Positions 1 to 64,000 of a stretch of DNA of 64,000 nt are shown here, one piece after another; positions within the stretch are counted from its first letter, which is position 1, and each line of letters begins with the position of its first letter. Under the pieces are notes generated by a model. That model made no database searches and was not told where the DNA came from. It worked only from the letters and a program-made list of their open reading frames with translations. The DNA is from Haloferax elongans ATCC BAA-1513 (lineage in GTDB: Archaea > Halobacteriota > Halobacteria > Halobacteriales > Haloferacaceae), in contig NZ_AOLK01000015.1 in assembly GCF_000336755.1 (NCBI RefSeq), positions 343,509 through 407,508 of the forward strand, in the 5' to 3' direction. A program made the translations under genes and the position numbers.

Positions 1-187
1 CTTCGTACCCGCACTCGCGGAGTTCGTCCCGAAAGTGCCGCATCGCAGCGAACACGAGGGCGAGCTTTTGAGGGTGATACGGCAGGCGCTCGCCGAACGC
101 GTGGGCCTCTATCATGAGCACGTGGTCGTCGTGCTGAAGCGGGACCGACTCGTGGGAGAGTTGGTCGCCGAGAATCCAGACGGTCAT
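1..187 (-). CDS. Cryptochrome/photolyase-related protein, N-terminal part only
   Basis: Only the first 62 codons are in the window; the rest lies beyond base 1. The protein opens MTVWILGDQLS and continues with a segment rich in acidic residues and histidine (HDDHVLMIEAH). This is the typical N-terminal Rossmann strand and loop of the deoxyribodipyrimidine photolyase-related (FeS-BCP/CryPro type) proteins, which bind FAD and repair UV photoproducts or sense light. The ATG at 187-185 overlaps the TGA of the upstream creatininase-family gene as ATGA, so the two are probably translationally coupled. The FAD and iron-sulfur regions cannot be seen here, so photolyase and cryptochrome roles cannot be separated. 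Confidence 0.72.
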   Translation of the reverse strand, partial: MTVWILGDQLSHESVPLQHDDHVLMIEAHAFGERLPYHPQKLALVFAAMRHFRDELRECGYE

Positions 188-984
188 CGGTGGCGACGCG
201 ACCCCGGCTGTGGGTCGACGTGCGCCGGAGCCATCAGGTCGTCGAACGGTTGGTCGTCGAGCCACTCGACGAGTTGTACCAGTTGGTCGGTCGCCGCCTC
301 GAATAGCTTGGCTCCAGCCTCGGGCGTCGCGGCCGTCTGGTCGCCGAAGACCCCGTTGTCGGAGTTTTCGATGGCGTCGTAGAAGGTTCGGGCACCGTGC
401 TCGCGGTAGTCGCGTCCGGCAAACGTCCGTCGCCCGCCGTCACGAGCGTCTTCGAGGCGGTCTTCTCGGACGAGGTCGCGGGCGATGTGCATAATCATCG
501 CCGTCTCTTTCGGGCCGCCGTGTGGGCCGAGGTGGTCGAATAGCTCTCGTACGAGGTCCGGTATCGACTCGTCCCACATCCACTCGATGGCGTACATGGT
601 GCCGTCGTCGCGGAGTCGCCGACCGACCTCGCGGAGGTGCTGGATGTTGCCCCCGTGGGCGTTGACGTACACGACGCGGTCGATACCGTGGTACGCGAGG
701 TTCCGCGTCATCGACTCCACGTAGTCGCGGAACTGCGGCGCGTCGACCCACATCGTCCCGTGGAACTGCCGGTGGTGCGGGCTGACGCCGACGTTCACGG
801 TGGGCGTACAGAGAAACCCAGTTCGGTCGGCGGCCTCGCGCGCCAACGCCTCGGCGATGAGGTGGTCAGTCGCAAGCGGCAGGTGTGGGCCGTGCTGTTC
901 TGTCGACCCGAGCGGGACGAGCGCCAGCGACGATTCCGCGACGTACTCCCCGAGTTCCGGCCACGTCTGGTCGGCGACGTACAT
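184..984 (-). CDS. Creatininase-family amidohydrolase, ArfB-like
   Basis: A 266-residue protein of the creatininase superfamily. The metal-binding motif STEQHGPHLPLATD (E29, H31, D40) and the downstream VNAHGGN (H110) are intact, as is a later acidic site in GGPKETAM. The family includes creatininase, mycofactocin MftE and archaeal ArfB, the deformylase acting on 2-amino-5-formylamino-6-ribosylaminopyrimidinone phosphate in riboflavin and F420 synthesis. A GTP cyclohydrolase III gene (arfA), which makes that substrate, lies about 50 kb away in this window, so ArfB is a reasonable but unproven assignment. I use the ATG at 984; an in-frame GTG at 993 would add three residues. It is coupled by ATGA to the photolyase-related gene. 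Confidence 0.78.
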   Translation of the reverse strand: MYVADQTWPELGEYVAESSLALVPLGSTEQHGPHLPLATDHLIAEALAREAADRTGFLCTPTVNVGVSPHHRQFHGTMWVDAPQFRDYVESMTRNLAYHGIDRVVYVNAHGGNIQHLREVGRRLRDDGTMYAIEWMWDESIPDLVRELFDHLGPHGGPKETAMIMHIARDLVREDRLEDARDGGRRTFAGRDYREHGARTFYDAIENSDNGVFGDQTAATPEAGAKLFEAATDQLVQLVEWLDDQPFDDLMAPAHVDPQPGSRRHR

Positions 985-1037
985 GAGAGTCACAACGGAA
1001 CGACAGGTAAAGAAAGTAAAGTGGCCAGCAGGTGGCT

Positions 1038-2645
1038 CTATTCGCGTTCCTGCTCGCGGAGTTCGACGCGACGAATCTTCCCGGAGGAGGTCTTCGGGAG
1101 TTCCGCCACGAATTTGATTTCGCGCGGATACTTGTACGGCGCAGTCTGTTCTTTCATGAATTCCTGTAGTTCGGTCACGAGTTCGCCGGAGCCGTCGAAC
1201 CCGTCTGTCAGAACGACGTACGCCTTGACGATGTTGCCGCGTTCTTCGTGTGGACTTCCGACCGCCGCGGCCTCGGCGACTGCCTCGTGCGACACGAGCG
1301 CGTCTTCGACCTCGAAGGGACCGATGCGGTAGCCCGACGAGATGATGATGTCGTCGGCGCGGCCTTCGAAGAAGAAGTAGCCGTCTTCGTCGCGGGAGGC
1401 GAGGTCACCGGTGCGGTAGTAGTCGCCAGCGAACGTCTGTTCGTCGAGATGGGGCTTCTCGTAGTAGCCGTCGAAGATGCCGGGACAGTCGACTGGAACG
1501 GCAATCTCACCGATTTCGTCGACGCCGACTTCCTCGCCGTCCTCGTCGATGATGGTCGTTCCGAGGCCGGGCGTCGGCTTCCCCATGCTCCCGGGTTTCA
1601 CGTCGATACCGGGGTAGTTCGTCAGGAGCGCGACCGTCTCGGTCTGGCCGTAGCCGTCGCGCGGAGTGATACCGAATGCGTCGCGGAACGCCTCGATGGG
1701 TTCGCGATTGAGTGGTTCGCCAGCCGAGAGCACTTCTTTCAGGTCGAGGTCGTAGGAGGCGAGGTCGCGCTGGGCGAACATCCGATACTGCGTCGGCACG
1801 GCGCAGAGGCGCGTGACACCCTCGTCTTCCATGAGTTCGAGGAAGGTGTCGGGTTCGAAGTCACCGCGATAGACGAACTGCGTCGCGCCGGTGGTGAGGC
1901 CCACACCGACCGGACTCCAGAACCACTTCGCCCAGCCGGTTCCGGTCGTTGCCCAGAGGAGTTCGTCCGAGAGGTCGTCGTCTGCGGTGACGCCCCACCA
2001 GTAGGGTGCGTTGACGAGTTCGAAACAGCGCATCCAGCGGTGACGGTGACGAACCGGCTTTGGCTTCCCCGTCGTCCCCGAGGTGTAGTTGATAGACATC
2101 GGGTCTTCGGCGTTCAGTTCCGGGCCGTCGTGTTCGGTCGATTCGTCCGCGACGAGGCTGTCGAAGTCTGTCCAGCCCTCGGGCGCGCCGCCGAGCGAGA
2201 TGAAGTTCTCCAGTGGCGTCTCGTCGCGCACCTCGTCGACCATCTCGACCAGTTCTTCGTGGACGACTGCTGTCGTCGCCTTGCAGTCAGTGGCGCGGAA
2301 CTCGATGTCTTTCGGCTTGAGCATCGACGAACTCGGCACGAGTAGTGCGCCGCGCTTCAGTGCGCCGAGTTGAATCGCGAACACGTCGGGGTCGCGCGGA
2401 AGCAGGTGAATGACGCGGTCGCCCTTATCGACGCCGAGCGATTCGAGGGCGTTGGCGAATCGATTCATGTCGCGGCGAAGGTCCTCGTACGTCCGTTCTG
2501 TCCGCCCTCCCTCGTCGTCACGGAACTTCAGTGCGACACGGTCACCGAAAGAGTCGGCGTGCGATTCGATGACCGCAGGGATGTTGTACCCCTCCGGGAT
2601 GTCCCACTCGAACGACTCCAACTCGTCTTCATAATTGATTGCCAT
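1038..2645 (-). CDS. AMP-forming acyl-CoA synthetase
   Basis: A 535-residue adenylate-forming enzyme that would activate a carboxylic acid to its acyl-CoA with ATP. The diagnostic motifs appear in order: phosphate-binding NYTSGTTGKPKPV, the AMP-contacting DGYGQTE, the YYRTGD hinge-side motif, and the C-terminal catalytic lysine in PKTSSGKIRR. Overall layout and the GWAKWFWSPVGVG stretch resemble the medium-chain and benzoate-CoA ligase-like group (COG0365-type). The substrate cannot be told from sequence. It stands between the creatininase gene and the bactofilin-like gene on the same strand, with 53-66 nt gaps, so it may be transcribed alone. Length is normal and no motif is missing. Confidence 0.88.
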   Translation of the reverse strand: MAINYEDELESFEWDIPEGYNIPAVIESHADSFGDRVALKFRDDEGGRTERTYEDLRRDMNRFANALESLGVDKGDRVIHLLPRDPDVFAIQLGALKRGALLVPSSSMLKPKDIEFRATDCKATTAVVHEELVEMVDEVRDETPLENFISLGGAPEGWTDFDSLVADESTEHDGPELNAEDPMSINYTSGTTGKPKPVRHRHRWMRCFELVNAPYWWGVTADDDLSDELLWATTGTGWAKWFWSPVGVGLTTGATQFVYRGDFEPDTFLELMEDEGVTRLCAVPTQYRMFAQRDLASYDLDLKEVLSAGEPLNREPIEAFRDAFGITPRDGYGQTETVALLTNYPGIDVKPGSMGKPTPGLGTTIIDEDGEEVGVDEIGEIAVPVDCPGIFDGYYEKPHLDEQTFAGDYYRTGDLASRDEDGYFFFEGRADDIIISSGYRIGPFEVEDALVSHEAVAEAAAVGSPHEERGNIVKAYVVLTDGFDGSGELVTELQEFMKEQTAPYKYPREIKFVAELPKTSSGKIRRVELREQERE

Positions 2646-2711
2646 GTCTCACCAGACAGAGACATCCATAATAATTGTTCGTCCAGTATTTGGCAGGTAA
2701 TCGCGCCGCAG

Positions 2712-3833
2712 TCAGGCCATTGGAGTGCCTTCCTGCGGACCTTCGTCCGTGGCGCTCACGCCGTCGTCACCCTCGTCACCGGATTCACCGCGGATTGCGA
2801 GTGCGAACGCACCCAATCCGACCAGCACGACCACGAACTCGACGATGCCACCGAGCGGGACGAAGTCGAGCACGGCGAGGACGAACAGGCCGAGCGCGAG
2901 CGCCGCCCAGCGATTCGCGTAGTCGGCGAGCGACAGGAGCCACGTCCCGAGGACGAGCGCCCCGTAGATGCTTGCTACCCAGAGGGCGAGGAGGAAACCC
3001 ACGCCCCCGGCGAACGAGAGCGGAATCCCGATAATCGTCAGCAGTAACAACAGCAGAACGATTGGTACTGCGACGACGAGGAGCAGTCCCGTCCCGCCAC
3101 TGCGGACGGCCTTCTTGGTTCCAAGGCCGGTCACGCGCTGGGCGAACTGCGGGGCAACGAGGACGACGATAGCCCCGAGGACGAGATTAGCGAGGAGCCA
3201 GTAGCCAGCGAACACCCACTGCGGGATGACTGGGGCCTCGAACCCACCATCTTGGAACGGAGCGCCGAAGATAGTCGGACCCGAGAATCCGATGTCGTTG
3301 ACGCGAGTCGCTCCACCGACGATAGCCGCGTCGGAGTCGATTGTCGCTGTCGCGGCATCGTATTCGAGCGCGCCGCCGATGTCAGCGTTCGGACCGACGA
3401 GGAGTTCTTCGGCACCTACACGCACGTCACCAGCGATGGTGCCGTCGATTCGAACGTCGCCACCTGCGGCTTCCATCTCGCCACCGACGACGGCGGTATC
3501 ACGAACCAGAATCGCACCCGCGGCGATGCTCACGTCGTCGCCGACCGCCCCTTCGAGGGTGACGCTTCCGGCGACGCCCTCGAGCGTGCCGCCAATCTCA
3601 CCCGTTTCGGTCACGACGACGCTCCCCGCCGTGACCGAGACGTCTCCAGTTACTGTGCCCGCGATGACGACCGACCCGCCGACCGCTTCGAGGTCACCTG
3701 TGTAGGTCTCCCCTTCGTCGATGACCACGGCACCGCCGGCGGACGGTCCCTGTTGTGCAGTCGCGACTCCCGCGACGGACCCCAGTACGAGGACCGCGAG
3801 GAAGACGGCGACTAGTTGTCGTGTATTGAACAT
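2712..3833 (-). CDS. Exported bactofilin-like membrane protein
   Basis: A 373-residue protein starting MFNTRQLVA, with a secretory signal ending at VATAQQ. It is followed by about 150 residues of a regular pattern of valine, glycine and alternating acidic residues (GSVVIAGTVTGDVSV and similar turns), the short right-handed beta-helix of the polymer-forming cytoskeletal bactofilin family (DUF583). The C-terminal third has about four hydrophobic segments and ends in an acidic tail. This fits the haloarchaeal bactofilin-plus-membrane-anchor architecture with the beta-helix outside the cell. An upstream in-frame start at 3884 would place 17 non-signal-like residues before the signal, so I prefer 3833. 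Its role is unknown, perhaps envelope scaffolding. Confidence 0.8.
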   Translation of the reverse strand: MFNTRQLVAVFLAVLVLGSVAGVATAQQGPSAGGAVVIDEGETYTGDLEAVGGSVVIAGTVTGDVSVTAGSVVVTETGEIGGTLEGVAGSVTLEGAVGDDVSIAAGAILVRDTAVVGGEMEAAGGDVRIDGTIAGDVRVGAEELLVGPNADIGGALEYDAATATIDSDAAIVGGATRVNDIGFSGPTIFGAPFQDGGFEAPVIPQWVFAGYWLLANLVLGAIVVLVAPQFAQRVTGLGTKKAVRSGGTGLLLVVAVPIVLLLLLLTIIGIPLSFAGGVGFLLALWVASIYGALVLGTWLLSLADYANRWAALALGLFVLAVLDFVPLGGIVEFVVVLVGLGAFALAIRGESGDEGDDGVSATDEGPQEGTPMA

Positions 3834-4001
3834 CGGAATCACCGAGGCTACGCCTCGGTTCGATGATACGACTCCGAAGAGCATAAACCGAGGCTTCGGG
3901 ACTCAGATACCGAGAATTACACAGTATCGGTGACTGTCAGGTACTCGTCCCCAGATGCCGGTTCGTCCACCTTTTTGCCCGCTCCCACCGACATCGAGCG
4001 C

Positions 4002-4976
4002 ATGGAGTACACGACGCTCGGAAACACCGGTATGGAAGTCTCGCGTATCTGTCTCGGCTGTATGAGCTTCGGCACGCCCGACTGGCGCGAGTGGGTCCTC
4101 GACGAGGAGGCGGGTCTCGAACTCGTCGAGCGCGCTATCGACCTCGGAATCAACTTCTTCGACACCGCCAACATGTACTCCGACGGCGAGTCCGAACGCA
4201 TCCTCGGGAAGGCGCTGGAGGGCCGCCGCGACGAGATGGTCGTCGCCTCGAAAGTGTACTTCCAGATGGACGACGACGACCCGAACTCCGGTGGCCTCTC
4301 GCGGAAAGCCATCGAGCAGGAACTCGACAACTCGCTCGACCGCCTCGGGATGGACACACTCGACCTCCTGCAAATCCACCGCTGGGATTACGACACACCC
4401 ATCGAGACGACCATGCGCGCCCTCGACGACGCGATTCGACGCGAGAAGACACGGTACATCGGCGCGTCGTCGATGTGGGCACACCAGTTCGCAGAAGCGC
4501 AGTACACCGCCGACTCGCTCGGATTGGACCGCTTTGCGACCATGCAGAACCACTACAACCTGCTGTACCGCGAGGAAGAACGCGAGATGCTACCCCTCTG
4601 TGAAAAACAGGGTGTGGGCGTCATGCCGTGGTCGCCGCTGGCTCGTGGGTATCTCACGCGCCCACACGATGAATTCGACGCGACGACCCGCGGCGAGACC
4701 GACGAACTCGCCAAGGGACACCCCTACTTCGAAGGAAACGGCCGCGAAGTGAACGAGCGTGTGCAGGAACTCGCCGACGAGAAAGGCGTGAAGATGGCGC
4801 AAATCGCTCTCTCGTGGGTGCTGCACAAGGACTGGGTCGATGCGCCAATCGTCGGCACGACGAGTATCGAACACCTCGAAGACGCCGTCGAAGCACTCGA
4901 CATCAAACTCTCCGACTCCGATGTCGAGTACCTCGAAGAGCCGTACCAGCCGGTTCGCGTCTCCGGCCACGATTAG
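4002..4976 (+). CDS. Aldo/keto reductase
   Basis: A 324-residue NADPH-dependent oxidoreductase of the aldo/keto reductase family, similar in layout to the YajO/Kv-beta group. The catalytic tetrad is visible as D54 and Y59 in NFFDTANMYSDG, K84 in VVASKVYF and H126 in LLQIHRWD. The nucleotide-binding C-terminal stretch with DAPIVGTTSIEHLEDA is also present. I start at the ATG at 4002 (MEYTTLGNTGM), where family homology begins; earlier in-frame codons back to 3930 encode no recognisable sequence. It is flanked by a divergent bactofilin-like gene and a co-directional small membrane protein. The substrate is probably a small aldehyde or ketone. Confidence 0.9.
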   Translation: MEYTTLGNTGMEVSRICLGCMSFGTPDWREWVLDEEAGLELVERAIDLGINFFDTANMYSDGESERILGKALEGRRDEMVVASKVYFQMDDDDPNSGGLSRKAIEQELDNSLDRLGMDTLDLLQIHRWDYDTPIETTMRALDDAIRREKTRYIGASSMWAHQFAEAQYTADSLGLDRFATMQNHYNLLYREEEREMLPLCEKQGVGVMPWSPLARGYLTRPHDEFDATTRGETDELAKGHPYFEGNGREVNERVQELADEKGVKMAQIALSWVLHKDWVDAPIVGTTSIEHLEDAVEALDIKLSDSDVEYLEEPYQPVRVSGHD

Positions 4977-5104
4977 GCCGGTCCCGTCACCTAGTTCGGC
5001 CCCGGGGTCAGAGTTCGGCCTCGGCGTCCGCGTTTGGCTCCGATTCAGCCCCGACTCGTCTCGAAGAGGGTAAAACACTTTGCGCCGTGCCGAGAGGGAA
5101 AGTC

Positions 5105-5599
5105 GTGCACAGCCGACTCGTCCGTGAGGTACGTTCCGACGTGGGGACTGCTCTGTTCGCCACTGAGGTACTCCTCTCGGCAGTCGTCCTCGTGAGCGTC
5201 GGACTGACGCTCGTGTCGCCGCTCGTCCCCACGATTCCGCTTTCCGACATCGGATTCTCGGCAGCGGCGGCCACCATCCTCATTCTCACCGGAACCTCGC
5301 TGTTCGCGGCATCCCGCCGAATCGTCCGGTTTCTCACCGGTCGCGGCGGCGTCGAGATGGAGTCGTTCTGGCGGATGCTCGAACTGATGCTCGCATTCTT
5401 CGTCGCCGGTATCGTCGCGTTCACCTTTCGACTCGGCGAGTTCTCGGTGACAGTTCCTCACCGCACCGGCAACGAGGTTTTCGTCGGGCTCTTCTTCGCG
5501 TACGTCCTCGCGGGCGTCGGCCTCGCGGTCATCGTCTTTCTGCGGGCGACGTGGCGCGTCGTCGAAGCCGAGATTCAGTCGGCACTCGACAGCGCCTGA
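5105..5599 (+). CDS. Small integral membrane protein, unknown function
   Basis: About 164 residues with four clear hydrophobic segments (near residues 16-40, 45-65, 90-110 and 130-155) separated by short Arg-rich loops. The start is probably the GTG at 5105 (reading VHSRLVREV); no ATG gives a better N terminus, and codons upstream read through the 3' end of the reductase in a non-coding style. Its 3' end overlaps the 3' end of the convergent MFS gene by 25 nt. I recognise no family. The topology, with two TM hairpins, recalls small uncharacterised haloarchaeal membrane proteins. Confidence 0.62.
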   Translation: MHSRLVREVRSDVGTALFATEVLLSAVVLVSVGLTLVSPLVPTIPLSDIGFSAAAATILILTGTSLFAASRRIVRFLTGRGGVEMESFWRMLELMLAFFVAGIVAFTFRLGEFSVTVPHRTGNEVFVGLFFAYVLAGVGLAVIVFLRATWRVVEAEIQSALDSA

Positions 5600-6774
5600 G
5601 CCGACTGTTCGGGGTCGAGTCGGCGGACCGCACGGAACGCGACGAGCGCGATTGCGACCTCCGCGAGTCCGACGACGAGGAACGACTCAAAGTAGCCGAC
5701 CACTTCTGCGACGCTCCCGCCAATGATGAACCCGGCGAGGAATCCCAGACTGCCGAAGACGTTGAACCCGCCGAGTGCGGCCCCGCGCTCGCCCGGTTCG
5801 GCGAGGTCGGTGACGAGCGCCATCGTCGCGGGGGCGACCATCGCCCCGAAGACACCGACGACCAGCATCGCGGCAGCGGCGGGGATGAGTGTCGGTGCAA
5901 CGCCGACGCCGACGATAGAGAGGCCGAACAGCACCGACCCGCCGACAACCGGGATGAACCGTCCGATTCGGTCCGAGAGCGCGCCCATCGGGTACTGGAG
6001 GAGGGCAAACGGGACGAAAAAGAGCGCGAGAATCCCGCCTGCGAGAGCGGCGTCGACGCCGAACTCCTGACGGAAGTAGAAGACGCCGACGAGCGAGAAG
6101 AACCCGGCTGTCATCCGGTCGATAAAGCCGAAGGCGAAGGGAATTCCGAAGACGGGCTTCGCCGCGAGACGGCGCAGAATCGTTCCGAACTTGACCCGTG
6201 TGGTGTCGGGAGCGCGGTCGGTGACGGTCGTCACGAGAATCGCGACCGCGACGAGGACGGCCGCGGCGGCGTACAGTGGGGCAAGCGGGTCGAACGTCGA
6301 AAGCCGACCGCCCACGACTGAGCCGAGTGCAGCGCCGAGGCCGATGGCGATACCGGCCGCACCCATGTTCCGACCGTTACCGCCAGTGAGGTCTGCGAGC
6401 ATCGTGATTGCCAGCGAGAACGCGCCGATGGTCATCGCCCCGCCGACGAGGCGGACGCCGAGTGCGACGACGAATGGTGCACCGAGACTCGGCAGCGTGG
6501 CGAGCGTGAGATAGCTCGCTGCACCACCGAGTGCGCCAGCGACGATGAGCGGCGTGCGTTTGCCGAGGGTGTCGGACAGGGCACCCCAGACGCTCGCGAA
6601 CGCGACGAACGCGGCGAACTCGGCGACCAGAAAGAGCATCCCGCCGGTGAGGTCTCCCTTCCCGCCGAGCGCCGTGACGAGGTCGGCGACGCCCGGATAG
6701 AGGAACACCTGCGAGACGAGCACGCCCCAGACGGCGAGTGCGAGCGCCAGTCGGTCACGACGCGTCACTTCCAT
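5575..6774 (-). CDS. Major facilitator superfamily transporter
   Basis: A 399-residue, 12-helix carrier. The first half has the MFS signature loop between TM2 and TM3 (GALSDTLGKRTP) and the second half repeats it (GALSDRIGRFIP), as expected for the duplicated six-helix bundle. The chain is within the usual MFS length. The substrate is not predictable; the overall look (many Gly/Ala-rich helices, no large loops) is that of drug-efflux type (DHA1-like) MFS proteins. It is transcribed alone, convergent with the preceding membrane protein and followed by the P19-like lipoprotein gene after a 57-nt gap on its downstream-coordinate side. Confidence 0.88.
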   Translation of the reverse strand: MEVTRRDRLALALAVWGVLVSQVFLYPGVADLVTALGGKGDLTGGMLFLVAEFAAFVAFASVWGALSDTLGKRTPLIVAGALGGAASYLTLATLPSLGAPFVVALGVRLVGGAMTIGAFSLAITMLADLTGGNGRNMGAAGIAIGLGAALGSVVGGRLSTFDPLAPLYAAAAVLVAVAILVTTVTDRAPDTTRVKFGTILRRLAAKPVFGIPFAFGFIDRMTAGFFSLVGVFYFRQEFGVDAALAGGILALFFVPFALLQYPMGALSDRIGRFIPVVGGSVLFGLSIVGVGVAPTLIPAAAAMLVVGVFGAMVAPATMALVTDLAEPGERGAALGGFNVFGSLGFLAGFIIGGSVAEVVGYFESFLVVGLAEVAIALVAFRAVRRLDPEQSAQALSSAD

Positions 6775-6831
6775 ACCGGGAGGGTCGTTCTCGGCGAAAA
6801 TAGACCTGTCTACGTGGGACGAGTGGATGCG

Positions 6832-7887
6832 CTACGACAAGGTGGTCGTGTCGAACTCCAAGAAGGCCGTTTCGTACCCCTCGTGGCGGGCGACCTGCGG
6901 TGGAACGTCAACCGAGAGTTCGATGTCGTCTTCGGGCGAGAGTTCGGGGACGGTCGCTCCGTAGTGGAACCCGAGTTCGGGGTCGAGTCCGGGGTCGAGG
7001 CGGCCGTCGAATCGGACGTGCCCGCCGCCGGAGACAGTCGCAGAGAGGCCTGTTCGCGGAACGACTAGCTTGTTGTACGGTGTCTGTGCCGAGACAGCGA
7101 GGTAGGTGTCGTCGCCGAATCGCGAGTCCGAGATGGCCGTCCCGACCAGTCGGAGGTCACTTGCGACCCCGCTTCCGAGGGCGTCACCGGGAAGTGACGC
7201 GGGTGCGCGCCCGAGGGGTGTCATCTCCATCTGCATCGGCTTGGCTGCACCGCGGTCACCTTTCTTGTCGTCGAGCCGAGTGAACGGGATGTCGTTTCTG
7301 TCTCGGGCGCTGAACTCGAAGTCGAGACGCGCAGCAGCGGCGGATTGGAACTTCCCGTCCAACTCGCCGAACAGGTTCAGTGTCGCCGCCCCGACGCTCA
7401 CGCGAATCTCGTAGGTTCCGTCGCCGTCGAGCCCGAAGTTCGCGCCGTAGTGAAAGCCCATCTGTTGGGAGAGCATCGAGTAGATGACCTCCTCGCCCAC
7501 GAGCGAGCCGTCCTGAAAGAGTTCGACCGACAGCCCGGTGTCGGGGACGACGACACCCGTCTCGGGGTCCCAGACCGTCGCCATGAGATGGACGTCGTCG
7601 CTTCGGGCGGGACGGGTCAGGTTGGTTCCGAAGTCGCCGTCTTCGTCGTCCATCACCCAGAAGCGATGCGGATAGCCGTAGAAGACCCCCACGCGGTAGT
7701 CGCCCGCGTCGGCGGTGCCGACCATCTTCATCCCCTCGACGTGGGTCGGAATGTACGGTTCGTCGGGTCGGTTCGACAGCACCGGCGGTTCGTTCGACGT
7801 GTAGATGCGGCCGAGTTCTGCCAGACAGCCGGAGAGACCGAACGTTGCGGCAGTTCCCGTCGCCGCGAGGAACCGACGCCGTCGCAT
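6832..7887 (-). CDS. Tat lipoprotein with two P19-like iron-transport domains
   Basis: A 351-residue exported lipoprotein starting MRRRRFLAATG, with a twin-arginine signal and lipobox SGCL. The mature part carries two related halves. The first has DVHLMATVW, then VVVPDTGLSVE and FHYGAN near residue 146. The second has DTYLAVSAQ, VVPRTGLSAT and FHYGAT near residue 308. The HYGAN signature with the following GDGTYEI strand matches P19/Tp34 periplasmic iron-transport proteins (PF10634), beta-sandwich proteins that bind copper and iron. Met residues before the first HYGAN (SMLSQQM) could be ligands; the second half lacks them. The start overlaps the Sco1 stop (TGATG, or GTGA if GTG at 7890 is used), so the two are coupled. 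Metal specificity is inferred. Confidence 0.72.
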   Translation of the reverse strand: MRRRRFLAATGTAATFGLSGCLAELGRIYTSNEPPVLSNRPDEPYIPTHVEGMKMVGTADAGDYRVGVFYGYPHRFWVMDDEDGDFGTNLTRPARSDDVHLMATVWDPETGVVVPDTGLSVELFQDGSLVGEEVIYSMLSQQMGFHYGANFGLDGDGTYEIRVSVGAATLNLFGELDGKFQSAAAARLDFEFSARDRNDIPFTRLDDKKGDRGAAKPMQMEMTPLGRAPASLPGDALGSGVASDLRLVGTAISDSRFGDDTYLAVSAQTPYNKLVVPRTGLSATVSGGGHVRFDGRLDPGLDPELGFHYGATVPELSPEDDIELSVDVPPQVARHEGYETAFLEFDTTTLS

Positions 7888-8555
7888 CACGCCTCCCGAA
7901 GTGCAGTCAGGTCGTCGATGAGGGTCTGTTCGTCCGGTTCGTTCCCGCGGTAGGTGCGCTCGACGTAGCCGTCACCGTTGACGAGCATGACGAGGCCGAG
8001 GTGCGTGAACATGTAGTTCCCGTCTTCCATCGGTTCGTTCTGGTCGAAGAAGACGCCGAACTGCTCTTCGACGACCGACTTCGTCTCCGCTTCGTCTTCG
8101 GCGCGGAGGAAGTGCCAGTTACCCGCGTCCATGTCGACGTTCATGTCGTCTGCCTCCTTGCGGAAGGCGGCCGCGTCGTCGCGTGCGGGGTCGAAGGTAA
8201 TCGGATAGAAGCCGACTTTGTCGGCATAGCCTTCGGAGACGGAGTGAATCTGCACCTCGCGAAGGGCGCTGATGAGGACCGGACAGACGGTCATGCAGTT
8301 GGTGAAAAAGAACGTGTGGAAGTGCGGCACGTCGATGTCGCGGACGGCGACGTCGGTCCCACTGAGCGGGTCTCGGAGCGTGACGTCAGGAACCTGCTGT
8401 CCCCACGCGGGGTACGGGAGTTGCTCGCTGGTCACGTCGTTTTCGCGGTCGGGTTTCGAAAGCGAGACGTTCGGGTTCCCGCCACCGCCCAGACAGCCAG
8501 CGAGCCCGAGAGCCGCACCAGTACCCACGGTGCGGAGGTAGGTTCGTCGATTCAT
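7887..8555 (-). CDS. Sco1/SenC family copper-binding lipoprotein
   Basis: A 222-residue thioredoxin-fold protein. It begins MNRRTYLRTVG with a Tat-type signal and lipobox AGCL, so it is anchored outside the membrane. The copper motif C87-x3-C91 (TNCMTVCP) and the distal H185 (YMFTHLG) are all present, as in Sco proteins that deliver copper to the CuA site of cytochrome oxidase or keep its cysteines reduced. Upstream in-frame codons to 8612 are not signal-like, so the ATG at 8555 is chosen. It is coupled to the P19-like gene and divergent from the DyP-like gene, sharing a 138-bp promoter region. No oxidase genes are nearby, so the partner may be the P19-like protein or an oxidase elsewhere. 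Confidence 0.87.
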   Translation of the reverse strand: MNRRTYLRTVGTGAALGLAGCLGGGGNPNVSLSKPDRENDVTSEQLPYPAWGQQVPDVTLRDPLSGTDVAVRDIDVPHFHTFFFTNCMTVCPVLISALREVQIHSVSEGYADKVGFYPITFDPARDDAAAFRKEADDMNVDMDAGNWHFLRAEDEAETKSVVEEQFGVFFDQNEPMEDGNYMFTHLGLVMLVNGDGYVERTYRGNEPDEQTLIDDLTALREA

Positions 8556-8693
8556 TACCGACTCTATCGGTCCGAGAGCTAAATGCCGTTTGGTGTGCGT
8601 TTCGAACGCCAAGCCGCCGGTTTGGATTCGAGAGGCGAACCAATTTCAGGCGCACACCAGAACCCACTTGCGTTCGAGGACCAAATCCAGGGT

Positions 8694-9980
8694 ATGTTCG
8701 ATGGGGAGTCATCTCGCAGAGCGTTCCTGAAAGCCGCCGTCGCAGCAGGCGGTGCAGCGGCGCTTTCAGCGTGCCTCGACAGGGCACCCGACGAGCCGGT
8801 CCCGTCGGGAACCGACGACCCAGCCGCCCTCCCGACTCGACAGCACGCCTGGAACGACGCGTGTCGGACTGACGAATACGGAAACGTCGAGATACCGTTC
8901 CATCAGATTCTGCTCTATTTGACCCTCGACGGCGACGGCCCACCGACGAAATCGGACCGTGAGACCACCGAGAACGCCTTCCGCGTGCTCGACCGCGCAT
9001 ACGAACGCAGCCACGACGGACTGCTCTGGTCTGTCGCCTACTCGCCGCGGTACTTCTCTCGCTTCGACGACTCGCTCCCTGAGTCTCTCGACCTGCCCGA
9101 ACCGCGAGCACTGTCGCCGTTCGAGACGCCTGAGTTCGACCGACAGGACGCACTCGTCCACCTCGCGTCTGACAGGGCGGACGTCGTCTTGGAAGCAGAG
9201 CAGGCGCTCACGGGCGAGGTGGACGAAGCAAACGGTGTTGCGGTCGAGACCGACCTCTCGGGCGTCTTTTCGGTCGATGCCAGACGAACCGGATTCGTCG
9301 GCTCCGGCCTACCGGCGAAACACCAGTCAGACGTCAACGGCATCCCTGACGGCAATCCCGTCCCGAAGGCGGCTCCGCTATTCATGGGCTTCAAAGCCGG
9401 ATTCGCCAAGAATCAGGCCACGGAGGACTACGTCACGCTCGACGACGGGCCATTCGCGGGCGGCACGACGAAACACGTCGCCAACGTCCGGCAGCGACTC
9501 TCCGACTGGTACGACGAAGAAGACCAGTATCACCGCGTGATGAAGTTGTTCTCGCCCGACCACGCCGAGGGCGAACTGGTCGACGGAATCGGCGCGAACC
9601 TCGGCGACGACAGTGGTATCGACGACATGCTCGACCGCATCCGCGACGATGCCGAACAGTTCGGCCATGTCGGCCACGCCCAGAAAGCCGCCCGCGCCAA
9701 CCGCGACGAGGATGGAAACGTCAAACTCCTCCGGCGGCACTTCGAGTCGGCAGACGACGGCGTCGCGAGCCTGCACTTCCCCTCGCTTCAGCGCGGCATC
9801 TCGGATTTCGAGGCAGTCCGCGAGGCGATGAACGGAACCGACCTCACCGACATTCCGACCATCCGCCAGCGCGTGAACAACGGAATTTTGGAGTACATCT
9901 TCGTCAAGCACCGCGGGAACTTCCTCGTTCCGCCGCGAGAGATTCGGGCGTTGCCCACGCCGACGGGCGACGCGCCGTAA
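8694..9980 (+). CDS. Tat-exported DyP-peroxidase-like protein
   Basis: A 428-residue protein with a Tat motif (SSRRAFLKAA) and lipobox-like SACL at residues 25-28. The C-terminal half resembles dye-decolorizing peroxidases: MGFKAG (232-236) sits where the GxxDG motif belongs, a His near 325-328 (FGHVGHAQKAARAN) resembles the heme-ligand stretch before the ANPR-like motif, and LLRRHF and HFPSLQRGISDFEAVR follow in the usual order. The catalytic Asp of GxxDG is replaced by Ala235. Known DyP proteins such as EfeB extract iron from heme or oxidise substrates outside the cell. Activity here is uncertain. The ATG at 8694 is chosen because the Tat motif follows directly. It neighbours P19-like and Sco1 genes. 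Confidence 0.62.
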   Translation: MFDGESSRRAFLKAAVAAGGAAALSACLDRAPDEPVPSGTDDPAALPTRQHAWNDACRTDEYGNVEIPFHQILLYLTLDGDGPPTKSDRETTENAFRVLDRAYERSHDGLLWSVAYSPRYFSRFDDSLPESLDLPEPRALSPFETPEFDRQDALVHLASDRADVVLEAEQALTGEVDEANGVAVETDLSGVFSVDARRTGFVGSGLPAKHQSDVNGIPDGNPVPKAAPLFMGFKAGFAKNQATEDYVTLDDGPFAGGTTKHVANVRQRLSDWYDEEDQYHRVMKLFSPDHAEGELVDGIGANLGDDSGIDDMLDRIRDDAEQFGHVGHAQKAARANRDEDGNVKLLRRHFESADDGVASLHFPSLQRGISDFEAVREAMNGTDLTDIPTIRQRVNNGILEYIFVKHRGNFLVPPREIRALPTPTGDAP

Positions 9981-10021
9981 CTGTCTTCGGGCCGCTTCGA
10001 GAACCATCCTGAAAGAGACCG

Positions 10022-10150
10022 ATGACGCTCGTCCAACTCAGCCTCGAAAACCCGGGGCGACTCGTCCAGTTCGCCGTCGGGGTCGTCTTCTTGTTCGGTG
10101 TGTTTCCCGCGGTCTACGTCCTCGGACGACTGTTCGACCGAGTGGTCTAA
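10022..10150 (+). CDS. 42-residue single-span membrane protein
   Basis: A short reading frame, ATG at 10022, encoding MTLVQLSLENPGRL followed by one strongly hydrophobic segment (VQFAVGVVFLFGVFPAVYVL) and a short charged tail ending DRVV. It lies 41 nt after the DyP-like gene and on the same strand, and 21 nt before the convergent CcdA gene. Codon use is haloarchaeal (GC-rich third positions). I recognise no family. Its position suggests it is cotranscribed with the DyP-like gene and may be a small membrane partner. Confidence 0.5.
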   Translation: MTLVQLSLENPGRLVQFAVGVVFLFGVFPAVYVLGRLFDRVV

Positions 10151-10171
10151 TCGGTACGTCGGTACGCCGTC

Positions 10172-10840
10172 TCAGACGTATCCGAGGAACCCGAGCGCCA
10201 GCCAAATCTGCCAGCCACCGGCCAGTACCATCACGACGGCCGCGACTTTCTGCACCGACCCGATGTACTGCGACAGCGACCTGATTCGGCCGCTACCGAG
10301 CGCGGCCAGTACGGTCACGATAGCTAACGGGAGCGCCGCCGCCAGCGCGTACGCACCGAGCGAAATCACGGCCTGTGGCGTCGGCAGGGCGAGCGACTGC
10401 GCGACCACGCCGAGGAAAATCGGAACGACACAGCCCGCCGCGGCGAGGCCGTAGACCGCTCCGAAGATACCGAACCCGGCGACCGAAGACCGGTACTCGG
10501 GCAGGACAACGTGGAGATTCGGCGCTCGGCCGGTGTACAGGAGGACGCCGAAGACGACGAGCGCCCCGCCGACAATTGGCTCGAAGAGGGCGATTTGGGA
10601 GGTGATTCGACCGCCGACGAGGACGAGGACGCCCCCGATAGCCGCGAGGACGACGAGGGCGGCGAGCGAGGCGACGGACCCACGGGTGACGGCCCCGCCG
10701 AGGTCGGCCTCCTCACGCGAGAGGTAGTAGCCGACGTAGCCCGGAAGCAGCGGGTAGGCACACGGCGCGAAGAACGTCGCGACACCCGCACTCACTGCGA
10801 ACGCGAGCGTCCCGGCGAAGGCGGGGTCGAGGTCGAGCAT
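10172..10840 (-). CDS. CcdA-type cytochrome c / thiol-reductant transporter
   Basis: A 222-residue polytopic membrane protein of the CcdA/DsbD-beta family, with six hydrophobic segments. The two redox cysteines are C27 in FFAPCAYPLLPGY and C137 in AAAGCVVPIFLG, each at the start of a triplet of helices as in the family. CcdA passes electrons from cytoplasmic thioredoxin to extracytoplasmic thiol proteins. The ATG at 10840-10838 overlaps the stop of the TlpA-like lipoprotein gene (TGATG), so the reductant carrier and its likely acceptor are coupled. Longer in-frame sequence upstream belongs to the antisense of the TlpA gene and is not coding. Confidence 0.88.
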   Translation of the reverse strand: MLDLDPAFAGTLAFAVSAGVATFFAPCAYPLLPGYVGYYLSREEADLGGAVTRGSVASLAALVVLAAIGGVLVLVGGRITSQIALFEPIVGGALVVFGVLLYTGRAPNLHVVLPEYRSSVAGFGIFGAVYGLAAAGCVVPIFLGVVAQSLALPTPQAVISLGAYALAAALPLAIVTVLAALGSGRIRSLSQYIGSVQKVAAVVMVLAGGWQIWLALGFLGYV

Positions 10841-11421
10841 CAGCGCACGTCCTCGAGCGCCTCCCGGATGTTCGACTCGCTGGCGAGTCCGCGGTGGGTC
10901 CACGTTTTGGTGCCATTCTCGTCGAAGACGACGAGGTACGGAAGGCCGTTTGCGCGTACAGCGCGCATGAGTTCGCTCTCGGGGTCGTGACCGACGGTCC
11001 ACGACCCGTCGTGTTCGGCCCACCACGACCGGATATCGTCCATGGTGAGGCCGCCGCCGAGTCGTTCGTTCGTGACCGAAACGAACGCCACGTCGTCGCC
11101 GAACTCGTCGTGGAGCGTTCGAAGCGACTCCATCTGCGCGACACACGGCGCACACCACGTGGCGAAGAGGTCGAGGATGGTCGGCGTCCCCGCGACTGGG
11201 ACGCTGAGCTCGCCCGCTTCCGAACCCTGTGCGTCGATGGTATCGACGACTAACGGGAGGTCGCCGCTGGCGGCGGACTCGGTGGAGTCAGTGGCCGTTT
11301 CGGCCGTGTCGGTGGAACCGGCGGCATCGTCGGTTCCGCCGGACGAACCGCCACCGAGACACCCGGCGATTCCCGAGAGGCCGACGCCCGCGAGTGCGCC
11401 GAGAAGTCGACGGCGTCTCAC
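10840..11421 (-). CDS. TlpA-like thioredoxin lipoprotein
   Basis: A 193-residue exported thioredoxin-fold protein. It starts at a GTG (MRRRRLLGAL) with a Tat-type signal and lipobox AGCL at 19-22, followed by a Ser/Thr/Asp-rich linker typical of halophile lipoproteins. The redox site is WCAPC (C90, C93), and the cis-proline loop is NGLPYLVV. TlpA/ResA proteins reduce apocytochrome c, copper chaperones or other surface thiols. It overlaps the CcdA gene by one base, an arrangement strongly suggesting CcdA keeps it reduced. A 16-codon frame just upstream ends in GTGA over this start. Confidence 0.88.
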   Translation of the reverse strand: MRRRRLLGALAGVGLSGIAGCLGGGSSGGTDDAAGSTDTAETATDSTESAASGDLPLVVDTIDAQGSEAGELSVPVAGTPTILDLFATWCAPCVAQMESLRTLHDEFGDDVAFVSVTNERLGGGLTMDDIRSWWAEHDGSWTVGHDPESELMRAVRANGLPYLVVFDENGTKTWTHRGLASESNIREALEDVR

Positions 11422-11468
11422 AGGCCGTCACCTCGGCGTCGCAGCATCGCCAATCGCGTCGCGTTCAT
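11418..11468 (-). CDS. Possible 16-residue leader peptide before tlpA
   Basis: A tiny frame, ATG at 11468, encoding MNATRLAMLRRRGDGL and stopping with a TGA that overlaps the GTG start of the TlpA lipoprotein (GTGA). The TlpA gene uses a weak GTG start, and a terminating upstream frame could feed ribosomes to it. Basic composition and length do not resemble any known protein. This may equally be chance; no conservation can be judged from this window. Confidence 0.2.
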   Translation of the reverse strand: MNATRLAMLRRRGDGL

Positions 11469-11555
11469 ACGCATGGCTAGTTCGTTTCCCCCTAAAGAAC
11501 CGCTGGTGTCGTGCGCGAATCACGCGTCAGAGGTGGTGTGGCAGTCGAATTTGCG

Positions 11556-12245
11556 CTATCGGGCGTTCTCGATGGCGGATTTCAGGTCTTCCCACCGCGG
11601 GGGTACCTGCTTACCGTTCACGAGGACCGTCGGCGTGCCCTGGAAGCCACGGTTCTCCACCGCGTCCGTTCGCTGGGATTCGAGGAGTGGTCGATAGCGG
11701 TCCCGAGAGGCAGCGGCGGCGACCGAACACCCGTCGAGACCGGCGTCGTTCGCGAGGTCCCGAAGCGTCGAGAGCGAGGCCTGGGTGTCGTCGCCACCGA
11801 ACGTCGACTGGTTCTCGAACAGCGTGTGTGCGAAGGCGAAGAACGTCTCGTCGTCGGCTTCGTCCTGTGCCGCACGGGCGGCGGAGGCACCTTTCCACGA
11901 CCACCACTCTTTGACCGGGAGCGGGAAGTCGTGGTGGCGGTACTGGACGACACCGTCGGCGACGTACTCGGACTCGACTTGCGGAAGAATCTCCAGCGAG
12001 AAGGTCGCACAGTGAGGGCAGGCGAAGTCTTCCCACGCATCGACGACGACAGGCGCATCGTCGGGACCCATCGTGGGCGTCGGGAGGGAATCGACTGGGT
12101 CGCGCTCGTCGATGCTACAGCCGAGCGAAGCGATGGGGTCCTCTCCGTCGCTCTGGCTGTCACCACCGTTTCCGAGACACCCGGCGGTGCCGAGCACCGC
12201 CGACCCGGCCGTTGCTGCGAGGAACCTGCGTCGGGTCTGTTGCAT
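11556..12245 (-). CDS. DsbA/Fe-S-type thioredoxin-fold lipoprotein
   Basis: A 229-residue exported protein of the DsbA-like (Thioredoxin_4) family. It begins MQQTRRRFLAATAG, a Tat signal with lipobox TAGCL. The redox motif is CPHC (C76, C79) and the cis-proline loop is QGTPTVLVNG, with a helical insertion between them, the usual DsbA arrangement. Such proteins introduce or shuffle disulfides outside the cytoplasm. The start is the ATG at 12245 because the Tat motif follows at once; a much longer in-frame extension to 12872 is antisense to the ferredoxin gene and is not coding. It is a separate unit from tlpA-ccdA (87-nt gap beyond the leader frame) and is divergent from the ferredoxin. Confidence 0.87.
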   Translation of the reverse strand: MQQTRRRFLAATAGSAVLGTAGCLGNGGDSQSDGEDPIASLGCSIDERDPVDSLPTPTMGPDDAPVVVDAWEDFACPHCATFSLEILPQVESEYVADGVVQYRHHDFPLPVKEWWSWKGASAARAAQDEADDETFFAFAHTLFENQSTFGGDDTQASLSTLRDLANDAGLDGCSVAAAASRDRYRPLLESQRTDAVENRGFQGTPTVLVNGKQVPPRWEDLKSAIENAR

Positions 12246-12407
12246 AGCCGTTGTGAAGGGTGTCCCGTACTTAGGCCCACCGAGGTCTGTCGTTGGTATC
12301 GACCTGGGCGTCGAGGGCGGCGCGTTCGAGTCAGACATCGAGAACGGCACGCTGAGTCCGCTGTCGAGAACGACACGTCTTAACGCGCTCGTCGCATCTC
12401 TGCAGTC

Positions 12408-12767
12408 GTGCCAACCGTCCACTTCCGCGGGCGTGAAATCGAATGTAACCGCGGTGCAGTCCTTCGGGACGTCCTCCGTGAGGCTGGTGAGTCCCCGTAC
12501 AACGGGAGCGCATCGTGGGCCAACTGCCGCGGTGTCGGCTGTTGTGGGACGTGTGCGGTCTCCGTCGAAGGTCCGGTCACCCACCGGACGAAGATGGAGG
12601 GCTGGCGTCTGAACTTCCCGCCGCACGACGGGAAACTCGGCGTCCGACTGTCGTGTCAAACGCTCGTCTTGGGTGACCTCTGGGTCGAGAAGTACCCCGG
12701 CTTCTGGGGACAAGAGATGCCCGAGGTCGAGTGTGACGGGCCTGACGAGACGGAAGACGGGGAGTAG
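12408..12767 (+). CDS. 2Fe-2S ferredoxin
   Basis: A 119-residue soluble electron carrier with a GTG start at 12408 and beta-grasp pattern. Cysteines C40, C46 and C49 (motif C-x5-C-x2-C, with an additional C45) and C83 in RLSCQT supply the four cluster ligands. It is shorter than the classic haloarchaeal ferredoxin and lacks its large acidic N-terminal insertion. Residues 84-119 form an unusual Trp/Gly/Pro-rich and then acidic tail. It is divergent from the DsbA-like gene with a 162-bp shared upstream region, so its partner could be a redox enzyme of the neighbouring thiol cluster, though this is inference. Confidence 0.85.
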   Translation: MPTVHFRGREIECNRGAVLRDVLREAGESPYNGSASWANCRGVGCCGTCAVSVEGPVTHRTKMEGWRLNFPPHDGKLGVRLSCQTLVLGDLWVEKYPGFWGQEMPEVECDGPDETEDGE

Positions 12768-12910
12768 CGCCTCACAGCGCCGCTCCACCCCAACACGAGT
12801 CTGACACCATCGCCATCCCATCGCAACACGAGGGACTGCATCACTCTCGCCAGAGTGGGTCGCCGTGGGCAATCATCGTTCTTTTATTCGGTGACGCGGA
12901 AGTGAGGGGT

Positions 12911-13120
12911 ATGAGCTTCGAGAAGGACGACAAGGTCGTTCTGCACGACAAACACAGCGAGTTCGACGGCGAAACTGGAACGGTCACGCAGGTCATCGAG
13001 AGCATGTTCGGCGAGCCGACCTACACCATCAGCTTCGACGAGGGGCAGGAAGTCGGTATCCCGCAGGACCAGCTCGCCGCCGCCGACGAAGGCGAAGACG
13101 CCGAAGAAGACGAAGAGTAA
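12911..13120 (+). CDS. Small acidic SH3/KOW-like protein
   Basis: A 69-residue protein: MSFEKDDKVVLHDKHSEFDG, then a beta-rich segment with GETGTVTQVIE and YTISFDEGQEVGIPQDQL, ending in a tail of Asp and Glu. The pattern of a positively or neutrally charged turn followed by GxxGTV and a second strand is that of small SH3-like/KOW barrels (DUF1918-type). No catalytic residues are apparent. I use the ATG at 12911; a GTG at 12902 would add three residues. The next gene on the strand encodes an RNA-binding protein, so a nucleic-acid or ribosome-related role is possible but unproven. Confidence 0.68.
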   Translation: MSFEKDDKVVLHDKHSEFDGETGTVTQVIESMFGEPTYTISFDEGQEVGIPQDQLAAADEGEDAEEDEE

Positions 13121-13167
13121 CCTTCCGCACCGCCTCACCCGCGACATTTCTAATACGAATACACACG

Positions 13168-13596
13168 ATGGCACGCGTTCCCTTTCACTACATCGACCTC
13201 CGCACGTTCTGCTACGAGACGGAAGACGACAAACGGGTCGAGGCGGCCCTCCGGACGTTCCTCCCCGAAGACTTCGAGATAGAGCGAATGGAGAGCACCG
13301 GCCACCACGGCGACCGCATCATCGTCTTCTCCGCGCGAGTCGAGCGCGCAGACGAGTTGCGCTACGTGCTCTCGAAGATTCGCGACCTTCCCGAATTCGA
13401 GGGACTGCTGGACGAACTGGATGACCGCGTGACCGACAACACCGAGTTCTTCCTCCGACTCGACAAGCAGGCCGCGTTCAAGGGTGAACCTCGACGCGGG
13501 AACGGACTCACGCTCCGAGCCAAAGTCGAGGCATACCCAGCGAAAAAGGAAGCAGCAGTCGAGAACGCCCGCGAGGCGCTTCTCGGCGACGAGTAG
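13168..13596 (+). CDS. RNA-binding domain protein, COG1325 type
   Basis: A 142-residue protein, MARVPFHYIDLRTFCYETEDD, with the alternating beta-alpha pattern and FLRLDKQAAFKGE segment of the archaeal RNA-binding family formerly described as a predicted exosome subunit (COG1325, related to the dsRNA-binding UPF0201/RPL5-like fold). It would act in the cytoplasm on structured RNA. It follows the small SH3-like gene by 47 nt and has its own AT-rich stretch just upstream (TTTCTAATACGAATAC), so either cotranscription or an own promoter is possible. Length is typical for the family. Confidence 0.75.
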   Translation: MARVPFHYIDLRTFCYETEDDKRVEAALRTFLPEDFEIERMESTGHHGDRIIVFSARVERADELRYVLSKIRDLPEFEGLLDELDDRVTDNTEFFLRLDKQAAFKGEPRRGNGLTLRAKVEAYPAKKEAAVENAREALLGDE

Positions 13597-13646
13597 CGAG
13601 AACCGGCAGGCGATTTTACGGCAGCGTTCCTCTCTTCAGCCTCGTC

Positions 13647-14210
13647 TCAGTCGTCGGTCCACTTGATAGAACAGCCCTGTGACGGGTACTCTTCGACGGG
13701 AATGTCGTCACCGGAGAGAAGCGCTTCGACCGCGTCGCGCATCTCGTAGTCGGTCACCTCGTCGTCGGGACTCATCGCGTCGTCGATGCGGGAGTGGAAC
13801 GCGAGTTCGAACGCGTCGCCAGTGTTCTCGAAGAGGAACGGGTCGGGCGTACAGACTGCACCGTAAGCTCTCGCCACATCTTGACGCTCGTCGCGGAGGT
13901 ACGCGGTGTAGTCGATAGTGCCGTCGGCGACGAGTTCCTGCATCCGTTCGAACGAGTCGTCCGGGTAGTCTTCGTCGTCGTTCGGGTTGATGCCGACGAC
14001 CGCGAGGTCGTCGTACGCGTCGGCGAGATAGTTCAGTTCGTCGAACTTCGCCTTCGCGTACGGGCAGTGGTTGCAGGTGAACACGACGAGAAGCGCGTCG
14101 TAGTCGGCAAACGAGTCCAGCGAGTACGTCTCGCCGTCGGCTCCGGGGAGTTCGAAGTCGGGTGCTTCGTCGCCGTGTTCCAGTTCCGAATCGGATTCCA
14201 TCAAGACCAT
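13647..14210 (-). CDS. Thioredoxin-family (AhpC/TSA-like) protein
   Basis: A 187-residue cytoplasmic thioredoxin-fold protein without a signal peptide. The active site is TCNHCPYAKAK, that is CxxC followed by Pro, seen in the RESA-like/peroxiredoxin-related family. A later Cys in YGAVCTPDPFLF takes the place preceding the cis-proline loop, and another occurs near the C terminus (SQGCSIKW). Such proteins act as thiol oxidoreductases or bacterioferritin-comigratory-like peroxidases; which cannot be settled here. The first ATG (14210, MVLMESD) is used; a second at 14201 is equally plausible. It is convergent with the RNA-binding gene. Confidence 0.82.
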   Translation of the reverse strand: MVLMESDSELEHGDEAPDFELPGADGETYSLDSFADYDALLVVFTCNHCPYAKAKFDELNYLADAYDDLAVVGINPNDDEDYPDDSFERMQELVADGTIDYTAYLRDERQDVARAYGAVCTPDPFLFENTGDAFELAFHSRIDDAMSPDDEVTDYEMRDAVEALLSGDDIPVEEYPSQGCSIKWTDD

Positions 14211-14275
14211 ACCACGGGATTGGAACGCGGGAGACTAAAGCCGTTGGCCCCCTCCGGAATGTCTGCCCGATTGAA

Positions 14276-14701
14276 TCACTCCACAGAGACGAGAAAAACG
14301 GCGACGACGGCGAAGGCGATTCCGGCGGCTTTTCGCGCTGTGACGGGTTCGCCGAGTGCGATGATGCCCACGACCGAGGAGACGGCGAGGAACATCCCGA
14401 AGATAGGGGCGACGATAGAGACGGGGCCGAGCGCGAGCGCCCGGTAGTACGAGAGGATACCGACTGCCAGACAGACACCGGCGAAGACGACGTAGGGGAG
14501 TTTCGAACTGACGATAGAGTCCGAGACGTTCTGCCCGGAGACGACGATAACGCCGAGCGTGGCGGTGACGAGAATACCGTTCGCGACGAGGGCGGCCACG
14601 TCGCTCGGAATCTTCCCTTGCCCGGTCGTCGCGACCTTCATCAGCGGTGCAACGAGCGAATACGCACCGAGTGCGATGACAGCCCACGAGAGATAGTTCA
14701 C
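14276..14701 (-). CDS. EamA-domain membrane protein (single-domain DMT)
   Basis: A 141-residue protein with about five transmembrane segments and the EamA repeat signature near the C terminus (ALALGPVSIVAPIFGMF, then LGEPVTARKAAGIAFAVVAV). Full drug/metabolite exporters have two such domains in about 300 residues, so this one is a half-size unit that would need to dimerise, as small multidrug-resistance-type proteins do. The substrate is unknown. It follows the thioredoxin-family gene in coordinate order on the same strand with a 65-nt gap. Confidence 0.8.
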   Translation of the reverse strand: MNYLSWAVIALGAYSLVAPLMKVATTGQGKIPSDVAALVANGILVTATLGVIVVSGQNVSDSIVSSKLPYVVFAGVCLAVGILSYYRALALGPVSIVAPIFGMFLAVSSVVGIIALGEPVTARKAAGIAFAVVAVFLVSVE

Positions 14702-14866
14702 TGAATAATCACCGTTCGGGTACGGGGTCTCCGTGAGGTATAGGGTTACGATTCACCGAAACGGGCGTGACGCTGTGACAAATTGTGCCGAGTCGCGAGC
14801 AGGATTTAATAGAGAGTACTGATCCCAGATAGAAGTTGAATTAAGCGAGACAATTTTGAGAATTGG

Positions 14867-14880
14867 AAAACATTTATCTA
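14867..14880 (+). promoter_or_regulatory. TATA-like promoter for a leaderless small gene
   Basis: The AT-rich run AAAACATTTATCTA, with TTTA at 14872-14875, is centred about 28-30 nt before the ATG at 14903. That spacing places transcription start at or next to the start codon, the usual leaderless arrangement in haloarchaea. The whole stretch 14800-14900 is AT-rich compared with its surroundings. Confidence 0.5.
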
Positions 14881-14902
14881 GTATTGTGGTGTATAGATAG
14901 AC

Positions 14903-15100
14903 ATGTCCCAGGAAGTATCCCCCTCGGTCACCGCACACACGTGGGACGACCCGACCCGCTGCCCGTTTTGCCTCGCACAACTAGAAAGCGAAGGTGCAGG
15001 ATTCATCGACCACCTCGACGAGAGCCCAATCTGCCAACAAGGATTCGGCATGTGGCGAGACGCCGTCGTGGACGACGTCGGCGGCGAGTGGTCCGGGTAA
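14903..15100 (+). CDS. Zinc-finger micro-protein, DUF7501-like
   Basis: A 65-residue protein with the pattern CPFC at residues 20-23 and a second pair, H37 and C44 (FIDHLDESPICQQGF), consistent with one zinc site. The GAGFIDHLDESP and GMWRDA segments match what I recall of the haloarchaeal DUF7501 family. Small CPxCG-type zinc proteins of this size are common in Haloferax, and several affect growth, swarming or biofilms, but no function is known for this one. It is monocistronic, with a leaderless-type promoter. Confidence 0.72.
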   Translation: MSQEVSPSVTAHTWDDPTRCPFCLAQLESEGAGFIDHLDESPICQQGFGMWRDAVVDDVGGEWSG

Positions 15101-15148
15101 GCGACCGTCACACCCTTTTTCCAAAAATAGTCGACGACGAGTACGCAG

Positions 15149-15595
15149 TTACTCGGACAGCGTGCCGAGTTGCTTCATCATCTCCATGGTGTCTGCGCTG
15201 TTCCACTGCTCGACGACGAGGCCGCCTTCGAAGCGTACCTCGAACATTCCCCAGGTGTCTATCCGCCGGTTCGTCGCGGGAATGTCTCCTTGTGGACTTT
15301 CGAGCGTTCCGTCGTGCGTCCCTGTGAGTCGGTAGCGGCCGTAGACGAACTCGTCTCTCGCAATCACGTCGAAGACCTCGATGTGGAAATCAGAGAACGC
15401 GTCGTGGTACTTCTTCGCCCAGTCCTTGACGCCTTGCGTTCCGATGATTTCTTCGGGCTCTGTGACCGCGTGCGTCTCGGCTAACGGGTCGTACTCCTCG
15501 TCGACGATTTCGTAGTTACCCTTGTTCCACAACTCTTCGGCAATCCGAATCGCTGTCTCTCGGTTCTGTTGCTCCTGTTCGGTCGTTGCTGACAT
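15149..15595 (-). CDS. SnoaL-like / ester-cyclase fold protein
   Basis: A 148-residue cytoplasmic protein with an alpha+beta barrel pattern of the NTF2/SnoaL superfamily: helix pair NRETAIRIAEELWNKGN, then the turn EEYDPLAETHA, and strands with HIEVFDVIARDEFVYGRYRLTGTHDG and GLVVEQWNSAD. Members include polyketide cyclases and many stress-associated proteins of unknown activity. The start is placed at the ATG at 15595 (MSATTEQ); five further in-frame codons reach 15610. It is transcribed alone. Substrate and role are not evident. Confidence 0.72.
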   Translation of the reverse strand: MSATTEQEQQNRETAIRIAEELWNKGNYEIVDEEYDPLAETHAVTEPEEIIGTQGVKDWAKKYHDAFSDFHIEVFDVIARDEFVYGRYRLTGTHDGTLESPQGDIPATNRRIDTWGMFEVRFEGGLVVEQWNSADTMEMMKQLGTLSE

Positions 15596-15750
15596 CTCTT
15601 CTCCCCCCATGCTGAGAGACGACGGGTGACGACTTAGTAATGGATTATTGCTGTCACGAACGTCCAGAGAGAATTCAACGAACGGCGTTGTACGGGATTA
15701 ATCTGCGACGGACTCAGAAGTCAAGAAATATCAGTTTCAAAATAGTAATT

Positions 15751-15924
15751 GTGTTCGTGCCCGGAACAGTCTCACCAGTCGCGGTCTTCGTCCCCGCTAT
15801 CGTCTTCGGCGGCATCGGTCTCTTCGTGTTCGAGACACTCGGTGCCGGTATCGGCGTCGTGCTCGGCGTCGCACTCGGCGTCCTCATGAGTCGCAGCGAG
15901 GGCCCACGTGAGAACGCTGGGTAG
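15751..15924 (+). CDS. Small two-span membrane protein
   Basis: About 57 residues, mostly hydrophobic with two Gly-rich spans (VAVFVPAIVFGGIGLFVF and GAGIGVVLGVALGVLM) and a short polar tail SRSEGPRENAG. The start is uncertain: a GTG at 15751 gives the hydrophobic protein directly, whereas the in-frame ATG at 15640 would prepend an Arg-rich, AT-poor stretch unlike a real N terminus. No family is recognised. It lies between two minus-strand genes. Confidence 0.5.
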   Translation: MFVPGTVSPVAVFVPAIVFGGIGLFVFETLGAGIGVVLGVALGVLMSRSEGPRENAG

Positions 15925-15950
15925 TCGCCTCTCGAAGTACAAGTAGCCGG

Positions 15951-17189
15951 TTAGTCACTGGTCGCAACGTGTGGGTCGCGCGCCGACCCATCGACCCGGC
16001 CGAGTAGCCACCGCGTCAGTCCCAGCGAGACGAACCCGAGGACTGCGACGACACCGAAGGCGACACGAACACTCGCGATGTCGATGAGCGCGCCGAACGC
16101 CGGTGGTGCGACTGCGCCACCGAGAGAGATACCGATTGTCACGACGGCGAACGTCTTGCCGAGGTCCGAGCGCTCGGAGAGGCGGTCTGCGAGCGTCGAG
16201 CGCGCGGGCCGCGAGACGCTAATCGTCCCGCTGAAGGGTAAGACGAGGACGAGCAAGACGAGTGGGAGTGCGCCGGTCGCCAGCACCGCGGCGAGAATTC
16301 CGAGGGCCGCGTAGCCGCCGAGTGCGACGTTCCCGGGGCCGATGCGGTCCGTGAGCGCGCCGCCGAGTAGGATGGTTCCCGCCCCAGTCACGAGCATGCC
16401 CGAGACGAGGAGGTTCGCCGTTCCGGGGTCGAGTGGATAGGCTACAGAGAGGAGTTGCGGGGAGTACGTCCGAATACACCACGCGGCCGCCGAGGTCAGA
16501 AACGAGAGGAGCGCGAGTCCCATCAGCCCCGACGAGGAGAGGAGGCCACGAGCACCTTCCCGAACGCCTGCCAGCGTCGGCCGCGAGTCGGGGCGGTCGT
16601 CGGGCGCTGGCTTCGCCACCTCGGGCCGAAGCGTACGAGCGACGAGAAGCGCAACGAGCGCGTACGCACCGCCGAGAATGGCGACGATGCCGATGACCCA
16701 GCGCCACTCCAGCCCGGCCGCGTCGGTGGCCGCGGCGATAGCGTAGGGTGCTGCGAAGCCGATTGACCCGCCGAGGGCGTGAATCGAGTACGCACGGCCG
16801 CGGTTCGCTTCCGCAGTCGCCGCCGCGAGAAGCGGGTAGTGTGCGGGGTGGTGCCCCGCGATGCCGACGCCGAGAAGCGCCTGCGAGACGAGTAGCCACT
16901 CGTAGGTGGGCGCGAGTGCGGTAGCGACGATACCGAGCGTCCCGACCACGAGCGAAATGGCGAACACGAGCGTCCGGCTTCGAGTGTCCGAGAGATAGCC
17001 GAAGGGGAGTTGCAGGAGCGTGACGACGGCACCTTGAACGCCGATTGCGAGGCCGATAGCCGCGATGCTCACCTCGAACTCACTGGCGACGGTGCCGATG
17101 ACGGGCGCGAGCGCGACCAGATAGGCGTGGTTGACGACGTGCGACCCGGCGACGAGGCCGACGACACGCTTTCCCTGCGTCTCTGTCAC
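15951..17189 (-). CDS. Major facilitator superfamily transporter
   Basis: A 412-residue, 12-helix carrier. The MFS loop signature appears as FGYLSDTRSRT between TM2 and TM3, and a counterpart GALTDRIGPGNV in the second half. The first half also has GVGIAGHHPAHYPLLAAAT, similar to the fosmidomycin-resistance/bacterial Fsr-like MFS group, where a GHH or HHP element follows TM4. A drug or metabolite efflux role is therefore likely, but the substrate is unknown. It is monocistronic and runs in the same direction as the DUF58/MoxR operon that precedes it upstream by 63 nt. Confidence 0.88.
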   Translation of the reverse strand: MTETQGKRVVGLVAGSHVVNHAYLVALAPVIGTVASEFEVSIAAIGLAIGVQGAVVTLLQLPFGYLSDTRSRTLVFAISLVVGTLGIVATALAPTYEWLLVSQALLGVGIAGHHPAHYPLLAAATAEANRGRAYSIHALGGSIGFAAPYAIAAATDAAGLEWRWVIGIVAILGGAYALVALLVARTLRPEVAKPAPDDRPDSRPTLAGVREGARGLLSSSGLMGLALLSFLTSAAAWCIRTYSPQLLSVAYPLDPGTANLLVSGMLVTGAGTILLGGALTDRIGPGNVALGGYAALGILAAVLATGALPLVLLVLVLPFSGTISVSRPARSTLADRLSERSDLGKTFAVVTIGISLGGAVAPPAFGALIDIASVRVAFGVVAVLGFVSLGLTRWLLGRVDGSARDPHVATSD

Positions 17190-17252
17190 GGGAGAGTGGT
17201 CGCTGGCGGCAGTGAAAAGTGACTCGTCCGCGGTGATACCGACCGCTGAGTC

Positions 17253-18140
17253 TTACCGTTTCGCTCGTTCCTGGCCGACTCGCATCCCCAACCAGAGGTT
17301 CGCGAAGGTGTCGAAGAAGTCCGCCCCCGTGTTCACCAGTTCGTGTTCGACGCCGAGCGACCGACACCGGTCGTCTACGTCCTCGATGTGACGCTGGAGG
17401 CGCTCGTCGTACCGCTGTGCGGCCGACCCGCCGAAGTAGACGCGCTGTGTCTCGTCGGATTCGGGGTCTTCGAAGACGGCGTCGCCGGCGGTCTCAGGCC
17501 CGAGTTCTTCCGGCGTCAACACCTGTGCGACAAGTACGTCGTTGCGGGCGAGTGCGGCGAGACCCGCGGCCACGTCGTCGACATCGAACAGCGCGTCGGT
17601 GACGACGAGGACGAGCGACCGCGAGTGGATGGTGTCGGCGTACGATTCGAGCGCCGTCTGGACATCACCGTCACCCGACGGAGTGGTCTCGTTGAGGTGG
17701 TCGACGAGGCGCAGTATCTCCCCTCGGCTCGACCCGCCAGTGTCGATTCGCTCGGCCGAGTCGCCGACGAGCGAGAACCTGAAGTCGTTGTTCTCCTCGG
17801 ACGTGAGGTGGCAGAACCCGAGACCGAGCTTCGCCCCATATTCGAACTTGTGCGTCTCTCCCTCGCCGAAGTCCATCGAGGCCGTGGCGTCGAGGAGGAC
17901 GTGAACGGTCAGGTTTCGCTCCGCCTCGTAGCGCTTGATAAACAGCTCCTCGGTACGAGCGTAGACTTTCCAGTCGATGAGACGCGGGTCGTCGCCAGCG
18001 ACGTACCGGCGGTGGTCGCTGAAGGTCAGCCCCTCGCCGACGTCTCGCGACTGCTGCTCGCCTTGGAGCGGCGCGTTCGACAGTCGCTTCAGCGAGGTGT
18101 CGAACCGGTCGAGTTCGTCGAGGAAGCCGGGGTCTATCAT
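17253..18140 (-). CDS. DUF58 domain protein of the MoxR operon
   Basis: A 295-residue protein with the DUF58 hallmark YVAGDDPRLIDWKVYARTEELFIKRYEAERNLTVHVLLDATASM. The last part is a von Willebrand factor A-like metal site in which the usual DxSxS reads D84-ATAS, so the second position is Thr and the third Ser is kept. DUF58 proteins accompany MoxR ATPases and are thought to be client-recruiting or assembly factors at the membrane. It is the last gene of a six-gene operon, overlapping moxR by 4 nt (ATGA). No signal or TM segment is present. Confidence 0.87.
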   Translation of the reverse strand: MIDPGFLDELDRFDTSLKRLSNAPLQGEQQSRDVGEGLTFSDHRRYVAGDDPRLIDWKVYARTEELFIKRYEAERNLTVHVLLDATASMDFGEGETHKFEYGAKLGLGFCHLTSEENNDFRFSLVGDSAERIDTGGSSRGEILRLVDHLNETTPSGDGDVQTALESYADTIHSRSLVLVVTDALFDVDDVAAGLAALARNDVLVAQVLTPEELGPETAGDAVFEDPESDETQRVYFGGSAAQRYDERLQRHIEDVDDRCRSLGVEHELVNTGADFFDTFANLWLGMRVGQERAKR

Positions 18141-19165
18141 TCAATCAGGCGCTGGATGGCGTCGTCGGGAGTGAGTCCCTCACGTTCGGCACGGAAGTCG
18201 AGGATGATGCGGTGGCGGATAACCGGAGGGGCCATCTCGGCCACGTCCTCCCACGAGACGTGGGTACGGCCGTGGATGAACGCACGCGCCTTGGCCGCGA
18301 GGACGAGCGCCATGCTCGCGCGGGGACTGGCCCCGAACTCGATGGCGTCGTCGTTTCGCGTCTTTCTGACCAGTTCGATGGCTCTGTCGCGGATGTCATC
18401 GGCGATAGGAACCTGCCGGACGAGTTGCTGTGCCGCCATCAGATGCTTCCGGGGGAGGACGCGCTCGACTTCGGGGACAGTTCCGCCTTCGGCGTACTGC
18501 TGAACGATAGTTCGCTCCTCGTCGAACTCCGGGTAAGTGACGAGAATCTTCATCAGGAAGCGGTCGGTCTGCGCCTCCGGAAGCGGGTAGGTCCCGCCCT
18601 GGTCGATGGGGTTCTGCGTCGCGAGGACGAAGAATGGTTTCGGGAGTTGGTAGGTCTCGCCTGCAGCAGTGACCTGCTTTTCCTGCATCGCTTCGAGCAG
18701 GGCGGCCTGCGTCTTCGGCGTCGCCCGGTTTATCTCGTCGGCGAGAACGACGTTGGCGAAGATAGGGCCGCGTTCGAAGACGAACTCGCGGCCGTCGGAC
18801 GTCTCGCGGATAATCTCGGTGCCGGTGATGTCAGACGGCATCAGGTCGGGCGTGTTCTGGATACGGGAGAACTGCAGGTCCGTCGCCTCGGTCAGTGCTC
18901 TGACGAGCGTCGTCTTCCCGAGTCCGGGGTTCGATTCGAGCAGTGCGTTGCCGTCACAGAGGATACAGACGAGCAGTCGCTCGACGACCTCGTGTTGGCC
19001 GATGATTCGCTTTCCGACCTCTGATTTGACGGCCGCGACGCTCGATTGGAGGTCTTCGAGACTCATCTCCGAGAGCGCTCCGCCCGAGGCGGCGGACGTG
19101 TCGGTTCCTGTCTGTACGTCGGTGTCGTCGGGGGTATCCCAATTCCAGTCTTGTTCGTCACTCAT
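18137..19165 (-). CDS. moxR: MoxR-type AAA+ ATPase
   Basis: A 342-residue AAA+ protein with an acidic N-terminal extension of about 35 residues. Motifs: Walker A ESNPGLGKTT (K84), where Ser occupies the position usually taken by the first Gly; Walker B VVLADEINRA (139-147); sensor 1 in VLATQNP; and the MoxR-typical TYPLPEAQTDRF. MoxR proteins are ATP-driven chaperones that work with vWA proteins in enzyme maturation, metal insertion and stress resistance. It overlaps the DUF7502-like gene by 8 nt and DUF58 by 4 nt, and lies with two vWA membrane proteins in one operon, which is the classic pairing. Confidence 0.93.
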   Translation of the reverse strand: MSDEQDWNWDTPDDTDVQTGTDTSAASGGALSEMSLEDLQSSVAAVKSEVGKRIIGQHEVVERLLVCILCDGNALLESNPGLGKTTLVRALTEATDLQFSRIQNTPDLMPSDITGTEIIRETSDGREFVFERGPIFANVVLADEINRATPKTQAALLEAMQEKQVTAAGETYQLPKPFFVLATQNPIDQGGTYPLPEAQTDRFLMKILVTYPEFDEERTIVQQYAEGGTVPEVERVLPRKHLMAAQQLVRQVPIADDIRDRAIELVRKTRNDDAIEFGASPRASMALVLAAKARAFIHGRTHVSWEDVAEMAPPVIRHRIILDFRAEREGLTPDDAIQRLIE

Positions 19166-20090
19166 CGTCTTGGTCGCGTATCTTGAGCGTGTAGTCGCGA
19201 ATCAGTGCAGCATCGTCGAGGGCGTCGTCGGCGAGATAGCCCGCCCGCTGACTCTCGACATCGGCGTCGCTACTGTAGCCTGTCGAGTCGTAGGCTGTCG
19301 CCGATGACGACGGGGAGTCGTCTCCTTGACCGGTCCCGCCGAGCGTCGCGTTCAGTTCGTCGGACCCCGCGGAGACGTCCTCGGGGTCACCGAGAATCGA
19401 ACTGCCGTTTTCCAGTTGGCTCTGGCGGTAACTCCCGTCTCTGTCGCTGTCGGCGAGTTGGCCACTCCCGCCGTCGAGTCCTGCCACTTCGATGTCGGCG
19501 ATGGCGACGTGGATGCTCGCCGCCGAGAGGGCGATGACGACGACCACCGCGAGAGCGACGCGACGAGTTGGAAGCAACTCGACAGAGGAAGCCGAGCGTA
19601 ACCGTGAGAGCACGTCTTCGTAGAGTGCGACGACCATTCGAGAGTCACTGTCGTCGCCGAGCGTGTCGCGTGCTGTCCGAAGCGCCTCAGCCACGTTCGG
19701 GTTCACCGATTCGAACTGCTCGACCGGTGGCCGTCGCATTCGGAACACGTACTCGCCGACTGCGACGAGGATGCCGACGAGGAGGGCAATCGGAACGGCG
19801 GGGTGAATCGAGACAGCGGAGTCGATGCCGGGGAGGCGCGCGAGCGAGAGTTCGTTCGGAAGCGCCGAGATGCTGATAGTCCGGAGCGCGACGTTGGTCA
19901 GAAGCGCCGCGACAGCACCATCGGCGACACTCGGAACGATGGCGGCTTTCTTCGCCTCCCGACGGACAGCTCGAACGGCTCTTTTCATCTGCATCGAGAG
20001 GTCGTCCGCCGACGAGTCAGATGCAGAAGCGCGTTCGTCACTCGTGGGGGGGCTATCGGCCTCGTCGGGTGTGGAGTCGTCAGATGACAT
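19158..20090 (-). CDS. DUF7502-like membrane protein of the MoxR operon
   Basis: A 310-residue protein. It starts with an acidic Ser/Asp-rich tract (1-30), continues with a basic amphipathic helix (MKRAVRAVRREAKKAA), then two hydrophobic segments near residues 95-115 and 172-195, and ends in a Gly/Ser/Asp-rich extracellular-type tail. I recall this as a haloarchaeal DUF7502-like protein found in MoxR operons; no catalytic motif is visible. The ATG at 20090 overlaps the stop of the coiled-coil gene (TAATG), which decides the start over the in-frame codon at 20099. It may hold MoxR or DUF58 at the membrane. Confidence 0.72.
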   Translation of the reverse strand: MSSDDSTPDEADSPPTSDERASASDSSADDLSMQMKRAVRAVRREAKKAAIVPSVADGAVAALLTNVALRTISISALPNELSLARLPGIDSAVSIHPAVPIALLVGILVAVGEYVFRMRRPPVEQFESVNPNVAEALRTARDTLGDDSDSRMVVALYEDVLSRLRSASSVELLPTRRVALAVVVVIALSAASIHVAIADIEVAGLDGGSGQLADSDRDGSYRQSQLENGSSILGDPEDVSAGSDELNATLGGTGQGDDSPSSSATAYDSTGYSSDADVESQRAGYLADDALDDAALIRDYTLKIRDQDDE

Positions 20091-20704
20091 TACGTACACA
20101 CATCCGGTTTGTCACCCTCGATTTCGGCACAGGCGGTGTCGAGGTCGTCTTGGAGGTCGTCGATTTGGTCTTCGAGTTGGTTGATTTCGACTTCGAGGTC
20201 GTCTATCTGGTCGTTGAGCTTCTCGTTCGTCTCGGAGAGGTCTTCGTTGCCCGCTTCGAGGTCGTTGATGCGGTTCTGTAACTTATTTTTGTCCGCCTGA
20301 AGCTGTTCGATACTGCTGCGGGCGTCACGAAGTTCAGCCCGTGCTTGCAGGAGTTCGTCTTTGGTCTCGAAGAGTTCCTCTTCCGTCGTCGACAGTTCTT
20401 GTCTGGACGATTCGAGCTGTTCTTCGGTCTCTTCGAGGTCTTTCGAGACCTGCGAGACGTCACCCCGCGTTCGGGAGAGGCTCTCGTTTAACTCTCTGAG
20501 GTCTGTTCTGACTGCAGAGAGGTTTTCCCGCGTCTGCGAGAGCTCCGTTTCGAGCGCCTCGTTTCGGTCCCGAAGCTGGTCGTTCTGTTGGTCGAGAGAG
20601 TCGACAGAGTGTTGATAATACATCGTTGCCCCGACTGTCCCGGTCGTCAGAAGGACGACGAGGGCAACGAGACTGAGGTTCAGGGACCGGCCGATGAAAC
20701 TCAT
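20090..20704 (-). CDS. Membrane-anchored coiled-coil protein
   Basis: A 204-residue protein with one N-terminal transmembrane segment (LSLVALVVLLTTGTVGATM) and then about 160 residues of heptad-patterned, Glu/Gln/Leu/Asp-rich sequence without Pro or Gly interruption, predicting a long parallel coiled coil outside the membrane. Two cysteines lie at the extreme C terminus (TACAEIE and DVCT). It sits in the middle of the MoxR operon, overlapping the upstream vWA gene by 4 nt and the next gene by 1 nt. It may act as a spacer or oligomerisation rod for the complex. No family name is recognised. Confidence 0.75.
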   Translation of the reverse strand: MSFIGRSLNLSLVALVVLLTTGTVGATMYYQHSVDSLDQQNDQLRDRNEALETELSQTRENLSAVRTDLRELNESLSRTRGDVSQVSKDLEETEEQLESSRQELSTTEEELFETKDELLQARAELRDARSSIEQLQADKNKLQNRINDLEAGNEDLSETNEKLNDQIDDLEVEINQLEDQIDDLQDDLDTACAEIEGDKPDVCT

Positions 20705-23082
20705 ATCAATCCACCTTCACTTCGCGTTCGGCCCCGATACACTTGAACTCGCCGGAGGAGCACCTCGCCGAGGTAGAGGAGGAACGCTGCGAGGACGAAC
20801 GCCCTGGCCCAGTCGTCGCGCACGGGTCGCACACCCGATGCATTGTCGCGAGCGGACCTGGCTATTTCGGCTGCCTGGTCCGACGAGTACAGTTGCCCGC
20901 CGGTGTCAGAGACGGCGGCTTTGAGCTGTGGTGACAGCCCGAATCCGGCGTACTCGGCTTGGTAGTTCGCAGCGAACGACGTGTCGAGCACGCTGTGGAA
21001 GCCTTGCTCGGTAGGCGTTGCAGTCGCGTGGTAGACGCCGGGGTTGACCGACGAGAACGTGAGGTTTCCGCCGCTCGGTCGCGAATCACCGCGATAGACG
21101 ACTGTTACGGGCGTCCCGACGCGAGTGTCACTGACGGTGGTGACACCGGTGGCCTTCCGGTCCGGGTCGCCGACGACGTAATTCGTGGACTTCGTGAGCA
21201 ACAGCGAGTCGGGGCGGCTGAGCAGGCCATCGAGCGAGCCGTCAGCCCCGTAGGTCGTGATGGTTGCAACCCGCCCGAGTCCGTACCGCCACGACGCCAC
21301 GGCGGGTGTTCCGTCGTCCGACGCGACGAGGAAGTTCGCACCGCTTCGGATAGAGACGTCGTTGGTGTTTCCGGGGTTCGCGGTCAGCTTCACGCCAGAG
21401 GTGATGAAATCGTTCTGGTCGACGATAGTCAGTCCGCTCCCCGCGTACTGCCTGTTTGCGCCGCCGAAGAGGATTCTGAGTCGGCTCGTTTCGTCGGCGC
21501 GCAAGTAGTTTCCACCGGAGGCTTGCGCAATCGACCGCAAGGTCCGTTCGTTCGGATTCGGCCCGGTGCCGATGGTCACGACGCGGACTCCCTCTCGGCC
21601 GAGTTGCTCCGCGATGACCGATGCATCTTCGAACCGGTCGTGGCCGTCACTGATGAGGATGATAGTGCCGCGCTGGTCGTCGAGGAGTTGCGACGCGCCA
21701 TCGAGTCCGACGGCGATGTCCGTCGCCCCACCCGAGGAGAGACGGCGGATGAGGTCGGCCGTGGCTTCACGGTTCGGGCCAAGTGGGCGAAGCGGAGCGA
21801 CCTCGTAGGCGCGGTAGTTGAACCCGACGATGCCGATTTTGTTGTCGTCGCCGAGTTGGTCGAGCGCGTCGAGTGCGACGGCCTTCTGGACGCGCATTCC
21901 CGACTCCGCGCTGCCGGAGACGTCGATTGCGAAGACGAGATTCGTACTCTGGCCGGTGCTCTCGCCGGTCGTGACGGGAAGGGTCGACGCGAGTTGTGAC
22001 CCTTTGTAGGCACCATTCTCGAAGGAGTTCGCTCCGCCTGCGACGAGCAGTCCGCCGCCGTCGATGACGAACCGCTGAAGCGCGTCGACGTTGCCGACGT
22101 CACGGGCGTGCATATCCTGCAAGACGACAGCGTGGTACGACGAGAGGTCGTCTGGAACCGCCGACGCGACCTCTAAATCGTACAACTCCGCGAGGTAGTC
22201 GCGGAAGGGGTACGTCCCCCGCGAGACGTACAGCACCTTCGGCGGTTCGACGACGCGAACCGTCTTGTGGAAGACGTCGTTGCTGTCGAACTGGTCGTCG
22301 GCATCGATGCGCGCGGTCAGTTGGTACGTGCCGACGCTGTCGAACGTCTGCGTGAATTCGACCGCGCCGGGCGATTCGACCGTCTCACGCCGAATCTCCT
22401 GTCCGTCGACTTCGACGATGAGTTCGACGCTTTGGGTCTCGTCCGGTGAGACGCCGCCGACCTGCGCGAGGAAGGCGTTTTCGACGCCGACGCTCGTCTT
22501 CGCCGGGCCGTTGAGCGAGACGTACTGCTCGGCGGAGTCCGGTTCGGGAGCGACGGCACTCACCGTCGCGTTCATACTCCGAGCCAACTCGGTCGCGGAG
22601 GCGAGGGTGCGTCCGCTCGTCACGCGACCATCCGATAGCAGAACGACAGTGCCATCGGGTCGCGTGTTCGCTGCAAGGGCGTTTCCGAGCGGGGATTTGT
22701 CACCCTGAGCCACCGTCGAGACAGTCGCGGGCACTCCCTCGTCTTCGATTCGGCTAGCGAGGCCCGACGCCATCTCGGGTGAGACGGCCATACTGTCAGA
22801 TTCGTCGACCAGAAGCGTCACGTGGGGTTCGCCCTCGGTCTGTCTGGTCTCGATAGTGTACGGCCCTGCCGCGGCGACGACGAGCAACACGACGACGAGG
22901 ATGCGCGAGGCGAGGAGCAACCGGCGAGACCGTTCACCTGCGGTGCCCGCTGTGCGCCTGAAGATGATGCCCCAGGCGAGGATGACCGCCACTGGAATCA
23001 CGAGCAAGAACAGCGGTCGTTCGAGGCCGAGGGTGCGCCCGGCAATCTCCGTCGTCCACGCGAGTAGCGGAAGCACAGCCAT
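20701..23082 (-). CDS. Large membrane protein with two vWA domains
   Basis: A 793-residue protein with two N-terminal membrane segments (24-40, 58-74). A first von Willebrand A metal site DESDS lies at residues 93-97; a second, in a full domain, has DVSGS at 387-391 and continues with IGIVGFNYRAYEV and ILISDGHDRF. A class I glutamine-amidotransferase-like stretch (VVLQDMHARDV to LLVAGGANSF, about 318-353) lies between. A hydrophobic C-terminal span (FVLAAFLLYLGEVLL) anchors the end. This architecture is known from bacterial and archaeal BatA/BatB-like partners of MoxR. It overlaps both operon neighbours (1 nt and 4 nt). Confidence 0.86.
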   Translation of the reverse strand: MAVLPLLAWTTEIAGRTLGLERPLFLLVIPVAVILAWGIIFRRTAGTAGERSRRLLLASRILVVVLLVVAAAGPYTIETRQTEGEPHVTLLVDESDSMAVSPEMASGLASRIEDEGVPATVSTVAQGDKSPLGNALAANTRPDGTVVLLSDGRVTSGRTLASATELARSMNATVSAVAPEPDSAEQYVSLNGPAKTSVGVENAFLAQVGGVSPDETQSVELIVEVDGQEIRRETVESPGAVEFTQTFDSVGTYQLTARIDADDQFDSNDVFHKTVRVVEPPKVLYVSRGTYPFRDYLAELYDLEVASAVPDDLSSYHAVVLQDMHARDVGNVDALQRFVIDGGGLLVAGGANSFENGAYKGSQLASTLPVTTGESTGQSTNLVFAIDVSGSAESGMRVQKAVALDALDQLGDDNKIGIVGFNYRAYEVAPLRPLGPNREATADLIRRLSSGGATDIAVGLDGASQLLDDQRGTIILISDGHDRFEDASVIAEQLGREGVRVVTIGTGPNPNERTLRSIAQASGGNYLRADETSRLRILFGGANRQYAGSGLTIVDQNDFITSGVKLTANPGNTNDVSIRSGANFLVASDDGTPAVASWRYGLGRVATITTYGADGSLDGLLSRPDSLLLTKSTNYVVGDPDRKATGVTTVSDTRVGTPVTVVYRGDSRPSGGNLTFSSVNPGVYHATATPTEQGFHSVLDTSFAANYQAEYAGFGLSPQLKAAVSDTGGQLYSSDQAAEIARSARDNASGVRPVRDDWARAFVLAAFLLYLGEVLLRRVQVYRGRTRSEGGLI

Positions 23083-24878
23083 CAGAGGTCACCCCGCTTT
23101 CGAAGATACGCGAGTTCGACGAACGTGATTGCGAGTGCGACCATCGCGGCCCACTCCGTCAGTGGGTCGGGAACCAACCGTTCTTCGACCCGCGTCGGAG
23201 TGTCCGACGACCGCTCTTGGTCGTCGAGTGACTCGGCGGCGACGTCCGACTCAGACTCGCTGAGCAGTCCCGCGGCGTACGTGTTCTCACCCGCGCTGTA
23301 GAAGCCGGACTCGTCGAGTAGGACCTCCGGGCCGGTCGCGGTCCCACTCGGTGTCTGTACCGATTCATTCGGCCCGACTCTGAGCGTCCCGCCGGTCTGC
23401 CGGTTCAGTTCGGCCAATGTCGGCCGCCCGGCGAGGTGAAACACCGCCCGCTTCCAGAAGACCGGGTACTGGTAGTTGTACTTGAACGCGGAGTCGTCTT
23501 CCATGAAGCCGTAGTAGAGAATCCGGCCCGCACCGCGGTCGGCGGTGGCGACGAGAGGCGACCCGTCTTCTGCGGTGACGTGTGCGGTCCCCTCTCGTAA
23601 CTGGCCGACGTGGTACTTGTTCGGCGGCGGGAACGTGATATCTCGAGTGAGGTCGTGGTCCGAGATGGTCCCGATAGTCGGGTTCGCTTTCATGCCCTCT
23701 GATTCGACCAGGAGTAAGTTCCCGTAGCTCGGCAGTTCCGACTGGGCCTGTATCGCGACGCCGCCACCGTCTTCGACGACTTCACGCCCTGCGTCGATGT
23801 TCCCTCTGAGGATGCGTTCTTTGTTGACGTTGCTGTAGACGATGACGTCGTAGTCCGGGGTGACGCTCGTCGGTGGGTTGTCGACCGTCAACGTCACTTC
23901 GGGGATGACGGAGAGTGCGGCCGTGAGGAACCGGTTCTCGTCGTTGGTGAGGACGAGTACGTCGATGGACTCGTCTGTCGGCGCGGCGATTGCCAGTTGG
24001 TCGTCGGTCGAGAAGTCGTCACCCGGCGAGAGGGAGACTTGGCCGCCGCCGGACGGAACCGGGAACGTGGCCGTTCCCACGTCGCCCGCGCCGAGTGTGA
24101 CCTGTCGGGAAGTCCCCGAAAGCGACACCGTTCGCGTCACCTCGGCGTCGCCGTAGTTCTTCACCGTCACCGTGACGTTCTTCCCGGAGAAGCGCCGGTC
24201 GACGATACCCACGTTCGCGTCGCCACCGCCTGCGAACTGACGCAGTTCGACGACGATTTCGCGGGCGCGCGCCTCACGAACTGCATCCTGCCACGGCGAG
24301 TCGTCTGCGAAGTCGCTGAGGACCACGATTCGAGCGTCTTTTCCGGCGACTGCGGCGGCGGTCGTGATTGCCGCTCTGAGGTCGCCCGACGCGGCAGTCA
24401 CAGAGATACCGTCGAGGGTCGACCGAGCGTCGGTCGCACTGCCGCGGCGGAGTGCGACACTATCGGTCGGCCCGGAGACGACCACCGACGTCGTGCCGCT
24501 CACTTCGTCGCGGGCGGCATCGAGTGCCCGCTGAAAGCGCGTTCCACCGCCGTCCGAGACGCCCATACTCGCGCTGGCGTCGACGACGAGCACTGTCTCG
24601 GAGACGGTCTCCGACTCCGGCACGAGCACGTATGGAGTCGCGAGCGACCCGACCAGCGCCAAGATGGCCAACAGTTGCACGAGCAAGAGAACACTTCGGA
24701 GGAGTCTGTCAAATATCGGATTCGATGCGTTTCGCCCCGCGGAATCTGCGAGGAACCGAAACGTCGGGAGCGTGCGACGAACCGGCTCCGGCCGCAGAAA
24801 GTAGAGGATGATGAGGGGTACAGCCCCGAGCAGGGCGACCAACCCCAGTGGAAATAAGAAGAACTCTTCGAGGACCAT
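23082..24878 (-). CDS. BatA-domain and vWA membrane protein, first gene of MoxR operon
   Basis: A 598-residue protein with the BatA N-terminal module (two membrane spans, FPLGLVALLGAVPLIILYFLRP then a conserved R-rich stretch). The vWA metal site DASAS at residues 100-104 is intact, followed by the domain and a long beta-rich region. A final hydrophobic span lies near the C terminus (WAAMVALAITFVELAYL). It is the first gene of the operon, preceded by about 200 bp that include very AT-rich sequence (24960-25060) shared with the divergent nhaC gene. It probably forms the membrane receptor for MoxR together with the second vWA protein. Confidence 0.87.
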   Translation of the reverse strand: MVLEEFFLFPLGLVALLGAVPLIILYFLRPEPVRRTLPTFRFLADSAGRNASNPIFDRLLRSVLLLVQLLAILALVGSLATPYVLVPESETVSETVLVVDASASMGVSDGGGTRFQRALDAARDEVSGTTSVVVSGPTDSVALRRGSATDARSTLDGISVTAASGDLRAAITTAAAVAGKDARIVVLSDFADDSPWQDAVREARAREIVVELRQFAGGGDANVGIVDRRFSGKNVTVTVKNYGDAEVTRTVSLSGTSRQVTLGAGDVGTATFPVPSGGGQVSLSPGDDFSTDDQLAIAAPTDESIDVLVLTNDENRFLTAALSVIPEVTLTVDNPPTSVTPDYDVIVYSNVNKERILRGNIDAGREVVEDGGGVAIQAQSELPSYGNLLLVESEGMKANPTIGTISDHDLTRDITFPPPNKYHVGQLREGTAHVTAEDGSPLVATADRGAGRILYYGFMEDDSAFKYNYQYPVFWKRAVFHLAGRPTLAELNRQTGGTLRVGPNESVQTPSGTATGPEVLLDESGFYSAGENTYAAGLLSESESDVAAESLDDQERSSDTPTRVEERLVPDPLTEWAAMVALAITFVELAYLRKRGDL

Positions 24879-25081
24879 GCGGGAGTCGTGGCACGCTTCA
24901 GTGAAGGATGTTTCCCTCTGAGTGACACGTTCTCAGAATCCGAACAGTCCATTCCTGCTTCCGGAATAAAATATTCCCCACACGCATTTAGTTGTCAGAT
25001 TAGAATACGACAATGCATAACAATGCACTCAATTCATATTACGACAACATTTTATGCTCTAAAGTAATTCTTTGAGCTACG

Positions 25082-26539
25082 ATGGTAACTGACAGATACA
25101 CGCCGCGGTCGTACGACGACCTCGAACCCGAGACGCGCCCGAGTTTTGCACAGGCACTCGTCCCGGTTCTCGGGCTCGTCTTGTTCCTCGGCATCGGGTC
25201 GACGCTGTTGAAACTCGACCCACACATCCCTCTCATCTGGAGTATCGCGCTCGTCGGGCTTCTCGGCCGATACGTCTGGGGCTACTCGTGGGACGACCTC
25301 TACGCCGGTATCGACCGCAGTCTCTCGATGGGGCTGCAAGCACTCCTGATTCTGTTTACTATCTACGGCGTCGTCGCGACGTGGGTCGCCGCGGGGACGA
25401 TTCCGACGCTGATGTCCTTCGGGCTCGACCTGCTGTCGCCGCAGGTGTTCCTCCCGGCGACCGCCGTGCTCGTCGGCGTCGCCACGTTCGCAATCGGGTC
25501 GTCGTGGACGGCAGTCGGGACGCTCGGCGTCGCTTTCATCGGCATCGGCTCGGGACTCGGCGTTCCCGCACCGATGACTGCCGGTGCCATCCTCACCGGC
25601 GCGTACGCAGGTGACAAGCAGTCGCCGCTCTCGGACACGACGAACCTCGCGGCGGCCGTCACCAACACCGACCTCTACGACCACATCCATGCGATGCGGA
25701 CCGGGACGCTCGTCGCGTTCGGCCTCTCTGTCGCCGGGTTTACGGTACTCGGGCTGGGCGTCTCCGGTACTATCCCCGCGGGCCAAATCGCCGACATCCA
25801 GACCGCGCTCGCATCCACTTACGACATCACGCTCCTCGCGTTCCTCCCGCTCGTCGTCACGTTCGGCCTCGCTGCCGCTGGCTTCCCCGCACTGACAGTC
25901 CTCCTCGCGGGGGCGTTTGCGGGAGCCTTCACGAGCATTCTCGTGCAGGGCGCGTCCTTCGTCGACGCGTGGCAGGTCTTCATGAGCGGAACGTCCCCGG
26001 AGACGGGCTCTGAACTCGTCAACAGTCTGCTCGCGGCCGGTGGCGTCTCCGGGTCCGCGTGGACCATCGCCATCGTCGTCGCAGCACTGGCGCTCGGTGG
26101 TCTCCTCGAACAGACGGGGGTTCTCGCCGTCCTCGCCCACCGCCTCGAACAGGGCGTGAAAAACACCGGGTCGCTGGTCGCTGCGACCGGCGTCTCTGCA
26201 ATCCTGACCAACGCGCTGACCGCGCAACAGTACATGAGCATCGTCGTCCCCGGCATGACGCTCCGCAACACCTACGACGAGTTCGGACTCGACAACTCGG
26301 ACCTCTCGCAGGCCATCGAATCCGCCGGGACGCCGACCGGTGCGCTGTTCCCGTGGCACGCTGGCGGCGCGTACATGTCCGGCGTTCTCGGGGTTGCGAC
26401 GCTCTCGTACGCGCCGTACTACTTGTTCGGCTACCTCTCGCCGCTCGTGTTGTTCGCCTTCGTGGTCGCAGGAATTGGGTTCGCCGGGGACGCCTCGCCG
26501 CAGTCTGAGCGCCCGTCGACGAGTCCTGCGGACGACTGA
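25082..26539 (+). CDS. nhaC: NhaC-family Na+/H+ antiporter
   Basis: A 485-residue membrane protein with about 11-12 hydrophobic segments. Family features include FAIGSSWTAVGTLGVAFIGIG, the charged loop AYAGDKQSPLSDTTNLAAA, and a repeat-like element in the second half (GVSAILTNALTAQQYMSIVVPG). NhaC proteins exchange cytoplasmic sodium for protons, which fits a halophile; some NhaC-like haloarchaeal proteins move other substrates, so exact ions are inferred. The gene is divergent from the MoxR operon; its upstream region contains AACAACATTTTATGCTC, a candidate TATA element 25-30 nt before the start. Confidence 0.88.
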   Translation: MVTDRYTPRSYDDLEPETRPSFAQALVPVLGLVLFLGIGSTLLKLDPHIPLIWSIALVGLLGRYVWGYSWDDLYAGIDRSLSMGLQALLILFTIYGVVATWVAAGTIPTLMSFGLDLLSPQVFLPATAVLVGVATFAIGSSWTAVGTLGVAFIGIGSGLGVPAPMTAGAILTGAYAGDKQSPLSDTTNLAAAVTNTDLYDHIHAMRTGTLVAFGLSVAGFTVLGLGVSGTIPAGQIADIQTALASTYDITLLAFLPLVVTFGLAAAGFPALTVLLAGAFAGAFTSILVQGASFVDAWQVFMSGTSPETGSELVNSLLAAGGVSGSAWTIAIVVAALALGGLLEQTGVLAVLAHRLEQGVKNTGSLVAATGVSAILTNALTAQQYMSIVVPGMTLRNTYDEFGLDNSDLSQAIESAGTPTGALFPWHAGGAYMSGVLGVATLSYAPYYLFGYLSPLVLFAFVVAGIGFAGDASPQSERPSTSPADD

Positions 26540-26573
26540 GCTACAGACATTTTCGAGCCAGCGAAACGACAAA

Positions 26574-26611
26574 AACGGCGGTGACGATGCTCCACGTCGC
26601 CAAAGGCCGTT
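26574..26611 (+). terminator. Stem-loop after nhaC
   Basis: A two-part inverted repeat follows nhaC: AACGGC pairs with GGCCGTT at the base, and GGTGACG pairs with CGTCGCC (one G-U) around an 8-base loop. It is followed by an AT-rich run. It lies 35 nt past the stop codon and may end the nhaC transcript, although archaeal termination relies mainly on T-runs, and those here are short. Confidence 0.3.
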
Positions 26612-26688
26612 ATCAAAATAGATGATTTTCCCGAAAAGTATTACTGGTGATTCTCCGGTACTTCGAGCTAGCCACACGGCGACTAGTC

Positions 26689-28083
26689 ATGGACACTCCC
26701 CGAGAGCGCCAGATACACTTCGACCAAGCCCAGGAAATTGCCGACATCGGGAGTTGGCACCTGGACCTCCGTGAAGATACGTTTCACTGGTCGAAGAACT
26801 GCTATCGAATCTTCGGGGTTCCGCAAAACGTGTCGATGACGTTCGAGCGATTTCTGAGCCGAGTCCATCCCGACGACCGAAGCGAGGTCGAAGCGGCGTG
26901 GAACGCCGCCCTCAACGGAGACCCGTACGATATCGAACACCGAATCGTGGTCGATGGTGAGACGAGGTGGGTCCGCGAACGGGGGGAACTAGAGTACGAT
27001 TCCACCGGCGAGCCAGTACGCGCTATCGGCGTCGTCATGGACATCACCACCCGAAAAGCCCGCGAGCGGGAGATTCAACTGCGGAAGCGACGGTACCAAT
27101 CGCTCTTCAACAGCATCCAAGACACCATTCTCGTCGCCGACGCCGACCGGACAATCATCGACGGCAACCCCGCGTTCACCGACCTCTTCGGGTACGAACT
27201 CGACGACGTAATCGGAGAGTCAGTTCGCCTCATCTACGCGAACGAGGCGGAGTTCCGCGAGGTCGGCCAGCGACTCAAGAATAGCTCTGACAAGCACACC
27301 ACGATCACGATGCAGTGCCAGAAGCGCTCGGGACAGGTCTTCCCGGCCGAGACAACTATCGTCAGACGCAACGACGCCAGTGGGAAGACACTCGGATTCG
27401 TCGGCGTCATTCGGGACGTTTCGGAGCGTGAAGACCGGCGCCAGCAGATGAAAGTCATCGACCGCGTCCTTCGACACAACCTGCGGAACGACCTGAATCT
27501 CGTTCAGGGCTCCGCCGAGATGATTCTCGAATCGTCCGCGAAGTGTCCCGACCGCACTGCCCAGACGATTCTCGACACGAGCCGGCGATTGCTCGATACG
27601 GCACAGAAGTGGCGTCGAATCACGACGTTCCTCGCGGACCCACCGGCGGATGACGTTATCGACGTCGGGTCCGTCGTGGACTCAGTCGTCTCTCGGGTTC
27701 GACAACGGCACCCCGACGCGACCGTTGCGGCCGACCGGCCAGACGACTGCCGTGCCGATGCCACGCAGGCCATCGGAGAAGCAATCGAAGAACTCCTCGA
27801 AAATGCGGTCGTCCACTCGGGAGAGACGCCGGCGAACGTGGCACTTCTCGTGAGCCACAGAGACGCTGTCGTCGAGATTCGCGTCGTCGACGACGGGCCA
27901 CGAATCCCCGAGATGGAGCGAAAGGTACTGACACGAGAAGAAGAGATAGAGCCGCTGTACCACGGGAGCGGACTCGGACTGTGGCTGGTCAATCTCATCG
28001 TTCGGCAGTCGGGCGGGATGTTAGAGTTCGACGAAAACGAACCCCACGGCAACATCGTGACCATCTTGCTCCCAACCGCCTGA
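26689..28083 (+). CDS. Cytoplasmic PAS-PAS sensor histidine kinase
   Basis: A 464-residue kinase. Two PAS modules are visible: residues 12-125, with a PAC-like end (VVMDITTRKARERE), and 135-250 (FVGVIRDVSERE). The H-box is VLRHNLRNDLNL with phospho-acceptor H263. The ATPase shows the N-box ELLENAVVH (N372), DDGP, and the G-box HGSGLGLWLV. No membrane segment is present, so it senses an intracellular signal or redox/light state through its PAS domains. The ATG at 26689 is used; the earlier in-frame codon at 26647 would lie in the AT-rich upstream region. No response regulator adjoins it; the nearest one is at 35.1 kb. Confidence 0.92.
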   Translation: MDTPRERQIHFDQAQEIADIGSWHLDLREDTFHWSKNCYRIFGVPQNVSMTFERFLSRVHPDDRSEVEAAWNAALNGDPYDIEHRIVVDGETRWVRERGELEYDSTGEPVRAIGVVMDITTRKAREREIQLRKRRYQSLFNSIQDTILVADADRTIIDGNPAFTDLFGYELDDVIGESVRLIYANEAEFREVGQRLKNSSDKHTTITMQCQKRSGQVFPAETTIVRRNDASGKTLGFVGVIRDVSEREDRRQQMKVIDRVLRHNLRNDLNLVQGSAEMILESSAKCPDRTAQTILDTSRRLLDTAQKWRRITTFLADPPADDVIDVGSVVDSVVSRVRQRHPDATVAADRPDDCRADATQAIGEAIEELLENAVVHSGETPANVALLVSHRDAVVEIRVVDDGPRIPEMERKVLTREEEIEPLYHGSGLGLWLVNLIVRQSGGMLEFDENEPHGNIVTILLPTA

Positions 28084-28117
28084 CCAGTGTTCGGCAGACA
28101 CGCGGTGAGTCTGGTGA

Positions 28118-28645
28118 CTATTCGACTGCCGCGCGGAGCGCCCGAACTTCTTCGAGCACGGCGGTCCACTGTTCGACTGTCCCCGGAATCTCGTCGCGGT
28201 CGAGGTGTCGGTCAATTTCGCCCCGGACCTCGTGAGGGTCGTTCACTTTCTCGAAGCGAATCGCACCACCGCCAGCCGCTTCGGCCGAGATAGTGCCGTA
28301 GCCGAACAGTGACCCGGTGATGTCCTGGGACAGCATGCTGTTTTGGATACGGTCGAGCGAGACGCGCCGGACGTTCCGAGAGAGGATGCCCGTCTTCTTG
28401 TAGAGCGCTTCGGTGGTGACGACGTAGCGGGTGTTGACTACTTGGAGGTACGACCAGACCGGCGCGACTACTCCGAGGACGCCGACCAGAGCGAAGAGCG
28501 GTTGGTTCACCTGCACGGCGACGAGCGCAGCGCCCGCGAGGATGACCACGGCGGCGACGACTGCGGGGATGACCGTCTGGATGCGCGGGCAGCCATCCCA
28601 GACGACGGCCTCGTCCGTCTCGCCGAGCCACTCGATGTCGCTCAT
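28118..28645 (-). CDS. bPH2-domain membrane protein (shorter paralogue)
   Basis: A 175-residue protein with two membrane spans (AVVAAVVILAGAALVAV, LFALVGVLGVVAPVWSYL) followed by a bacterial PH-like domain (PF03703). That domain begins NTRYVVTTEALYKKTGILSRNVRRVSLDRIQN and ends with the FGYGTI-SAEAAGGG turn. It is a close paralogue of the adjacent upstream-coding gene, sharing VVTTEALYKKTG and SRxVxR. The two genes overlap by 4 nt, so it is the second gene of the pair. The family is widespread, function unknown; a membrane-scaffold role is usual speculation. Confidence 0.85.
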   Translation of the reverse strand: MSDIEWLGETDEAVVWDGCPRIQTVIPAVVAAVVILAGAALVAVQVNQPLFALVGVLGVVAPVWSYLQVVNTRYVVTTEALYKKTGILSRNVRRVSLDRIQNSMLSQDITGSLFGYGTISAEAAGGGAIRFEKVNDPHEVRGEIDRHLDRDEIPGTVEQWTAVLEEVRALRAAVE

Positions 28646-29406
28646 CGGTCGTCAGTCACCGACGCGTCGAACTCGAATTCGGTCGGCTCCAGTGGGTCCA
28701 GTGAGCTTTCCGTCTGGTCCAAGTCTGAATCAGGCTGGCCTGTGTTCGAACCGGGTGTCGAGTTGGGTGTTGAACCGGGTGTCGAGTTGGGTGTTGAACC
28801 GGGTGTCGAGTCGGATGTCGAATCAGACGTCAGGTCGAAGTCGTTCTCGGTCGTCTTGGTCGACGACGTGTCGGGTGAGTCCCCCATCGAGTGGCTGGCG
28901 TCGCCTTCGATTGCTTCTCGAATTGCACGGAGTTCGGTGACGATGTCGTCGAGGACAGCCTCTTTCCCCTTCCCGCCGGCATCGCTGCTCCGACCGCGCT
29001 TGAGTCGCTCGTTGACCAGACTCTGAAGCGACTGTGGCTCGGCCACGTTCTGGAAGCTCATCTCCACGCCGCTCCCACCAGCGGTACTGATGTCGACGGT
29101 TCCGTAGCCGAACTGCGCGCCGAAGAACGTCTGGCTGTAGGACGTATCTTGGACTTTGTCGAATTCGATGCGCTGGACGCTCCGAGAGAGGACGCCCGTC
29201 TTCTTGTAGAGCGCTTCGGTGGTGACGACGTAGTTCGTATTCTTGAACGAGAGATACGACCCCACGAGAAGCGGGATACCGACGATAACCAGCGAGAGTG
29301 GCACACCCACGATGAGCGCGGGGACGAGACTGTACGGATGCGGTGTATCCGCCCAGAGAACCTCCTCCTCCTCGTCGAGGGTCAGCCAATCGAATTCTGT
29401 CTCCAT
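28642..29406 (-). CDS. bPH2-domain membrane protein with repeat-bearing acidic tail
   Basis: A 254-residue protein: two membrane spans near the N terminus, then a bPH2 domain (NTNYVVTTEALYKKTGVLSRSVQRIEFDKVQD, FGYGTVDISTAGG) and a helical linker. It ends in a low-complexity Ser/Thr/Asp/Pro tail of about 90 residues that contains a small tandem repeat in the DNA. The start is the ATG at 29406 (METEFDWLT); in-frame codons further upstream to 29547 have the composition of non-coding DNA. It is co-transcribed with, and probably duplicated from or into, the gene that follows. The divergent neighbour is an Lrp regulator. Confidence 0.85.
   Translation of the reverse strand: METEFDWLTLDEEEEVLWADTPHPYSLVPALIVGVPLSLVIVGIPLLVGSYLSFKNTNYVVTTEALYKKTGVLSRSVQRIEFDKVQDTSYSQTFFGAQFGYGTVDISTAGGSGVEMSFQNVAEPQSLQSLVNERLKRGRSSDAGGKGKEAVLDDIVTELRAIREAIEGDASHSMGDSPDTSSTKTTENDFDLTSDSTSDSTPGSTPNSTPGSTPNSTPGSNTGQPDSDLDQTESSLDPLEPTEFEFDASVTDDR
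28748..28811. repeat. 24-bp tandem repeat within bPH2 gene
   Basis: Two perfect copies of a 24-bp unit (GAACCGGGTGTCGAGTTGGG plus TGTT) occupy 28748-28771 and 28772-28795, with a third partial copy of 16 bp to 28811. The unit is in frame and encodes an 8-residue Ser-Thr-Pro-Gly/Asn repeat in the tail of the bPH2 protein. A length that is a multiple of three means copy-number changes would keep the frame. Confidence 0.85.
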
Positions 29407-29574
29407 AGTTGAAACGTTTCTCGAAGGAGATGGATAGGTTTTCCGCAGGCCATTCGGAGGGGTGGTGGGCCACACTACGACAAGAGATGACAGACGAAGA
29501 TAGGACAACTGGTTGCCACGACACGTCCGCTTGCTTGGGTAAACCATTTCAATGATGCCTGCAACGGAGTGGCC

Positions 29575-30060
29575 ATGGACAAGCGGTCACTGCTCGACCT
29601 GCTGCGTCGCGATGCTCGAGAGAGTGTAGACGACATTGCCCGACAACTGGGCGCAGACGCCGAGGCAGTGGCAGCAGCGCTCGAGGAACTCGAAGCCGAC
29701 GGGGTCGTCCGGGGCTACCAGGCCGTCGTGGACTGGGACCGCGTCTCGGACGAGCACGTCCGCGCGCAAGTCGAAGTCGACGTCGAACTCGACCGCGAGA
29801 CGGGGTACGAAGAGATTGCGACCCGTATCGCGCGGTTCCCCGAAGTCGCCACGCTCAGACTCGTCTCCGGCGACTATGACTTCTTCATCGAGGTCGAAGG
29901 CGAGTCGATGCACGACGTGTCGAACTTCGTCTCCGAGCGCATCGCCCCCATCCCGGAAGTCACCAAGACGGTGACGCACTTCGTGATGGACTCCTACAAG
30001 GAGGAGGGCATCGAACTCGGTGACGGCGACGACGACGACCGTCTCTCCGTGTCACCATGA
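29575..30060 (+). CDS. Lrp/AsnC-family transcriptional regulator
   Basis: A 161-residue regulator with an N-terminal helix-turn-helix (MDKRSLLDLLRRDARESVDDIARQLG...ALEELEADGVVRGYQAVVDW) and a C-terminal ligand-binding RAM domain including LRLVSGDYDFFIEVEGESM. Such proteins form octamers and sense amino acids or related metabolites. It overlaps the downstream aminotransferase start by 4 nt (ATGA), so it probably controls that gene and itself. The C terminus is a short acidic extension. The ATG at 29575 is preferred to a GTG at 29569. Confidence 0.92.
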   Translation: MDKRSLLDLLRRDARESVDDIARQLGADAEAVAAALEELEADGVVRGYQAVVDWDRVSDEHVRAQVEVDVELDRETGYEEIATRIARFPEVATLRLVSGDYDFFIEVEGESMHDVSNFVSERIAPIPEVTKTVTHFVMDSYKEEGIELGDGDDDDRLSVSP

Positions 30061-31211
30061 CGTTCGGCGACCACCTCTCGGAGCGCGTCGAACAGGTGCC
30101 ACCGTCGGGAATCCGGCGATTCTTCGAACTCGCCGAGGAAGTAGACGACGTCATCTCTCTCGGTGTCGGTGAACCGGACTTCTCGGCCCCGTGGGCCGCC
30201 CGAACTGCCGCCATCGACTCGCTCGAACGCGGCAAAACCTCTTACACGTCCAACCGGGGGATGCGCGAACTCCGTGAAGCCATCTCGGAGCGCGTCACTC
30301 GCTACGGACAGGAGTACGACCCCGAAGACGAGATTATCGTCACGACCGGCGCGAGCGAAGCGGTCGACCTCGCCTTCCGGGCGTTCGTCGACCAGGGAGA
30401 CATCGTCGCCATCCCACAACCGTCGTACATCTCGTACACACCGGGAGCGCTCTTCGCCGGTGGCGAGCCACTTCCGGTACCGACCCACGCCGAAGACGAG
30501 TTCAAACTGACGCCAGAGGCGCTGGAAGCCGCCGGTGCCGACGAGGCCGACGTGTTGGTGCTCTGCTACCCAAACAATCCGACTGGCGCGGTGATGACCG
30601 ACGATGAACTGGCCGGCGTCGCCGAGTTCGTCCGAGAACACGACCTCATCGTCCTCTCGGACGAAATCTACGCCGACCTCCGGTACGAAGACGACCACGC
30701 CTCCATCGCGACCCATCCAGGGATGCGCGAGCGAACCATCGTGTTCAACGGTTTTTCGAAGGCGTACGCCATGACTGGCCTGCGCCTCGGCTACGCGATG
30801 GGACCGTCGGAGGCTATCGACGCGATGAACAAGGTCCACCAGTACGCGATGCTGTCGGCACCGACGACCGCGCAGTACGCCGCGCTCGAAGCGTTGCGGT
30901 CCTGTGACGACGCTGTCGAGGAGATGGTAAACGAGTACGACCGTCGCCGTCGGTTCGTTCTCGCCCGGTTCGAAGAGATGGGCATGGACTGCTTCGAAGC
31001 CAAAGGCGCATTCTACGTCTTCCCCGAGGTTCCCGACGGCGACGACGAAGCGTTCGCCGAGGGTCTCCTCGAAGAGCAGAACGTCGCTCTCGTGCCGGGA
31101 AGCGTCTTCGGCTCGGGCGGAGAGGGCCATCTGCGCGTCTCCTACGCGACGAGCATGAAGGAACTTCGCGTGGCGATGAACCGCATCGAAGCGTACGTCA
31201 GGGACACCTAA
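30057..31211 (+). CDS. PLP-dependent class I/II aminotransferase
   Basis: A 384-residue fold-type I aminotransferase. Visible landmarks are SLGVGEPDFSAP, TTGASEAVDLAF, PNNPTGAV, SDEIYADLRYE, and the PLP-binding lysine in NGFSKAYAMTGLRLGY, with the C-terminal Arg in GEGHLRVSYATS binding the substrate carboxylate. This is the aspartate/aromatic/alanine aminotransferase I-gamma subgroup; the exact amino acid is not predictable. Coupling to an Lrp-type regulator suggests control by amino-acid supply. Confidence 0.92.
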   Translation: MTFGDHLSERVEQVPPSGIRRFFELAEEVDDVISLGVGEPDFSAPWAARTAAIDSLERGKTSYTSNRGMRELREAISERVTRYGQEYDPEDEIIVTTGASEAVDLAFRAFVDQGDIVAIPQPSYISYTPGALFAGGEPLPVPTHAEDEFKLTPEALEAAGADEADVLVLCYPNNPTGAVMTDDELAGVAEFVREHDLIVLSDEIYADLRYEDDHASIATHPGMRERTIVFNGFSKAYAMTGLRLGYAMGPSEAIDAMNKVHQYAMLSAPTTAQYAALEALRSCDDAVEEMVNEYDRRRRFVLARFEEMGMDCFEAKGAFYVFPEVPDGDDEAFAEGLLEEQNVALVPGSVFGSGGEGHLRVSYATSMKELRVAMNRIEAYVRDT

Positions 31212-31305
31212 CCGAGGCCTCGGTTACAGACACTAACTCGGCTTTAGAACCCGATTTTCTCTCGTGTGCGAAGGGTTGACACTCTTCGGGCACGTACGTT
31301 CAGGT

Positions 31306-31734
31306 ATGTACGACGAGATACTGCTGCCAGTCGATGGGAGTCCGGCGTCTGAACAAGCGATTCCCCACGTGTTCGGGTTCGCGGAGATGTACGGCGCGAC
31401 AGTCCACGTGTTGTTTGTCGCCGACACCGAACACGACGGCGTGGGCGGCATCGTTGGCGGTGAAGTCCTCACAAGACTCGAAAATGAAGGACAGAAACTC
31501 GTCGATGGCATCGTCAACCGAGCACACGAACGCGACATCGACGCGGTGGGTGTCGTCGAAAAGGGGTCGCCACACGAGGCGATACTCGAATACGCCACTG
31601 ACCACGACATCGACGTCATCGTGATGGCCACCCACGGACGGACGGGTATCGAACGTGTATTGCTCGGAAGCGTGACCGAACGTATCGTCAGAAAAGCCTC
31701 TGTGCCGGTGTTGACGGTCCGGGAAGCGACGTAA
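31306..31734 (+). CDS. Universal stress protein UspA family
   Basis: A 142-residue nucleotide-binding protein starting MYDEILLPVDGS and ending with the ATP-binding loop ATHGRTGIERVLLGSVTERIVRKASVPVLTV. The motif G-x2-G-x9-G-S is intact, so ATP binding is likely. Haloarchaea carry dozens of such proteins. An in-frame extension to 31264 exists, but the family start is the ATG at 31306. It has its own promoter region and no clear operon partner. Confidence 0.9.
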   Translation: MYDEILLPVDGSPASEQAIPHVFGFAEMYGATVHVLFVADTEHDGVGGIVGGEVLTRLENEGQKLVDGIVNRAHERDIDAVGVVEKGSPHEAILEYATDHDIDVIVMATHGRTGIERVLLGSVTERIVRKASVPVLTVREAT

Positions 31735-31920
31735 GCGACATAAACGACGGACGCAGCGTAAGCGGGAATCGTTGAAGGAAAACACGACACTCTCGTCGTA
31801 CTATTGGTCAGGGAACTCAGAGGGTCACTGCCCCAGGAGGTATGTGAGCAATAGTCGCGCGTCATAGGTCGGTGCAATAATTGTGTTAATTGCCACCATT
31901 GTTCGAGAGACCAACACGCA

Positions 31921-31936
31921 AAGTATTATTAAATAT
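31921..31936 (+). promoter_or_regulatory. TATA-like promoter upstream of DUF7504-like gene
   Basis: The run AAGTATTATTAAATAT at 31921-31936 is centred about 27-28 nt before the ATG at 31957. The spacing fits a leaderless haloarchaeal promoter that would serve this gene and the CHAT-domain gene 50 nt behind it. Confidence 0.5.
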
Positions 31937-31956
31937 GGTTTCGTCAACCAACATGA

Positions 31957-32667
31957 ATGGCGTCGGGAGGAAATACGGAGACGACTATCACCGACAAGAA
32001 GTCCGAGTTCCAACTCGGGTTAGAAGCACTCAAACAACGCGGAAGTGCACTTCTTGTCGTTGGTTCCGTCCCGACTGAACTGTACGCGAGGGCCTCAAAA
32101 CAGATGCTCGGGGCCCCCGACGAGTCGCGACGCCGTCTCCTCGTGTTGAACAGTACGACATCCGTAGAGAACCGTCTCGACCCGTCCATCGAACGCTCGA
32201 CAGAGTGTACTCGGACGATTCGGTATACGGCACTCGCTCGCGGGGCGGCCGCAGCCACCCCGCAAGAGCCGTCGCTGATATCCGATTCCTGTGAGCGGCA
32301 CGTCACTGGAGAGATGGGCCAACTCGGTGCCGAGATTACGACAGACATCACGGAATTCGACAGACTCGCAAACGGCCTCGACCCGGCCGAACTTCGCGTC
32401 GCATTCGACTGCCTTCCAACACTGCTCGAAGAGTACGACAAAGAGCACGTCTTTCGGTTCTTGCACGTGCTGACGACGCACGTTCGTTCGAGACAGGGGA
32501 TGATTCACGTGTGGTCTCCCGGCGAACGAGACGACGTGGTCAACAGAACACTGGAACCGCTTTTCGACGCTGTCGTCGAGCTAACAGTCGATGGAACCGA
32601 AGCCAAGCAGCGGTGGCACCTCAACACCGTCGACGTGTCGTCCGGCTGGTTTGTCCTCGAACCCTGA
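31957..32667 (+). CDS. DUF7504-like protein upstream of the CHAT gene
   Basis: A 236-residue soluble protein. It begins with a polar lead, then GLEALKQRGSALLVVGSVPTELYARASKQML, which resembles the first strand and helix of a RecA/KaiC-like nucleotide-binding fold without a Walker A motif. A later stretch runs TDITEFDRLANGLDPAELRVAFDCLPTLLEEYDKEHVFRFLHVLTTHVRSRQGMIHVWSP, also reminiscent of KaiC family strands. I recall such proteins as the haloarchaeal DUF7504 group, often near regulators. It shares a direction and probably a transcript with the CHAT protein. Function unknown. Confidence 0.72.
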   Translation: MASGGNTETTITDKKSEFQLGLEALKQRGSALLVVGSVPTELYARASKQMLGAPDESRRRLLVLNSTTSVENRLDPSIERSTECTRTIRYTALARGAAAATPQEPSLISDSCERHVTGEMGQLGAEITTDITEFDRLANGLDPAELRVAFDCLPTLLEEYDKEHVFRFLHVLTTHVRSRQGMIHVWSPGERDDVVNRTLEPLFDAVVELTVDGTEAKQRWHLNTVDVSSGWFVLEP

Positions 32668-32717
32668 AACTCACCCTACCAATACGCTTTTCACTCGAAT
32701 CACGACATATACTAACA

Positions 32718-34820
32718 ATGGAACAGTCCGGTCTGGGTGAAGAGTCCGACGCCTCCATGGGTCTGGAGGTTGGGTTTTCACTCCCGTCAGACAGTGCTGG
32801 CCTCCTCGTTCGAGACCAAATCGAACGACATCAATTCAGATTGGAAACGCCCGCACCAGTCACTCCCAAACCGGTAGACGAGACCCGATTTTGGTTCCCG
32901 ACAGACGCTGCAGTCTGCATCGAAACCGACCGCATCGACATCGCGGCCAACACGGTTGTCTGCGTCCGCGACGATGCTGGCTCGATGCTTGCACAGGTCG
33001 ACCAGCGCCGTGCCGAGCAGTTCGGACCAGGTACGTACAGTCTCGAACTGTTCGGGCCCGTGAAGACGTATCTCAAAGTCGAGGGACCATTCACCATCGA
33101 TGCCAAACCGCTGGAGACCAGCATCTCTCTCGACGAATCGCAGGGTGTTCTCGTCGGTGCTCGCTCGTCGCACGAATCACCGGCCGCGACTATCACGACG
33201 ACGGACGACCCCGCAGACGTGATGAAAGCCGTCTCGGCGTTCAGTTCGGCACTCAAGACGACGAGCGTCGAGCGGTCCTACCCTACACTCAGAGGCCATC
33301 CGCCGCTTTTGGAACTCGGAGACGAACTCGACATTCCGGAGGGGATGGAGGCCGCAGACACCGGCATCCGGCTCGAAATCCCGCCGGACCTCCGGCACAT
33401 CTTCGTCGTGGCACCCCTCGCGTACTATCTCGGTGCCGAACTCGTCTCGGGGGTCCGCCCACGACTCGTCGCTGACAGCGGCTTCGTTCACGAGTTCGAC
33501 GGCCCGCGCGCATTCGAAGACGACGTTGCACGCGCGCTCAAACAGACGTTTTTCCTCGACTGCGTCGTCCGAACAGAGGGAATCTACGCCGTCGACCTCC
33601 ACGAACGCGAAGTGGTCGAGTCCCGCCTCGACATCGATGTCGAAGCACTGTACGATGCACCGCTCGGAGAGCGACTCAAGACCTATTTCGAAGTTCCGTA
33701 CGAGCAAATCAAGGACCTCGTTCCCGAGTGGAAGTTGACCACACACGTCGCTCCACAGCCGAGCAACGTCGAACTGCTTCCCTTCGTGACGAACGACCTT
33801 GCCGTGGTTCGGACACCAGACGGAACGGAAGTCCCCCACTCGGAAGTCGAGGCGTCGGCCGTCGACGACTTCCTACGAGACGATATCGTGCGGAGTACGG
33901 GGGCGACGACCGGACGAGAAACCTACGTCAAACCGCAATCGACCGACTCGGTCGAACAGGCGTGGATTAGCGACGGAACGCCTGTCGGCGCGAGTAAGAC
34001 GACACCGGCGGCGTATCAGAACAGACTCCAGCGCAAACCAGCGGACGGCGACATCGGTATTACCGTCGTCTGCAACGACCAGGAGATGTTGGCCGAAAGC
34101 GACGTCGTCGACGAGGTGTACGGGTCGCGTGAGGAACTCGCGTTCGACGTTGACGCCCACTACGACCTCTCTCGCGAAGAGTTACGCTCGGTCCTTGCGG
34201 AACCAACTGACTTCCTGCACTATATCGGTCACATCGACGGCGATGGTTTCCAATGCCGTGATGGGAAAGTCGACGCCGAGACGCTAGACCACGTCGGAAC
34301 CGGGGCGTTCTTCCTCAACGCTTGTCAGTCGTACGACCAGGGACTAGCGCTCGTCGAAGCAGGGGCTATCGGCGGTATCGTCACGTTCAGCGACGTGATC
34401 AACAGTCAAGCGGTCGGCGTGGGTCGAACGCTTGCGCGATTGTTGAATGGCGGGTTCCCATTGCAGACTTCTCTTGATGTCGTCAAGAGAGACAGCGATG
34501 TTGCACATCAGTATGGCGTTGTTGGTGATGGTGGTATCTCTGTCGTGCAAACTGAAAATGGAACTGCGGTCCTATGCGAAGTAACCCAATTAGATAGTGA
34601 TGCGTATCATCTCTCGTACCAAGTGTATCCAACCTCGCGGTGTGGCCTTGGGTCCCTGATTCGCCCCGCCTTCCCAAACAATGATAGTTACTATCTGGGC
34701 TCTCAGCGAATAAATGATGTTAAGATGACACAGAATGAGCTTCGTGATTTTCTCTCCCTAGAGAATATGCCAATTATCTATAATGACTCGATACACTGGG
34801 ATGATAGATTTTTGACTTAG
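32718..34820 (+). CDS. CHAT-domain (caspase-like) protein
   Basis: A 700-residue soluble protein. Residues 440-600 look like a CHAT protease-like domain: strand and loop FLHYIGHIDGDGF carry the candidate catalytic H505, FFLNACQSYDQGLALVEAGAIGGIVTFSDV carries C536, followed by ARLLNGGFPLQTSLDVVKR as in the helix after the active site. The His-Cys dyad is therefore intact. Residues 1-430 resemble no domain I recognise and could be a sensor. CHAT proteins are clan CD cysteine peptidases acting in signalling or as defence effectors in prokaryotes. DNA after about 34480 is strikingly AT-rich compared with the rest of the gene. It ends one base before the convergent DUF7503-like gene's stop. Confidence 0.72.
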   Translation: MEQSGLGEESDASMGLEVGFSLPSDSAGLLVRDQIERHQFRLETPAPVTPKPVDETRFWFPTDAAVCIETDRIDIAANTVVCVRDDAGSMLAQVDQRRAEQFGPGTYSLELFGPVKTYLKVEGPFTIDAKPLETSISLDESQGVLVGARSSHESPAATITTTDDPADVMKAVSAFSSALKTTSVERSYPTLRGHPPLLELGDELDIPEGMEAADTGIRLEIPPDLRHIFVVAPLAYYLGAELVSGVRPRLVADSGFVHEFDGPRAFEDDVARALKQTFFLDCVVRTEGIYAVDLHEREVVESRLDIDVEALYDAPLGERLKTYFEVPYEQIKDLVPEWKLTTHVAPQPSNVELLPFVTNDLAVVRTPDGTEVPHSEVEASAVDDFLRDDIVRSTGATTGRETYVKPQSTDSVEQAWISDGTPVGASKTTPAAYQNRLQRKPADGDIGITVVCNDQEMLAESDVVDEVYGSREELAFDVDAHYDLSREELRSVLAEPTDFLHYIGHIDGDGFQCRDGKVDAETLDHVGTGAFFLNACQSYDQGLALVEAGAIGGIVTFSDVINSQAVGVGRTLARLLNGGFPLQTSLDVVKRDSDVAHQYGVVGDGGISVVQTENGTAVLCEVTQLDSDAYHLSYQVYPTSRCGLGSLIRPAFPNNDSYYLGSQRINDVKMTQNELRDFLSLENMPIIYNDSIHWDDRFLT

Positions 34821-34964
34821 TTACGGACCATAAATGACACTTGCACTCCCTCCTGCCGCTGCACTCCCTGCCTGCGAGAGCAGGAGGGTGAGCGTGAACA
34901 GGACGCCCATCATACGCGGATTCTGACGAAGGTACGAAACCATCGAGTTGGTGTTGTCGGACAT
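34821..34964 (-). CDS. DUF7503-like 47-residue membrane micro-protein
   Basis: A 47-residue protein, start ATG at 34964 (MSDNTNSMVSYL). It has the segment RQNPRMMGVLFTLTLLLSQ, giving one membrane span, and a short Gly/Ala-rich tail ending IYGP. I recall this layout (short polar head, NPRMxGVLFT, LLLSQAGSxAA) as the haloarchaeal DUF7503 family. It is convergent with the CHAT gene without any gap: its stop codon begins at the base after the CHAT stop. An upstream in-frame ATG at 34976 adds four residues. It may be part of the same functional cassette. Function unknown. Confidence 0.68.
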   Translation of the reverse strand: MSDNTNSMVSYLRQNPRMMGVLFTLTLLLSQAGSAAAGGSASVIYGP

Positions 34965-34992
34965 GTACACTTCCATCGAGGACCGCCCATCA

Positions 34993-35001
34993 ATTATAAA
35001 T
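34993..35001 (-). promoter_or_regulatory. TATA-like element for DUF7503-like gene
   Basis: ATTATAAAT (read on the minus strand as ATTTATAAT) lies about 21 nt before the ATG at 34976 and about 33 nt before the one at 34964. Either a nearly leaderless or a short-leader transcript would result. The perfect palindrome at 35027-35040 lies just upstream. Confidence 0.4.
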
Positions 35002-35026
35002 TTTCGTGTAGTTCTGACAAGTAATT

Positions 35027-35040
35027 AACTTAATTAAGTT
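35027..35040. promoter_or_regulatory. Perfect 14-bp palindrome upstream of DUF7503-like gene
   Basis: AACTTAATTAAGTT is completely self-complementary. It lies about 30 bp upstream of the TATA-like box of the micro-protein gene, where an activator would bind in an archaeal promoter. The surrounding 80 bp are strongly AT-rich, which raises the chance of such a palindrome arising without function. Confidence 0.35.
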
Positions 35041-35147
35041 GTATCAATAACACATAAAACGAAGAATAGTTAGCGTATCTCTCTGTCGGCGAAAATCGGT
35101 AGAGAAAGCCGCGGAACAGTTCCCGGATCGTTATCGGTGCGACCGGT

Positions 35148-35738
35148 CTACGAATCTTGGGAGTCAGACGACTCACCGATGTCTCGGTATACTGCCGTGA
35201 CTCCTTTGGTCTCGTCGAGTTGTCCAAGTGTTTCGTCTAAGTCAGCGCGCAGTTCGTTCAGCTGCGCGGTGAGCTCTTGGTACTCTTCGTTGTCCTTGAG
35301 CGTCGCTTCGTCTTTCTCTGATTCGAGCAGGGCTTTCTTGGACGCGAGAGAAAAGAGGTCCTGAATCCCTGTATCGTAGTCGTTTCGCAACAGGAGGTTC
35401 GAGACGGTTTCGGTCAACGCCTCGCGAGAGACCGGTTTCACGAGGTAGTCGTCGAAGCCCATGGCGATGATGTCGAAGTCAGGTTCGACGGCTGTCACCA
35501 TCGCGACGCGGCACTCGAAGCCGCGGTCGCGGATTTCGGCGAGGGCCTCGTCTCCCGAGAGGTCGGGCATCCGACGGTCGAGGAGAACAACGTTGACCTC
35601 GTTGTCCAGTTTCTCAAGGGCTTCGCGACCACCGTAAGCGACACGAATACGGTAGTCTTTCCGAAGCCAGGTTGCGTACAGATCGGCGAGGTCCGGCTCA
35701 TCTTCGACGATGAGCACGAGTGGCTGTTCATCACTCAT
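35148..35738 (-). CDS. HalX-type response regulator
   Basis: A 196-residue protein with a receiver domain (residues 1-120): acidic pocket VEDEPD, phospho-acceptor D54 in VLLDRRMP, and the conserved K in LVKPV. The C-terminal 75 residues form the haloarchaeal HalX module, a helical coiled-coil stretch (LASKKALLESEKDEATL...LTAQLNELRADLDETL). It contains no DNA-binding domain, so the output is probably protein contact. The ATG at 35738 is chosen because receiver homology starts there. It follows the TrmB-type gene on the same strand and has a perfect inverted repeat just before its start. Confidence 0.9.
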   Translation of the reverse strand: MSDEQPLVLIVEDEPDLADLYATWLRKDYRIRVAYGGREALEKLDNEVNVVLLDRRMPDLSGDEALAEIRDRGFECRVAMVTAVEPDFDIIAMGFDDYLVKPVSREALTETVSNLLLRNDYDTGIQDLFSLASKKALLESEKDEATLKDNEEYQELTAQLNELRADLDETLGQLDETKGVTAVYRDIGESSDSQDS

Positions 35739-35751
35739 TGGTAGTTCAGTG

Positions 35752-35766
35752 GTGTTCCGGGAACAC
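35752..35766. promoter_or_regulatory. Inverted repeat before the HalX regulator gene
   Basis: GTGTTCC-G-GGAACAC, a perfect 7-bp inverted repeat with one central base, lies 14 nt upstream of the regulator start, between it and an AT-rich TATA candidate (GGTATATCAAAATAC at 35790-35804). The position around the expected transcription start suits a repressor operator. Confidence 0.4.
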
Positions 35767-35889
35767 TCACGAAATTGAATGTCGTGCGGTGGTATATCAA
35801 AATACCCCTTGTCAGTCGTGGTGTCCTGAACAGGTTTGTACAAAATATGCGGCCTACGTATTGTTATACATTTCGGCGATGATGAGTGT

Positions 35890-36963
35890 TCAAGAAATCA
35901 CCTCGATGGTAATTCTGTTCGCTTCGACCTCCTCGAGAACTGCGCCCCACCCACCGACTGAATATGTCTCGTCTTCGGTTTCGACGGTCAAGCAGACCTG
36001 TCCTGCGAGTTCTGAAAATGACAGTGAGTCGTCCGGTGCCGAGACTGCCGTGTAATAGAGGTCGGTTAGCTCTCCGGTGAACTCGATTGACTCACCACTT
36101 TCTGTCTTGTGTCCGACAATATTTGTGACGATGCGCTTGCCCTCGTCGAGCAGGGGCTTCGCATCCTGAACGAAGTTTCTGATATCAGAGTAGATAATCG
36201 GCGGGTCGTTAGATTGCGTGCAGTAGATGACGTCCCAGACCTCCCAGAGAGCCGTCTGGAAGTACCAGTGGAACACGTACGTCATCGTGTAGTCGTCGAC
36301 GAGAACCCCATACTGGTTGACCGAGTCCGCGTGCGGGGCGAAGCACGCCCCAGTCCTATCGACGATGGCGATAAACGGTGTCGGGAGCGTCCGACGGCGG
36401 ACTTCTGTCGCCACTCCCTCGAACAAGCGCTCGTCTACCGAGTCGAGTGTGTCTCCCTGTTCGGGGTGTAGAGAGACTTTCACCAGTGCGCCGTTTTCGT
36501 ACGCCCGCGACAACGCCGGCCTGAGTGCTTCGAGTTGCTCCGGCGTCACAGAGACCTGCACCTCGCTCGTCGCGTCCCGGATCAACTCCTCAGCCCGACC
36601 GAACACGGTTTCGAATCGCTTGACGATACTCAGCATGTGCCGGTCGACGGCCGGCTCCTGCCAGCGCGTCTCGATCTCGGACGCCGCCTCGTCGAGTTGG
36701 TTTGCCCTATTCTTGAGATCCTCCATCACCGTCTGGGGGTTGCACGCCCGTGCGTGGAGGCTGTCCTGTTCGTACGTTTCGATATACCCGTTTGCTTCGA
36801 GGTCACGGAGAACGTCGTATATTCGTGCCGTTGGAACGGCACACGCGTCGGCTAATTCCGTTGCACTCGCCGCCCCGAGCTGAAGAAGTGCAACGTACGC
36901 CTCCGCTTGATACTGTGATAATCCAGCGTTTCGAAGCGCGGTACGCAGCTCCGCGGAATCCAT
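35890..36963 (-). CDS. TrmB-family transcriptional regulator
   Basis: A 357-residue regulator. The N-terminal winged helix-turn-helix is typical of TrmB (LSQYQAEAYVALLQLGAASATELADACAVPTARIYDVLRDLEANGYIE). A short coiled coil follows (residues 84-105) and then the TrmB ligand-binding C-terminal domain (PLSD-like core ELIRDATSEVQVSVTPEQ...). Full-length TrmB proteins sense sugars such as trehalose, maltose or glucose and control metabolic genes. It is divergent from a glycosyltransferase gene across 199 bp, so that gene is a candidate target. Its AT-rich upstream box (TGATTAATAGG on the minus strand) lies about 30 nt before the ATG at 36963. Confidence 0.9.
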   Translation of the reverse strand: MDSAELRTALRNAGLSQYQAEAYVALLQLGAASATELADACAVPTARIYDVLRDLEANGYIETYEQDSLHARACNPQTVMEDLKNRANQLDEAASEIETRWQEPAVDRHMLSIVKRFETVFGRAEELIRDATSEVQVSVTPEQLEALRPALSRAYENGALVKVSLHPEQGDTLDSVDERLFEGVATEVRRRTLPTPFIAIVDRTGACFAPHADSVNQYGVLVDDYTMTYVFHWYFQTALWEVWDVIYCTQSNDPPIIYSDIRNFVQDAKPLLDEGKRIVTNIVGHKTESGESIEFTGELTDLYYTAVSAPDDSLSFSELAGQVCLTVETEDETYSVGGWGAVLEEVEANRITIEVIS

Positions 36964-37132
36964 CGCTCTGTAGATGCAGGGTATGCTTCCCTATTAATCA
37001 TCCTCTATGACTTCGGTTGCGTGCAGAGCGCACAGGCAACAGATAATGATAGTTGAAGTCGTCGCGTTCGGTGGACAGGCCGTTCTCGTCCCGTAAGTCC
37101 ACGATTCACCGCAATAGTGTCGATTAGAAATG

Positions 37133-37140
37133 TATATAAA
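37133..37140 (+). promoter_or_regulatory. TATA box of the glycosyltransferase gene
   Basis: TATATAAA is centred 26-27 nt before the ATG at 37163, an almost ideal archaeal TATA box for a leaderless transcript. A GGGGGT tract lies 12 nt before the start. Confidence 0.6.
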
Positions 37141-37162
37141 AATTCAATAAGGGGGTTCATAC

Positions 37163-38080
37163 ATGAGCACCCCACCGGCGACGACCATCCTCCTTCCGAC
37201 GATTCGGTGGACAGATGCATGCGAGGAGGTCGCCGACCAACTCGTACCGGGGGACGAACTGCTACTCGTCTGTGACGACGAGTCCGACCCCATCACAAGC
37301 CGGGAGGGTGGGCTGCCGGACGGGGTTCGAATCGTGAAAGCCGGGGAACCGGCGAGGTGCTCCGGGAAGGCGAACGCGATTATCGCGGGGATGCGCGAAG
37401 CCAAACACGACCGCATCGTCTGGACGGACGACGATTTTCACCACCCGTCCGATTGGCTTGCCGAGCTCCACGCCGCCTACGAGGAACACGGGCCGGTCAC
37501 CGAGCTCCCGTTCTTTATCGGCCGCGACCCCCTCTCGATGCTCCTCGAACCGGTTTACGCTGTCGGCGGGACGCTCGGCGTCTACGCGGACGACATCGTC
37601 TGGGGCGGCGCGGTGATGTTCGAGCGGTCGGACCTCGACGTTGAGGCGTTCTTCGCCGACCTTCAGCGCACCGTGAGCGACGACGGAATTCTCACCGAAC
37701 ACCTCGACGTAACACCGCTTCGACGCACGCGGCGCGTTCCAGTCGGCGGGTCGATTCGTGACACGCTCGAACGGCACGCTCGATTCGCACAAATCGTCCG
37801 GTATCACGACCCGAAAGGGAAGGTCGTGATGCTCCTCCTCGCAACGCTCGTCTCGGTTGGGGCGGTCGCATTCCCGCTTCCCGCCCTCGTGCTCTTGACG
37901 CTCTTCCAACTGGGTCTCTACGCCGCCGTCGGCGAGTTGCGGTGGACGTTCCTGCTGGCGTACCCCGCGGCACTTGCCCAAGTTCCTCTGTTCCTGTACG
38001 GGCTGGCGCGCCGGACCTTCGTCTGGGGCGGGCGTCGCTACCGCTGGCGCGACAAGTTCGACGTGGAGGTCGTCTCCTGA
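37163..38080 (+). CDS. Family 2 glycosyltransferase, membrane-anchored
   Basis: A 305-residue protein with a GT-A fold (TTILLPTIRW, VWTDDDFHHPSDW as the DXD-like nucleotide-sugar site, ELPFFIGRDP, MFERSDLDVE) followed by two C-terminal membrane spans (VMLLLATLVSVGAVAFPL, FLLAYPAALAQVPLFLYGLA). The DDD motif binds the metal and the UDP- or GDP-sugar; the membrane part suggests a lipid-linked acceptor. It lies 2 nt before the HD-domain gene and is preceded by a strong TATA box and the divergent TrmB regulator. Confidence 0.85.
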   Translation: MSTPPATTILLPTIRWTDACEEVADQLVPGDELLLVCDDESDPITSREGGLPDGVRIVKAGEPARCSGKANAIIAGMREAKHDRIVWTDDDFHHPSDWLAELHAAYEEHGPVTELPFFIGRDPLSMLLEPVYAVGGTLGVYADDIVWGGAVMFERSDLDVEAFFADLQRTVSDDGILTEHLDVTPLRRTRRVPVGGSIRDTLERHARFAQIVRYHDPKGKVVMLLLATLVSVGAVAFPLPALVLLTLFQLGLYAAVGELRWTFLLAYPAALAQVPLFLYGLARRTFVWGGRRYRWRDKFDVEVVS

Positions 38081-38082
38081 AG

Positions 38083-38727
38083 ATGACGTTCCTCGATGGA
38101 ATTTCGAACGCCGAGGTGTTCCGAGAAATCGAACGCGAGATGCGTGCGTGGATTGGTGACGACTCGTCGGGTCACGACCTCGACCACGCGTGGCGTGTCT
38201 TCAACGTGGGCGTGAAGATTTCCGAACAGGAAGACGCAGATATCGAAGTCGTCGGCGCGGCAGTACTCACACACGACATCCACCGGTCGATGGGCGAAGA
38301 GGGGGAATACACCCCGCCCGAAGACTCGCTTTCTGCGGTCCGGTCGGTCCTCGAAGCGACCGCATTTCCCGATAAGAAAATACCCGACGTGCTCCACTGC
38401 GTCGCGGTTCACGAGGAATACGAGTTCGATGGCGGCGAGAATCCCGCGGAGACGACGGAGGCGCTCGTTCTGCAGGATGCCGACAATCTCGATGCCATCG
38501 GTGCGGTCGGTATCGCACGCAACTTCGCCTTCACGGGCGTCGTCGGGAATCGCCTGTGGGCACCCGACACAGACGAGTATTCGGGTCTCGGCCACTTCGA
38601 CGATAAGCTGCTTCACCTCAAAGACGAGATGAACACGGAGGCCGCGCGGGCGGTTGCCGAAGAGCGGCACGCCTTCCTTGTGGAATTCGCAGAGCGATTT
38701 ACAGAAGAGTGGTACGGAGAGCAGTAG
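38083..38727 (+). CDS. HD-domain hydrolase
   Basis: A 214-residue metal-dependent phosphohydrolase of the HD superfamily. Metal ligands are visible as H36 in DLDHAWRVFNVG, the HD pair in VLTHDIHRSM (H66-D67), and D131 in VLQDADNLDAIGA. The order and spacing fit the uncharacterised HD family (COG1418-like/YedJ). The substrate could be a nucleotide, but this is not shown. It is placed 2 nt after the glycosyltransferase stop, so the two share a transcript. The ATG at 38083 is chosen because homology starts there. Confidence 0.87.
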   Translation: MTFLDGISNAEVFREIEREMRAWIGDDSSGHDLDHAWRVFNVGVKISEQEDADIEVVGAAVLTHDIHRSMGEEGEYTPPEDSLSAVRSVLEATAFPDKKIPDVLHCVAVHEEYEFDGGENPAETTEALVLQDADNLDAIGAVGIARNFAFTGVVGNRLWAPDTDEYSGLGHFDDKLLHLKDEMNTEAARAVAEERHAFLVEFAERFTEEWYGEQ

Positions 38728-38861
38728 TTGACGGACGCCACCGAGAGCGGTAGTACCGGGTGCTACGGAGAACGATAGCTACCGGTCCGAAAGCAGTGTA
38801 GAGAGCGTTCTGAGCGTCGAATCCAACAAAAGATGACGAACGCGAACGCGTTCCCGCGGAG

Positions 38862-40358
38862 TTACTCGGTCGGGCTGTAGTTCGGCGCTTCGTCGGTAAT
38901 CATCACGTCGTGGGGGTGGCCTTCGGTCTGGCCAGCGGCGGAGACGCGAACGAAGCGAGCGCGTTCCTTGACGGCCGGAATCGTCTCGGCACCGACGTAG
39001 CCCATGCCGGACTGCATGCCACCGACGAGCTGGTGGAGTTCAGACGCGAGCGAGCCCTTGTACGGCGTCGCGGCCTCGACGCCCTCGGGGACGTACTCTT
39101 CGTCTTCGTTGTCTTCCTTGAGGTAGCGGTCGGCACCGCCGGACTGCATCGCACCGACAGAGCCCATGCCGCGGTACTGCTTGTACTTCTTGCCGTTCAT
39201 CGTGATGACGCGGCCGGGGGCCTCGTCCGTGCCTGCGAAGTACGAACCGAGCATGACGGCGTCGGCACCGGCGGCGATGGCCTTGATGGCGTCGCCGGAG
39301 TAGCGGATGCCACCGTCGGCGATGACGGGGACGTCGTATTCTGCGGCCACGTCAGCGACTTCCGCGACGGCCGTAATCTGGGGCATCCCAGAGCCGGAGA
39401 CGACGCGGGTCGTACAGATGGAACCGGGGCCGATACCGACCTTGAGGCCGTCGGCGAAGTCGACGATTTCCGCGGCTGCTTCGCGGGTCCCGACGTTGCC
39501 GACGACGACGTCAGCTTCGACGGTCTCCTTGATTTCGCGGGCGGCGTCGATGACGTTGAGGTTGTGCGCGTGGGCGCAGTCGATGAAGATGACGTCCGCA
39601 CCGGCCTCGTCGGCCATCTGGGCGCGCTCGTCGTCGAACGGGCCGACGGCGACACCGCAGACGAGGCGACCGTCATCGTCACGGGCGGCGTTCTCGTGTT
39701 CGCGGCGCTGAAGGATACCCTGCATCGTGACGAGGCCGACGAGTCGGCTGTCTTCGTCGACGATGGGGACGCGCTCGATTTTGTGGTCGTACATGAGTTC
39801 GAGGGCGTCGCGGGCGCTCACGTCGCGCGTGGCCGTGATGACCTCGTCCGTCATGGCTTCGCGGACTTCGTCGGCCTCGCCGACTTCGAGGTAGGGACGG
39901 ATGTCCGTGCCTGAAATGATGCCGAGGACGACGTCGTCCTCGCCGACGACGGGTGCACCGGAGACGCCAGCACGCTCCATCATCTCGTCGACGGCACTGA
40001 TGGTCTGGTCGGGGCGTGCCGTGACCACGTCGTCGCGGCGGATGACCAGTTCGTCGGCGCGCTTGACGCGCTCTATCTCTTGGACCATCGCCTCTGCGTC
40101 CATGTTGCGGTGCAGAACACCGAGGCCACCCTCACGGGCCATCCCGATAGCCATCCGGCTCTCGGTGACAGTGTCCATCGCAGCAGAGAGAATCGGAATA
40201 TTGAGTTCGACGTTCTTCGAGACGCGCGTCGAGACGTCCGCGTCATCTGGCTCGACCCGGCTTTCCATGGGTCGGAGCAGTACGTCGTCGAATGTGAGGG
40301 ATTCGGGTACCCGAAGCTTCTCGGTGAAGGGTTCTTGGTCAGGAACGTCGTTCGCCAT
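38862..40358 (-). CDS. guaB: Inosine-5'-monophosphate dehydrogenase
   Basis: A 498-residue IMP dehydrogenase, which oxidises IMP to XMP with NAD+, the committed step to guanine nucleotides. Core features: FDDVLLRP near the N terminus, two CBS domains (about residues 105-220), GNVGTREAA, the catalytic Cys315 loop GPGSICTTRVV, and the flap KYKQYRGMGSVGAM with a C-terminal QSGMGYVGA. Several in-frame codons upstream (to 40424) could extend the N terminus; the ATG at 40358, with an AT-rich CCTTTTGTTG about 28 nt upstream on the minus strand, is preferred. It is transcribed alone. Confidence 0.96.
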   Translation of the reverse strand: MANDVPDQEPFTEKLRVPESLTFDDVLLRPMESRVEPDDADVSTRVSKNVELNIPILSAAMDTVTESRMAIGMAREGGLGVLHRNMDAEAMVQEIERVKRADELVIRRDDVVTARPDQTISAVDEMMERAGVSGAPVVGEDDVVLGIISGTDIRPYLEVGEADEVREAMTDEVITATRDVSARDALELMYDHKIERVPIVDEDSRLVGLVTMQGILQRREHENAARDDDGRLVCGVAVGPFDDERAQMADEAGADVIFIDCAHAHNLNVIDAAREIKETVEADVVVGNVGTREAAAEIVDFADGLKVGIGPGSICTTRVVSGSGMPQITAVAEVADVAAEYDVPVIADGGIRYSGDAIKAIAAGADAVMLGSYFAGTDEAPGRVITMNGKKYKQYRGMGSVGAMQSGGADRYLKEDNEDEEYVPEGVEAATPYKGSLASELHQLVGGMQSGMGYVGAETIPAVKERARFVRVSAAGQTEGHPHDVMITDEAPNYSPTE

Positions 40359-40802
40359 ATCAAGCGTGGTTTCGGGGGCAACAAAAGGGTTGCGAGATGG
40401 CATAGGCGTGCCGATGTTTGGCAAGCCTGGCGGGGAAGATATACACGGAAGTGGTTACATTCGCGCGACCTGACGGATTCACTCGTGTGCAAGTGTCACA
40501 GACTATCGTAACGCAAGTCGGTCGTGAATAATCATCATGTTCGCGAACGTGTACCACAGCATCATAGGCCATAAGGGAAATAACCGAAGATTCCACACCT
40601 CAATTTAAAAAAGAACCAAATAAGTCTGTGTTCCATGCGGTCGTATCCCACACAACGTTTAATACTCCTGTCCGAAATTCGTTGTGTATGGACTCCACGT
40701 GTCCCGTTGCATCGCGTATTGCCGGTCAGATGAACCTCGACTCCGGCATTCTCTTTACACCGATGTGGCAGACATTTAAACGGGAGTTCAAACCAGGACA
40801 CA
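40359..40802. other. 444-bp non-coding stretch between guaB and a micro-ORF
   Basis: It holds the guaB promoter at its left end, a short palindrome GTTCGCGAAC (40539-40548), an AT-rich region around 40600, and an inverted repeat ACACAACG / CGTTGTGT (40650-40657 and 40680-40687) that flanks a TATA-like TTTAATAC. A second TATA-like TTTAAA lies at 40775-40780, ahead of the micro-ORF at 40803. A 65-residue frame from 40688 exists but lacks coding character. No RNA gene was recognised. Confidence 0.55.
40775..40780 (+). promoter_or_regulatory. TATA-like element before the micro-ORF/DUF5794 pair
   Basis: TTTAAA is centred about 25-26 nt before the ATG at 40803, the spacing expected for a leaderless transcript beginning at the micro-ORF and continuing into the DUF5794 gene. 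Confidence 0.5.
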
Positions 40803-40892
40803 ATGGACGAAACGTACGAACCTCTCGTACGCCCCTGTCTGAATTGCGTCCTTATCGCCGCTTGGGCCATGGTCAAGGCCAATAACACGTAA
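40803..40892 (+). CDS. 29-residue micro-ORF coupled to DUF5794 gene
   Basis: ATG at 40803 opens MDETYEPLVRPCLNCVLIAAWAMVKANNT, with a CxxC pair and a short hydrophobic centre. Its TAA stop overlaps the ATG of the membrane-protein gene as TAATG, the same coupling seen between real genes in this window, and a TATA-like box lies at leaderless spacing. These features make it a plausible translated micro-protein or leader. I recognise no family, and a coding function cannot be proven here. Confidence 0.42.
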   Translation: MDETYEPLVRPCLNCVLIAAWAMVKANNT

Positions 40893-41908
40893 TGAGTGTC
40901 TCACGTCACCCAGTCGCCCTTCGTCTCGAGCAACAGGTAGGTGGTGCGACCCGGCTTCTCGCCACCGTCATGGCGCTCCCCCTCGTCGACGGAATCTTCC
41001 CCGCGCTCATCATCGCAGGCGCGTTGAACTCCGTCACGGGTATCTTACAGACTGGTCTCCTCATCTTCGGTGGGTCGGCAACGGTCGCCGTCATCCTCGC
41101 AGAGATGGAAGGCTCGCGCCGCGAGCAGCTCACGTCTATCCTGCTCCTCGGCGCGTTCCTCATCCCCGTGGCAGTCACCGAGGCTGCCATCGCGGAGACC
41201 ATCGAGACGCTACTCAACTTCGAGGTCTTCCACCGCTTCGCCGGGTTGGTCATCCTGGCCGTCGCCGCGAAGACGGCTTCCTCGAAGGTCGGCGAATATC
41301 TCCCGTCACCAAGTGTCATCATCGGTCTCGGTCTCGTTGCCAGCTTCAACCCCGCAGGCGCTGAACTCGTCGTCAGCCCCGACCCGTCCCGGCTCATCAA
41401 TGCCGGTGCGGCCGCCGGAACCGGCGTCGGCTTCGCCGGGGCTGTCGCCATCTTCGCGCCCCGTCTGCGCGGTAACGTCGACATCGACCTCTTCCGCTTC
41501 GGGAGTTCGGTCGCGCTCGGCATGCTCGCGCTCGACGTCCTCGGCCTGATGCCGACGCAGGCACCCGTCGCGCTCGGCGTCCTCGGCGTCACGGCGCTTT
41601 TCGCCTTCGACCCCGGGTCGGCAGCCGACCCCGAATCCGACGTCGCGGCCGACGCTTCGTCTGCCGGTGCCGAATTCGACGACGCACCCACGGTCGGGTC
41701 CCCGTCATCCCGCTCGGTCGACGACGCGGTCGCTGACGGTGGTGACGACGTTTCGGACGCCGTCGCGGCCGAAAACGGTGCTGGTGAGGCGGTCGTCGCC
41801 GACGCCGACGACGCAACCGACGCAGCCGTCGAAGACACGGACGACGACTCGCCCGAACCGGGCTACGGATATCCCGGTGAGGGGGAGTCACGCGCGCCGT
41901 GGCTGTAA
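40892..41908 (+). CDS. DUF5794 family membrane protein
   Basis: A 338-residue protein with about seven hydrophobic segments in the first 230 residues (for example LLATVMALPLVDGIFPALIIAGAL, HRFAGLVILAVAAKTA) and an acidic Ala/Asp/Ser-rich cytoplasmic tail ending in PGYGYPGEGESRAPWL. It matches what I recall of the haloarchaea-specific DUF5794 family, of unknown function. The start overlaps the stop of the micro-ORF (TAATG). No transport motifs are evident. Confidence 0.82.
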   Translation: MSVSRHPVALRLEQQVGGATRLLATVMALPLVDGIFPALIIAGALNSVTGILQTGLLIFGGSATVAVILAEMEGSRREQLTSILLLGAFLIPVAVTEAAIAETIETLLNFEVFHRFAGLVILAVAAKTASSKVGEYLPSPSVIIGLGLVASFNPAGAELVVSPDPSRLINAGAAAGTGVGFAGAVAIFAPRLRGNVDIDLFRFGSSVALGMLALDVLGLMPTQAPVALGVLGVTALFAFDPGSAADPESDVAADASSAGAEFDDAPTVGSPSSRSVDDAVADGGDDVSDAVAAENGAGEAVVADADDATDAAVEDTDDDSPEPGYGYPGEGESRAPWL

Positions 41909-41971
41909 TTCGAGCGCCTGTTCTTTCGCATCGCGAGCCGTCTTTTTCCACCTGCACCCCGAACGCGCTGT

Positions 41972-42358
41972 ATGCGCCGAACCTTCGACATCCAGACCGA
42001 CCGGCGTCTCCAAGCTATCGACGTTACTCGGCAGGTCTCTAGGGTGCTCCCGTCGGACGCAGACGGCGTCTGTACCGTCTTTTCGCGTCACACGACGACG
42101 GGCGTCTGCGTCAACGAGGCGGAGTCACGGCTCTTGGGAGATATCGAGACGATGCTCGCCGATAGCGTCCCCGACGACGGCTGGGACCACGACGCACTCG
42201 ACGGAAACGCCGACTCACACCTTCGTGCGCTTCTCGTCGGCAACGGCGTCTCGATACCTGTCGTCGACGGTGAGTTAGACCTCGGTCGCTGGCAGTCGGT
42301 ACTCCTCGTCGAGTGCGATGGCCCGCGAACGAGAACCGTGATCGTGGCGATGCCGTAA
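41972..42358 (+). CDS. YjbQ/UPF0047 family protein
   Basis: A 128-residue protein with the family motifs FSRHTTTGVCVNEAE and DGNADSHLRALLVGNGVSIPVVDGEL, containing the conserved His residues, and GRWQSVLLVECDGPR. The YjbQ family has weak thiamine phosphate synthase activity and is also proposed to bind metal or nucleotide. It is a soluble homotrimer in known structures. It lies 63 nt after the DUF5794 gene and 51 nt before the DUF5795 gene, all on the same strand. Confidence 0.92.
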   Translation: MRRTFDIQTDRRLQAIDVTRQVSRVLPSDADGVCTVFSRHTTTGVCVNEAESRLLGDIETMLADSVPDDGWDHDALDGNADSHLRALLVGNGVSIPVVDGELDLGRWQSVLLVECDGPRTRTVIVAMP

Positions 42359-42409
42359 CTCGGGTCCAGTGCCGGAGGGCTTACTTACCTCGGTGCGTTT
42401 CGTCGGGAC

Positions 42410-42637
42410 ATGAGCAACCGCGTCGTACAAGGGCGGATGGTCACTCCAGAGACGCTGGCCGAACTCGTCGAAGGCGAGCGCCCGATGGAGGCCGAAGCGA
42501 TTCAGGACGCCGACTTCGACTGCCCCGAATGCGGAGAGAACGTCATTTCGGTCGGGTACATGCCGAGTATCACTGAATTCGTGACCGCCTACAAGTGCCA
42601 AGAGTGCGACTGGGCAGACGACGACCGCGACGAGTAG
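42410..42637 (+). CDS. DUF5795 family zinc-ribbon protein
   Basis: A 75-residue protein, MSNRVVQGRMVTPETLAELVEGERPM, with two CxxC pairs: CPEC (residues 40-43) and CQEC (64-67), forming a zinc ribbon, with VISVGYMPSITEFVTAYK between them. This agrees with the haloarchaeal DUF5795 family as I recall it. No function is known; zinc-ribbon micro-proteins of this kind often contact nucleic acid or larger enzymes. It ends 51 nt before the tRNA-Trp gene. Confidence 0.85.
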   Translation: MSNRVVQGRMVTPETLAELVEGERPMEAEAIQDADFDCPECGENVISVGYMPSITEFVTAYKCQECDWADDDRDE

Positions 42638-42688
42638 AATCGAAACCCCTTTAAGAAAAATCGCCATACGAAAGAGTGCACACAAATC

Positions 42689-42865
42689 GGGGCTGTGGCC
42701 AAGCCCGGCATGGCGACTGACTCCAGAGGCTTGGCGCCCGGGACGACACTCCAGCTGATATACAGAGCGGCCGACTGATCATCGGTCGTGTTGAAGACCC
42801 TCTGGAGTTCCGAGGCGCACACCGGAGATATCAGTCGATCGGGGGTTCAAATCCCTCCGGCCCCA
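42689..42865 (+). tRNA. tRNA-Trp (CCA anticodon) with intron
   Basis: The acceptor stem GGGGCTG pairs with CGGCCCC before discriminator A at 42865. The D-arm (GCC...GGC), T-arm (CGGGGGTTCAAATCCCTCCGG region) and anticodon arm ACTGA-CTCCAGA-TCAGT complete the cloverleaf once 103 nt are removed. The anticodon is CCA. Exon 1 is 42689-42726 and exon 2 42830-42865, giving 74 nt. CTCC pairs with GGAG as a 4-bp helix flanked by 3-nt bulges AGA and ATA, a canonical bulge-helix-bulge splice motif. CCA is not encoded. In Haloferax the tRNA-Trp gene is known to carry an intron of this size. Confidence 0.97.
42727..42829 (+). ncRNA. tRNA-Trp intron, box C/D guide RNA
   Basis: The 103-nt intron begins AGGCTTGGCG and ends CCGGAGAT. 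It contains CTGGAGT (42802-42808), complementary to the exon ACTCCAG around the anticodon, and GACTGAT (42773-42779), complementary to ATCAGTC of the spliced anticodon stem. CTGA boxes lie at 42755-42758 and 42775-42778. In Haloferax the corresponding intron is known to act as a box C/D guide for 2'-O-methylation of C34 and U39 of the same tRNA. The guide pairings support that role here. Box C is less clear by eye. Confidence 0.85.
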
Positions 42866-43045
42866 TTTTCTCTCAAAAACCACCGTCTTAGCGGGTACTC
42901 TGTCCCTCGCGGACAGCGTGATTTTGTGTCTACTACACTCGGAGGAGTTGCGCCAAGGAGCGCGGCGAACGAAGTGAGCAAAGCGACCGTGGCTCACGAG
43001 AGATTGAGAAACTCAAGTCAACAAACAACGAAACGTCCCGCATGG

Positions 43046-43068
43046 ATGCCTGACCTCCGACCAGGCAT
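43046..43068. terminator. Hairpin downstream of phosphate permease gene
   Basis: ATGCCTG and CAGGCAT form a perfect 7-bp stem with a 9-base loop. It lies 34 nt beyond the stop of the minus-strand PiT permease gene. A second hairpin, CTGTCC-CTCGC-GGACAG at 42900-42916, lies between it and the tRNA. Neither has a long T-run, so function as terminators is uncertain. Confidence 0.3.
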
Positions 43069-43101
43069 ATGGGCCCCATCGTTCCATCGTATGAGCGGAG
43101 C

Positions 43102-44346
43102 TTACAGCACAAACGCAAACACCGGGTAGGAGGCGACAACCGCCAGCGAGGGCGTTAATACCCACATCGTGACAATACGCTTAGCAGCCGCTGGGTCGAA
43201 GAGACTCCGCTCGTCGAGATCCGCCGGTCCCTCTGAGCCGACATCCGGTACGTCCGGAATCCTTTCAGGTGCTTCGGGCGGTTCTTCGTGTCGTGCGATA
43301 TCTCCGATCGTCGGGCTAGCAGGAGCCTCCTCGACACGTGAAGTAACTAATGCACCCGTCCCGATGTCCAAATCCGGACGCTCGGGTGTCGGCGTCGCTA
43401 ACTCTGCAAGTGTCGCTGCCCGACTTGCCCGGCCCCACCCGAGCCCGATAATTGCAGATGTCGTACTTACTGCGAGACTTGCGGGAATTCCGAGGTACGA
43501 GAGAATCGTGATAATCGTTCCCCCGATTACGGAGACGATCAGTGAGGCGAGAATCGGGAGCTCCGTGATATCGTCGCCAACCGTCTCCAGGGTTCGTCGG
43601 GCGATAGTGAAACTGCCCAAACCGAAGGCCACCACCGCGAGTAGAACCCCCTGGTCGACGGTGAGTGCTCCCCCTTCGCCGACGAGGGGAGCCACAGCGT
43701 TCGCGGCGTTCGACGCCCCCGCCGAGAATGCCATGTAGCAGGCGATGACGACCACCGAAATCGATCCGACGATGTCCTGGAGCGACGCGTTCGGGTTTAT
43801 GTACGGACGTGGAACCCTCCCCGAGCGGTCGAGCTGGATAAAGTGGAGGTCGAACCTGGTAAACGCGACGTAGCGGTCGAGATACGGGTAGATGTAGCGT
43901 CCGATCACAATCCCAATAGCGAAGCTCAGAAGCGGGGCGACGATCCACGCCGAGACGATAACGAACATCAGCGCCTGATTGAGCGTATCCGACGCGAGAC
44001 CCAGCCCGACGATGGCCCCAACAGCCGTCATCGAGGTTGAGGCTGGAACGCCGTAGAGATTCGAAACGAGTAGCGACAGCCCGGTGAAAAACAAGACTGT
44101 GACGCTCGCAACAGGAGTGAACTGGGTTGCTGGTACGATACTGCTGCTCATCGTGGCGATGACGTTTCGACCGACGGTCCACGCACCGAGGAAGCCAAAC
44201 CCGACAAACAGGGTCGCGGCAGTCGCCTTCCGAACGAGGCGTGAGCCAACGGCCGGACCGAACGCCACGCCCGTCGACGAGCCTCCAATGTTGAACCCGA
44301 CGAATACGGCGACAGCGACACCAGCGACGGTTAGCAGTGACACCAT
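43102..44346 (-). CDS. PiT-family inorganic phosphate permease
   Basis: A 414-residue membrane protein. The two signature repeats of the PiT/SLC20 family are visible: GFNIGGSSTGVAFGPAVGSRL near the N terminus and MAFSAGASNAANAVAPLVG in the second half, each with a GxxxxxxG Asn-containing loop. In most PiT proteins the first repeat reads GANDVANA; here it is diverged (GFNIGGSS), while the second is closer to consensus. Ten or so TM helices and a long acidic/Pro-rich cytoplasmic loop between about residues 320 and 385 complete it. It should import phosphate with Na+ or H+. It is monocistronic. Confidence 0.88.
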   Translation of the reverse strand: MVSLLTVAGVAVAVFVGFNIGGSSTGVAFGPAVGSRLVRKATAATLFVGFGFLGAWTVGRNVIATMSSSIVPATQFTPVASVTVLFFTGLSLLVSNLYGVPASTSMTAVGAIVGLGLASDTLNQALMFVIVSAWIVAPLLSFAIGIVIGRYIYPYLDRYVAFTRFDLHFIQLDRSGRVPRPYINPNASLQDIVGSISVVVIACYMAFSAGASNAANAVAPLVGEGGALTVDQGVLLAVVAFGLGSFTIARRTLETVGDDITELPILASLIVSVIGGTIITILSYLGIPASLAVSTTSAIIGLGWGRASRAATLAELATPTPERPDLDIGTGALVTSRVEEAPASPTIGDIARHEEPPEAPERIPDVPDVGSEGPADLDERSLFDPAAAKRIVTMWVLTPSLAVVASYPVFAFVL

Positions 44347-44926
44347 CTTGTCGTAGCTACCTCAACGTCACATGTCTTGCAGATATAATTTCTGAGTAGA
44401 TTCTGGTCTACGTGTATCGTAAATATCTACGTGCCTGTGTATCAGATCTCGTTGTCTATCGTTGAGCTCAGCGCTTCGAATGCGGTGGATACACCCTCTG
44501 TCTGTGTCGCGCGGTTCGTGTTCGATTCTGAGGTATTCGCCATCGGCCTCTTACAAAACGTCTGTGCTGTCAGTGGTGCTCACTCGTCTCCGTCAGGGCC
44601 ACTATCGAGAGTCGGGGGCCTGATATCGAAGGAAAGATCGAAGTGGAGAATTGACACGTCCCGTGCCCACCTGTCTCACGGAAAACATAATATACTCGGC
44701 TACGAGTTACTATTTGCTGCCGTCAGAGGCACGCCCCCTGCGACGACATTGCCGACAACCCTCTTGCAGGTCTTCAATTCACGAAAGCGCAGGTATCGAC
44801 GGACGTCGTCACCGACTCGCCGCCACGAGAGCGCACCGGGCTTCACGCGCTCACCGGGACGTGGAGGCGTCATCGACGTCCGAACCGTGCGTACATTGAT
44901 ACGATTATCGTCCTTACCGACCGGCG
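44347..44926. other. 580-bp stretch without a confident gene
   Basis: Between the permease and the next MFS gene, base composition is less GC-biased than in coding DNA. It contains a 33-codon minus-strand frame (44442-44543) with Ser/Thr/Asn-rich content and haloarchaeal codons, and AT-rich segments near 44380-44430 and 44690-44710 that could hold promoters for both flanking genes. Longer open frames on both strands read as Arg/Ser-rich sequence without coding character. No RNA gene or repeat was recognised. Confidence 0.5.
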
Positions 44927-46216
44927 ATGGGTTCCTCTCTCGACAGTCGAATCCTCGCTCTCGCGATGGCACGAATGGTCGATGCGCTCGCCAACTCGTT
45001 TCTGGTCGTCGTGCTGCCGCTGTATATCGGGAGCCAACTCGTCGAACTCCCGTCGTTCGTCGGGACGACTGTCGCACTCGGCGTCGCCGAGTTCACGGTG
45101 ACAGCTGAACTCCTCATCGGCGTCGTCCTCTCGCTTTTCGGCTTCCTCAACAGTTTCAGCCAACCGGTCACGGGGTCGATATCGGACAAGACCGGCCGTC
45201 GGAAAGTGTTTCTCCTGACTGGGCTGGCGCTCGTCGCAATCGGGAGCGCCGGGTACATCGTCTTCACTGATTACCTCTCGATACTGCTGATGCGCGGGCT
45301 TCAAGGCATCGGCGCGGCGTTCACCATTCCGGTCACTGTCGCGCTGGTGAACGAACTCTCGGCCGCGGACGAACGCGGCGGGAACTTCGGCCTATTCAAC
45401 ACGTTCCGACTGCTCGGGTTCGGCGTCGGCCCGCTGGTGGCTGGAGGCGTCGTCGCCGCCGGACCCTACACGCTGTTCGCGATACCGATATCCGGCTTCG
45501 AAGCCGCGTTTCTCGTCGCGGTCATCGGGGCGGTCCTCAGCTTTGCACTCATCGTCGTCCTCATCGACGACCCGGAGCGGACCGAAAGCGAGGCGGCCGA
45601 CGACATCTCGCTCACGATTCGGAATCCCGACGGTTCGGGACTCGACCCGGTGTTCGCACTCGGTCTCGCGACTATCGTGATGGCCCTGAGCCTCGCTATC
45701 TTCGCCCCGTTGGCCAACCTCGTCAACGCCCGCCTCGACCAAGGAACGTTTCTCTTCGCCGTCCAGTTCGGAGCGACAGTGCTGGCGAACGTCATATTCC
45801 AGTACCCAATCGGTCGGCTCAGCGACCGCTACGGTCGACGGCCGTTCCTGCTCGGTGGCTTCGTCCTCCTCTTGCCGACCACGCTCGCACAGGGGTTCGT
45901 ACAGGAACCACTGTTGATGATTCTCGCGCGGTTCTTGCAGGGAATCGCCGTCGCGGCTGTGTTCGCTCCCTCGCTCGCGCTCGCGGGGGACCTCGCCAAA
46001 GAGGGCCAGTCGGGGTCGACGCTCTCGATTTTGACGATGGGATTCGGACTCGGAGTTGCCTTCGGGACGCTGTTTTCCGGCATCCTCGTTGGGTTTGGGT
46101 TTGCGGTGCCGTTCGTCGTCGCGACACTCCTCGGTAGCGTGGGTCTCGTTGTCGTGTACACCCAAGTCGGAGAGACAATTGGTGAGTCGACGGCGACGCC
46201 GATGGCGGGTGACTAA
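44927..46216 (+). CDS. Major facilitator superfamily transporter
   Basis: A 429-residue 12-helix carrier with both MFS signature loops: GSISDKTGRRKVF between TM2 and TM3, and GRLSDRYGRRPFL in the second half. These are near-perfect G-x-L-a-D-r-x-G-r-k/r matches. TM4-5 includes GLQGIGAAFTIPVTVAL and FNTFRLLGFGVGPLVAG, the antiporter motif C-type sequence of drug exporters, so an efflux role is likely. A cytoplasmic loop of about 30 acidic residues separates the halves. It is transcribed alone, 128 nt ahead of the next gene. Confidence 0.9.
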   Translation: MGSSLDSRILALAMARMVDALANSFLVVVLPLYIGSQLVELPSFVGTTVALGVAEFTVTAELLIGVVLSLFGFLNSFSQPVTGSISDKTGRRKVFLLTGLALVAIGSAGYIVFTDYLSILLMRGLQGIGAAFTIPVTVALVNELSAADERGGNFGLFNTFRLLGFGVGPLVAGGVVAAGPYTLFAIPISGFEAAFLVAVIGAVLSFALIVVLIDDPERTESEAADDISLTIRNPDGSGLDPVFALGLATIVMALSLAIFAPLANLVNARLDQGTFLFAVQFGATVLANVIFQYPIGRLSDRYGRRPFLLGGFVLLLPTTLAQGFVQEPLLMILARFLQGIAVAAVFAPSLALAGDLAKEGQSGSTLSILTMGFGLGVAFGTLFSGILVGFGFAVPFVVATLLGSVGLVVVYTQVGETIGESTATPMAGD

Positions 46217-46344
46217 CTGGGGATAGCCGACTGTCGGTGCGACTTACACTCGACGCGACGCTGGTTTGCGAAGCTGCTTTCCTACATAGAATGCGAGATA
46301 AACTCACGCATACTTTTGCTGTAAGGAGACCAACACGCTAGCTA

Positions 46345-47103
46345 ATGAGCACGCAAACAGTCCGTGGAACAATCGGAGGAATGGCACAGCGGGCGAATCC
46401 GTCGTTCGCAGGGGGCGTCGTCACCATCTCAGTTGTTGCTCTCACGTACGTCCTTACCGTCGGGTCGGTGCAGATACACACCTACGTCCACGTAATGGCG
46501 GGCGTCCTCTGGACGGGGACGGACCTGTTTATCGGGGCAATCCTCGGCCCGGTGCTCGGCGGTCTCGACGCGGACGACAGCGCGGCAGTCTTCGAGCGAT
46601 TGACGCCGAAGACGTCGTTTTTCTTGCCGTCGATGGCGTTTCTCACCATCGCGACCGGACTGACTCTCGCGCTCCGTGTCGGACTGTTCCCGAACCCGGA
46701 CCCGTGGCTCGCGCTCTTCACCGCGATCAACCTCGTTCCGATACTCTTGCTGTTAGGATGGCGGTTGAACGCGTGGTCTGATTGGCGGTGGCGGATTCCC
46801 TTCGCCGTCGTGACCATCGGGTCGCTCGTCTGGGTCGGCTTGACCATCGGAAACCTGCAAATGACGACGCCCGCTGTCGTCGTGGCGCTGGCTATCGTGA
46901 CGATTCTCTCCGTTCAGGGGTTCGGCTTCTTGATGCCCGGCGAAGTCAGAATCTATCTGGAGATGACCTCGCCGACTCCCGATTCCGAAGTAATCGCCGC
47001 GGTCGGACAGCAAAACGCGATGCTCGGCGGCGTGCAGGGGCTGTTCCAACTCATCCTCATCGTCGATATGGTCTACCTGCGATACGGTGGGCTTCCGCTT
47101 TGA
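46345..47103 (+). CDS. Seven-span membrane protein, CopD/DUF2269-like
   Basis: A 252-residue protein with about seven hydrophobic segments. An early helix carries two histidines and a Trp-Thr-Gly signature (VQIHTYVHVMAGVLWTGTDLFIGAILGP), which resembles the heme- or copper-associated helix of the CopD and DUF2269/UPF0093-like families. A late helix has GQQNAMLGGVQGLFQLILI. The role could be in metal handling or as a small oxidoreductase; nothing more is certain. It lies downstream of an MFS gene and upstream of a Tat lipoprotein gene, each separated by more than 120 nt. Confidence 0.68.
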   Translation: MSTQTVRGTIGGMAQRANPSFAGGVVTISVVALTYVLTVGSVQIHTYVHVMAGVLWTGTDLFIGAILGPVLGGLDADDSAAVFERLTPKTSFFLPSMAFLTIATGLTLALRVGLFPNPDPWLALFTAINLVPILLLLGWRLNAWSDWRWRIPFAVVTIGSLVWVGLTIGNLQMTTPAVVVALAIVTILSVQGFGFLMPGEVRIYLEMTSPTPDSEVIAAVGQQNAMLGGVQGLFQLILIVDMVYLRYGGLPL

Positions 47104-47258
47104 GTCGCCTGCCGTGATTCGGCGGCCGAACATGGCCCCGCAAGCAGAGACAGCAATTCGTCCCGAACTCGTTTCAACGAAACTGACTGTCTCAGTTGCT
47201 TACTAATTTAACCTAGTTGACAATTTTATAGTGTCCCAGGTAGTACTGTACTGATAGA

Positions 47259-48593
47259 ATGCCCCTCCACTCACGTCGTTCGTTCCTCGCCGGAGCAGCG
47301 GCACTCGGGACGTTGGCTCTCGCGGGGTGTGGTGGACGCGCCACCGAGGAGACGGTCACGACGGAGACAGCAGCCACGCCCACGCGAACGCGAACGGACC
47401 CGGTGACAGAGACGCCCGAGCCAAACGTTGTCGACCCCGAAGATGCGGAGAACGTCTACTACGTCGACCCGAGGGCTGGGTCGGACAGCAACAGTGGTGA
47501 CTCACTCGACTCGGCGTTCGAAACCCTTCGGCCCGTGATGTACGACGCCGAATTCGAACTCGGTGCGGGTGACGTCGTCTACCTCCGCGGCGGTGTCCAC
47601 AAACTCCGAGGAGACGGCAGTATCAACCTCTCGTACCTCACGGGAACCGAAGAGAAACCCATTACCATTCAGGCACTCCCCGGCGAGCGGCCCGTCATCG
47701 ACGTCAACATGAAGGGGTCGAACGGGATTTCGATGTTCGGAAGCGAGCACATCCATCTCCGGGGGTTCGAACTCAAGAACGTCAAGCGAAACGGCATCGC
47801 GTGCAGCGAGTCGAACGATGGGCCCGCGAAGTCGTGTGTGTTCGAAGATTTAGAGATTCACCATTATGGGCAGGGAGACGAGCGAAACGGTAACGGAATC
47901 AGTTTCTACGGGCGCTCGTTCGACCACTTCGTTCGGCGAGTCACGGCCCACCACGGCGGGTCGAAAAACAGCTCCGACGGCTTCTACATCGGCGGCGAAG
48001 GTGACCGCTTGAGCGGGGACCACCGCTTCGAAGAGTGTGTCGCGTATCTGAACGCCGACGACGGCTTCGATTTCTACCGCTCGGACCCGACACGTGGCAG
48101 TCTCGTCGTTAACTGCGTCGCCTACAAGAACGGAACCGACGGCAACGGCACCACGGGAGACGGAAACGGCTTCAAGATGGGTGGCGGGTGGGAGACCGGC
48201 GGCAACCGCTGTTATCGCTGCGTCGCCTACGACAACACCGCCTACGGATTCGATAACAACGGTGCGAGCGTCGCCAACACCTACGACCACTGCACCTCGT
48301 TCCGAAACGGAACCTTCGGGTTCAGCTTCACCGGCAACACCGAACCGGATAACATCGCGCGCAACTCGCTGGCGTGGCTCAACGGCGAAGGAGCGGTGTT
48401 TCAGGCATTCAACGTCCGAAGTGAGCGGAATTCGTGGGACCTCGACATCGACGACCCCGAGTTCGCGAAGACGGTGACCGGCGACGACTTCCTCCGCCTG
48501 ACGAAAGGCTCGCCGTGTATCGATGCCGGTGTCGATATCGGCGAACCATATCTCGGTGCAGCGCCCGACCTCGGTGCGTTCGAGTACACATAG
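47259..48593 (+). CDS. Tat lipoprotein with right-handed beta-helix (PL9-like)
   Basis: A 444-residue exported protein. The N terminus HSRRSFLAGAAALGTLALAGCGG is a Tat signal with a lipobox, then a Thr/Glu/Pro-rich linker to about residue 60. The mature part starts YYVDPRAGSDSNSGDSLDSAF, the DUF1565-like entry of family 9 polysaccharide lyases, followed by a parallel beta-helix with Asn-rich turns (YKNGTDGNGTTGDGNGFKMGGG). It may be a polysaccharide lyase or binding protein acting on pectin-like or cell-surface glycans; catalytic Lys placement was not verified. Preceded by an AT-rich stretch (47205-47240) with a leaderless-like promoter. Confidence 0.8.
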   Translation: MPLHSRRSFLAGAAALGTLALAGCGGRATEETVTTETAATPTRTRTDPVTETPEPNVVDPEDAENVYYVDPRAGSDSNSGDSLDSAFETLRPVMYDAEFELGAGDVVYLRGGVHKLRGDGSINLSYLTGTEEKPITIQALPGERPVIDVNMKGSNGISMFGSEHIHLRGFELKNVKRNGIACSESNDGPAKSCVFEDLEIHHYGQGDERNGNGISFYGRSFDHFVRRVTAHHGGSKNSSDGFYIGGEGDRLSGDHRFEECVAYLNADDGFDFYRSDPTRGSLVVNCVAYKNGTDGNGTTGDGNGFKMGGGWETGGNRCYRCVAYDNTAYGFDNNGASVANTYDHCTSFRNGTFGFSFTGNTEPDNIARNSLAWLNGEGAVFQAFNVRSERNSWDLDIDDPEFAKTVTGDDFLRLTKGSPCIDAGVDIGEPYLGAAPDLGAFEYT

Positions 48594-48617
48594 CTACGGG
48601 TCGAAAAAGGCCGCTGG

Positions 48618-49751
48618 TCACTTCACAGACCGAGTCGTGCTATTCGTGGCTGTCGCGTCTGTCGCGCCCATCGAGCCAGTCGCAGTTCCCTCGGCGACCG
48701 CACGCACGAACTCGCGGACTGTCGCTGCCGTCTCGTCCCACGTCACGTGGTCGAGATACCGCTGTCTGGCGGCCAAGGAGTGGGCGACGAGGCGCTCGGA
48801 GTCCCGACAGAGCGGCGCGATAGCATCTGTAATCTCGGATGGGTCCGTCGGGTCGACGAGATAGCCGTCTTCGCGGTGCGTGACGAGTTCGCTCCCACCG
48901 CCAGCGGTCGAAACGATAGCTGGGAGCCCGAATCCCATCGCTTCGAGCGCGGCGATGCCGAAGCCCTCGTAGTGAGAGGGGAGTGCGAACACGTGCGACT
49001 CACGCAGTGTTGCAGCGAGGTCGGCATCGGGGAGTCGGCCGGTGAAAGTGACGTAGTCCTCGATACCGAGGTCAGACACGAGCGTTCGAAGCCGACGTTC
49101 GTATCTGGCGTCGACCGCTGCGCCGACCACCGTCAACTCCCACTCCCACCGGACGCGAGAGAGCCCGCGGAGCAGTCCATCGACGTTTTTCCGCGGTTCG
49201 AGGTTGCCGACGGTGACGACTTGGAGTGGGCCGTCGGTCGCCCGCTCGCCAATCGCTTCGGGCGTCACCGGGGCACCGAACTCGGAAAACCGGTCGCCAG
49301 CAGGATACGCGACGACGCTCGGCTCGGTCGTCGTCAAGTCTGCGACGCTCTCCCGAGTGGTCTCGCTGTTGAACACGAACGCGTCGACCGAGTCGAGATA
49401 GCGTGCTTCGACGAGTTGGCGGAGTCGGCGTCGCCACGGGTGGAAGTTCTCTCGGGAGTTGAGGTGGTGGACGACCGAGACGAGCGGCGTATCGTCGTCG
49501 AGACCAGCGTTTGCGGCGGCGAGCGACGGGTGACACAACTCGTCTTGGAGCAGCACGTCGACGTCCAGCTTTCGCAAGCGACGGAGTGCCGTGGCGTTGT
49601 CTCCGAGACGCGCCCAGTACGCTCGCTCGGGGAGCGAGACGACCGTCACCTCGTCACCCGCCTCGCGGAACCGACGGACGAGTTCGAGGTCGTAGCGGTA
49701 GCCACCGGAGCGGTCGTCGAGCGGGCCGTAGACGACGAATCCGAGATGCAC
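48618..49751 (-). CDS. GT4-family glycosyltransferase of the pterin operon
   Basis: A 377-residue GT-B enzyme. The donor-binding C-terminal half shows VVTVGNLEPRKNVDGLLRGL, then TFTGRLPDADLAATLRESHVFALPSHYEGFGIAALEAMGFGLPAIVSTAGGGSEL with the E-x7-E motif of retaining family 4 glycosyltransferases. A Ser/Thr/Ala-rich tail ends the protein. It is the last gene of a four-gene run, with a single base between it and the PTPS-family gene, so it is strongly expected to be co-expressed with arfA. The acceptor may be a pterin-derived molecule; a lipid or glycan is also possible. Confidence 0.87.
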   Translation of the reverse strand: MHLGFVVYGPLDDRSGGYRYDLELVRRFREAGDEVTVVSLPERAYWARLGDNATALRRLRKLDVDVLLQDELCHPSLAAANAGLDDDTPLVSVVHHLNSRENFHPWRRRLRQLVEARYLDSVDAFVFNSETTRESVADLTTTEPSVVAYPAGDRFSEFGAPVTPEAIGERATDGPLQVVTVGNLEPRKNVDGLLRGLSRVRWEWELTVVGAAVDARYERRLRTLVSDLGIEDYVTFTGRLPDADLAATLRESHVFALPSHYEGFGIAALEAMGFGLPAIVSTAGGGSELVTHREDGYLVDPTDPSEITDAIAPLCRDSERLVAHSLAARQRYLDHVTWDETAATVREFVRAVAEGTATGSMGATDATATNSTTRSVK

Positions 49752-49752
49752 G

Positions 49753-50130
49753 TTAGAGGTCCGTCTCGTAGGTCGCGCTCGCGACGTCGTCTTCCCAGAT
49801 TCGGACCGAGAGATGTGTCGGCTGTGTCAACTCCGCGGCATCGACGAACCGTCCGCACACCTCACGAGCGAATCGCTCGATACTCGGATTCTTCCCTTCG
49901 AACTCGGGGAGGTCGTTCATCGTCTCGTCGCGGTAGCGAGCGAGGGTCGCATCCAGCGCCGATTTCACGTCGTCGATGTCGACGAGATAGCCGTATTCGT
50001 CGAGTTCTGGACCGGTGAGTTCCACTTCGACAGTAAAGGCGTGTGAATGGCGCTCACCTTCTGGCCCAGGGTCAGGGACCGTCAGGTAGTGCTGCGCGAT
50101 AATATCTTGGCGAACCGACACGCGATACAT
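49753..50130 (-). CDS. PTPS/QueD-family protein lacking the catalytic Cys
   Basis: A 125-residue protein of the 6-pyruvoyltetrahydropterin synthase / QueD family (COG0720). The zinc-binding histidines are H14 (IIAQHYL) and the H28-x-H30 pair (RHSHAF); LVDIDDVK and NPSIERFA match the substrate-binding D and E regions. The cysteine that normally precedes the HxH motif is absent: the segment reads PGPEGERHSH. Subfamilies of COG0720 without the Cys perform other reactions on dihydroneopterin triphosphate. It is flanked by an MDR dehydrogenase (6-nt gap) and a glycosyltransferase (1-nt gap), in an operon begun by arfA. Confidence 0.85.
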   Translation of the reverse strand: MYRVSVRQDIIAQHYLTVPDPGPEGERHSHAFTVEVELTGPELDEYGYLVDIDDVKSALDATLARYRDETMNDLPEFEGKNPSIERFAREVCGRFVDAAELTQPTHLSVRIWEDDVASATYETDL

Positions 50131-50136
50131 ACCACC

Positions 50137-51135
50137 TCAACCGTCCCCGTACGTAAAGAGGATTTGGACGGCGTCGTCGGGTTCGTCTTCCAGTAGCTCG
50201 TAGGCGCGGGCGGCATCGCCGACGTCGAGACGGTGCGTGACGAGCGATTCGAGAGGGATGTCTTCGAGGAAGTCCCACGCGAGCGAGAACCGTCGTTCCG
50301 TGTCCCAGCGACCGCTGAGGTCCGGGTCGATGGTACTCACCTGACTGCTCTCGACGCTGATTCGAGAGCGGTGGAACCGCCCACCGAGGTCGAGCGAGGC
50401 GCGTTTGGTGCCGTACCACGAGCCGACGACGACCCGGCCGTCGTAGCGCGTCACGTCGAGCGCGTCGTCGAGCGCGTCGGGGTCCCCGGACAGTTCGAAC
50501 GTCAGGTCGGCACCGTCGGCGGGATGGTCGAGCGACTCGGGAGAAACCGCAGCGTCGGCACCGAGGTCGAGTGCGAGTTGTCGCCGTTCAGGCACGCAAT
50601 CGACGGCCGTGAGACTCCCGAGCGGGAATTTGTCGAGGAGCCACGTCGTGACGAGACCGACGATTCCCTGCCCAAAGACGACGACGTGTTCGCCGACGAG
50701 CGGGCGGCCGTCCATCACGAAGTTGAGCGCCGTCTCCATCGTCGGCAAGAGGGCGGCCCGGCCGTCACTCACGCCGTCTGGAATCGTCCTGAGTTCCGAC
50801 GGGCGGGTGAGAAAACAGCTCTCGTGGGGATGGAAGGAAAAGACACGCTCTCCGAGGAGCGACGCATCGACAGCATCGCCGACTGCTTCGACCTCGCCGA
50901 CAGCGGCGTAGCCGTACGTGAGCGGAAACGAGAGGTCGCCTTCGAGAGCGGCGATAGATTCGTCTGCGGGGAGGTTCGTGGGTGCCTCACCGCGATAGAC
51001 GAGACGTTCAGTTCCCGAGCTCACAGCAGAGAGGCGGGTTCGAACGCGCACTTGGGTTCGATCGGGGGCGGGAACGTCGTGGTCGCGAACCTCGACTTCC
51101 TTCGGACCGACGAAGTAGACCGCGCGTCCGTGCAT
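50137..51135 (-). CDS. MDR-type dehydrogenase of the pterin operon
   Basis: A 332-residue medium-chain dehydrogenase/reductase. The nucleotide-binding motif is VVVFGQGIVGLVTTWLL with a GxGxxG. The N-terminal part has LTYGYAAVGEVEAVG, but the zinc-ligand Cys and His of classical alcohol dehydrogenases are not evident: the expected position reads SSGTERLVYRGE. The pattern SGTE is seen in non-alcohol-dehydrogenase MDR members such as bacteriochlorophyllide and sorbitol-like dehydrogenases. It lies 3 nt after arfA and 6 nt before the PTPS-like gene, so it is likely part of the same pathway, perhaps a reduction of a pterin side chain. Confidence 0.82.
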   Translation of the reverse strand: MHGRAVYFVGPKEVEVRDHDVPAPDRTQVRVRTRLSAVSSGTERLVYRGEAPTNLPADESIAALEGDLSFPLTYGYAAVGEVEAVGDAVDASLLGERVFSFHPHESCFLTRPSELRTIPDGVSDGRAALLPTMETALNFVMDGRPLVGEHVVVFGQGIVGLVTTWLLDKFPLGSLTAVDCVPERRQLALDLGADAAVSPESLDHPADGADLTFELSGDPDALDDALDVTRYDGRVVVGSWYGTKRASLDLGGRFHRSRISVESSQVSTIDPDLSGRWDTERRFSLAWDFLEDIPLESLVTHRLDVGDAARAYELLEDEPDDAVQILFTYGDG

Positions 51136-51138
51136 CGG

Positions 51139-51921
51139 TCAGTCGTCTGCGGCGAGTGGCGCGTCGGCGAACTCGACTATCGTGCCGCGGTGGCGGCAGT
51201 CTTCGAGGGCGTGCTTGGCAGCGAAGCCCGCTTCGTGGGCGTTCGAGGCCGTCCCGACGCCGACTTTGAGTTCGACGCCCGCTTCGCCCTCGACGTGGTC
51301 GATGGCCGCGCGGTACTGACTCGCAGTGAGGTCGGGTGTAATCGAGATGATGTTGTCGCCGCCGACGAAGAACGACAGCGCGCCGTGTTCTTCTCTGAGG
51401 TGGCGCATGAGCGAGGCGTAGCCCTGCTCAATCTGGATGAACGTATCGAACTCGTTGAGGCGGTCTGTGTACTTGCCAGTCGCGTCGTTCACGTCGAAGT
51501 GAGCGATTTGCACGTCCGAGTCGGCGCGGTCTTCCATCGGGAGCGTCTCCCCGGAGAGAACTTCGCGTCGCTCGTGGTCCTGTGCACTGCCAGCACGTTG
51601 GACGACGTCTGTGGCGCGTTCGAGTGCGACCGCGGGGTTGCGGTCGACGCCGATGCCGAGACTGAGCGTCACCGGATAGCGGTTGGCGATAGACTCCTGG
51701 AGGAGTTCGTGGTCGTCACGGTCCAGGCCGTTGGTGACGGCGACCATGTTGTCGAATCGGGTAAAGAAGACGTACCCGTCGCGAGAGCCGACGAACTGGG
51801 CCAGGTCGGCAAAGAGCCGCGACTGGAGGGTCTGGAGATCCATCTCCCGTCGAGGCTCGGGCGTTACGGTCCACGGCCCGTAGTTGTCGATTTGGACGAG
51901 TGTCAGCTGCGTATTCGTCAC
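51139..51921 (-). CDS. arfA: GTP cyclohydrolase III
   Basis: A 260-residue archaeal GTP cyclohydrolase III, which opens the guanine ring of GTP and yields the formylamino-pyrimidine nucleotide, first step of flavin and F420 synthesis. The protein starts MTNTQLTLVQIDNYGPWT. It has two related halves: one with FFTRFDNMVAVTNG (56-58 FDN), the other with FFVGGDNIISITPD (GGDN 187-190), the nucleotidyl-cyclase-like sites of the family. It is the first gene in the operon, with MDR, PTPS-like and glycosyltransferase genes behind it. The presence of PTPS makes a pterin branch likely alongside, or instead of, the flavin branch. Confidence 0.93.
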   Translation of the reverse strand: MTNTQLTLVQIDNYGPWTVTPEPRREMDLQTLQSRLFADLAQFVGSRDGYVFFTRFDNMVAVTNGLDRDDHELLQESIANRYPVTLSLGIGVDRNPAVALERATDVVQRAGSAQDHERREVLSGETLPMEDRADSDVQIAHFDVNDATGKYTDRLNEFDTFIQIEQGYASLMRHLREEHGALSFFVGGDNIISITPDLTASQYRAAIDHVEGEAGVELKVGVGTASNAHEAGFAAKHALEDCRHRGTIVEFADAPLAADD

Positions 51922-52037
51922 AGTAGACGAGTCGGGCGAAGCGCATATCGTTCTTTGGTTCTGCGACGGGTCTGCCGAGACTCTGTCTCCGAGGATATCG
52001 AAGGTTGAAAGCAGAAGACTGCGGGACGACCCAGTTT

Positions 52038-52292
52038 CTATGCCGCGTCTTCACTGAGGAGGTAACTCGCCGTGATGTCGAGAATAGCCCACATCACGAC
52101 CCAAACGGTGAGTCCGACGACGACGATAACTGTCGACGACAACAGCGGTACGGTGAACGCGAGCGTCGCGACGGCCGTGTAGGTCAAAAAGAGCGCGACC
52201 ATCGCCGTCACCAACCCGTAGACACCCATGGCGCTATTTCCTGTCGCTGGACCGCGTAACCACCCGACGACTCGCTCGGAGGACACACCCAT
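52038..52292 (-). CDS. Small three-span membrane protein
   Basis: An 84-residue protein, MGVSSERVVGWLRG, with two to three hydrophobic segments (MGVYGLVTAMVALFLTYTAVATLAFTVPL and STVIVVVGLTVWVVMWAILDI) and an acidic C terminus. The ATG at 52292 is preferred because an AT-rich element (ACTATTATG, minus strand, plus-strand coordinates about 52316-52324) lies about 28 nt upstream. An in-frame ATG at 52319 would add nine residues. No family is recognised. It is divergent from the HAD hydrolase gene. Confidence 0.65.
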   Translation of the reverse strand: MGVSSERVVGWLRGPATGNSAMGVYGLVTAMVALFLTYTAVATLAFTVPLLSSTVIVVVGLTVWVVMWAILDITASYLLSEDAA

Positions 52293-52370
52293 ACTGAGAT
52301 GTACGATACCAAATGACATAATAGTTCTCTCGGGAGAACGTTCAATCAGTCGGCCTCCGAAGGGCCAGTG

Positions 52371-53153
52371 ATGGAATACCGAGGAGTGGTCCTCGACGTC
52401 GACGGCACAGTCGTCCGCGGTGACGAAGCGATACCGGGCGCGCTCGACGGCTTGGCAGCTATCGAAGCGGCCGGGCTCGACCGCCTGTTCGTCTCGAACA
52501 ATCCCACGAAGAAACCGCCAGCCTACGAAGAACGACTTCGCGGTGCTGGTATCGACGCCACGGCCGACGAAATCGTCACGTCGGGGACGACCACGACGTC
52601 GTACGTCGCCGAGCAACATCCGGGTGCGAAGACCTTCTGTATCGGCGAAGAAGGACTGCACGACCAGCTTCGAGAGGCCGGATTAGAACTCGTTTCTGCG
52701 TCGGACGACACCGAAGTCGTCGTAGTCGGTATCGACCGGGAGTTCCACTACGACGACTTGCGCGACGCGTACGTCGCCTTGCGTGACGGTGCGACATTCT
52801 ACGGCACCGACCCTGACATCGTCATCCCGTCTGCCGGTGGCGATATCCCCGGGTCAGGTGCGATTATCCACGCCGTCTCCGGGGTCGCCGGGCGTGAACC
52901 TGATGCGATTCTCGGGAAGCCCTCGCCGGTCGCACGGGATATCGTCCTCGACAGACTCGGTCTCGACCCCGAAGAAGTCCTCGTCGTCGGCGACAGACTC
53001 GATACGGACATCGCGATGGGGACATCTGCTGGGATGGGGGCCGCAGTCGTCCGCACCGGTGTGACCGACGACGCAGCACTCGCGGCCAGTGACCACGAAC
53101 CGGACTACGTCCTCGACAGTCTCGGCGATATCGAGTCGGTTCTGTCGGAGTAG
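52371..53153 (+). CDS. NagD-like HAD-superfamily phosphatase
   Basis: A 260-residue hydrolase of the HAD family, class IIA. Motif I is VLDVDGTVV near residue 8, motif II is [10 protein letters not shown], motif III K is in ILGKPSP and motif IV is [13 protein letters not shown]. The cap lies between motifs II and III, as in NagD and 4-nitrophenyl phosphatases. It likely removes phosphate from a small sugar or nucleotide. The ATG at 52371 directly follows a GTG at 52368 in frame; either might be used. It is transcribed alone. Confidence 0.92.
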
Positions 53154-53245
53154 CTTCTCCACCACCTGTCCGAGTTTCCGACAGTCACCTGTCCCTGCAC
53201 AATCATTATTGTTCTGACGTAACAACTTCTGCGCGAGGAAACTCC

Positions 53246-53845
53246 ATGACTGGAAAGAAAATTCTGCTCATCGCAGGCGACTTCGTCGAAGATTACGAGA
53301 TTATGGTCCCGTTCCAGGCACTCCAGATGGTCGGCCACGAGGTCCACGCGGTGTGCCCCGAGAGAGAAGACGGCGACGTGTGTAAGACGGCCGTCCACGA
53401 CTTCCGCGGCGACCAGACGTATCTGGAGACCCGCGGGCACGACTTCGCACTGAACGCGACCTTCGCCGACATCGAGCCAGCGGACTACGACGCGCTCGTC
53501 GTCCCCGGTGGGCGCGCGCCCGAGTATCTCCGTGGCTACGACGAGGTACTCGACACAGTCCGGCACTTCTTCGAGGAGAAAAAGCCGGTCGCAGCTATCT
53601 GCCACGGACCACAGATTCTCGCCGCTGCAGGCGTCCTCGACGGCTACGAGATGACGTCGTATCCCGCTGTCCGCGCGGAAGTCGAGAACGCCGGTTGCTC
53701 GTGGGTCGATGGCGTCGTCGTCGACGACAACCTCGTTACGGGACAGGCGTGGCCGGACCACCCTGAGTGGCTGTCGGCGTTCCTCGACGTCCTCGGGACC
53801 GAAATCAGCCACACGCCGACTGCACAGGCCGCGGGCGACGACTAG
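53246..53845 (+). CDS. DJ-1/PfpI family protein
   Basis: A 199-residue protein of the DJ-1/PfpI superfamily. The nucleophile elbow is [10 protein letters not shown] (C119), paired with E15 in GDFVEDYE and H120, a typical triad arrangement of the PfpI type. [14 protein letters not shown] is also conserved. Members act as intracellular peptidases, deglycases or glyoxalases; the exact role is not settled even in well-studied cases. An AT-rich promoter-like TCATTATTGTTC lies about 35-45 nt before the start. It is 92 nt after the HAD gene. Confidence 0.9.
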
Positions 53846-53894
53846 TCAGGATTCTCACACCGTGAATACCACGAGTGAGAATGTCTGACAAAGG

Positions 53895-53902
53895 TTTTTA
53901 AG
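53895..53902 (+). promoter_or_regulatory. TATA-like promoter of a 44-residue protein gene
   Basis: TTTTTAAG is centred about 25-26 nt before the ATG at 53924, the standard distance for leaderless transcripts in haloarchaea. Confidence 0.55.
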
Positions 53903-53923
53903 TGGTGCAGCGTAGGGTCTCGT

Positions 53924-54058
53924 ATGGAAGAGCCGAACAGCCCATACTTCCGCGAACAGGTCGACGATGCCGTCGAGACGAACCCACAAGAGGGGGAGGT
54001 CGTAATCGTGGAGGGTCAAGCGATGAGCCTTCGAGCCTACAAGAAGCGTCACGACTAA
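53924..54058 (+). CDS. 44-residue acidic micro-protein
   Basis: ATG at 53924 encodes MEEPNSPYFREQVDDAVETN, then PQEGEVVIVEGQAMSLRAYKKRHD and TAA. It is acidic at the front and basic at the back, with no hydrophobic span and no cysteines. Leaderless-type TATA spacing upstream and a hairpin plus T-run about 45 nt behind the stop frame it as a complete transcription unit. Codon use is haloarchaeal. I do not recognise the family. Confidence 0.6.
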   Translation: MEEPNSPYFREQVDDAVETNPQEGEVVIVEGQAMSLRAYKKRHD

Positions 54059-54101
54059 TCTGTCGGGACACCCGTAGGTCTCGGTGTTGTGGTGTGGTGT
54101 T

Positions 54102-54120
54102 CGGTCACGCGACCGTTTTT
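54102..54120 (+). terminator. Hairpin with T-run after the micro-protein gene
   Basis: CGGTC and GACCG form a 5-bp stem with a 4-base loop, followed directly by five T residues. It lies 43 nt after the micro-protein stop and also between it and the convergent OsmC gene. It resembles a simple terminator. Confidence 0.4.
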
Positions 54121-54194
54121 GTGGGGGGACACAGCCAGAGCGGAGCGTATCCGCTTTCTCAGCGTCACCCCCCGCGCACCAGGTCCCGTAGCTG

Positions 54195-54593
54195 TTAGAA
54201 TGCCCCGCCGTAGACGTTCACGTCCGCGTGCAGGCCGTCACGGAGCGCCGTGTGGACGTGGCAGATATCTTCGGCGAGGTCCGTTATCTCGGCCACCTCC
54301 TCGTCTGAGAGGGCCGCTTCGACGTAGACGTCGAAACTGACGCTCGTGAGGTCGTCGTCGCCGTCGACCGTCGCGTCCGCGTCGATTTGAATCTTCCCGA
54401 GGTCGTCGAAGCCCGTCTTCTGGCCGCCGACGCGGAAGGCCGGAAGGAAACAGGAGGCGTACGTCGCCACGAGTGTCTCGTTCGGGGACGGTCCAGTCTC
54501 GTTGAGCGCGTCGATTTGAAGGTCGAAGTCGCCGACGCGGCTCGTGCTCGAAAATCCATCTTCGCTGACGGTTGAGGTCTGAATATCGGACAT
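54195..54593 (-). CDS. OsmC-family peroxiredoxin-like protein
   Basis: A 132-residue OsmC/Ohr-family protein. The two redox cysteines are C48 in YASCFLPAFRV and C111 in EDICHVHTAL, the expected spacing for the family, and a Glu and Arg in ETLVATYASC and PAFRV match the active-site surroundings. Such proteins reduce organic hydroperoxides with thiol donors. This is the short YhfA-like or OsmC-like form. It stands alone between the micro-protein gene and the metallo-hydrolase gene. Confidence 0.9.
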   Translation of the reverse strand: MSDIQTSTVSEDGFSSTSRVGDFDLQIDALNETGPSPNETLVATYASCFLPAFRVGGQKTGFDDLGKIQIDADATVDGDDDLTSVSFDVYVEAALSDEEVAEITDLAEDICHVHTALRDGLHADVNVYGGAF

Positions 54594-54680
54594 CTACTCG
54601 ATTCGAGGGACTGTCTTCACCTAACGGTTGGTCGGTCGGGTGAGCCGATACACAATACCCAAAAAATCAAACAGCGCGGT

Positions 54681-55397
54681 CTATTCGAGCGTGAACGACT
54701 CGTCGCCGTCGAGGACGTGGACTTCGGCGTGACTGCCGGCCGCCTTCACTTCGCGCTCGAAGTCGTCAACGTCGATTTCGATGGGCGGGAACGTGTCGTA
54801 GTGCATCGGGAAGACGTGGTCGACGTCCAGCCAATCGGTTGCGACGGCCGCCTGCCACGGCCCCATCGTGAAGTGGTCGCCGACCGGGAGCGCGGCGGCG
54901 TCGGGTTCGTAGTACGGCCCGAAGATTTCGCGCATGTCGGTCATCAGACCAGTGTCGCCCGCGTGGTAGAATGTCGTCGCCTCGGCGTCGGACTGCTGTG
55001 TCGGCACCGAGTCGCTAATCACGTACCCGCCAGGGACACCCGCGTCGTATTCGTATCCCGTGTTGATGCCGTTCGTGTGGTCTGCGCGGACCATCGAGAC
55101 GTACGCGTCTCCCAGTTCGACGGTGCCACCGATGTTCATTCCGATGGTCTCGTCGACGCCCATCTCGGCTTCGACGTAGCCGGTGAGTTCGGGTGTGGCG
55201 ACGACCGTCGCGCCGTCGAACTCGCCTGCGTGGGCGATGTGGTCGGCGTGGCCGTGCGTCAGAAGGACGTAGTCCGGTGTCTCTACGTCGCTCGGCTCCA
55301 GCGACGTAAACGGATTGTCGAAGAACGGGTCGATGAGAATCGAAGTGCTTCCGACCGTGACGTGCCACGTCGAGTGGCCGTGCCAGATGAGCTCCAT
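54681..55397 (-). CDS. UPF0173 metallo-beta-lactamase-fold hydrolase
   Basis: A 238-residue metal-dependent hydrolase of the UPF0173 family. The N-terminal [10 protein letters not shown] and the metal-binding motif [16 protein letters not shown] (HxHxDH) are intact, with a further His in [14 protein letters not shown] and another in [15 protein letters not shown]. Family members have been crystallised with two metals, but a physiological substrate is not known. It is convergent with nothing; its start is 85 nt from the divergent RmlD-like gene. Confidence 0.92.
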
Positions 55398-55482
55398 AGC
55401 ACCTCGAAGTTACTCGTGAAATACACAAAAAGGTATTCGGAGGCACCGCACACTTCTTGGTACCTGTCTAGCGAATGAATGT

Positions 55483-56337
55483 ATGAACACCCAAGCAGAC
55501 ATCTTCGTCGTCGGTGCGAACGGCTACGTCGGGTCCGCGGTCGCCGACAGACTCGCCGCAGACGGCGCATCTGTCACCGGGACGTACCACTCGACCCCGG
55601 GGCGATGGGGACACAGGCAGTTCGATTTCTGGTCGGACGACCCGAGCCGACTCGCTGCCGGCGACTGTCTCGTCTTCGCGTCGACCGTCGAGCGCGACGA
55701 CCGACCGCTCGACGAATTCGAGGCGCGAGTGGGCGCACTGACCGACGCCTGCTCGGGGCTCCGCTTCGTGTACGTCTCCACTGACTCAGTCTTCGGTGGC
55801 GAGTCAGGGTGGTACTCCGAAGACGAGCCGACAGCACCGAGAAGTCACTACGGACGACGAAGCGCCCGGTTCGAGACGCTTGTCGAAGAGAACTGTACAG
55901 ACTACTGTATCGTCCGTCCGAGCTATGTCTACGGGTATTCTGGTGGCGAACTCGACAGCCGGTTAGCGCAGACGTTTCGGTCCCTCAGGTCCGGCGAGGT
56001 GGTTCGCTACTACGACGACTATTTCAAGAGCCCGGTCGAGGTCAATCAGCTCGCAGCGATTCTTTCCCGCGTGTGCACGGGTGGGTTCCAAGGGACGCTC
56101 CACGTGGGAGGCCCTCGAATGAGCGTCTTCGAATTCCATCGGCGTGCTGCCAGCGCATTCGGGGTGTCTCCTGACCGAGTCGAGCCAGCGTCGATGCCCG
56201 CGGAGAGTTCGCTCCCAACGGACACCTCACTCGATTCGAGCCGGGTTGCCCGGGAATTCGGTCTTCGACCGGCCCCCGTCGTCGAAAGCCTCACGTGTTC
56301 CTCAGTCGACGACGTGCTCGCTACCAAATCAGAGTGA
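55483..56337 (+). CDS. RmlD-like extended SDR with altered active site
   Basis: A 284-residue Rossmann-fold protein of the RmlD_sub_bind/extended short-chain dehydrogenase family. The NAD-binding GANGYVG lies at 11-17, VYVSTDSVFGG at 97-106 supplies the Ser/Thr-Asp region, and SHYGRRSARFE holds Tyr123. In the family the catalytic motif is YxxxK; here the fifth position is Ser127. The later parts match RmlD-like substrate binding. It could be a non-catalytic or differently acting relative. RmlD reduces dTDP-4-dehydrorhamnose and other members work on sugar nucleotides. Confidence 0.8.
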   Translation: MNTQADIFVVGANGYVGSAVADRLAADGASVTGTYHSTPGRWGHRQFDFWSDDPSRLAAGDCLVFASTVERDDRPLDEFEARVGALTDACSGLRFVYVSTDSVFGGESGWYSEDEPTAPRSHYGRRSARFETLVEENCTDYCIVRPSYVYGYSGGELDSRLAQTFRSLRSGEVVRYYDDYFKSPVEVNQLAAILSRVCTGGFQGTLHVGGPRMSVFEFHRRAASAFGVSPDRVEPASMPAESSLPTDTSLDSSRVAREFGLRPAPVVESLTCSSVDDVLATKSE

Positions 56338-56455
56338 GCAGTTCTTCGCTCGACACTGGCGACCGTGGGCCGAACCCCAAGCAGACTCAGTCTCAGTCGT
56401 GCGGCGTGGCAACTGTGGGGCAAAATACTATGGTAAGTCGTGATATCATTCGGAC

Positions 56456-56845
56456 ATGGCCACGAAGATGGCACGTCGTCTCAAGCAGTTCTTCGAAGAG
56501 CGGACGGCTGGCGGCCTGCGGAGTATCGTCGTGTACGAGGAAGACGAATTCGAGGTGAGCTATCTTCGGGACGACGTCGCAGCGGAATACACAGAACGTG
56601 AGGTCGCCGCGGCCGTCGACGACGCGAGAACGGAGTCGTTGATGGCTCCCGTCTACGGCGACCTCTACACCGACGACCACGACGACCTGATTTGTACCAT
56701 CAAGGTGTTTCCCTCGGTCGTCGAGATGAACTTCGTCCGTTCGAGCGCCGAAGGCGTCGCAGTCGCCCTCGATGCGGGCGTCCTCGAAGCGTCAGATGGG
56801 TTGGTCACCGAGGCCCGAGCAGTCGCGGCTGACGACCAGATATAA
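56456..56845 (+). CDS. Uncharacterised soluble protein, DUF7522-like
   Basis: A 129-residue soluble protein starting MATKMARRLKQFFEERTAGGLRSIVVYEEDEFEVSYLRDDVAAEYTEREVAAAVDD. Its pattern is a helical lead, a four-strand middle (DDLICTIKVFPSVVEMNFVR) and a helical end. I recall it only as a conserved haloarchaeal hypothetical of the DUF7522 kind. No catalytic residues stand out. It is on the same strand as, and 36 nt before, the small membrane gene. Confidence 0.68.
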   Translation: MATKMARRLKQFFEERTAGGLRSIVVYEEDEFEVSYLRDDVAAEYTEREVAAAVDDARTESLMAPVYGDLYTDDHDDLICTIKVFPSVVEMNFVRSSAEGVAVALDAGVLEASDGLVTEARAVAADDQI

Positions 56846-56881
56846 CACACCAATAATACATTCGAGCCTGTGAGGTGAGCT

Positions 56882-57139
56882 ATGGTCGAGAAACAGGAGC
56901 GCGACCTCCGCCGAGACGGGCTGTTATTTCTCGTCGGGGTGACCGGTCTCGCTGTCCTCGAACTGGGAACACAACCGACGTCGGCGCGCGAGTTCGTGAT
57001 ACTACGCGAGTTTCTCTTCGGTAGTGCGCTTGGTATCTTACTCTCGGGCGTGTTCCGCGCGACTGACAAACAAGCCCTCGTCTCGACGCTTTGCCTTGCT
57101 GTCGGCTTCGCCGTCGGCGGCGTCATCAACGTCTTCTGA
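56882..57139 (+). CDS. Small two-span membrane protein
   Basis: An 85-residue protein with a charged head (MVEKQERDLRRDG) and two to three hydrophobic segments: LLFLVGVTGLAVLEL, FLFGSALGILLSGVF and STLCLAVGFAVGGVINV. It has no recognised family. It probably shares a transcript with the preceding gene (36-nt gap). It is followed after 91 nt by the FAH-family gene. Confidence 0.66.
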   Translation: MVEKQERDLRRDGLLFLVGVTGLAVLELGTQPTSAREFVILREFLFGSALGILLSGVFRATDKQALVSTLCLAVGFAVGGVINVF

Positions 57140-57230
57140 GGTGCCGACAAACAGAGCGTCCCCGCACAGAAACCGGCCGAACACGTGGTGAGTGTAAAGA
57201 CCTATCACGCCCCACACAGACTCGTCGCGC

Positions 57231-57962
57231 ATGCATCACGTTCGATTCCGCGACCCGGCTGGCGCGGTCCGACAGGGTAAGTGGCACGGTGATTCGGTCT
57301 CCTTTGGCGGCGAGACGTACGACCTTGACGAGGTCGACGTGCTCCCACCGTGTGAGCCGACGAAAATCGTCTGTATCGGCCGCAACTACGCCAAGCACGC
57401 CGAGGAGCGCGACGTGGACGTTCCGGACCGGCCACTGCTGTTTCTCAAGCCCCCGAACGCGGTTGCGAGCCACGGCGACACCGTCACGCTCCCAGCAGGA
57501 AAAGAGAACGTCGAACACGAGGCCGAACTGGCCGTCGTCATCGGCGAGCAGTGCCGAAACGTCGCGGTTGACGAGGCCGAGGACGTGATTGCCGGCTACA
57601 CCGTGATGAACGACGTGTCCAACCGCGACGACCAGGACGTCGAGACCAACTGGGTTCGCGGGAAGGCGTTCGACGGTGCGGCACCACTCGGCCCGGTCCT
57701 CGCCGACCCCGACCACCTCCCGGAAGACGCGAGCATCTCCCTGCGGGTAAACGGCGAGACCCGACAGGACTCCAGTATCGAACATCTCATCTTCTCGGTC
57801 CCAGAACTCGTCGCCGAGATTACGACGTATCTGACGCTCGAACCGGGCGACGTGATTTCGACCGGTACGCCCGAGGGCGTCGGTCCACTCGAAGACGGCG
57901 ACCACGTCGAAGTCGAAGTCGAGGGCGTCGGCGTCCTCGAACACGACGTGCGACAGGACTGA
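57231..57962 (+). CDS. Fumarylacetoacetate hydrolase family protein
   Basis: A 243-residue soluble enzyme of the FAH/HpaG family. The core motifs are CIGRNYAKHAEER, PLLFLKPPNAVASHGD, the metal-binding E-x-E (HEAELAVVIGEQ), the substrate-region TVMNDVSNRDDQ, and DVISTGTPEGVGPLEDGD. Such enzymes cleave or decarboxylate acyl-pyruvates in catabolic pathways; the exact substrate here is unknown. It lies 3 nt before the DUF1648 gene, so the two are probably cotranscribed. N-terminal residues form the usual small extra domain. Confidence 0.92.
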   Translation: MHHVRFRDPAGAVRQGKWHGDSVSFGGETYDLDEVDVLPPCEPTKIVCIGRNYAKHAEERDVDVPDRPLLFLKPPNAVASHGDTVTLPAGKENVEHEAELAVVIGEQCRNVAVDEAEDVIAGYTVMNDVSNRDDQDVETNWVRGKAFDGAAPLGPVLADPDHLPEDASISLRVNGETRQDSSIEHLIFSVPELVAEITTYLTLEPGDVISTGTPEGVGPLEDGDHVEVEVEGVGVLEHDVRQD

Positions 57963-57965
57963 GAG

Positions 57966-58352
57966 ATGCGCGTCCATCGGATGACATTCCTCGGCGGCGC
58001 AATCTTCGCCGTCACCGCGCTCGCGAGCCTCGCCCTCCTGCCGCTGCTTCCCTCCGAGGTTGCGATTCACTTCGGTGTCGGCGGCGAACCTGATTCGTTC
58101 GTCGCAGCCCCGGCAGGCGTTCTCTTGCTTCCGGGTATCGGTCTGGCCACGCTCATCTTCACCAGAGTCGCTGGCTCGGTCGGTCTCGGAACCAGCGCAC
58201 CGCCGGTGTTCGACCCGCTTCTCGCCACGTTCCTCGGGTACGTCCAGGCGCTCGTTCTCGCGTACAACCTCGGCGTGCGAATCAACGTGGCAACGGCGCT
58301 CGCGCCCGCACTCGTCGCGTTTGTCGCTGTCGTGTTCGTTATCCAACGCTAG
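57966..58352 (+). CDS. DUF1648-domain membrane protein
   Basis: A 128-residue membrane protein with four hydrophobic segments. Its first loop LLPLLPSEVAIHFGVGGEPDSF is the DUF1648 signature (also found at the start of SdpI-like immunity proteins). The function of stand-alone DUF1648 proteins is unknown; some bacterial members protect against membrane-active toxins. It directly follows the FAH-family gene with a 3-nt gap. A short AT-rich stretch (TATGTTTAGG) after it precedes the gluconate dehydrogenase subunit gene. Confidence 0.84.
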   Translation: MRVHRMTFLGGAIFAVTALASLALLPLLPSEVAIHFGVGGEPDSFVAAPAGVLLLPGIGLATLIFTRVAGSVGLGTSAPPVFDPLLATFLGYVQALVLAYNLGVRINVATALAPALVAFVAVVFVIQR

Positions 58353-58401
58353 AGCCGACAGAGGGCAAGCCATATGTTTAGGCTCGCCTAATCCCCGCCG
58401 A

Positions 58402-59055
58402 ATGCGACTGACTCGACGCGACGCGATTGCAGTCCTCGCCGGTCTCGGCGTGGTGGGAGGGGGCGCTGTCGCGGTCGACCAGTTCGACCCGCCGACCGCA
58501 GAGTCGGGAGAGATGGGAGAGACGGGAGACAGCGGCGGCGATGGGTCGGTGTCGACGACCGTCACCGCCACGATGACCGCCGCGGCAGAAGTCGTCTACC
58601 CGAGTCAGACCGAAGGCGTCTCCGACTTCGTCGAGACGTACGTCGTCGGCCGCGCGAGAGACGAGTCGCGTCGGGACGCCATGCGCGACGCAGCGCTCGA
58701 ACTCGACGACATCGCCCGCGACTGGTACGGCGACGACTTCGCCGACCTCTCTGCGGACGACCGAGACTCGTTGCTTCGCGAACTCGGCGTCGCCGCCGCC
58801 GACCCGGTAGCCGACGGGAACGTCTCCGAGCGAATCCGGTTCCACGTCGTGAACGAACTACTCTACGCCTTCTACGCATCGCCGACAGGGGGTAGACTCG
58901 TCGGTATCGAGAACCCAATCGGCCACGCTGGCGGCACAGCAAGCTACCAGCGGGCGACGATGTCCAAAGACGATGTCGAACGTGTCGGGCATGTCGAGCG
59001 CGTCGAACGCGCAGGCGATTCCGAGGACGTTGACGGGAGTGTGACCGATGAGTAA
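58402..59055 (+). CDS. Gluconate 2-dehydrogenase subunit 3-like protein
   Basis: A 217-residue protein with a twin-arginine-type signal (LTRRDAIAVLAGLGVVGGG) and the subunit 3 family core (STTVTATMTAAAEVVYPSQTEGVSDFVETYVVGR...NELLYAFYASPTGG). In bacterial gluconate or sorbitol dehydrogenases this small subunit brings the signal-less flavoprotein across the membrane and stabilises it. The stop overlaps the flavoprotein start by 8 nt (ATGAGTAA), so the two form a complex. No cytochrome c subunit is encoded next to them. The ATG at 58402 directly starts the signal. Confidence 0.87.
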   Translation: MRLTRRDAIAVLAGLGVVGGGAVAVDQFDPPTAESGEMGETGDSGGDGSVSTTVTATMTAAAEVVYPSQTEGVSDFVETYVVGRARDESRRDAMRDAALELDDIARDWYGDDFADLSADDRDSLLRELGVAAADPVADGNVSERIRFHVVNELLYAFYASPTGGRLVGIENPIGHAGGTASYQRATMSKDDVERVGHVERVERAGDSEDVDGSVTDE

Positions 59056-60649
59056 CCCCGCCCAGACGGACCGTACGCCGGTCGAAGACGCCGACGTATG
59101 TATCGTCGGGGCAGGTCCGGCAGGGGGGATCGTCGCCCATCGTCTCGCAGAATCGGGCGCGACTGTGGCGGTTCTCGAAGCGGGACCGCGGTTCGACGGC
59201 GACAGACAGGACCAACTGGAACAACACCTTCGCCCCGGACTCGACGACCCGTGGGACATGGGCGGCCCGCGCGACGAGTTCACGTCGTCTGGCGACTCGT
59301 TCTACCCACTGAACGCCGCCCGCGTGAAGGGTGTCGGTGGCTCGACGCTCCACTGGCAGGGGATGGTGATGCGCCTCCACGAGCGCGACTTCGAACTCGA
59401 CTCACGACACGGCGTGGGCGCTGACTGGCCCATCTCGTACGACGACCTACGCCCGTTCTACGCCGAGGCAGAGCGCGAACTCGGCGTCGCGGGCGCGATG
59501 GACAACCCGTACGCCCCACCTCGTGAGGAACCCCATCCGCTTCCGGCGTTCCCGCCGTCGCACTCAGATTCCATCTTCGCGGAGGCGTGTGAACGACTCG
59601 GAATCGACATGCACTCGGTTCCGAACGCCCGCAACTCCGAACCCTACGACGGCCGCAGTCCGTGTGTCGGCTACGGGACGTGCAAACCGGTCTGTCCGTC
59701 AGGTGCGAAGTACACCGCCGAGTCGCACATCGAGAAGGCCGAGTCAGCGGGGGCGCGAGTCATCGACCGCGCTCGCGTGCGCCGACTCGAACACGACTCG
59801 ACAGGCGAGCGCGTCGTCGCCGCAACCTACACGACACCCGATGGAGAAACCCACCGCCAGACTGCGGACCAGTTCGTCCTCGGTTGTGGCGGCGTCGAGA
59901 ACGTCCGTCTGCTCTTGCTCTCGGAGTCCGGGCAGTACCCAGACGGCCTCGCGAACTCCTCGGGACTCGTCGGTCGGTACTTCATGGACCACCTGTTTGC
60001 CGGGATGGGCGGTCGCCTCGACAGACCGACCAGACAGAACCACGTCGGCTTCAACACCAGCGAGACACACCAGTTCTACGACGACGCGGAGCCAGTCAAC
60101 GGTCTCAAACTGGAGTTTCTCAACTACGCCGGACCGTCGCCCGTCATCGACGCGCTCCACGCCGACACGTGGGGAGATGACCTTCTGGCGCAGTTGAAGG
60201 CGAACTACGGAACCCACGTCGCCATGGGCGCGCTGGTCGAGCAACTCCCTGACGAGGACAACTACGTCACCATCGACCCCGAGACCACAGACGACCTCGG
60301 CGACCCCGTTCCGGCGGTCCACTGGTCAATCGGCGACCAGACGAAGGCGGCACTCGAACGTGCAAACGAGATTCAACGGACGGTTCTGGAGGAACTCGGT
60401 GCCGATGTGGAGTGGGCAGTCGGCCCGGACAACACCGGCCCGGCGTTCCACCACATGGGTACGACTCGAATGGGTGACGACCCCGAATCGAGCGTCGTGA
60501 ACGCGGAGTGCCGGACCCACGACCTAGAAAACCTCTGGATAGCCGGGTCGAGTGTCTTCCCCACCGGCGGCGCGATGAACCCGACACTCACCATCGCCGC
60601 GCTCGCGGTCCGGCTTGCGCAGTCGGTCAAACAGCGAGTGCGAAACTGA
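59048..60649 (+). CDS. GMC-family flavoprotein dehydrogenase
   Basis: A 533-residue FAD-dependent dehydrogenase of the glucose-methanol-choline family. Landmarks: FAD-binding GAGPAGGIVAHRLAESG near the N terminus, GVGGSTLHWQGM, a Cys-containing strand (YGTCKPVCPSGAKY) that is typical for the gluconate-dehydrogenase group, HHMGTTRMGDDPESS with the His of the active-site loop, and GGAMNPTLTIAALAVRLAQ at the C terminus. It lacks its own signal peptide and is expected to travel with the Tat-type subunit 3. It would oxidise a sugar acid or other alcohol at the cell surface; the electron acceptor is unclear. Confidence 0.92.
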   Translation: MSNPAQTDRTPVEDADVCIVGAGPAGGIVAHRLAESGATVAVLEAGPRFDGDRQDQLEQHLRPGLDDPWDMGGPRDEFTSSGDSFYPLNAARVKGVGGSTLHWQGMVMRLHERDFELDSRHGVGADWPISYDDLRPFYAEAERELGVAGAMDNPYAPPREEPHPLPAFPPSHSDSIFAEACERLGIDMHSVPNARNSEPYDGRSPCVGYGTCKPVCPSGAKYTAESHIEKAESAGARVIDRARVRRLEHDSTGERVVAATYTTPDGETHRQTADQFVLGCGGVENVRLLLLSESGQYPDGLANSSGLVGRYFMDHLFAGMGGRLDRPTRQNHVGFNTSETHQFYDDAEPVNGLKLEFLNYAGPSPVIDALHADTWGDDLLAQLKANYGTHVAMGALVEQLPDEDNYVTIDPETTDDLGDPVPAVHWSIGDQTKAALERANEIQRTVLEELGADVEWAVGPDNTGPAFHHMGTTRMGDDPESSVVNAECRTHDLENLWIAGSSVFPTGGAMNPTLTIAALAVRLAQSVKQRVRN

Positions 60650-60715
60650 ATCCGATTCCATAACTTTGGGAACGACACCGGTACTGTTTATCCCAGGGCT
60701 CGCAAACCACGGTCT

Positions 60716-61663
60716 ATGAGGAGGCGGCGCTACGTCCACGCAGTGGGTGCACTCGGTCTCGCCGGTGTCGCAGGGTGTCTCGGCGGAGACGAGAACCGCC
60801 CAACCACCGGCGCGGCGGAAAGCGCCGAGGCAGACATCGGCGAGGCATCTGGCAGCGACGACAGCGACAACAGCGACATCGTTCTCGCGACAGCGACGAC
60901 CGCCTACGACACGGGACTGCTCGACGCGCTCCACGAGGAGTTCACCGCACGATTCGGTATCCGGGTCAAGACGCTCGTACAGGGGACCGGAGCAGCCCTC
61001 AGAACCGCCGCAGACGGCGACGCAGATGTCGTCATCGCGCACGCTCGCGAGGCCGAAGACGAGTTCCTCCGGGCGGGACACGGCATCAACAGACGGGATT
61101 TGATGCACAACGACTTCCTCGTCGTCGGTCCCGAGTCGGACCCGGCAGGAGTCGATTCCGTCGGGAACGACCCGCTCGCTGCGTTCCAAACAATCGCCGA
61201 GAGCGAGTCGCTGTTTCTCTCCCGCGGCGACGACTCCGGGACCCACCGCCGGGAACAATCGCTGTGGGAACGCTCGGCGGCGACCCCCTCGGGACGATGG
61301 TATCAGGCCACCGGTGATGGAATGGGCGATACGCTCAGACAGGCCAGCAGACGCGGCGCGTACACCCTCGTCGACCGGGGGACGTTCCACGTCTACGGCG
61401 ACTCGATTTCACTCGACTCCTTCGTCGAAGGCCCACTCGGTGGCGGTCCCGAACTCCTCCGAAACGACTACGGAATCATCCCGACGAACCCCGCCCGACA
61501 CGACGTTGACTACCCGTCGGCGATGGCCTACGTCGGGTTCTTGACGGGGCGTACGGGGCAGAAAATCATTCGGACGTTCGGCGAGTCGACGCTATTCGTT
61601 CCCGACGCGCTGGACGACGACCCGGCGGTCGACCAGTACGGACCGGCCAGCGACAGGTCCTGA
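60716..61663 (+). CDS. TupA-like substrate-binding lipoprotein
   Basis: A 315-residue exported lipoprotein: Arg-rich start MRRRRYVHAVGALGL and lipobox AGCL, then a Ser/Asp linker. The mature part is a two-lobe periplasmic-binding fold resembling tungstate-binding TupA: LATATTAYDTGLLDALHEEF, QGTGAALRTAADGDADVVIAHA, and SRGDDSGTHRREQSLW all fall at oxyanion-binding positions, with DGMGDTLRQASRRGAYTLVDRGTF. It would capture an oxyanion such as tungstate. No ABC permease or ATPase gene adjoins it. It is 67 nt behind the GMC gene. Confidence 0.84.
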   Translation: MRRRRYVHAVGALGLAGVAGCLGGDENRPTTGAAESAEADIGEASGSDDSDNSDIVLATATTAYDTGLLDALHEEFTARFGIRVKTLVQGTGAALRTAADGDADVVIAHAREAEDEFLRAGHGINRRDLMHNDFLVVGPESDPAGVDSVGNDPLAAFQTIAESESLFLSRGDDSGTHRREQSLWERSAATPSGRWYQATGDGMGDTLRQASRRGAYTLVDRGTFHVYGDSISLDSFVEGPLGGGPELLRNDYGIIPTNPARHDVDYPSAMAYVGFLTGRTGQKIIRTFGESTLFVPDALDDDPAVDQYGPASDRS

Positions 61664-61750
61664 GCACGCCTCGTTCTCGAAACCGGCGATTCGCAGCAGT
61701 ATCGACCGCGAGTACGCACCCTTAAGAACCGCGACCCGCATCTTTCGACC

Positions 61751-62836
61751 ATGCAACCACGGGACCTCTCCGCGCACACTCCCTACGTTCCCGGCCGCGG
61801 AACAGAGGAGGTCGCCCGCGAACTCGGGGTGGACCCCGAGGACCTGACGAAACTCTCCTCGAACGAGAATCCTCACGGTCCAAGTCAACAGGCCGTCGCG
61901 GCCATTCAAGACGCCGCGCCGACGGTGAGCGTCTACCCGAAGACGGCCCACACCGACCTGACAGAGAAACTGGCCGACAAGTGGGACCTCACGTCCGAGC
62001 AAGTGTGGGTTTCACCCGGTGCTGACGGCGCAATCGACTACCTGACGCGAGCGATGCTCGAACCCGACGACCGCGTCCTCGAACCGTCGCCTGGCTTCAC
62101 CTACTACTCGATGAGCGCTCGCTACCACCACGGCGACGCCGTCCAGTACGAGGTGTCGAAAGACGACGACTTCGAACAGACCGCCGAGTTGGTTCTCGAT
62201 GCCTACGACGGCGAGCGCATGGTCTACCTGACGACGCCGCACAATCCGTCGGGGGCGACTTTCGCTATCGACGAGATTCGAACCCTCGCCGAATCGGTCG
62301 AAGACCACACGCTCCTCGTCGTCGACGAAGCCTACGGCGAGTTCTCCGACGAACCGTCGGCCATCGACTTGCTCTCGGAGTACGACAACATCGCGGTGCT
62401 GCGCACGTTCTCGAAGGCCTACGGCCTCGCCGGACTTCGAATCGGCTACGCCTGCGTTCCCGAGTCGTGGGCGGACGCCTACGCCCGCGTGAACACGCCG
62501 TTCGCAGCGAGCGAACTCGCCTGCCGCGCCGCACTCGCCGCCCTCGACGACGAGGACCACGTCGAGAAGACGGTCGAGTCGGTCGAGTGGTCCCGCGACT
62601 ACCTCCGCGCCGAACTCGACGTGCCGACGTGGGAGAGCGCCGGGAACTTCGTCCTCGCACAGGTTGGTGACGCCACCGCCGTCTCGGAAGCCTCCCAGCG
62701 CGAGGGCGTCATCGTCCGCGACTGCACCAGTTTCGGCCTGCCGGAGTGCATCCGCATCTCCTGTGGCACGAAAGCGCAGACGAAACGCGCCGTCGAAGTG
62801 CTCAACCGAATCGTCTCGGAGGTGCCGCCCGCGTGA
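61751..62836 (+). CDS. hisC: Histidinol-phosphate aminotransferase
   Basis: A 361-residue fold-type I PLP enzyme. The signature elements are LSSNENPHGPS near the N terminus, VSPGADGAIDYLTRAM, TPHNPSGATF, VDEAYGEF, and the PLP lysine in TFSKAYGLAGLRIGYA. HisC catalyses conversion of imidazole acetol phosphate to histidinol phosphate; haloarchaeal forms have this length. The stop overlaps the adenylate kinase start (GTGA, 4 nt), and that gene in turn overlaps the next, so the three are co-transcribed. No other his genes are here. Confidence 0.95.
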   Translation: MQPRDLSAHTPYVPGRGTEEVARELGVDPEDLTKLSSNENPHGPSQQAVAAIQDAAPTVSVYPKTAHTDLTEKLADKWDLTSEQVWVSPGADGAIDYLTRAMLEPDDRVLEPSPGFTYYSMSARYHHGDAVQYEVSKDDDFEQTAELVLDAYDGERMVYLTTPHNPSGATFAIDEIRTLAESVEDHTLLVVDEAYGEFSDEPSAIDLLSEYDNIAVLRTFSKAYGLAGLRIGYACVPESWADAYARVNTPFAASELACRAALAALDDEDHVEKTVESVEWSRDYLRAELDVPTWESAGNFVLAQVGDATAVSEASQREGVIVRDCTSFGLPECIRISCGTKAQTKRAVEVLNRIVSEVPPA

Positions 62837-63342
62837 GAGTCGCCATCACCGGAACCCCCGGAACCGGGAAAACGACGGCGACCGACGCCGTTGCCGACAC
62901 ACTCGACCTCGACGTGGTCCACCTCAACCAACTCGTCAAAGACGAGGGACTGTGGACCGAGCGCGACGAAGACCGCGACACGCTCGTCGTCGACCTCGAC
63001 GCCGTCCGCGACCACCTCGGCGACTGGGACGGTATCGTCGAGAGCCACCTCGCACACCACCTCGACGCCGACCGAGTCGTCGTCCTTCGCTGCCGCCCGG
63101 ACATCCTCGAACAGCGCCTGCTCGACCGCGGCGAACCCGAGGCAAAAGCCCGCGAGAACCGGGAGTCAGAAGCCCTCGACGTTGTTCTCGGCGAAGCCGT
63201 CGAGTTCCACGGGGAGGAGTCGGTCTACGAAATCGACACGACCGACCGCGACCCCGAGGCTGTCGCCGACGACATCGAAGCCGTCGTCGCGGGTGAGCGC
63301 GAACCGTCCGCCGGAACCGTCGACTTCATCGAATACCTATGA
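62833..63342 (+). CDS. Adenylate kinase-like (AK6/Fap7) protein
   Basis: A 169-residue P-loop kinase with a GTG start and Walker A GTPGTGKTT at residues 7-15. The lid and NMP regions are short, and the pattern of DVVHLNQLVKD, ESHLAHHLDADRVVVLRC and RGEPEAKARENRESEAL matches the AK6/Fap7 (COG1936) group, which phosphorylates AMP and participates in small-subunit ribosome maturation in eukaryotes and archaea. It overlaps hisC and the CDP-alcohol phosphatidyltransferase genes by 4 nt each. Confidence 0.93.
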   Translation: MRVAITGTPGTGKTTATDAVADTLDLDVVHLNQLVKDEGLWTERDEDRDTLVVDLDAVRDHLGDWDGIVESHLAHHLDADRVVVLRCRPDILEQRLLDRGEPEAKARENRESEALDVVLGEAVEFHGEESVYEIDTTDRDPEAVADDIEAVVAGEREPSAGTVDFIEYL

Positions 63343-63941
63343 CGCTCGACCAGTATCGCGACACCGCCGACAAACTCCTCGTTCCGTTCGTCTCGGCCGC
63401 CGATACCGCGGGACTCACCCCGAACGGCGTGAGCGTCATCGCCTTCGGATTCGCCATCGCCGCGGGCGTCGCCTTCGGCCTCGCCGACCCGTTGTGGTAC
63501 GGGGCTGGAGCCGTGTTCGTCTTCCTCAACGGTTGGCTCGACCTCGTCGACGGCGCACTCGCACGCGAACAGGGCGTCTCCTCGGAGGCCGGTGACCTGC
63601 TCGACCACGTGTTGGACCGCTACGCAGACATCGTCGTGCTCGTCGGTCTCGCGGCCGGAATCGAGTCGTATGCGCTTGGCCTCGCCGCGGTCACGGGCGT
63701 CCTCATGACCTCCTACCTCGGGACACAGATACAGGCAGTCGGCCTCGGCCGCGCCTACGGCGGCCTCGTCGGCCGCGCCGACCGACTGGCACTCATCGGC
63801 CTCGTCGGCGTCGCGTCGGCGGTCTACACCGACACGCTCGCCGGGTTCACGCTCGTCGGGTGGCTGCTGGTGTTCTTCGCCATTATCGGTCACTTCACCG
63901 CGTTCCAGCGGTTCTGGGGCGCGTGGGGCGACCTAACGTAA
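63339..63941 (+). CDS. CDP-alcohol phosphatidyltransferase family protein
   Basis: A 200-residue integral membrane enzyme with six hydrophobic spans. The full catalytic motif is present as D68-x2-D71-G-x2-A75-R76-x8-G85-x3-D89-x3-D93 (DLVDGALAREQG...GDLLDHVLD). It transfers an alcohol group from or to a CDP-linked lipid; archaeal members include archaetidylinositol-phosphate and archaetidylserine synthases. The substrate here is not decided by sequence. It overlaps the adenylate-kinase-like gene as ATGA and is the last gene in the window; the remaining bases contain no gene. Confidence 0.94.
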   Translation: MTLDQYRDTADKLLVPFVSAADTAGLTPNGVSVIAFGFAIAAGVAFGLADPLWYGAGAVFVFLNGWLDLVDGALAREQGVSSEAGDLLDHVLDRYADIVVLVGLAAGIESYALGLAAVTGVLMTSYLGTQIQAVGLGRAYGGLVGRADRLALIGLVGVASAVYTDTLAGFTLVGWLLVFFAIIGHFTAFQRFWGAWGDLT

Positions 63942-64000
63942 GAAATTAGTTTTTCGACACTTTCGGTCGGAGTGTGTCTTCCGTCGTTCCGTCACTCGGT

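Follow-up and report, generated by a model that had tools for sequence, protein, structure and literature searches.

The genes for a P19-like protein, a DUF7405 protein, SCO1, TlpA and CcdA in Haloferax elongans belong to a metal and thiol-redox surface module that our analysis supports as real, conserved in Halobacteria, distinct from known systems and devoid of an FTR1 permease. This module more probably handles copper than iron, and we put the chance that it serves extracytoplasmic copper capture and delivery at a little better than even. An earlier note on this DNA had listed seven genes (P19-like, Sco1, DyP-like, CcdA, TlpA, DsbA and ferredoxin), all of which are present in the window, the whole 64,000-nucleotide stretch analysed (Table 1). 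The cluster comprises several units and no single operon: SCO1-P19(-MFS) on the minus strand, DUF7405 on the plus strand, DsbA-TlpA-CcdA on the minus strand and ferredoxin on the plus strand. The element in the divergent promoter region lies at -42/-41 of both SCO1 and DUF7405, and is a promoter element common to SCO1-P19 and DUF7405 in Haloferax.

Table 1 Features of the locus, with positions in the window, strand and supporting observations
Feature	Position	Strand	Observations
MFS permease	5575..6774	-	57 bp downstream of P19
P19-like Tat-lipoprotein, P19 domain + DUF7350 domain	6832..7887	-	Pfam, alignment, model/fold matches, lipobox LSGC
SCO1/SenC lipoprotein, C-x3-C + His	7887..8555	-	PF02630; stop overlaps P19 start (TGATG)
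Divergent promoter region, SCO1 vs DUF7405	8556..8693	.	Common element CACACCA(A/G)A
DUF7405, predicted Tat-exported DyP-fold protein	8694..9980	+	RRAFL, lipobox LSAC; fold matches
CcdA-like membrane protein	10172..10840	-	Two Cys (CAYPLLPGY, AGCVVPIF); SCO1-TlpA order in family f4 loci
TlpA/ResA-like Tat-lipoprotein thioredoxin	10840..11421	-	Redoxin (Pfam); CxxC at 90/93
DsbA-like thioredoxin lipoprotein	11556..12245	-	Thioredoxin_4 (Pfam); syntenic in Haloferacaceae
Plant-type 2Fe-2S ferredoxin, without export signal	12408..12767	+	Fer2 (Pfam)

The P19-like protein matched Pfam Iron_transport at 23.8 bits (cut-off 21 bits) as well as DUF7350. Its predicted model (pLDDT 93.8) had P19/FetP/FtrA as top fold matches, with VIA Z scores of 12.2-13.9 against P19 family chains over ~130 residues, which places it in the P19 immunoglobulin-like fold; the next match behind this family was the copper-resistance protein CrdA (Z 9.6). 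The N-terminal P19 domain carries H77, M79, M115, M120 and H123, and the C-terminal DUF7350 domain H285 and R311-H312 (alignment A3 numbering). H77, M115 and H123, the equivalents of P19 copper-site His42, Met88 and His95, were invariant (42/42 sequences); we take His42 and His95 to be copper-site residues of P19. The acidic iron site of P19 consists of Glu44, Asp46 and Asp92, according to the available part of PMC9174327. None of these places held an acid in any of the 42 aligned P19-like sequences: Glu44 was replaced by M79 in all 42, Asp46 by T, S, A, V, I, G or N at 81, and the Asp92 place falls at 119 or 120, with M120 in all 42. Copper binding is a prediction from residue conservation. 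Bacterial P19 proteins also need their copper site to transport iron, as the title of a reference in PMC10783030 has it, so this site alone does not speak against iron. The protein is a tandem fusion in which domain 1 contributes H, M, M and H and domain 2 a counterpart of the P19 C-terminal RH...ET histidine, and on this basis it may form one composite site within a covalent pseudo-dimer. Our literature search found no paper on DUF7350 or DUF7405 and, in the portions of the sources available, nothing relevant on haloarchaea with DyP or P19.

The 'DyP-like' protein has DUF7405 as its sole Pfam family. Its model matched DyPs with a Foldseek E value of 5.8e-16 and VIA Z scores of 24.1-25.6 over ~280 residues, which places it in the DyP fold. 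At the sequence level, NCBIfam Dyp_perox_fam matched one of 47 family members (1.1e-5) and the DUF7405 HMM matched deferrochelatase weakly among PDB sequences (E 1.3). H286, the place of the proximal heme-ligand His, and R305 and R306, that of the distal Arg, were found in 47/47 members; the residue alignment to EfeB is a weak hhalign match (A2 versus EfeB, probability 0.66%, single-sequence template) and so is carried by motif agreement together with the fold match. The place of the GXXDG Asp was occupied by A (41), S (4), V (1) or T (1). The Asp was also lost in 19 of the 20 divergent copies read for the motif (of 22), and hence in 66/67 over both sets. GIPDG was rejected as the GXXDG motif, as its D occurs in just 32/47 members and the EfeB alignment puts the motif at GFKAG. 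DUF7405 is predicted to be a heme protein with His and Arg and without the catalytic Asp.

SCO1 matched PF02630 at 53.7 bits and contains CMTVC and FTHLGL, corresponding to the CxxxC...His metal site of SCO1/SenC as defined in the accessible part of PMC6696091; the CxxxC is intact in Haloferax. CcdA is the weakest name among the seven genes, with a PF02683 match (E 0.12) under the family cut-off. The sequence has two Cys, whose contexts we take to fit CcdA. SCO1 with TlpA-CcdA represents a set of partners known from copper-site assembly.

Across the 97 sampled Halobacteria genomes, DUF7350 occurred in 83 and DUF7405 in 85; Haloferax volcanii, the control for the profile search, was positive for both. 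The distributions of main-type DUF7405 and P19/DUF7350 coincided, with both in the same 83 genomes and neither in the other 14. Using a proximity criterion of 3 kb, the two genes were linked in 62/83 genomes (expected by chance, ~0.3% per genome), compared with 0/22 for the divergent DUF7405 copies, and 58/132 P19 copies had no main DUF7405 inside this distance. P19 and SCO1 were <3 kb apart in 16/83 genomes, mostly from two clades, one of these genomes (G014) having a broken SCO1. In the P19 tree, built after dropping 4 identical rows of 144, SCO1 linkage required six changes; of these, one is an artefact (L088 is an edge-truncated version of the L248 gene), while L151 contributes one through a mere remnant of SCO1 and G014 another through its broken SCO1. 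In family f4, P19 stands head-to-head with a SCO1-TlpA-CcdA operon at 11/11 of the loci where P19 and SCO1 are <3 kb apart. The SCO1 partners there are mostly C-x4-C, with 3/11 having no such Cys pair by pattern search. Elsewhere, SCO-TlpA-DUF7405-P19 lie on one strand (L097) or SCO-TlpA-CcdA lies near DUF7405-P19 (L143), while H. marinum (L125) and Halogeometricum (L133, L135) kept SCO1 and DUF7405 and are missing the local P19. Neighbour clusters were counted over 140 loci, with some genomes entered twice. Recurrent neighbours at other loci include an ABC ATPase, of a type that also serves iron-siderophore uptake, and ~450-aa membrane proteins recur near P19. The grouping drawn in the earlier note held for its core, as P19, DUF7405, SCO1, TlpA and CcdA were not independently located in relatives.

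Within Haloferacaceae the flanking akr, acs, MFS, AhpC and MoxR genes are conserved too, so local order alone is little proof. Ferredoxin, DsbA and MFS are part of this family-wide synteny and may be bystanders, ferredoxin probably so: DsbA and ferredoxin are seldom near DUF7405 outside Haloferacaceae, and the tie of the DsbA-like protein to the core module is uncertain. MFS adjoins P19 or DUF7405 solely at loci of the Haloferacaceae type, persists where P19 is missing and was rejected as a specific partner.

The earlier note had seen no FTR1 in the sequence, and a genome-wide search bore this out, with no FTR1/EfeU permease in the own genome or in any of the 97 Halobacteria (control positive in 4 of 14); FTR1-dependent iron uptake was rejected accordingly. 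PCuAC (PF04314) was likewise found in 0/97 (control positive in 3 of 14), which discounts it as the missing chaperone.

In the copper capture-and-delivery model, the predicted Tat-exported lipoproteins would be positioned on the membrane's outer face, where the P19-like protein would hold copper via its invariant His/Met site. Electrons would cross the membrane through CcdA to TlpA, keeping the SCO1 Cys pair reduced, a step modelled on known TlpA-ScoI chemistry (TlpA reduces ScoI in Bradyrhizobium, according to the part of PMC6696091 available). SCO1 would trade copper with P19 and load cuproenzymes, for example the CuA site of a heme-copper oxidase or halocyanin. The DyP-fold protein may oxidise copper or scavenge peroxide beside it, as proposed for Streptomyces DtpA, and P19 would occupy the place of PCuAC in a Streptomyces-like sco-ecuc-dtpA scheme. 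We counted for this model the co-occurrence and proximity of DUF7405 and P19, the SCO1-TlpA-CcdA loci, the iron-site loss, the shared promoter element, the zero counts for FTR1 and PCuAC, the intact SCO1 CxxxC and the CrdA fold match. Counted against it were the limited P19-SCO1 proximity (16/83), the missing P19 at L125, L133 and L135, the C-x4-C SCO1 partners, an ATPase scoring higher as Zn/Cd than as Cu type (below), the 58 unlinked P19 copies and the ABC ATPase neighbours. A more specific version, in which the P19 fold has turned copper receptor (a covalent pseudo-dimer with a single composite His/Met site, substituting for PCuAC) coupled to SCO1-TlpA-CcdA and an Asp-less DyP heme protein working as extracytoplasmic cuprous oxidase, is possible but more doubtful.

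An iron-acquisition system like FetMP/EfeUOB is unlikely. Here P19 would present iron and the DyP-like protein would oxidise Fe(II) or strip heme, with an unrelated permease substituting for FTR1, either MFS or one of the ~450-aa membrane proteins encoded beside other copies of P19. The P19 and EfeB folds, the MFS downstream of P19 in Haloferacaceae, the recurring ~450-aa proteins and the thioredoxins FetE/F of the Campylobacter P19 locus (available part of PMC10783030) speak for it, but FTR1 is absent from 97/97 genomes, the P19 Glu/Asp are replaced, MFS linkage is restricted to a single family and is kept even where P19 is missing, and the DyP-like protein has lost the GXXDG Asp. We also took into account that, to our knowledge, SCO1 does not occur in P19 iron loci. 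The iron reading of the module is consequently weak. Of the distinct archaeal metal system proposed in the earlier note, the conserved redox/metal surface module stands; iron uptake or heme-iron extraction found no support, given the missing FTR1, the replaced iron-site acids and the copper-assembly partners, and the note's suggestion of copper from Sco1 is the better branch.

Less probable again is surface protection against copper and redox stress, with P19 sequestering Cu(I), the DyP-like protein removing peroxide or oxidising Cu(I) and the thioredoxins repairing thiols. The Met-rich P19 site and the CrdA match are consistent with this, as is a P1B-ATPase adjoining the second P19 of the own genome and found at this position in two Haloferax genomes. 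The IB2 profile (Zn/Cd type) gave this ATPase 496 bits, against 426 bits from IB1 (Cu type), and the Cu assignment was rejected; SCO1 and TlpA are, moreover, better known for metal delivery than tolerance in the part of PMC6696091 available. That unrelated thiol-redox and metal operons are merely neighbours in Haloferacaceae is improbable: it would fit the likewise conserved flanks and the scarcity of DsbA and ferredoxin near DUF7405 elsewhere, but is disfavoured for the five core genes, as P19 with SCO1-TlpA-CcdA recurs in another family in different order and P19 with DUF7405 across families.

Judging from our searches, little work has gone into extracytoplasmic copper acquisition and delivery in haloarchaea (halocyanin, heme-copper oxidases). 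If copper capture and delivery is correct, DUF7350 and DUF7405, both families of 'unknown function', would gain a role, the annotation 'Fe2+ transport protein' would mislead for such P19 proteins and P19 would be a fold switched by evolution from iron to copper.

Four known systems come closest to the module. We take ECuC to be of the PCuAC family. In Streptomyces, sco, ecuc and the Tat-exported DyP dtpA share one operon for Cu trafficking (available part of PMC4736821). The sco-ecuc-SLI_4212-dtpA operon, as described there, likewise brings together a Sco chaperone, an extracytoplasmic copper chaperone (here proposed to be P19) and a Tat-exported DyP, and DtpA structures were among the DUF7405 fold matches. 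In contrast, the haloarchaeal set has a tandem P19-fold protein in place of ECuC, an Asp-less DyP and added TlpA/CcdA, with no GlxA identified. FetMP, P19-cFtr1 and FtrABCD share the P19 fold and copper-site residues and, in Campylobacter, thioredoxin partners (PMC10783030, part available), whereas the haloarchaeal set lacks FTR1, has its iron-site acids replaced, a second domain fused and SCO1 as partner. EfeB of EfeUOB is also a Tat-exported DyP fold whose proximal His and distal Arg align with DUF7405, but identity to solved EfeB structures is 16-17%, GFKAG stands for GFKDG and EfeU is missing. Bradyrhizobium TlpA-ScoI-CoxB, in the portion of its description available, similarly sets a TlpA-type thioredoxin beside Sco, to which the haloarchaeal locus adds P19-like and DyP-like partners and a CcdA-like gene alongside.

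All the genes that the earlier note had assembled into a surface metal and thiol-redox cluster were present in the window, which belongs to a Haloferax genome, and DUF7405, its DyP-like member, was 97% identical in H. larsenii, the nearest named relative found. P19, SCO1, DUF7405, TlpA and DsbA are likely Tat-exported lipoproteins because their N-termini carried an RR motif and a lipobox-like context around a Cys (the DsbA lipobox, TAGC, lay outside the pattern used in the scripted scan and was assigned by eye). The ferredoxin had no RR/lipobox-type export signal.

Genes of the P19-DUF7405 locus in the window
Gene	Coordinates	Strand	Arrangement
MFS	6774-5575	minus	next after P19-like gene
P19-like	7887-6832	minus	start overlaps SCO1 stop
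SCO1	8555-7887	minus	first of SCO1, P19-like, MFS row
DUF7405	8694-9980	plus	divergent from SCO1
CcdA-like	10840-10172	minus	
TlpA	11421-10840	minus	
DsbA	12245-11556	minus	
Ferredoxin	12408-12767	plus	divergent from DsbA

The SCO1 and DUF7405 promoters shared the element CACACCA(A/G)A, at -42 and -41, respectively. A genome search with a 17-base pattern gave no further exact match; as this pattern was derived from these two sites, only their likeness and position count. In the 10 further Haloferax loci examined, both promoters retained the element, save in L125 (altered on the DUF7405 side) and L123 (slightly altered there). The DsbA promoter lacked it.

Co-occurrence of the P19-like and DyP-like genes was assessed in 97 Halobacteria, using a neighbourhood threshold of 3 kb. 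DUF7405 occurred in 85/97 and DUF7350, a domain of the P19-like protein, in 83/97; the genomes with DUF7405 but no DUF7350 (G013, G017) had divergent DUF7405 only. The main DUF7405 type and DUF7350 occupied the identical 83 genomes and were both missing from 14, a pattern that includes gains or losses within three genera (g2, g4, g28). P19 lay within 3 kb of 72/97 main DUF7405 copies (62/83 genomes), usually directly downstream in the same orientation (50/72), versus 0/22 divergent copies. In a phylum sample, DUF7405 was found in 18/148 genomes, all from the window's own order.

SCO1 occurred within 3 kb of P19 in 16/83 genomes, namely four Haloferax, eleven from family f4 (presumably 'Natrialbaceae') and G014, where SCO1 is broken. 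Twelve of the 21 genomes lacking DUF7405 beside P19 belonged to these 16. All 11 f4 loci had P19 head-to-head with SCO1-TlpA-CcdA, and their P19 genes formed one clade, distant from Haloferax P19. Locus L097 carried SCO-TlpA-DUF7405-P19 on one strand, and L143 had SCO-TlpA-CcdA about 4 kb away from DUF7405-P19. We take these gene orders, together with the distant f4 clade, as independent support for the P19, SCO1, TlpA, CcdA and DUF7405 set, an association stronger than the earlier note had claimed. DsbA, ferredoxin and MFS were hardly ever close to DUF7405 outside Haloferacaceae-type loci, in which conservation extended to unrelated flanking genes.

Loci L125, L133 and L135 retained SCO1, DUF7405, CcdA, TlpA and DsbA, with P19 missing between SCO1 and MFS; Halorubrum tebenquichense had a SCO1 remnant (L151:9623-9808) upstream of DUF7405, matching the divergent placement of the intact gene in Haloferax. 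Contig 19 of the window's own genome (L201:5067-10513) and locus L213:9017-14490 carried a conserved cluster in which a second P19-like gene was joined by a small C2H2-like membrane protein, a ~450-aa membrane protein without an NCBIfam match and a P1B-ATPase whose best score was for the Zn/Cd type. A ~450-aa membrane protein family, a candidate permease with no Pfam match in the one member scanned, recurred near DUF7405 or P19 (L084:10383-11765, L205:4296-5678, L220:10123-11601). A DUF7282 surface-protein cluster (L183:8755-9696 and related loci) was ≤4 kb from DUF7405 in 23/23 non-Haloferacaceae-type loci having it. A PQQ/FG-GAP beta-propeller protein, possibly a client enzyme, recurred around DUF7405 in 17/140 loci (L140:6770-8029), and a DUF7471 and HVO_0163-type helix-turn-helix pair (L175:8897-9744), possibly a regulator, just upstream of DUF7405 or P19.

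The DUF7405 model (pLDDT 85.0, pTM 0.88) matched DyP peroxidases in Foldseek (E 5.8e-16; 50/50 among the matches listed), and VIA gave Z 24.1-25.6 against DyPs over about 280 residues (EfeB 24.4, DtpA 24.3). The sole Dyp_perox_N match in 59 Halobacteria fell inside a DUF7405 gene. Motif alignment to E. coli EfeB, at a very weak profile score, paired GFKAG/GFKDG, GHAQK/SHIRL and LLRRHF/MLRRGY. The proximal His and two Arg were present in 47/47 sequences; the GXXDG Asp place held A (41), S (4), V (1) or T (1), and the Asp was also absent from 19/20 divergent copies read (of 22), the exception being L239 (GFNDQ). DUF7405 may still have peroxidase activity, since a passage in PMC8463360 describes Arg as performing the acid-base step in some DyPs.

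In Pfam, the N-terminal half of the P19-like protein scored as Iron_transport (23.8 bits against a cut-off of 21), and its C-terminal half was DUF7350. The halves are probably tandem relatives, as the DUF7350 profile matched many of these proteins twice within one open frame (G089 second match, E 5.7e-9). For the AlphaFold2 model (42 sequences; pLDDT 93.8, pTM 0.90), the best 28 solved-structure matches were all P19, FetP, FtrA, Tp34 or HftA; in VIA these P19-family matches reached Z 12.2-13.9 across residues about 28-176, and the next match was CrdA, a copper-resistance protein of H. pylori (Z 9.6).

H51, H77, M79, M115, Q118, M120, H123, N127, H285, R311, H312 and E316 were invariant in 42 sequences. 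The C-terminal His of P19 acts across the dimer. Its GRHVD place aligned to F157 of domain 1 (F 40/42, L 2/42), but domain 2 ends in a similar RHEGYETAF with H312 invariant, so the protein would form one composite copper site. HMMER aligned FtrA VHLEAD with VHLMAT and PMVAND-GPHYG with xMLSQxMGxHYG; on this alignment, equivalents of the P19 copper-site residues His42, Met88 and His95 are kept and the acidic iron site (Glu3, Glu44, Asp46 and Asp92 in a passage of PMC9174327) is largely lost. M79 takes the Glu44 place, no sequence has an acidic residue at the Asp46 place, and Asp92 corresponds to position 119 or M120. E28 may be the Glu3 counterpart, going by the VIA range only (position 28: E 35/36, D 1/36 ungapped sequences). 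Mutant-structure titles also point to the importance of E44, M88 and D92 in P19.

The loss of most of the acidic site disfavours the iron interpretation of the earlier note, as does the absence of FTR1, which was not visible in the window and occurred in 0/97 Halobacteria. Iron would nonetheless fit a reference title in PMC10783030, by which bacterial P19 requires copper for iron transport, and the thioredoxin partners of the Campylobacter iron locus described in a passage of that source. Copper, which the note had suggested from Sco1, is favoured with moderate confidence: given the FTR1 absence, SCO1 itself and the TlpA-ScoI and Streptomyces parallels, copper trafficking is the best reading of the module. 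The Cys pair of SCO1 in Haloferax is the canonical C-x3-C. In f4, SCO1 beside P19 has C-x4-C (CPDGxC) in L202, L203, L204, L219, L220, L245, L246 and L248, and no such pair was picked up by the pattern used in L244, L247 and L249 (3/11). Passages in PMC9240420 give the two SCO proteins of H. mediterranei as copper chaperones, and in PMC6696091 Bradyrhizobium ScoI is reduced by TlpA. Counting against copper, another P19 copy in the window's own genome sits in the cluster with the P1B-ATPase that scores best as Zn/Cd type.

According to passages in PMC4736821, the Streptomyces sco operon contains ecuc and dtpA, a Tat-exported DyP that its authors propose may oxidise metal ions, and its maturation defects are rescued by copper. 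PCuAC, the copper chaperone family of ECuC, was found in 0/97 Halobacteria. The Streptomyces operon and the haloarchaeal module share Sco and a DyP-fold protein, Tat-exported in the former and probably so in the latter.
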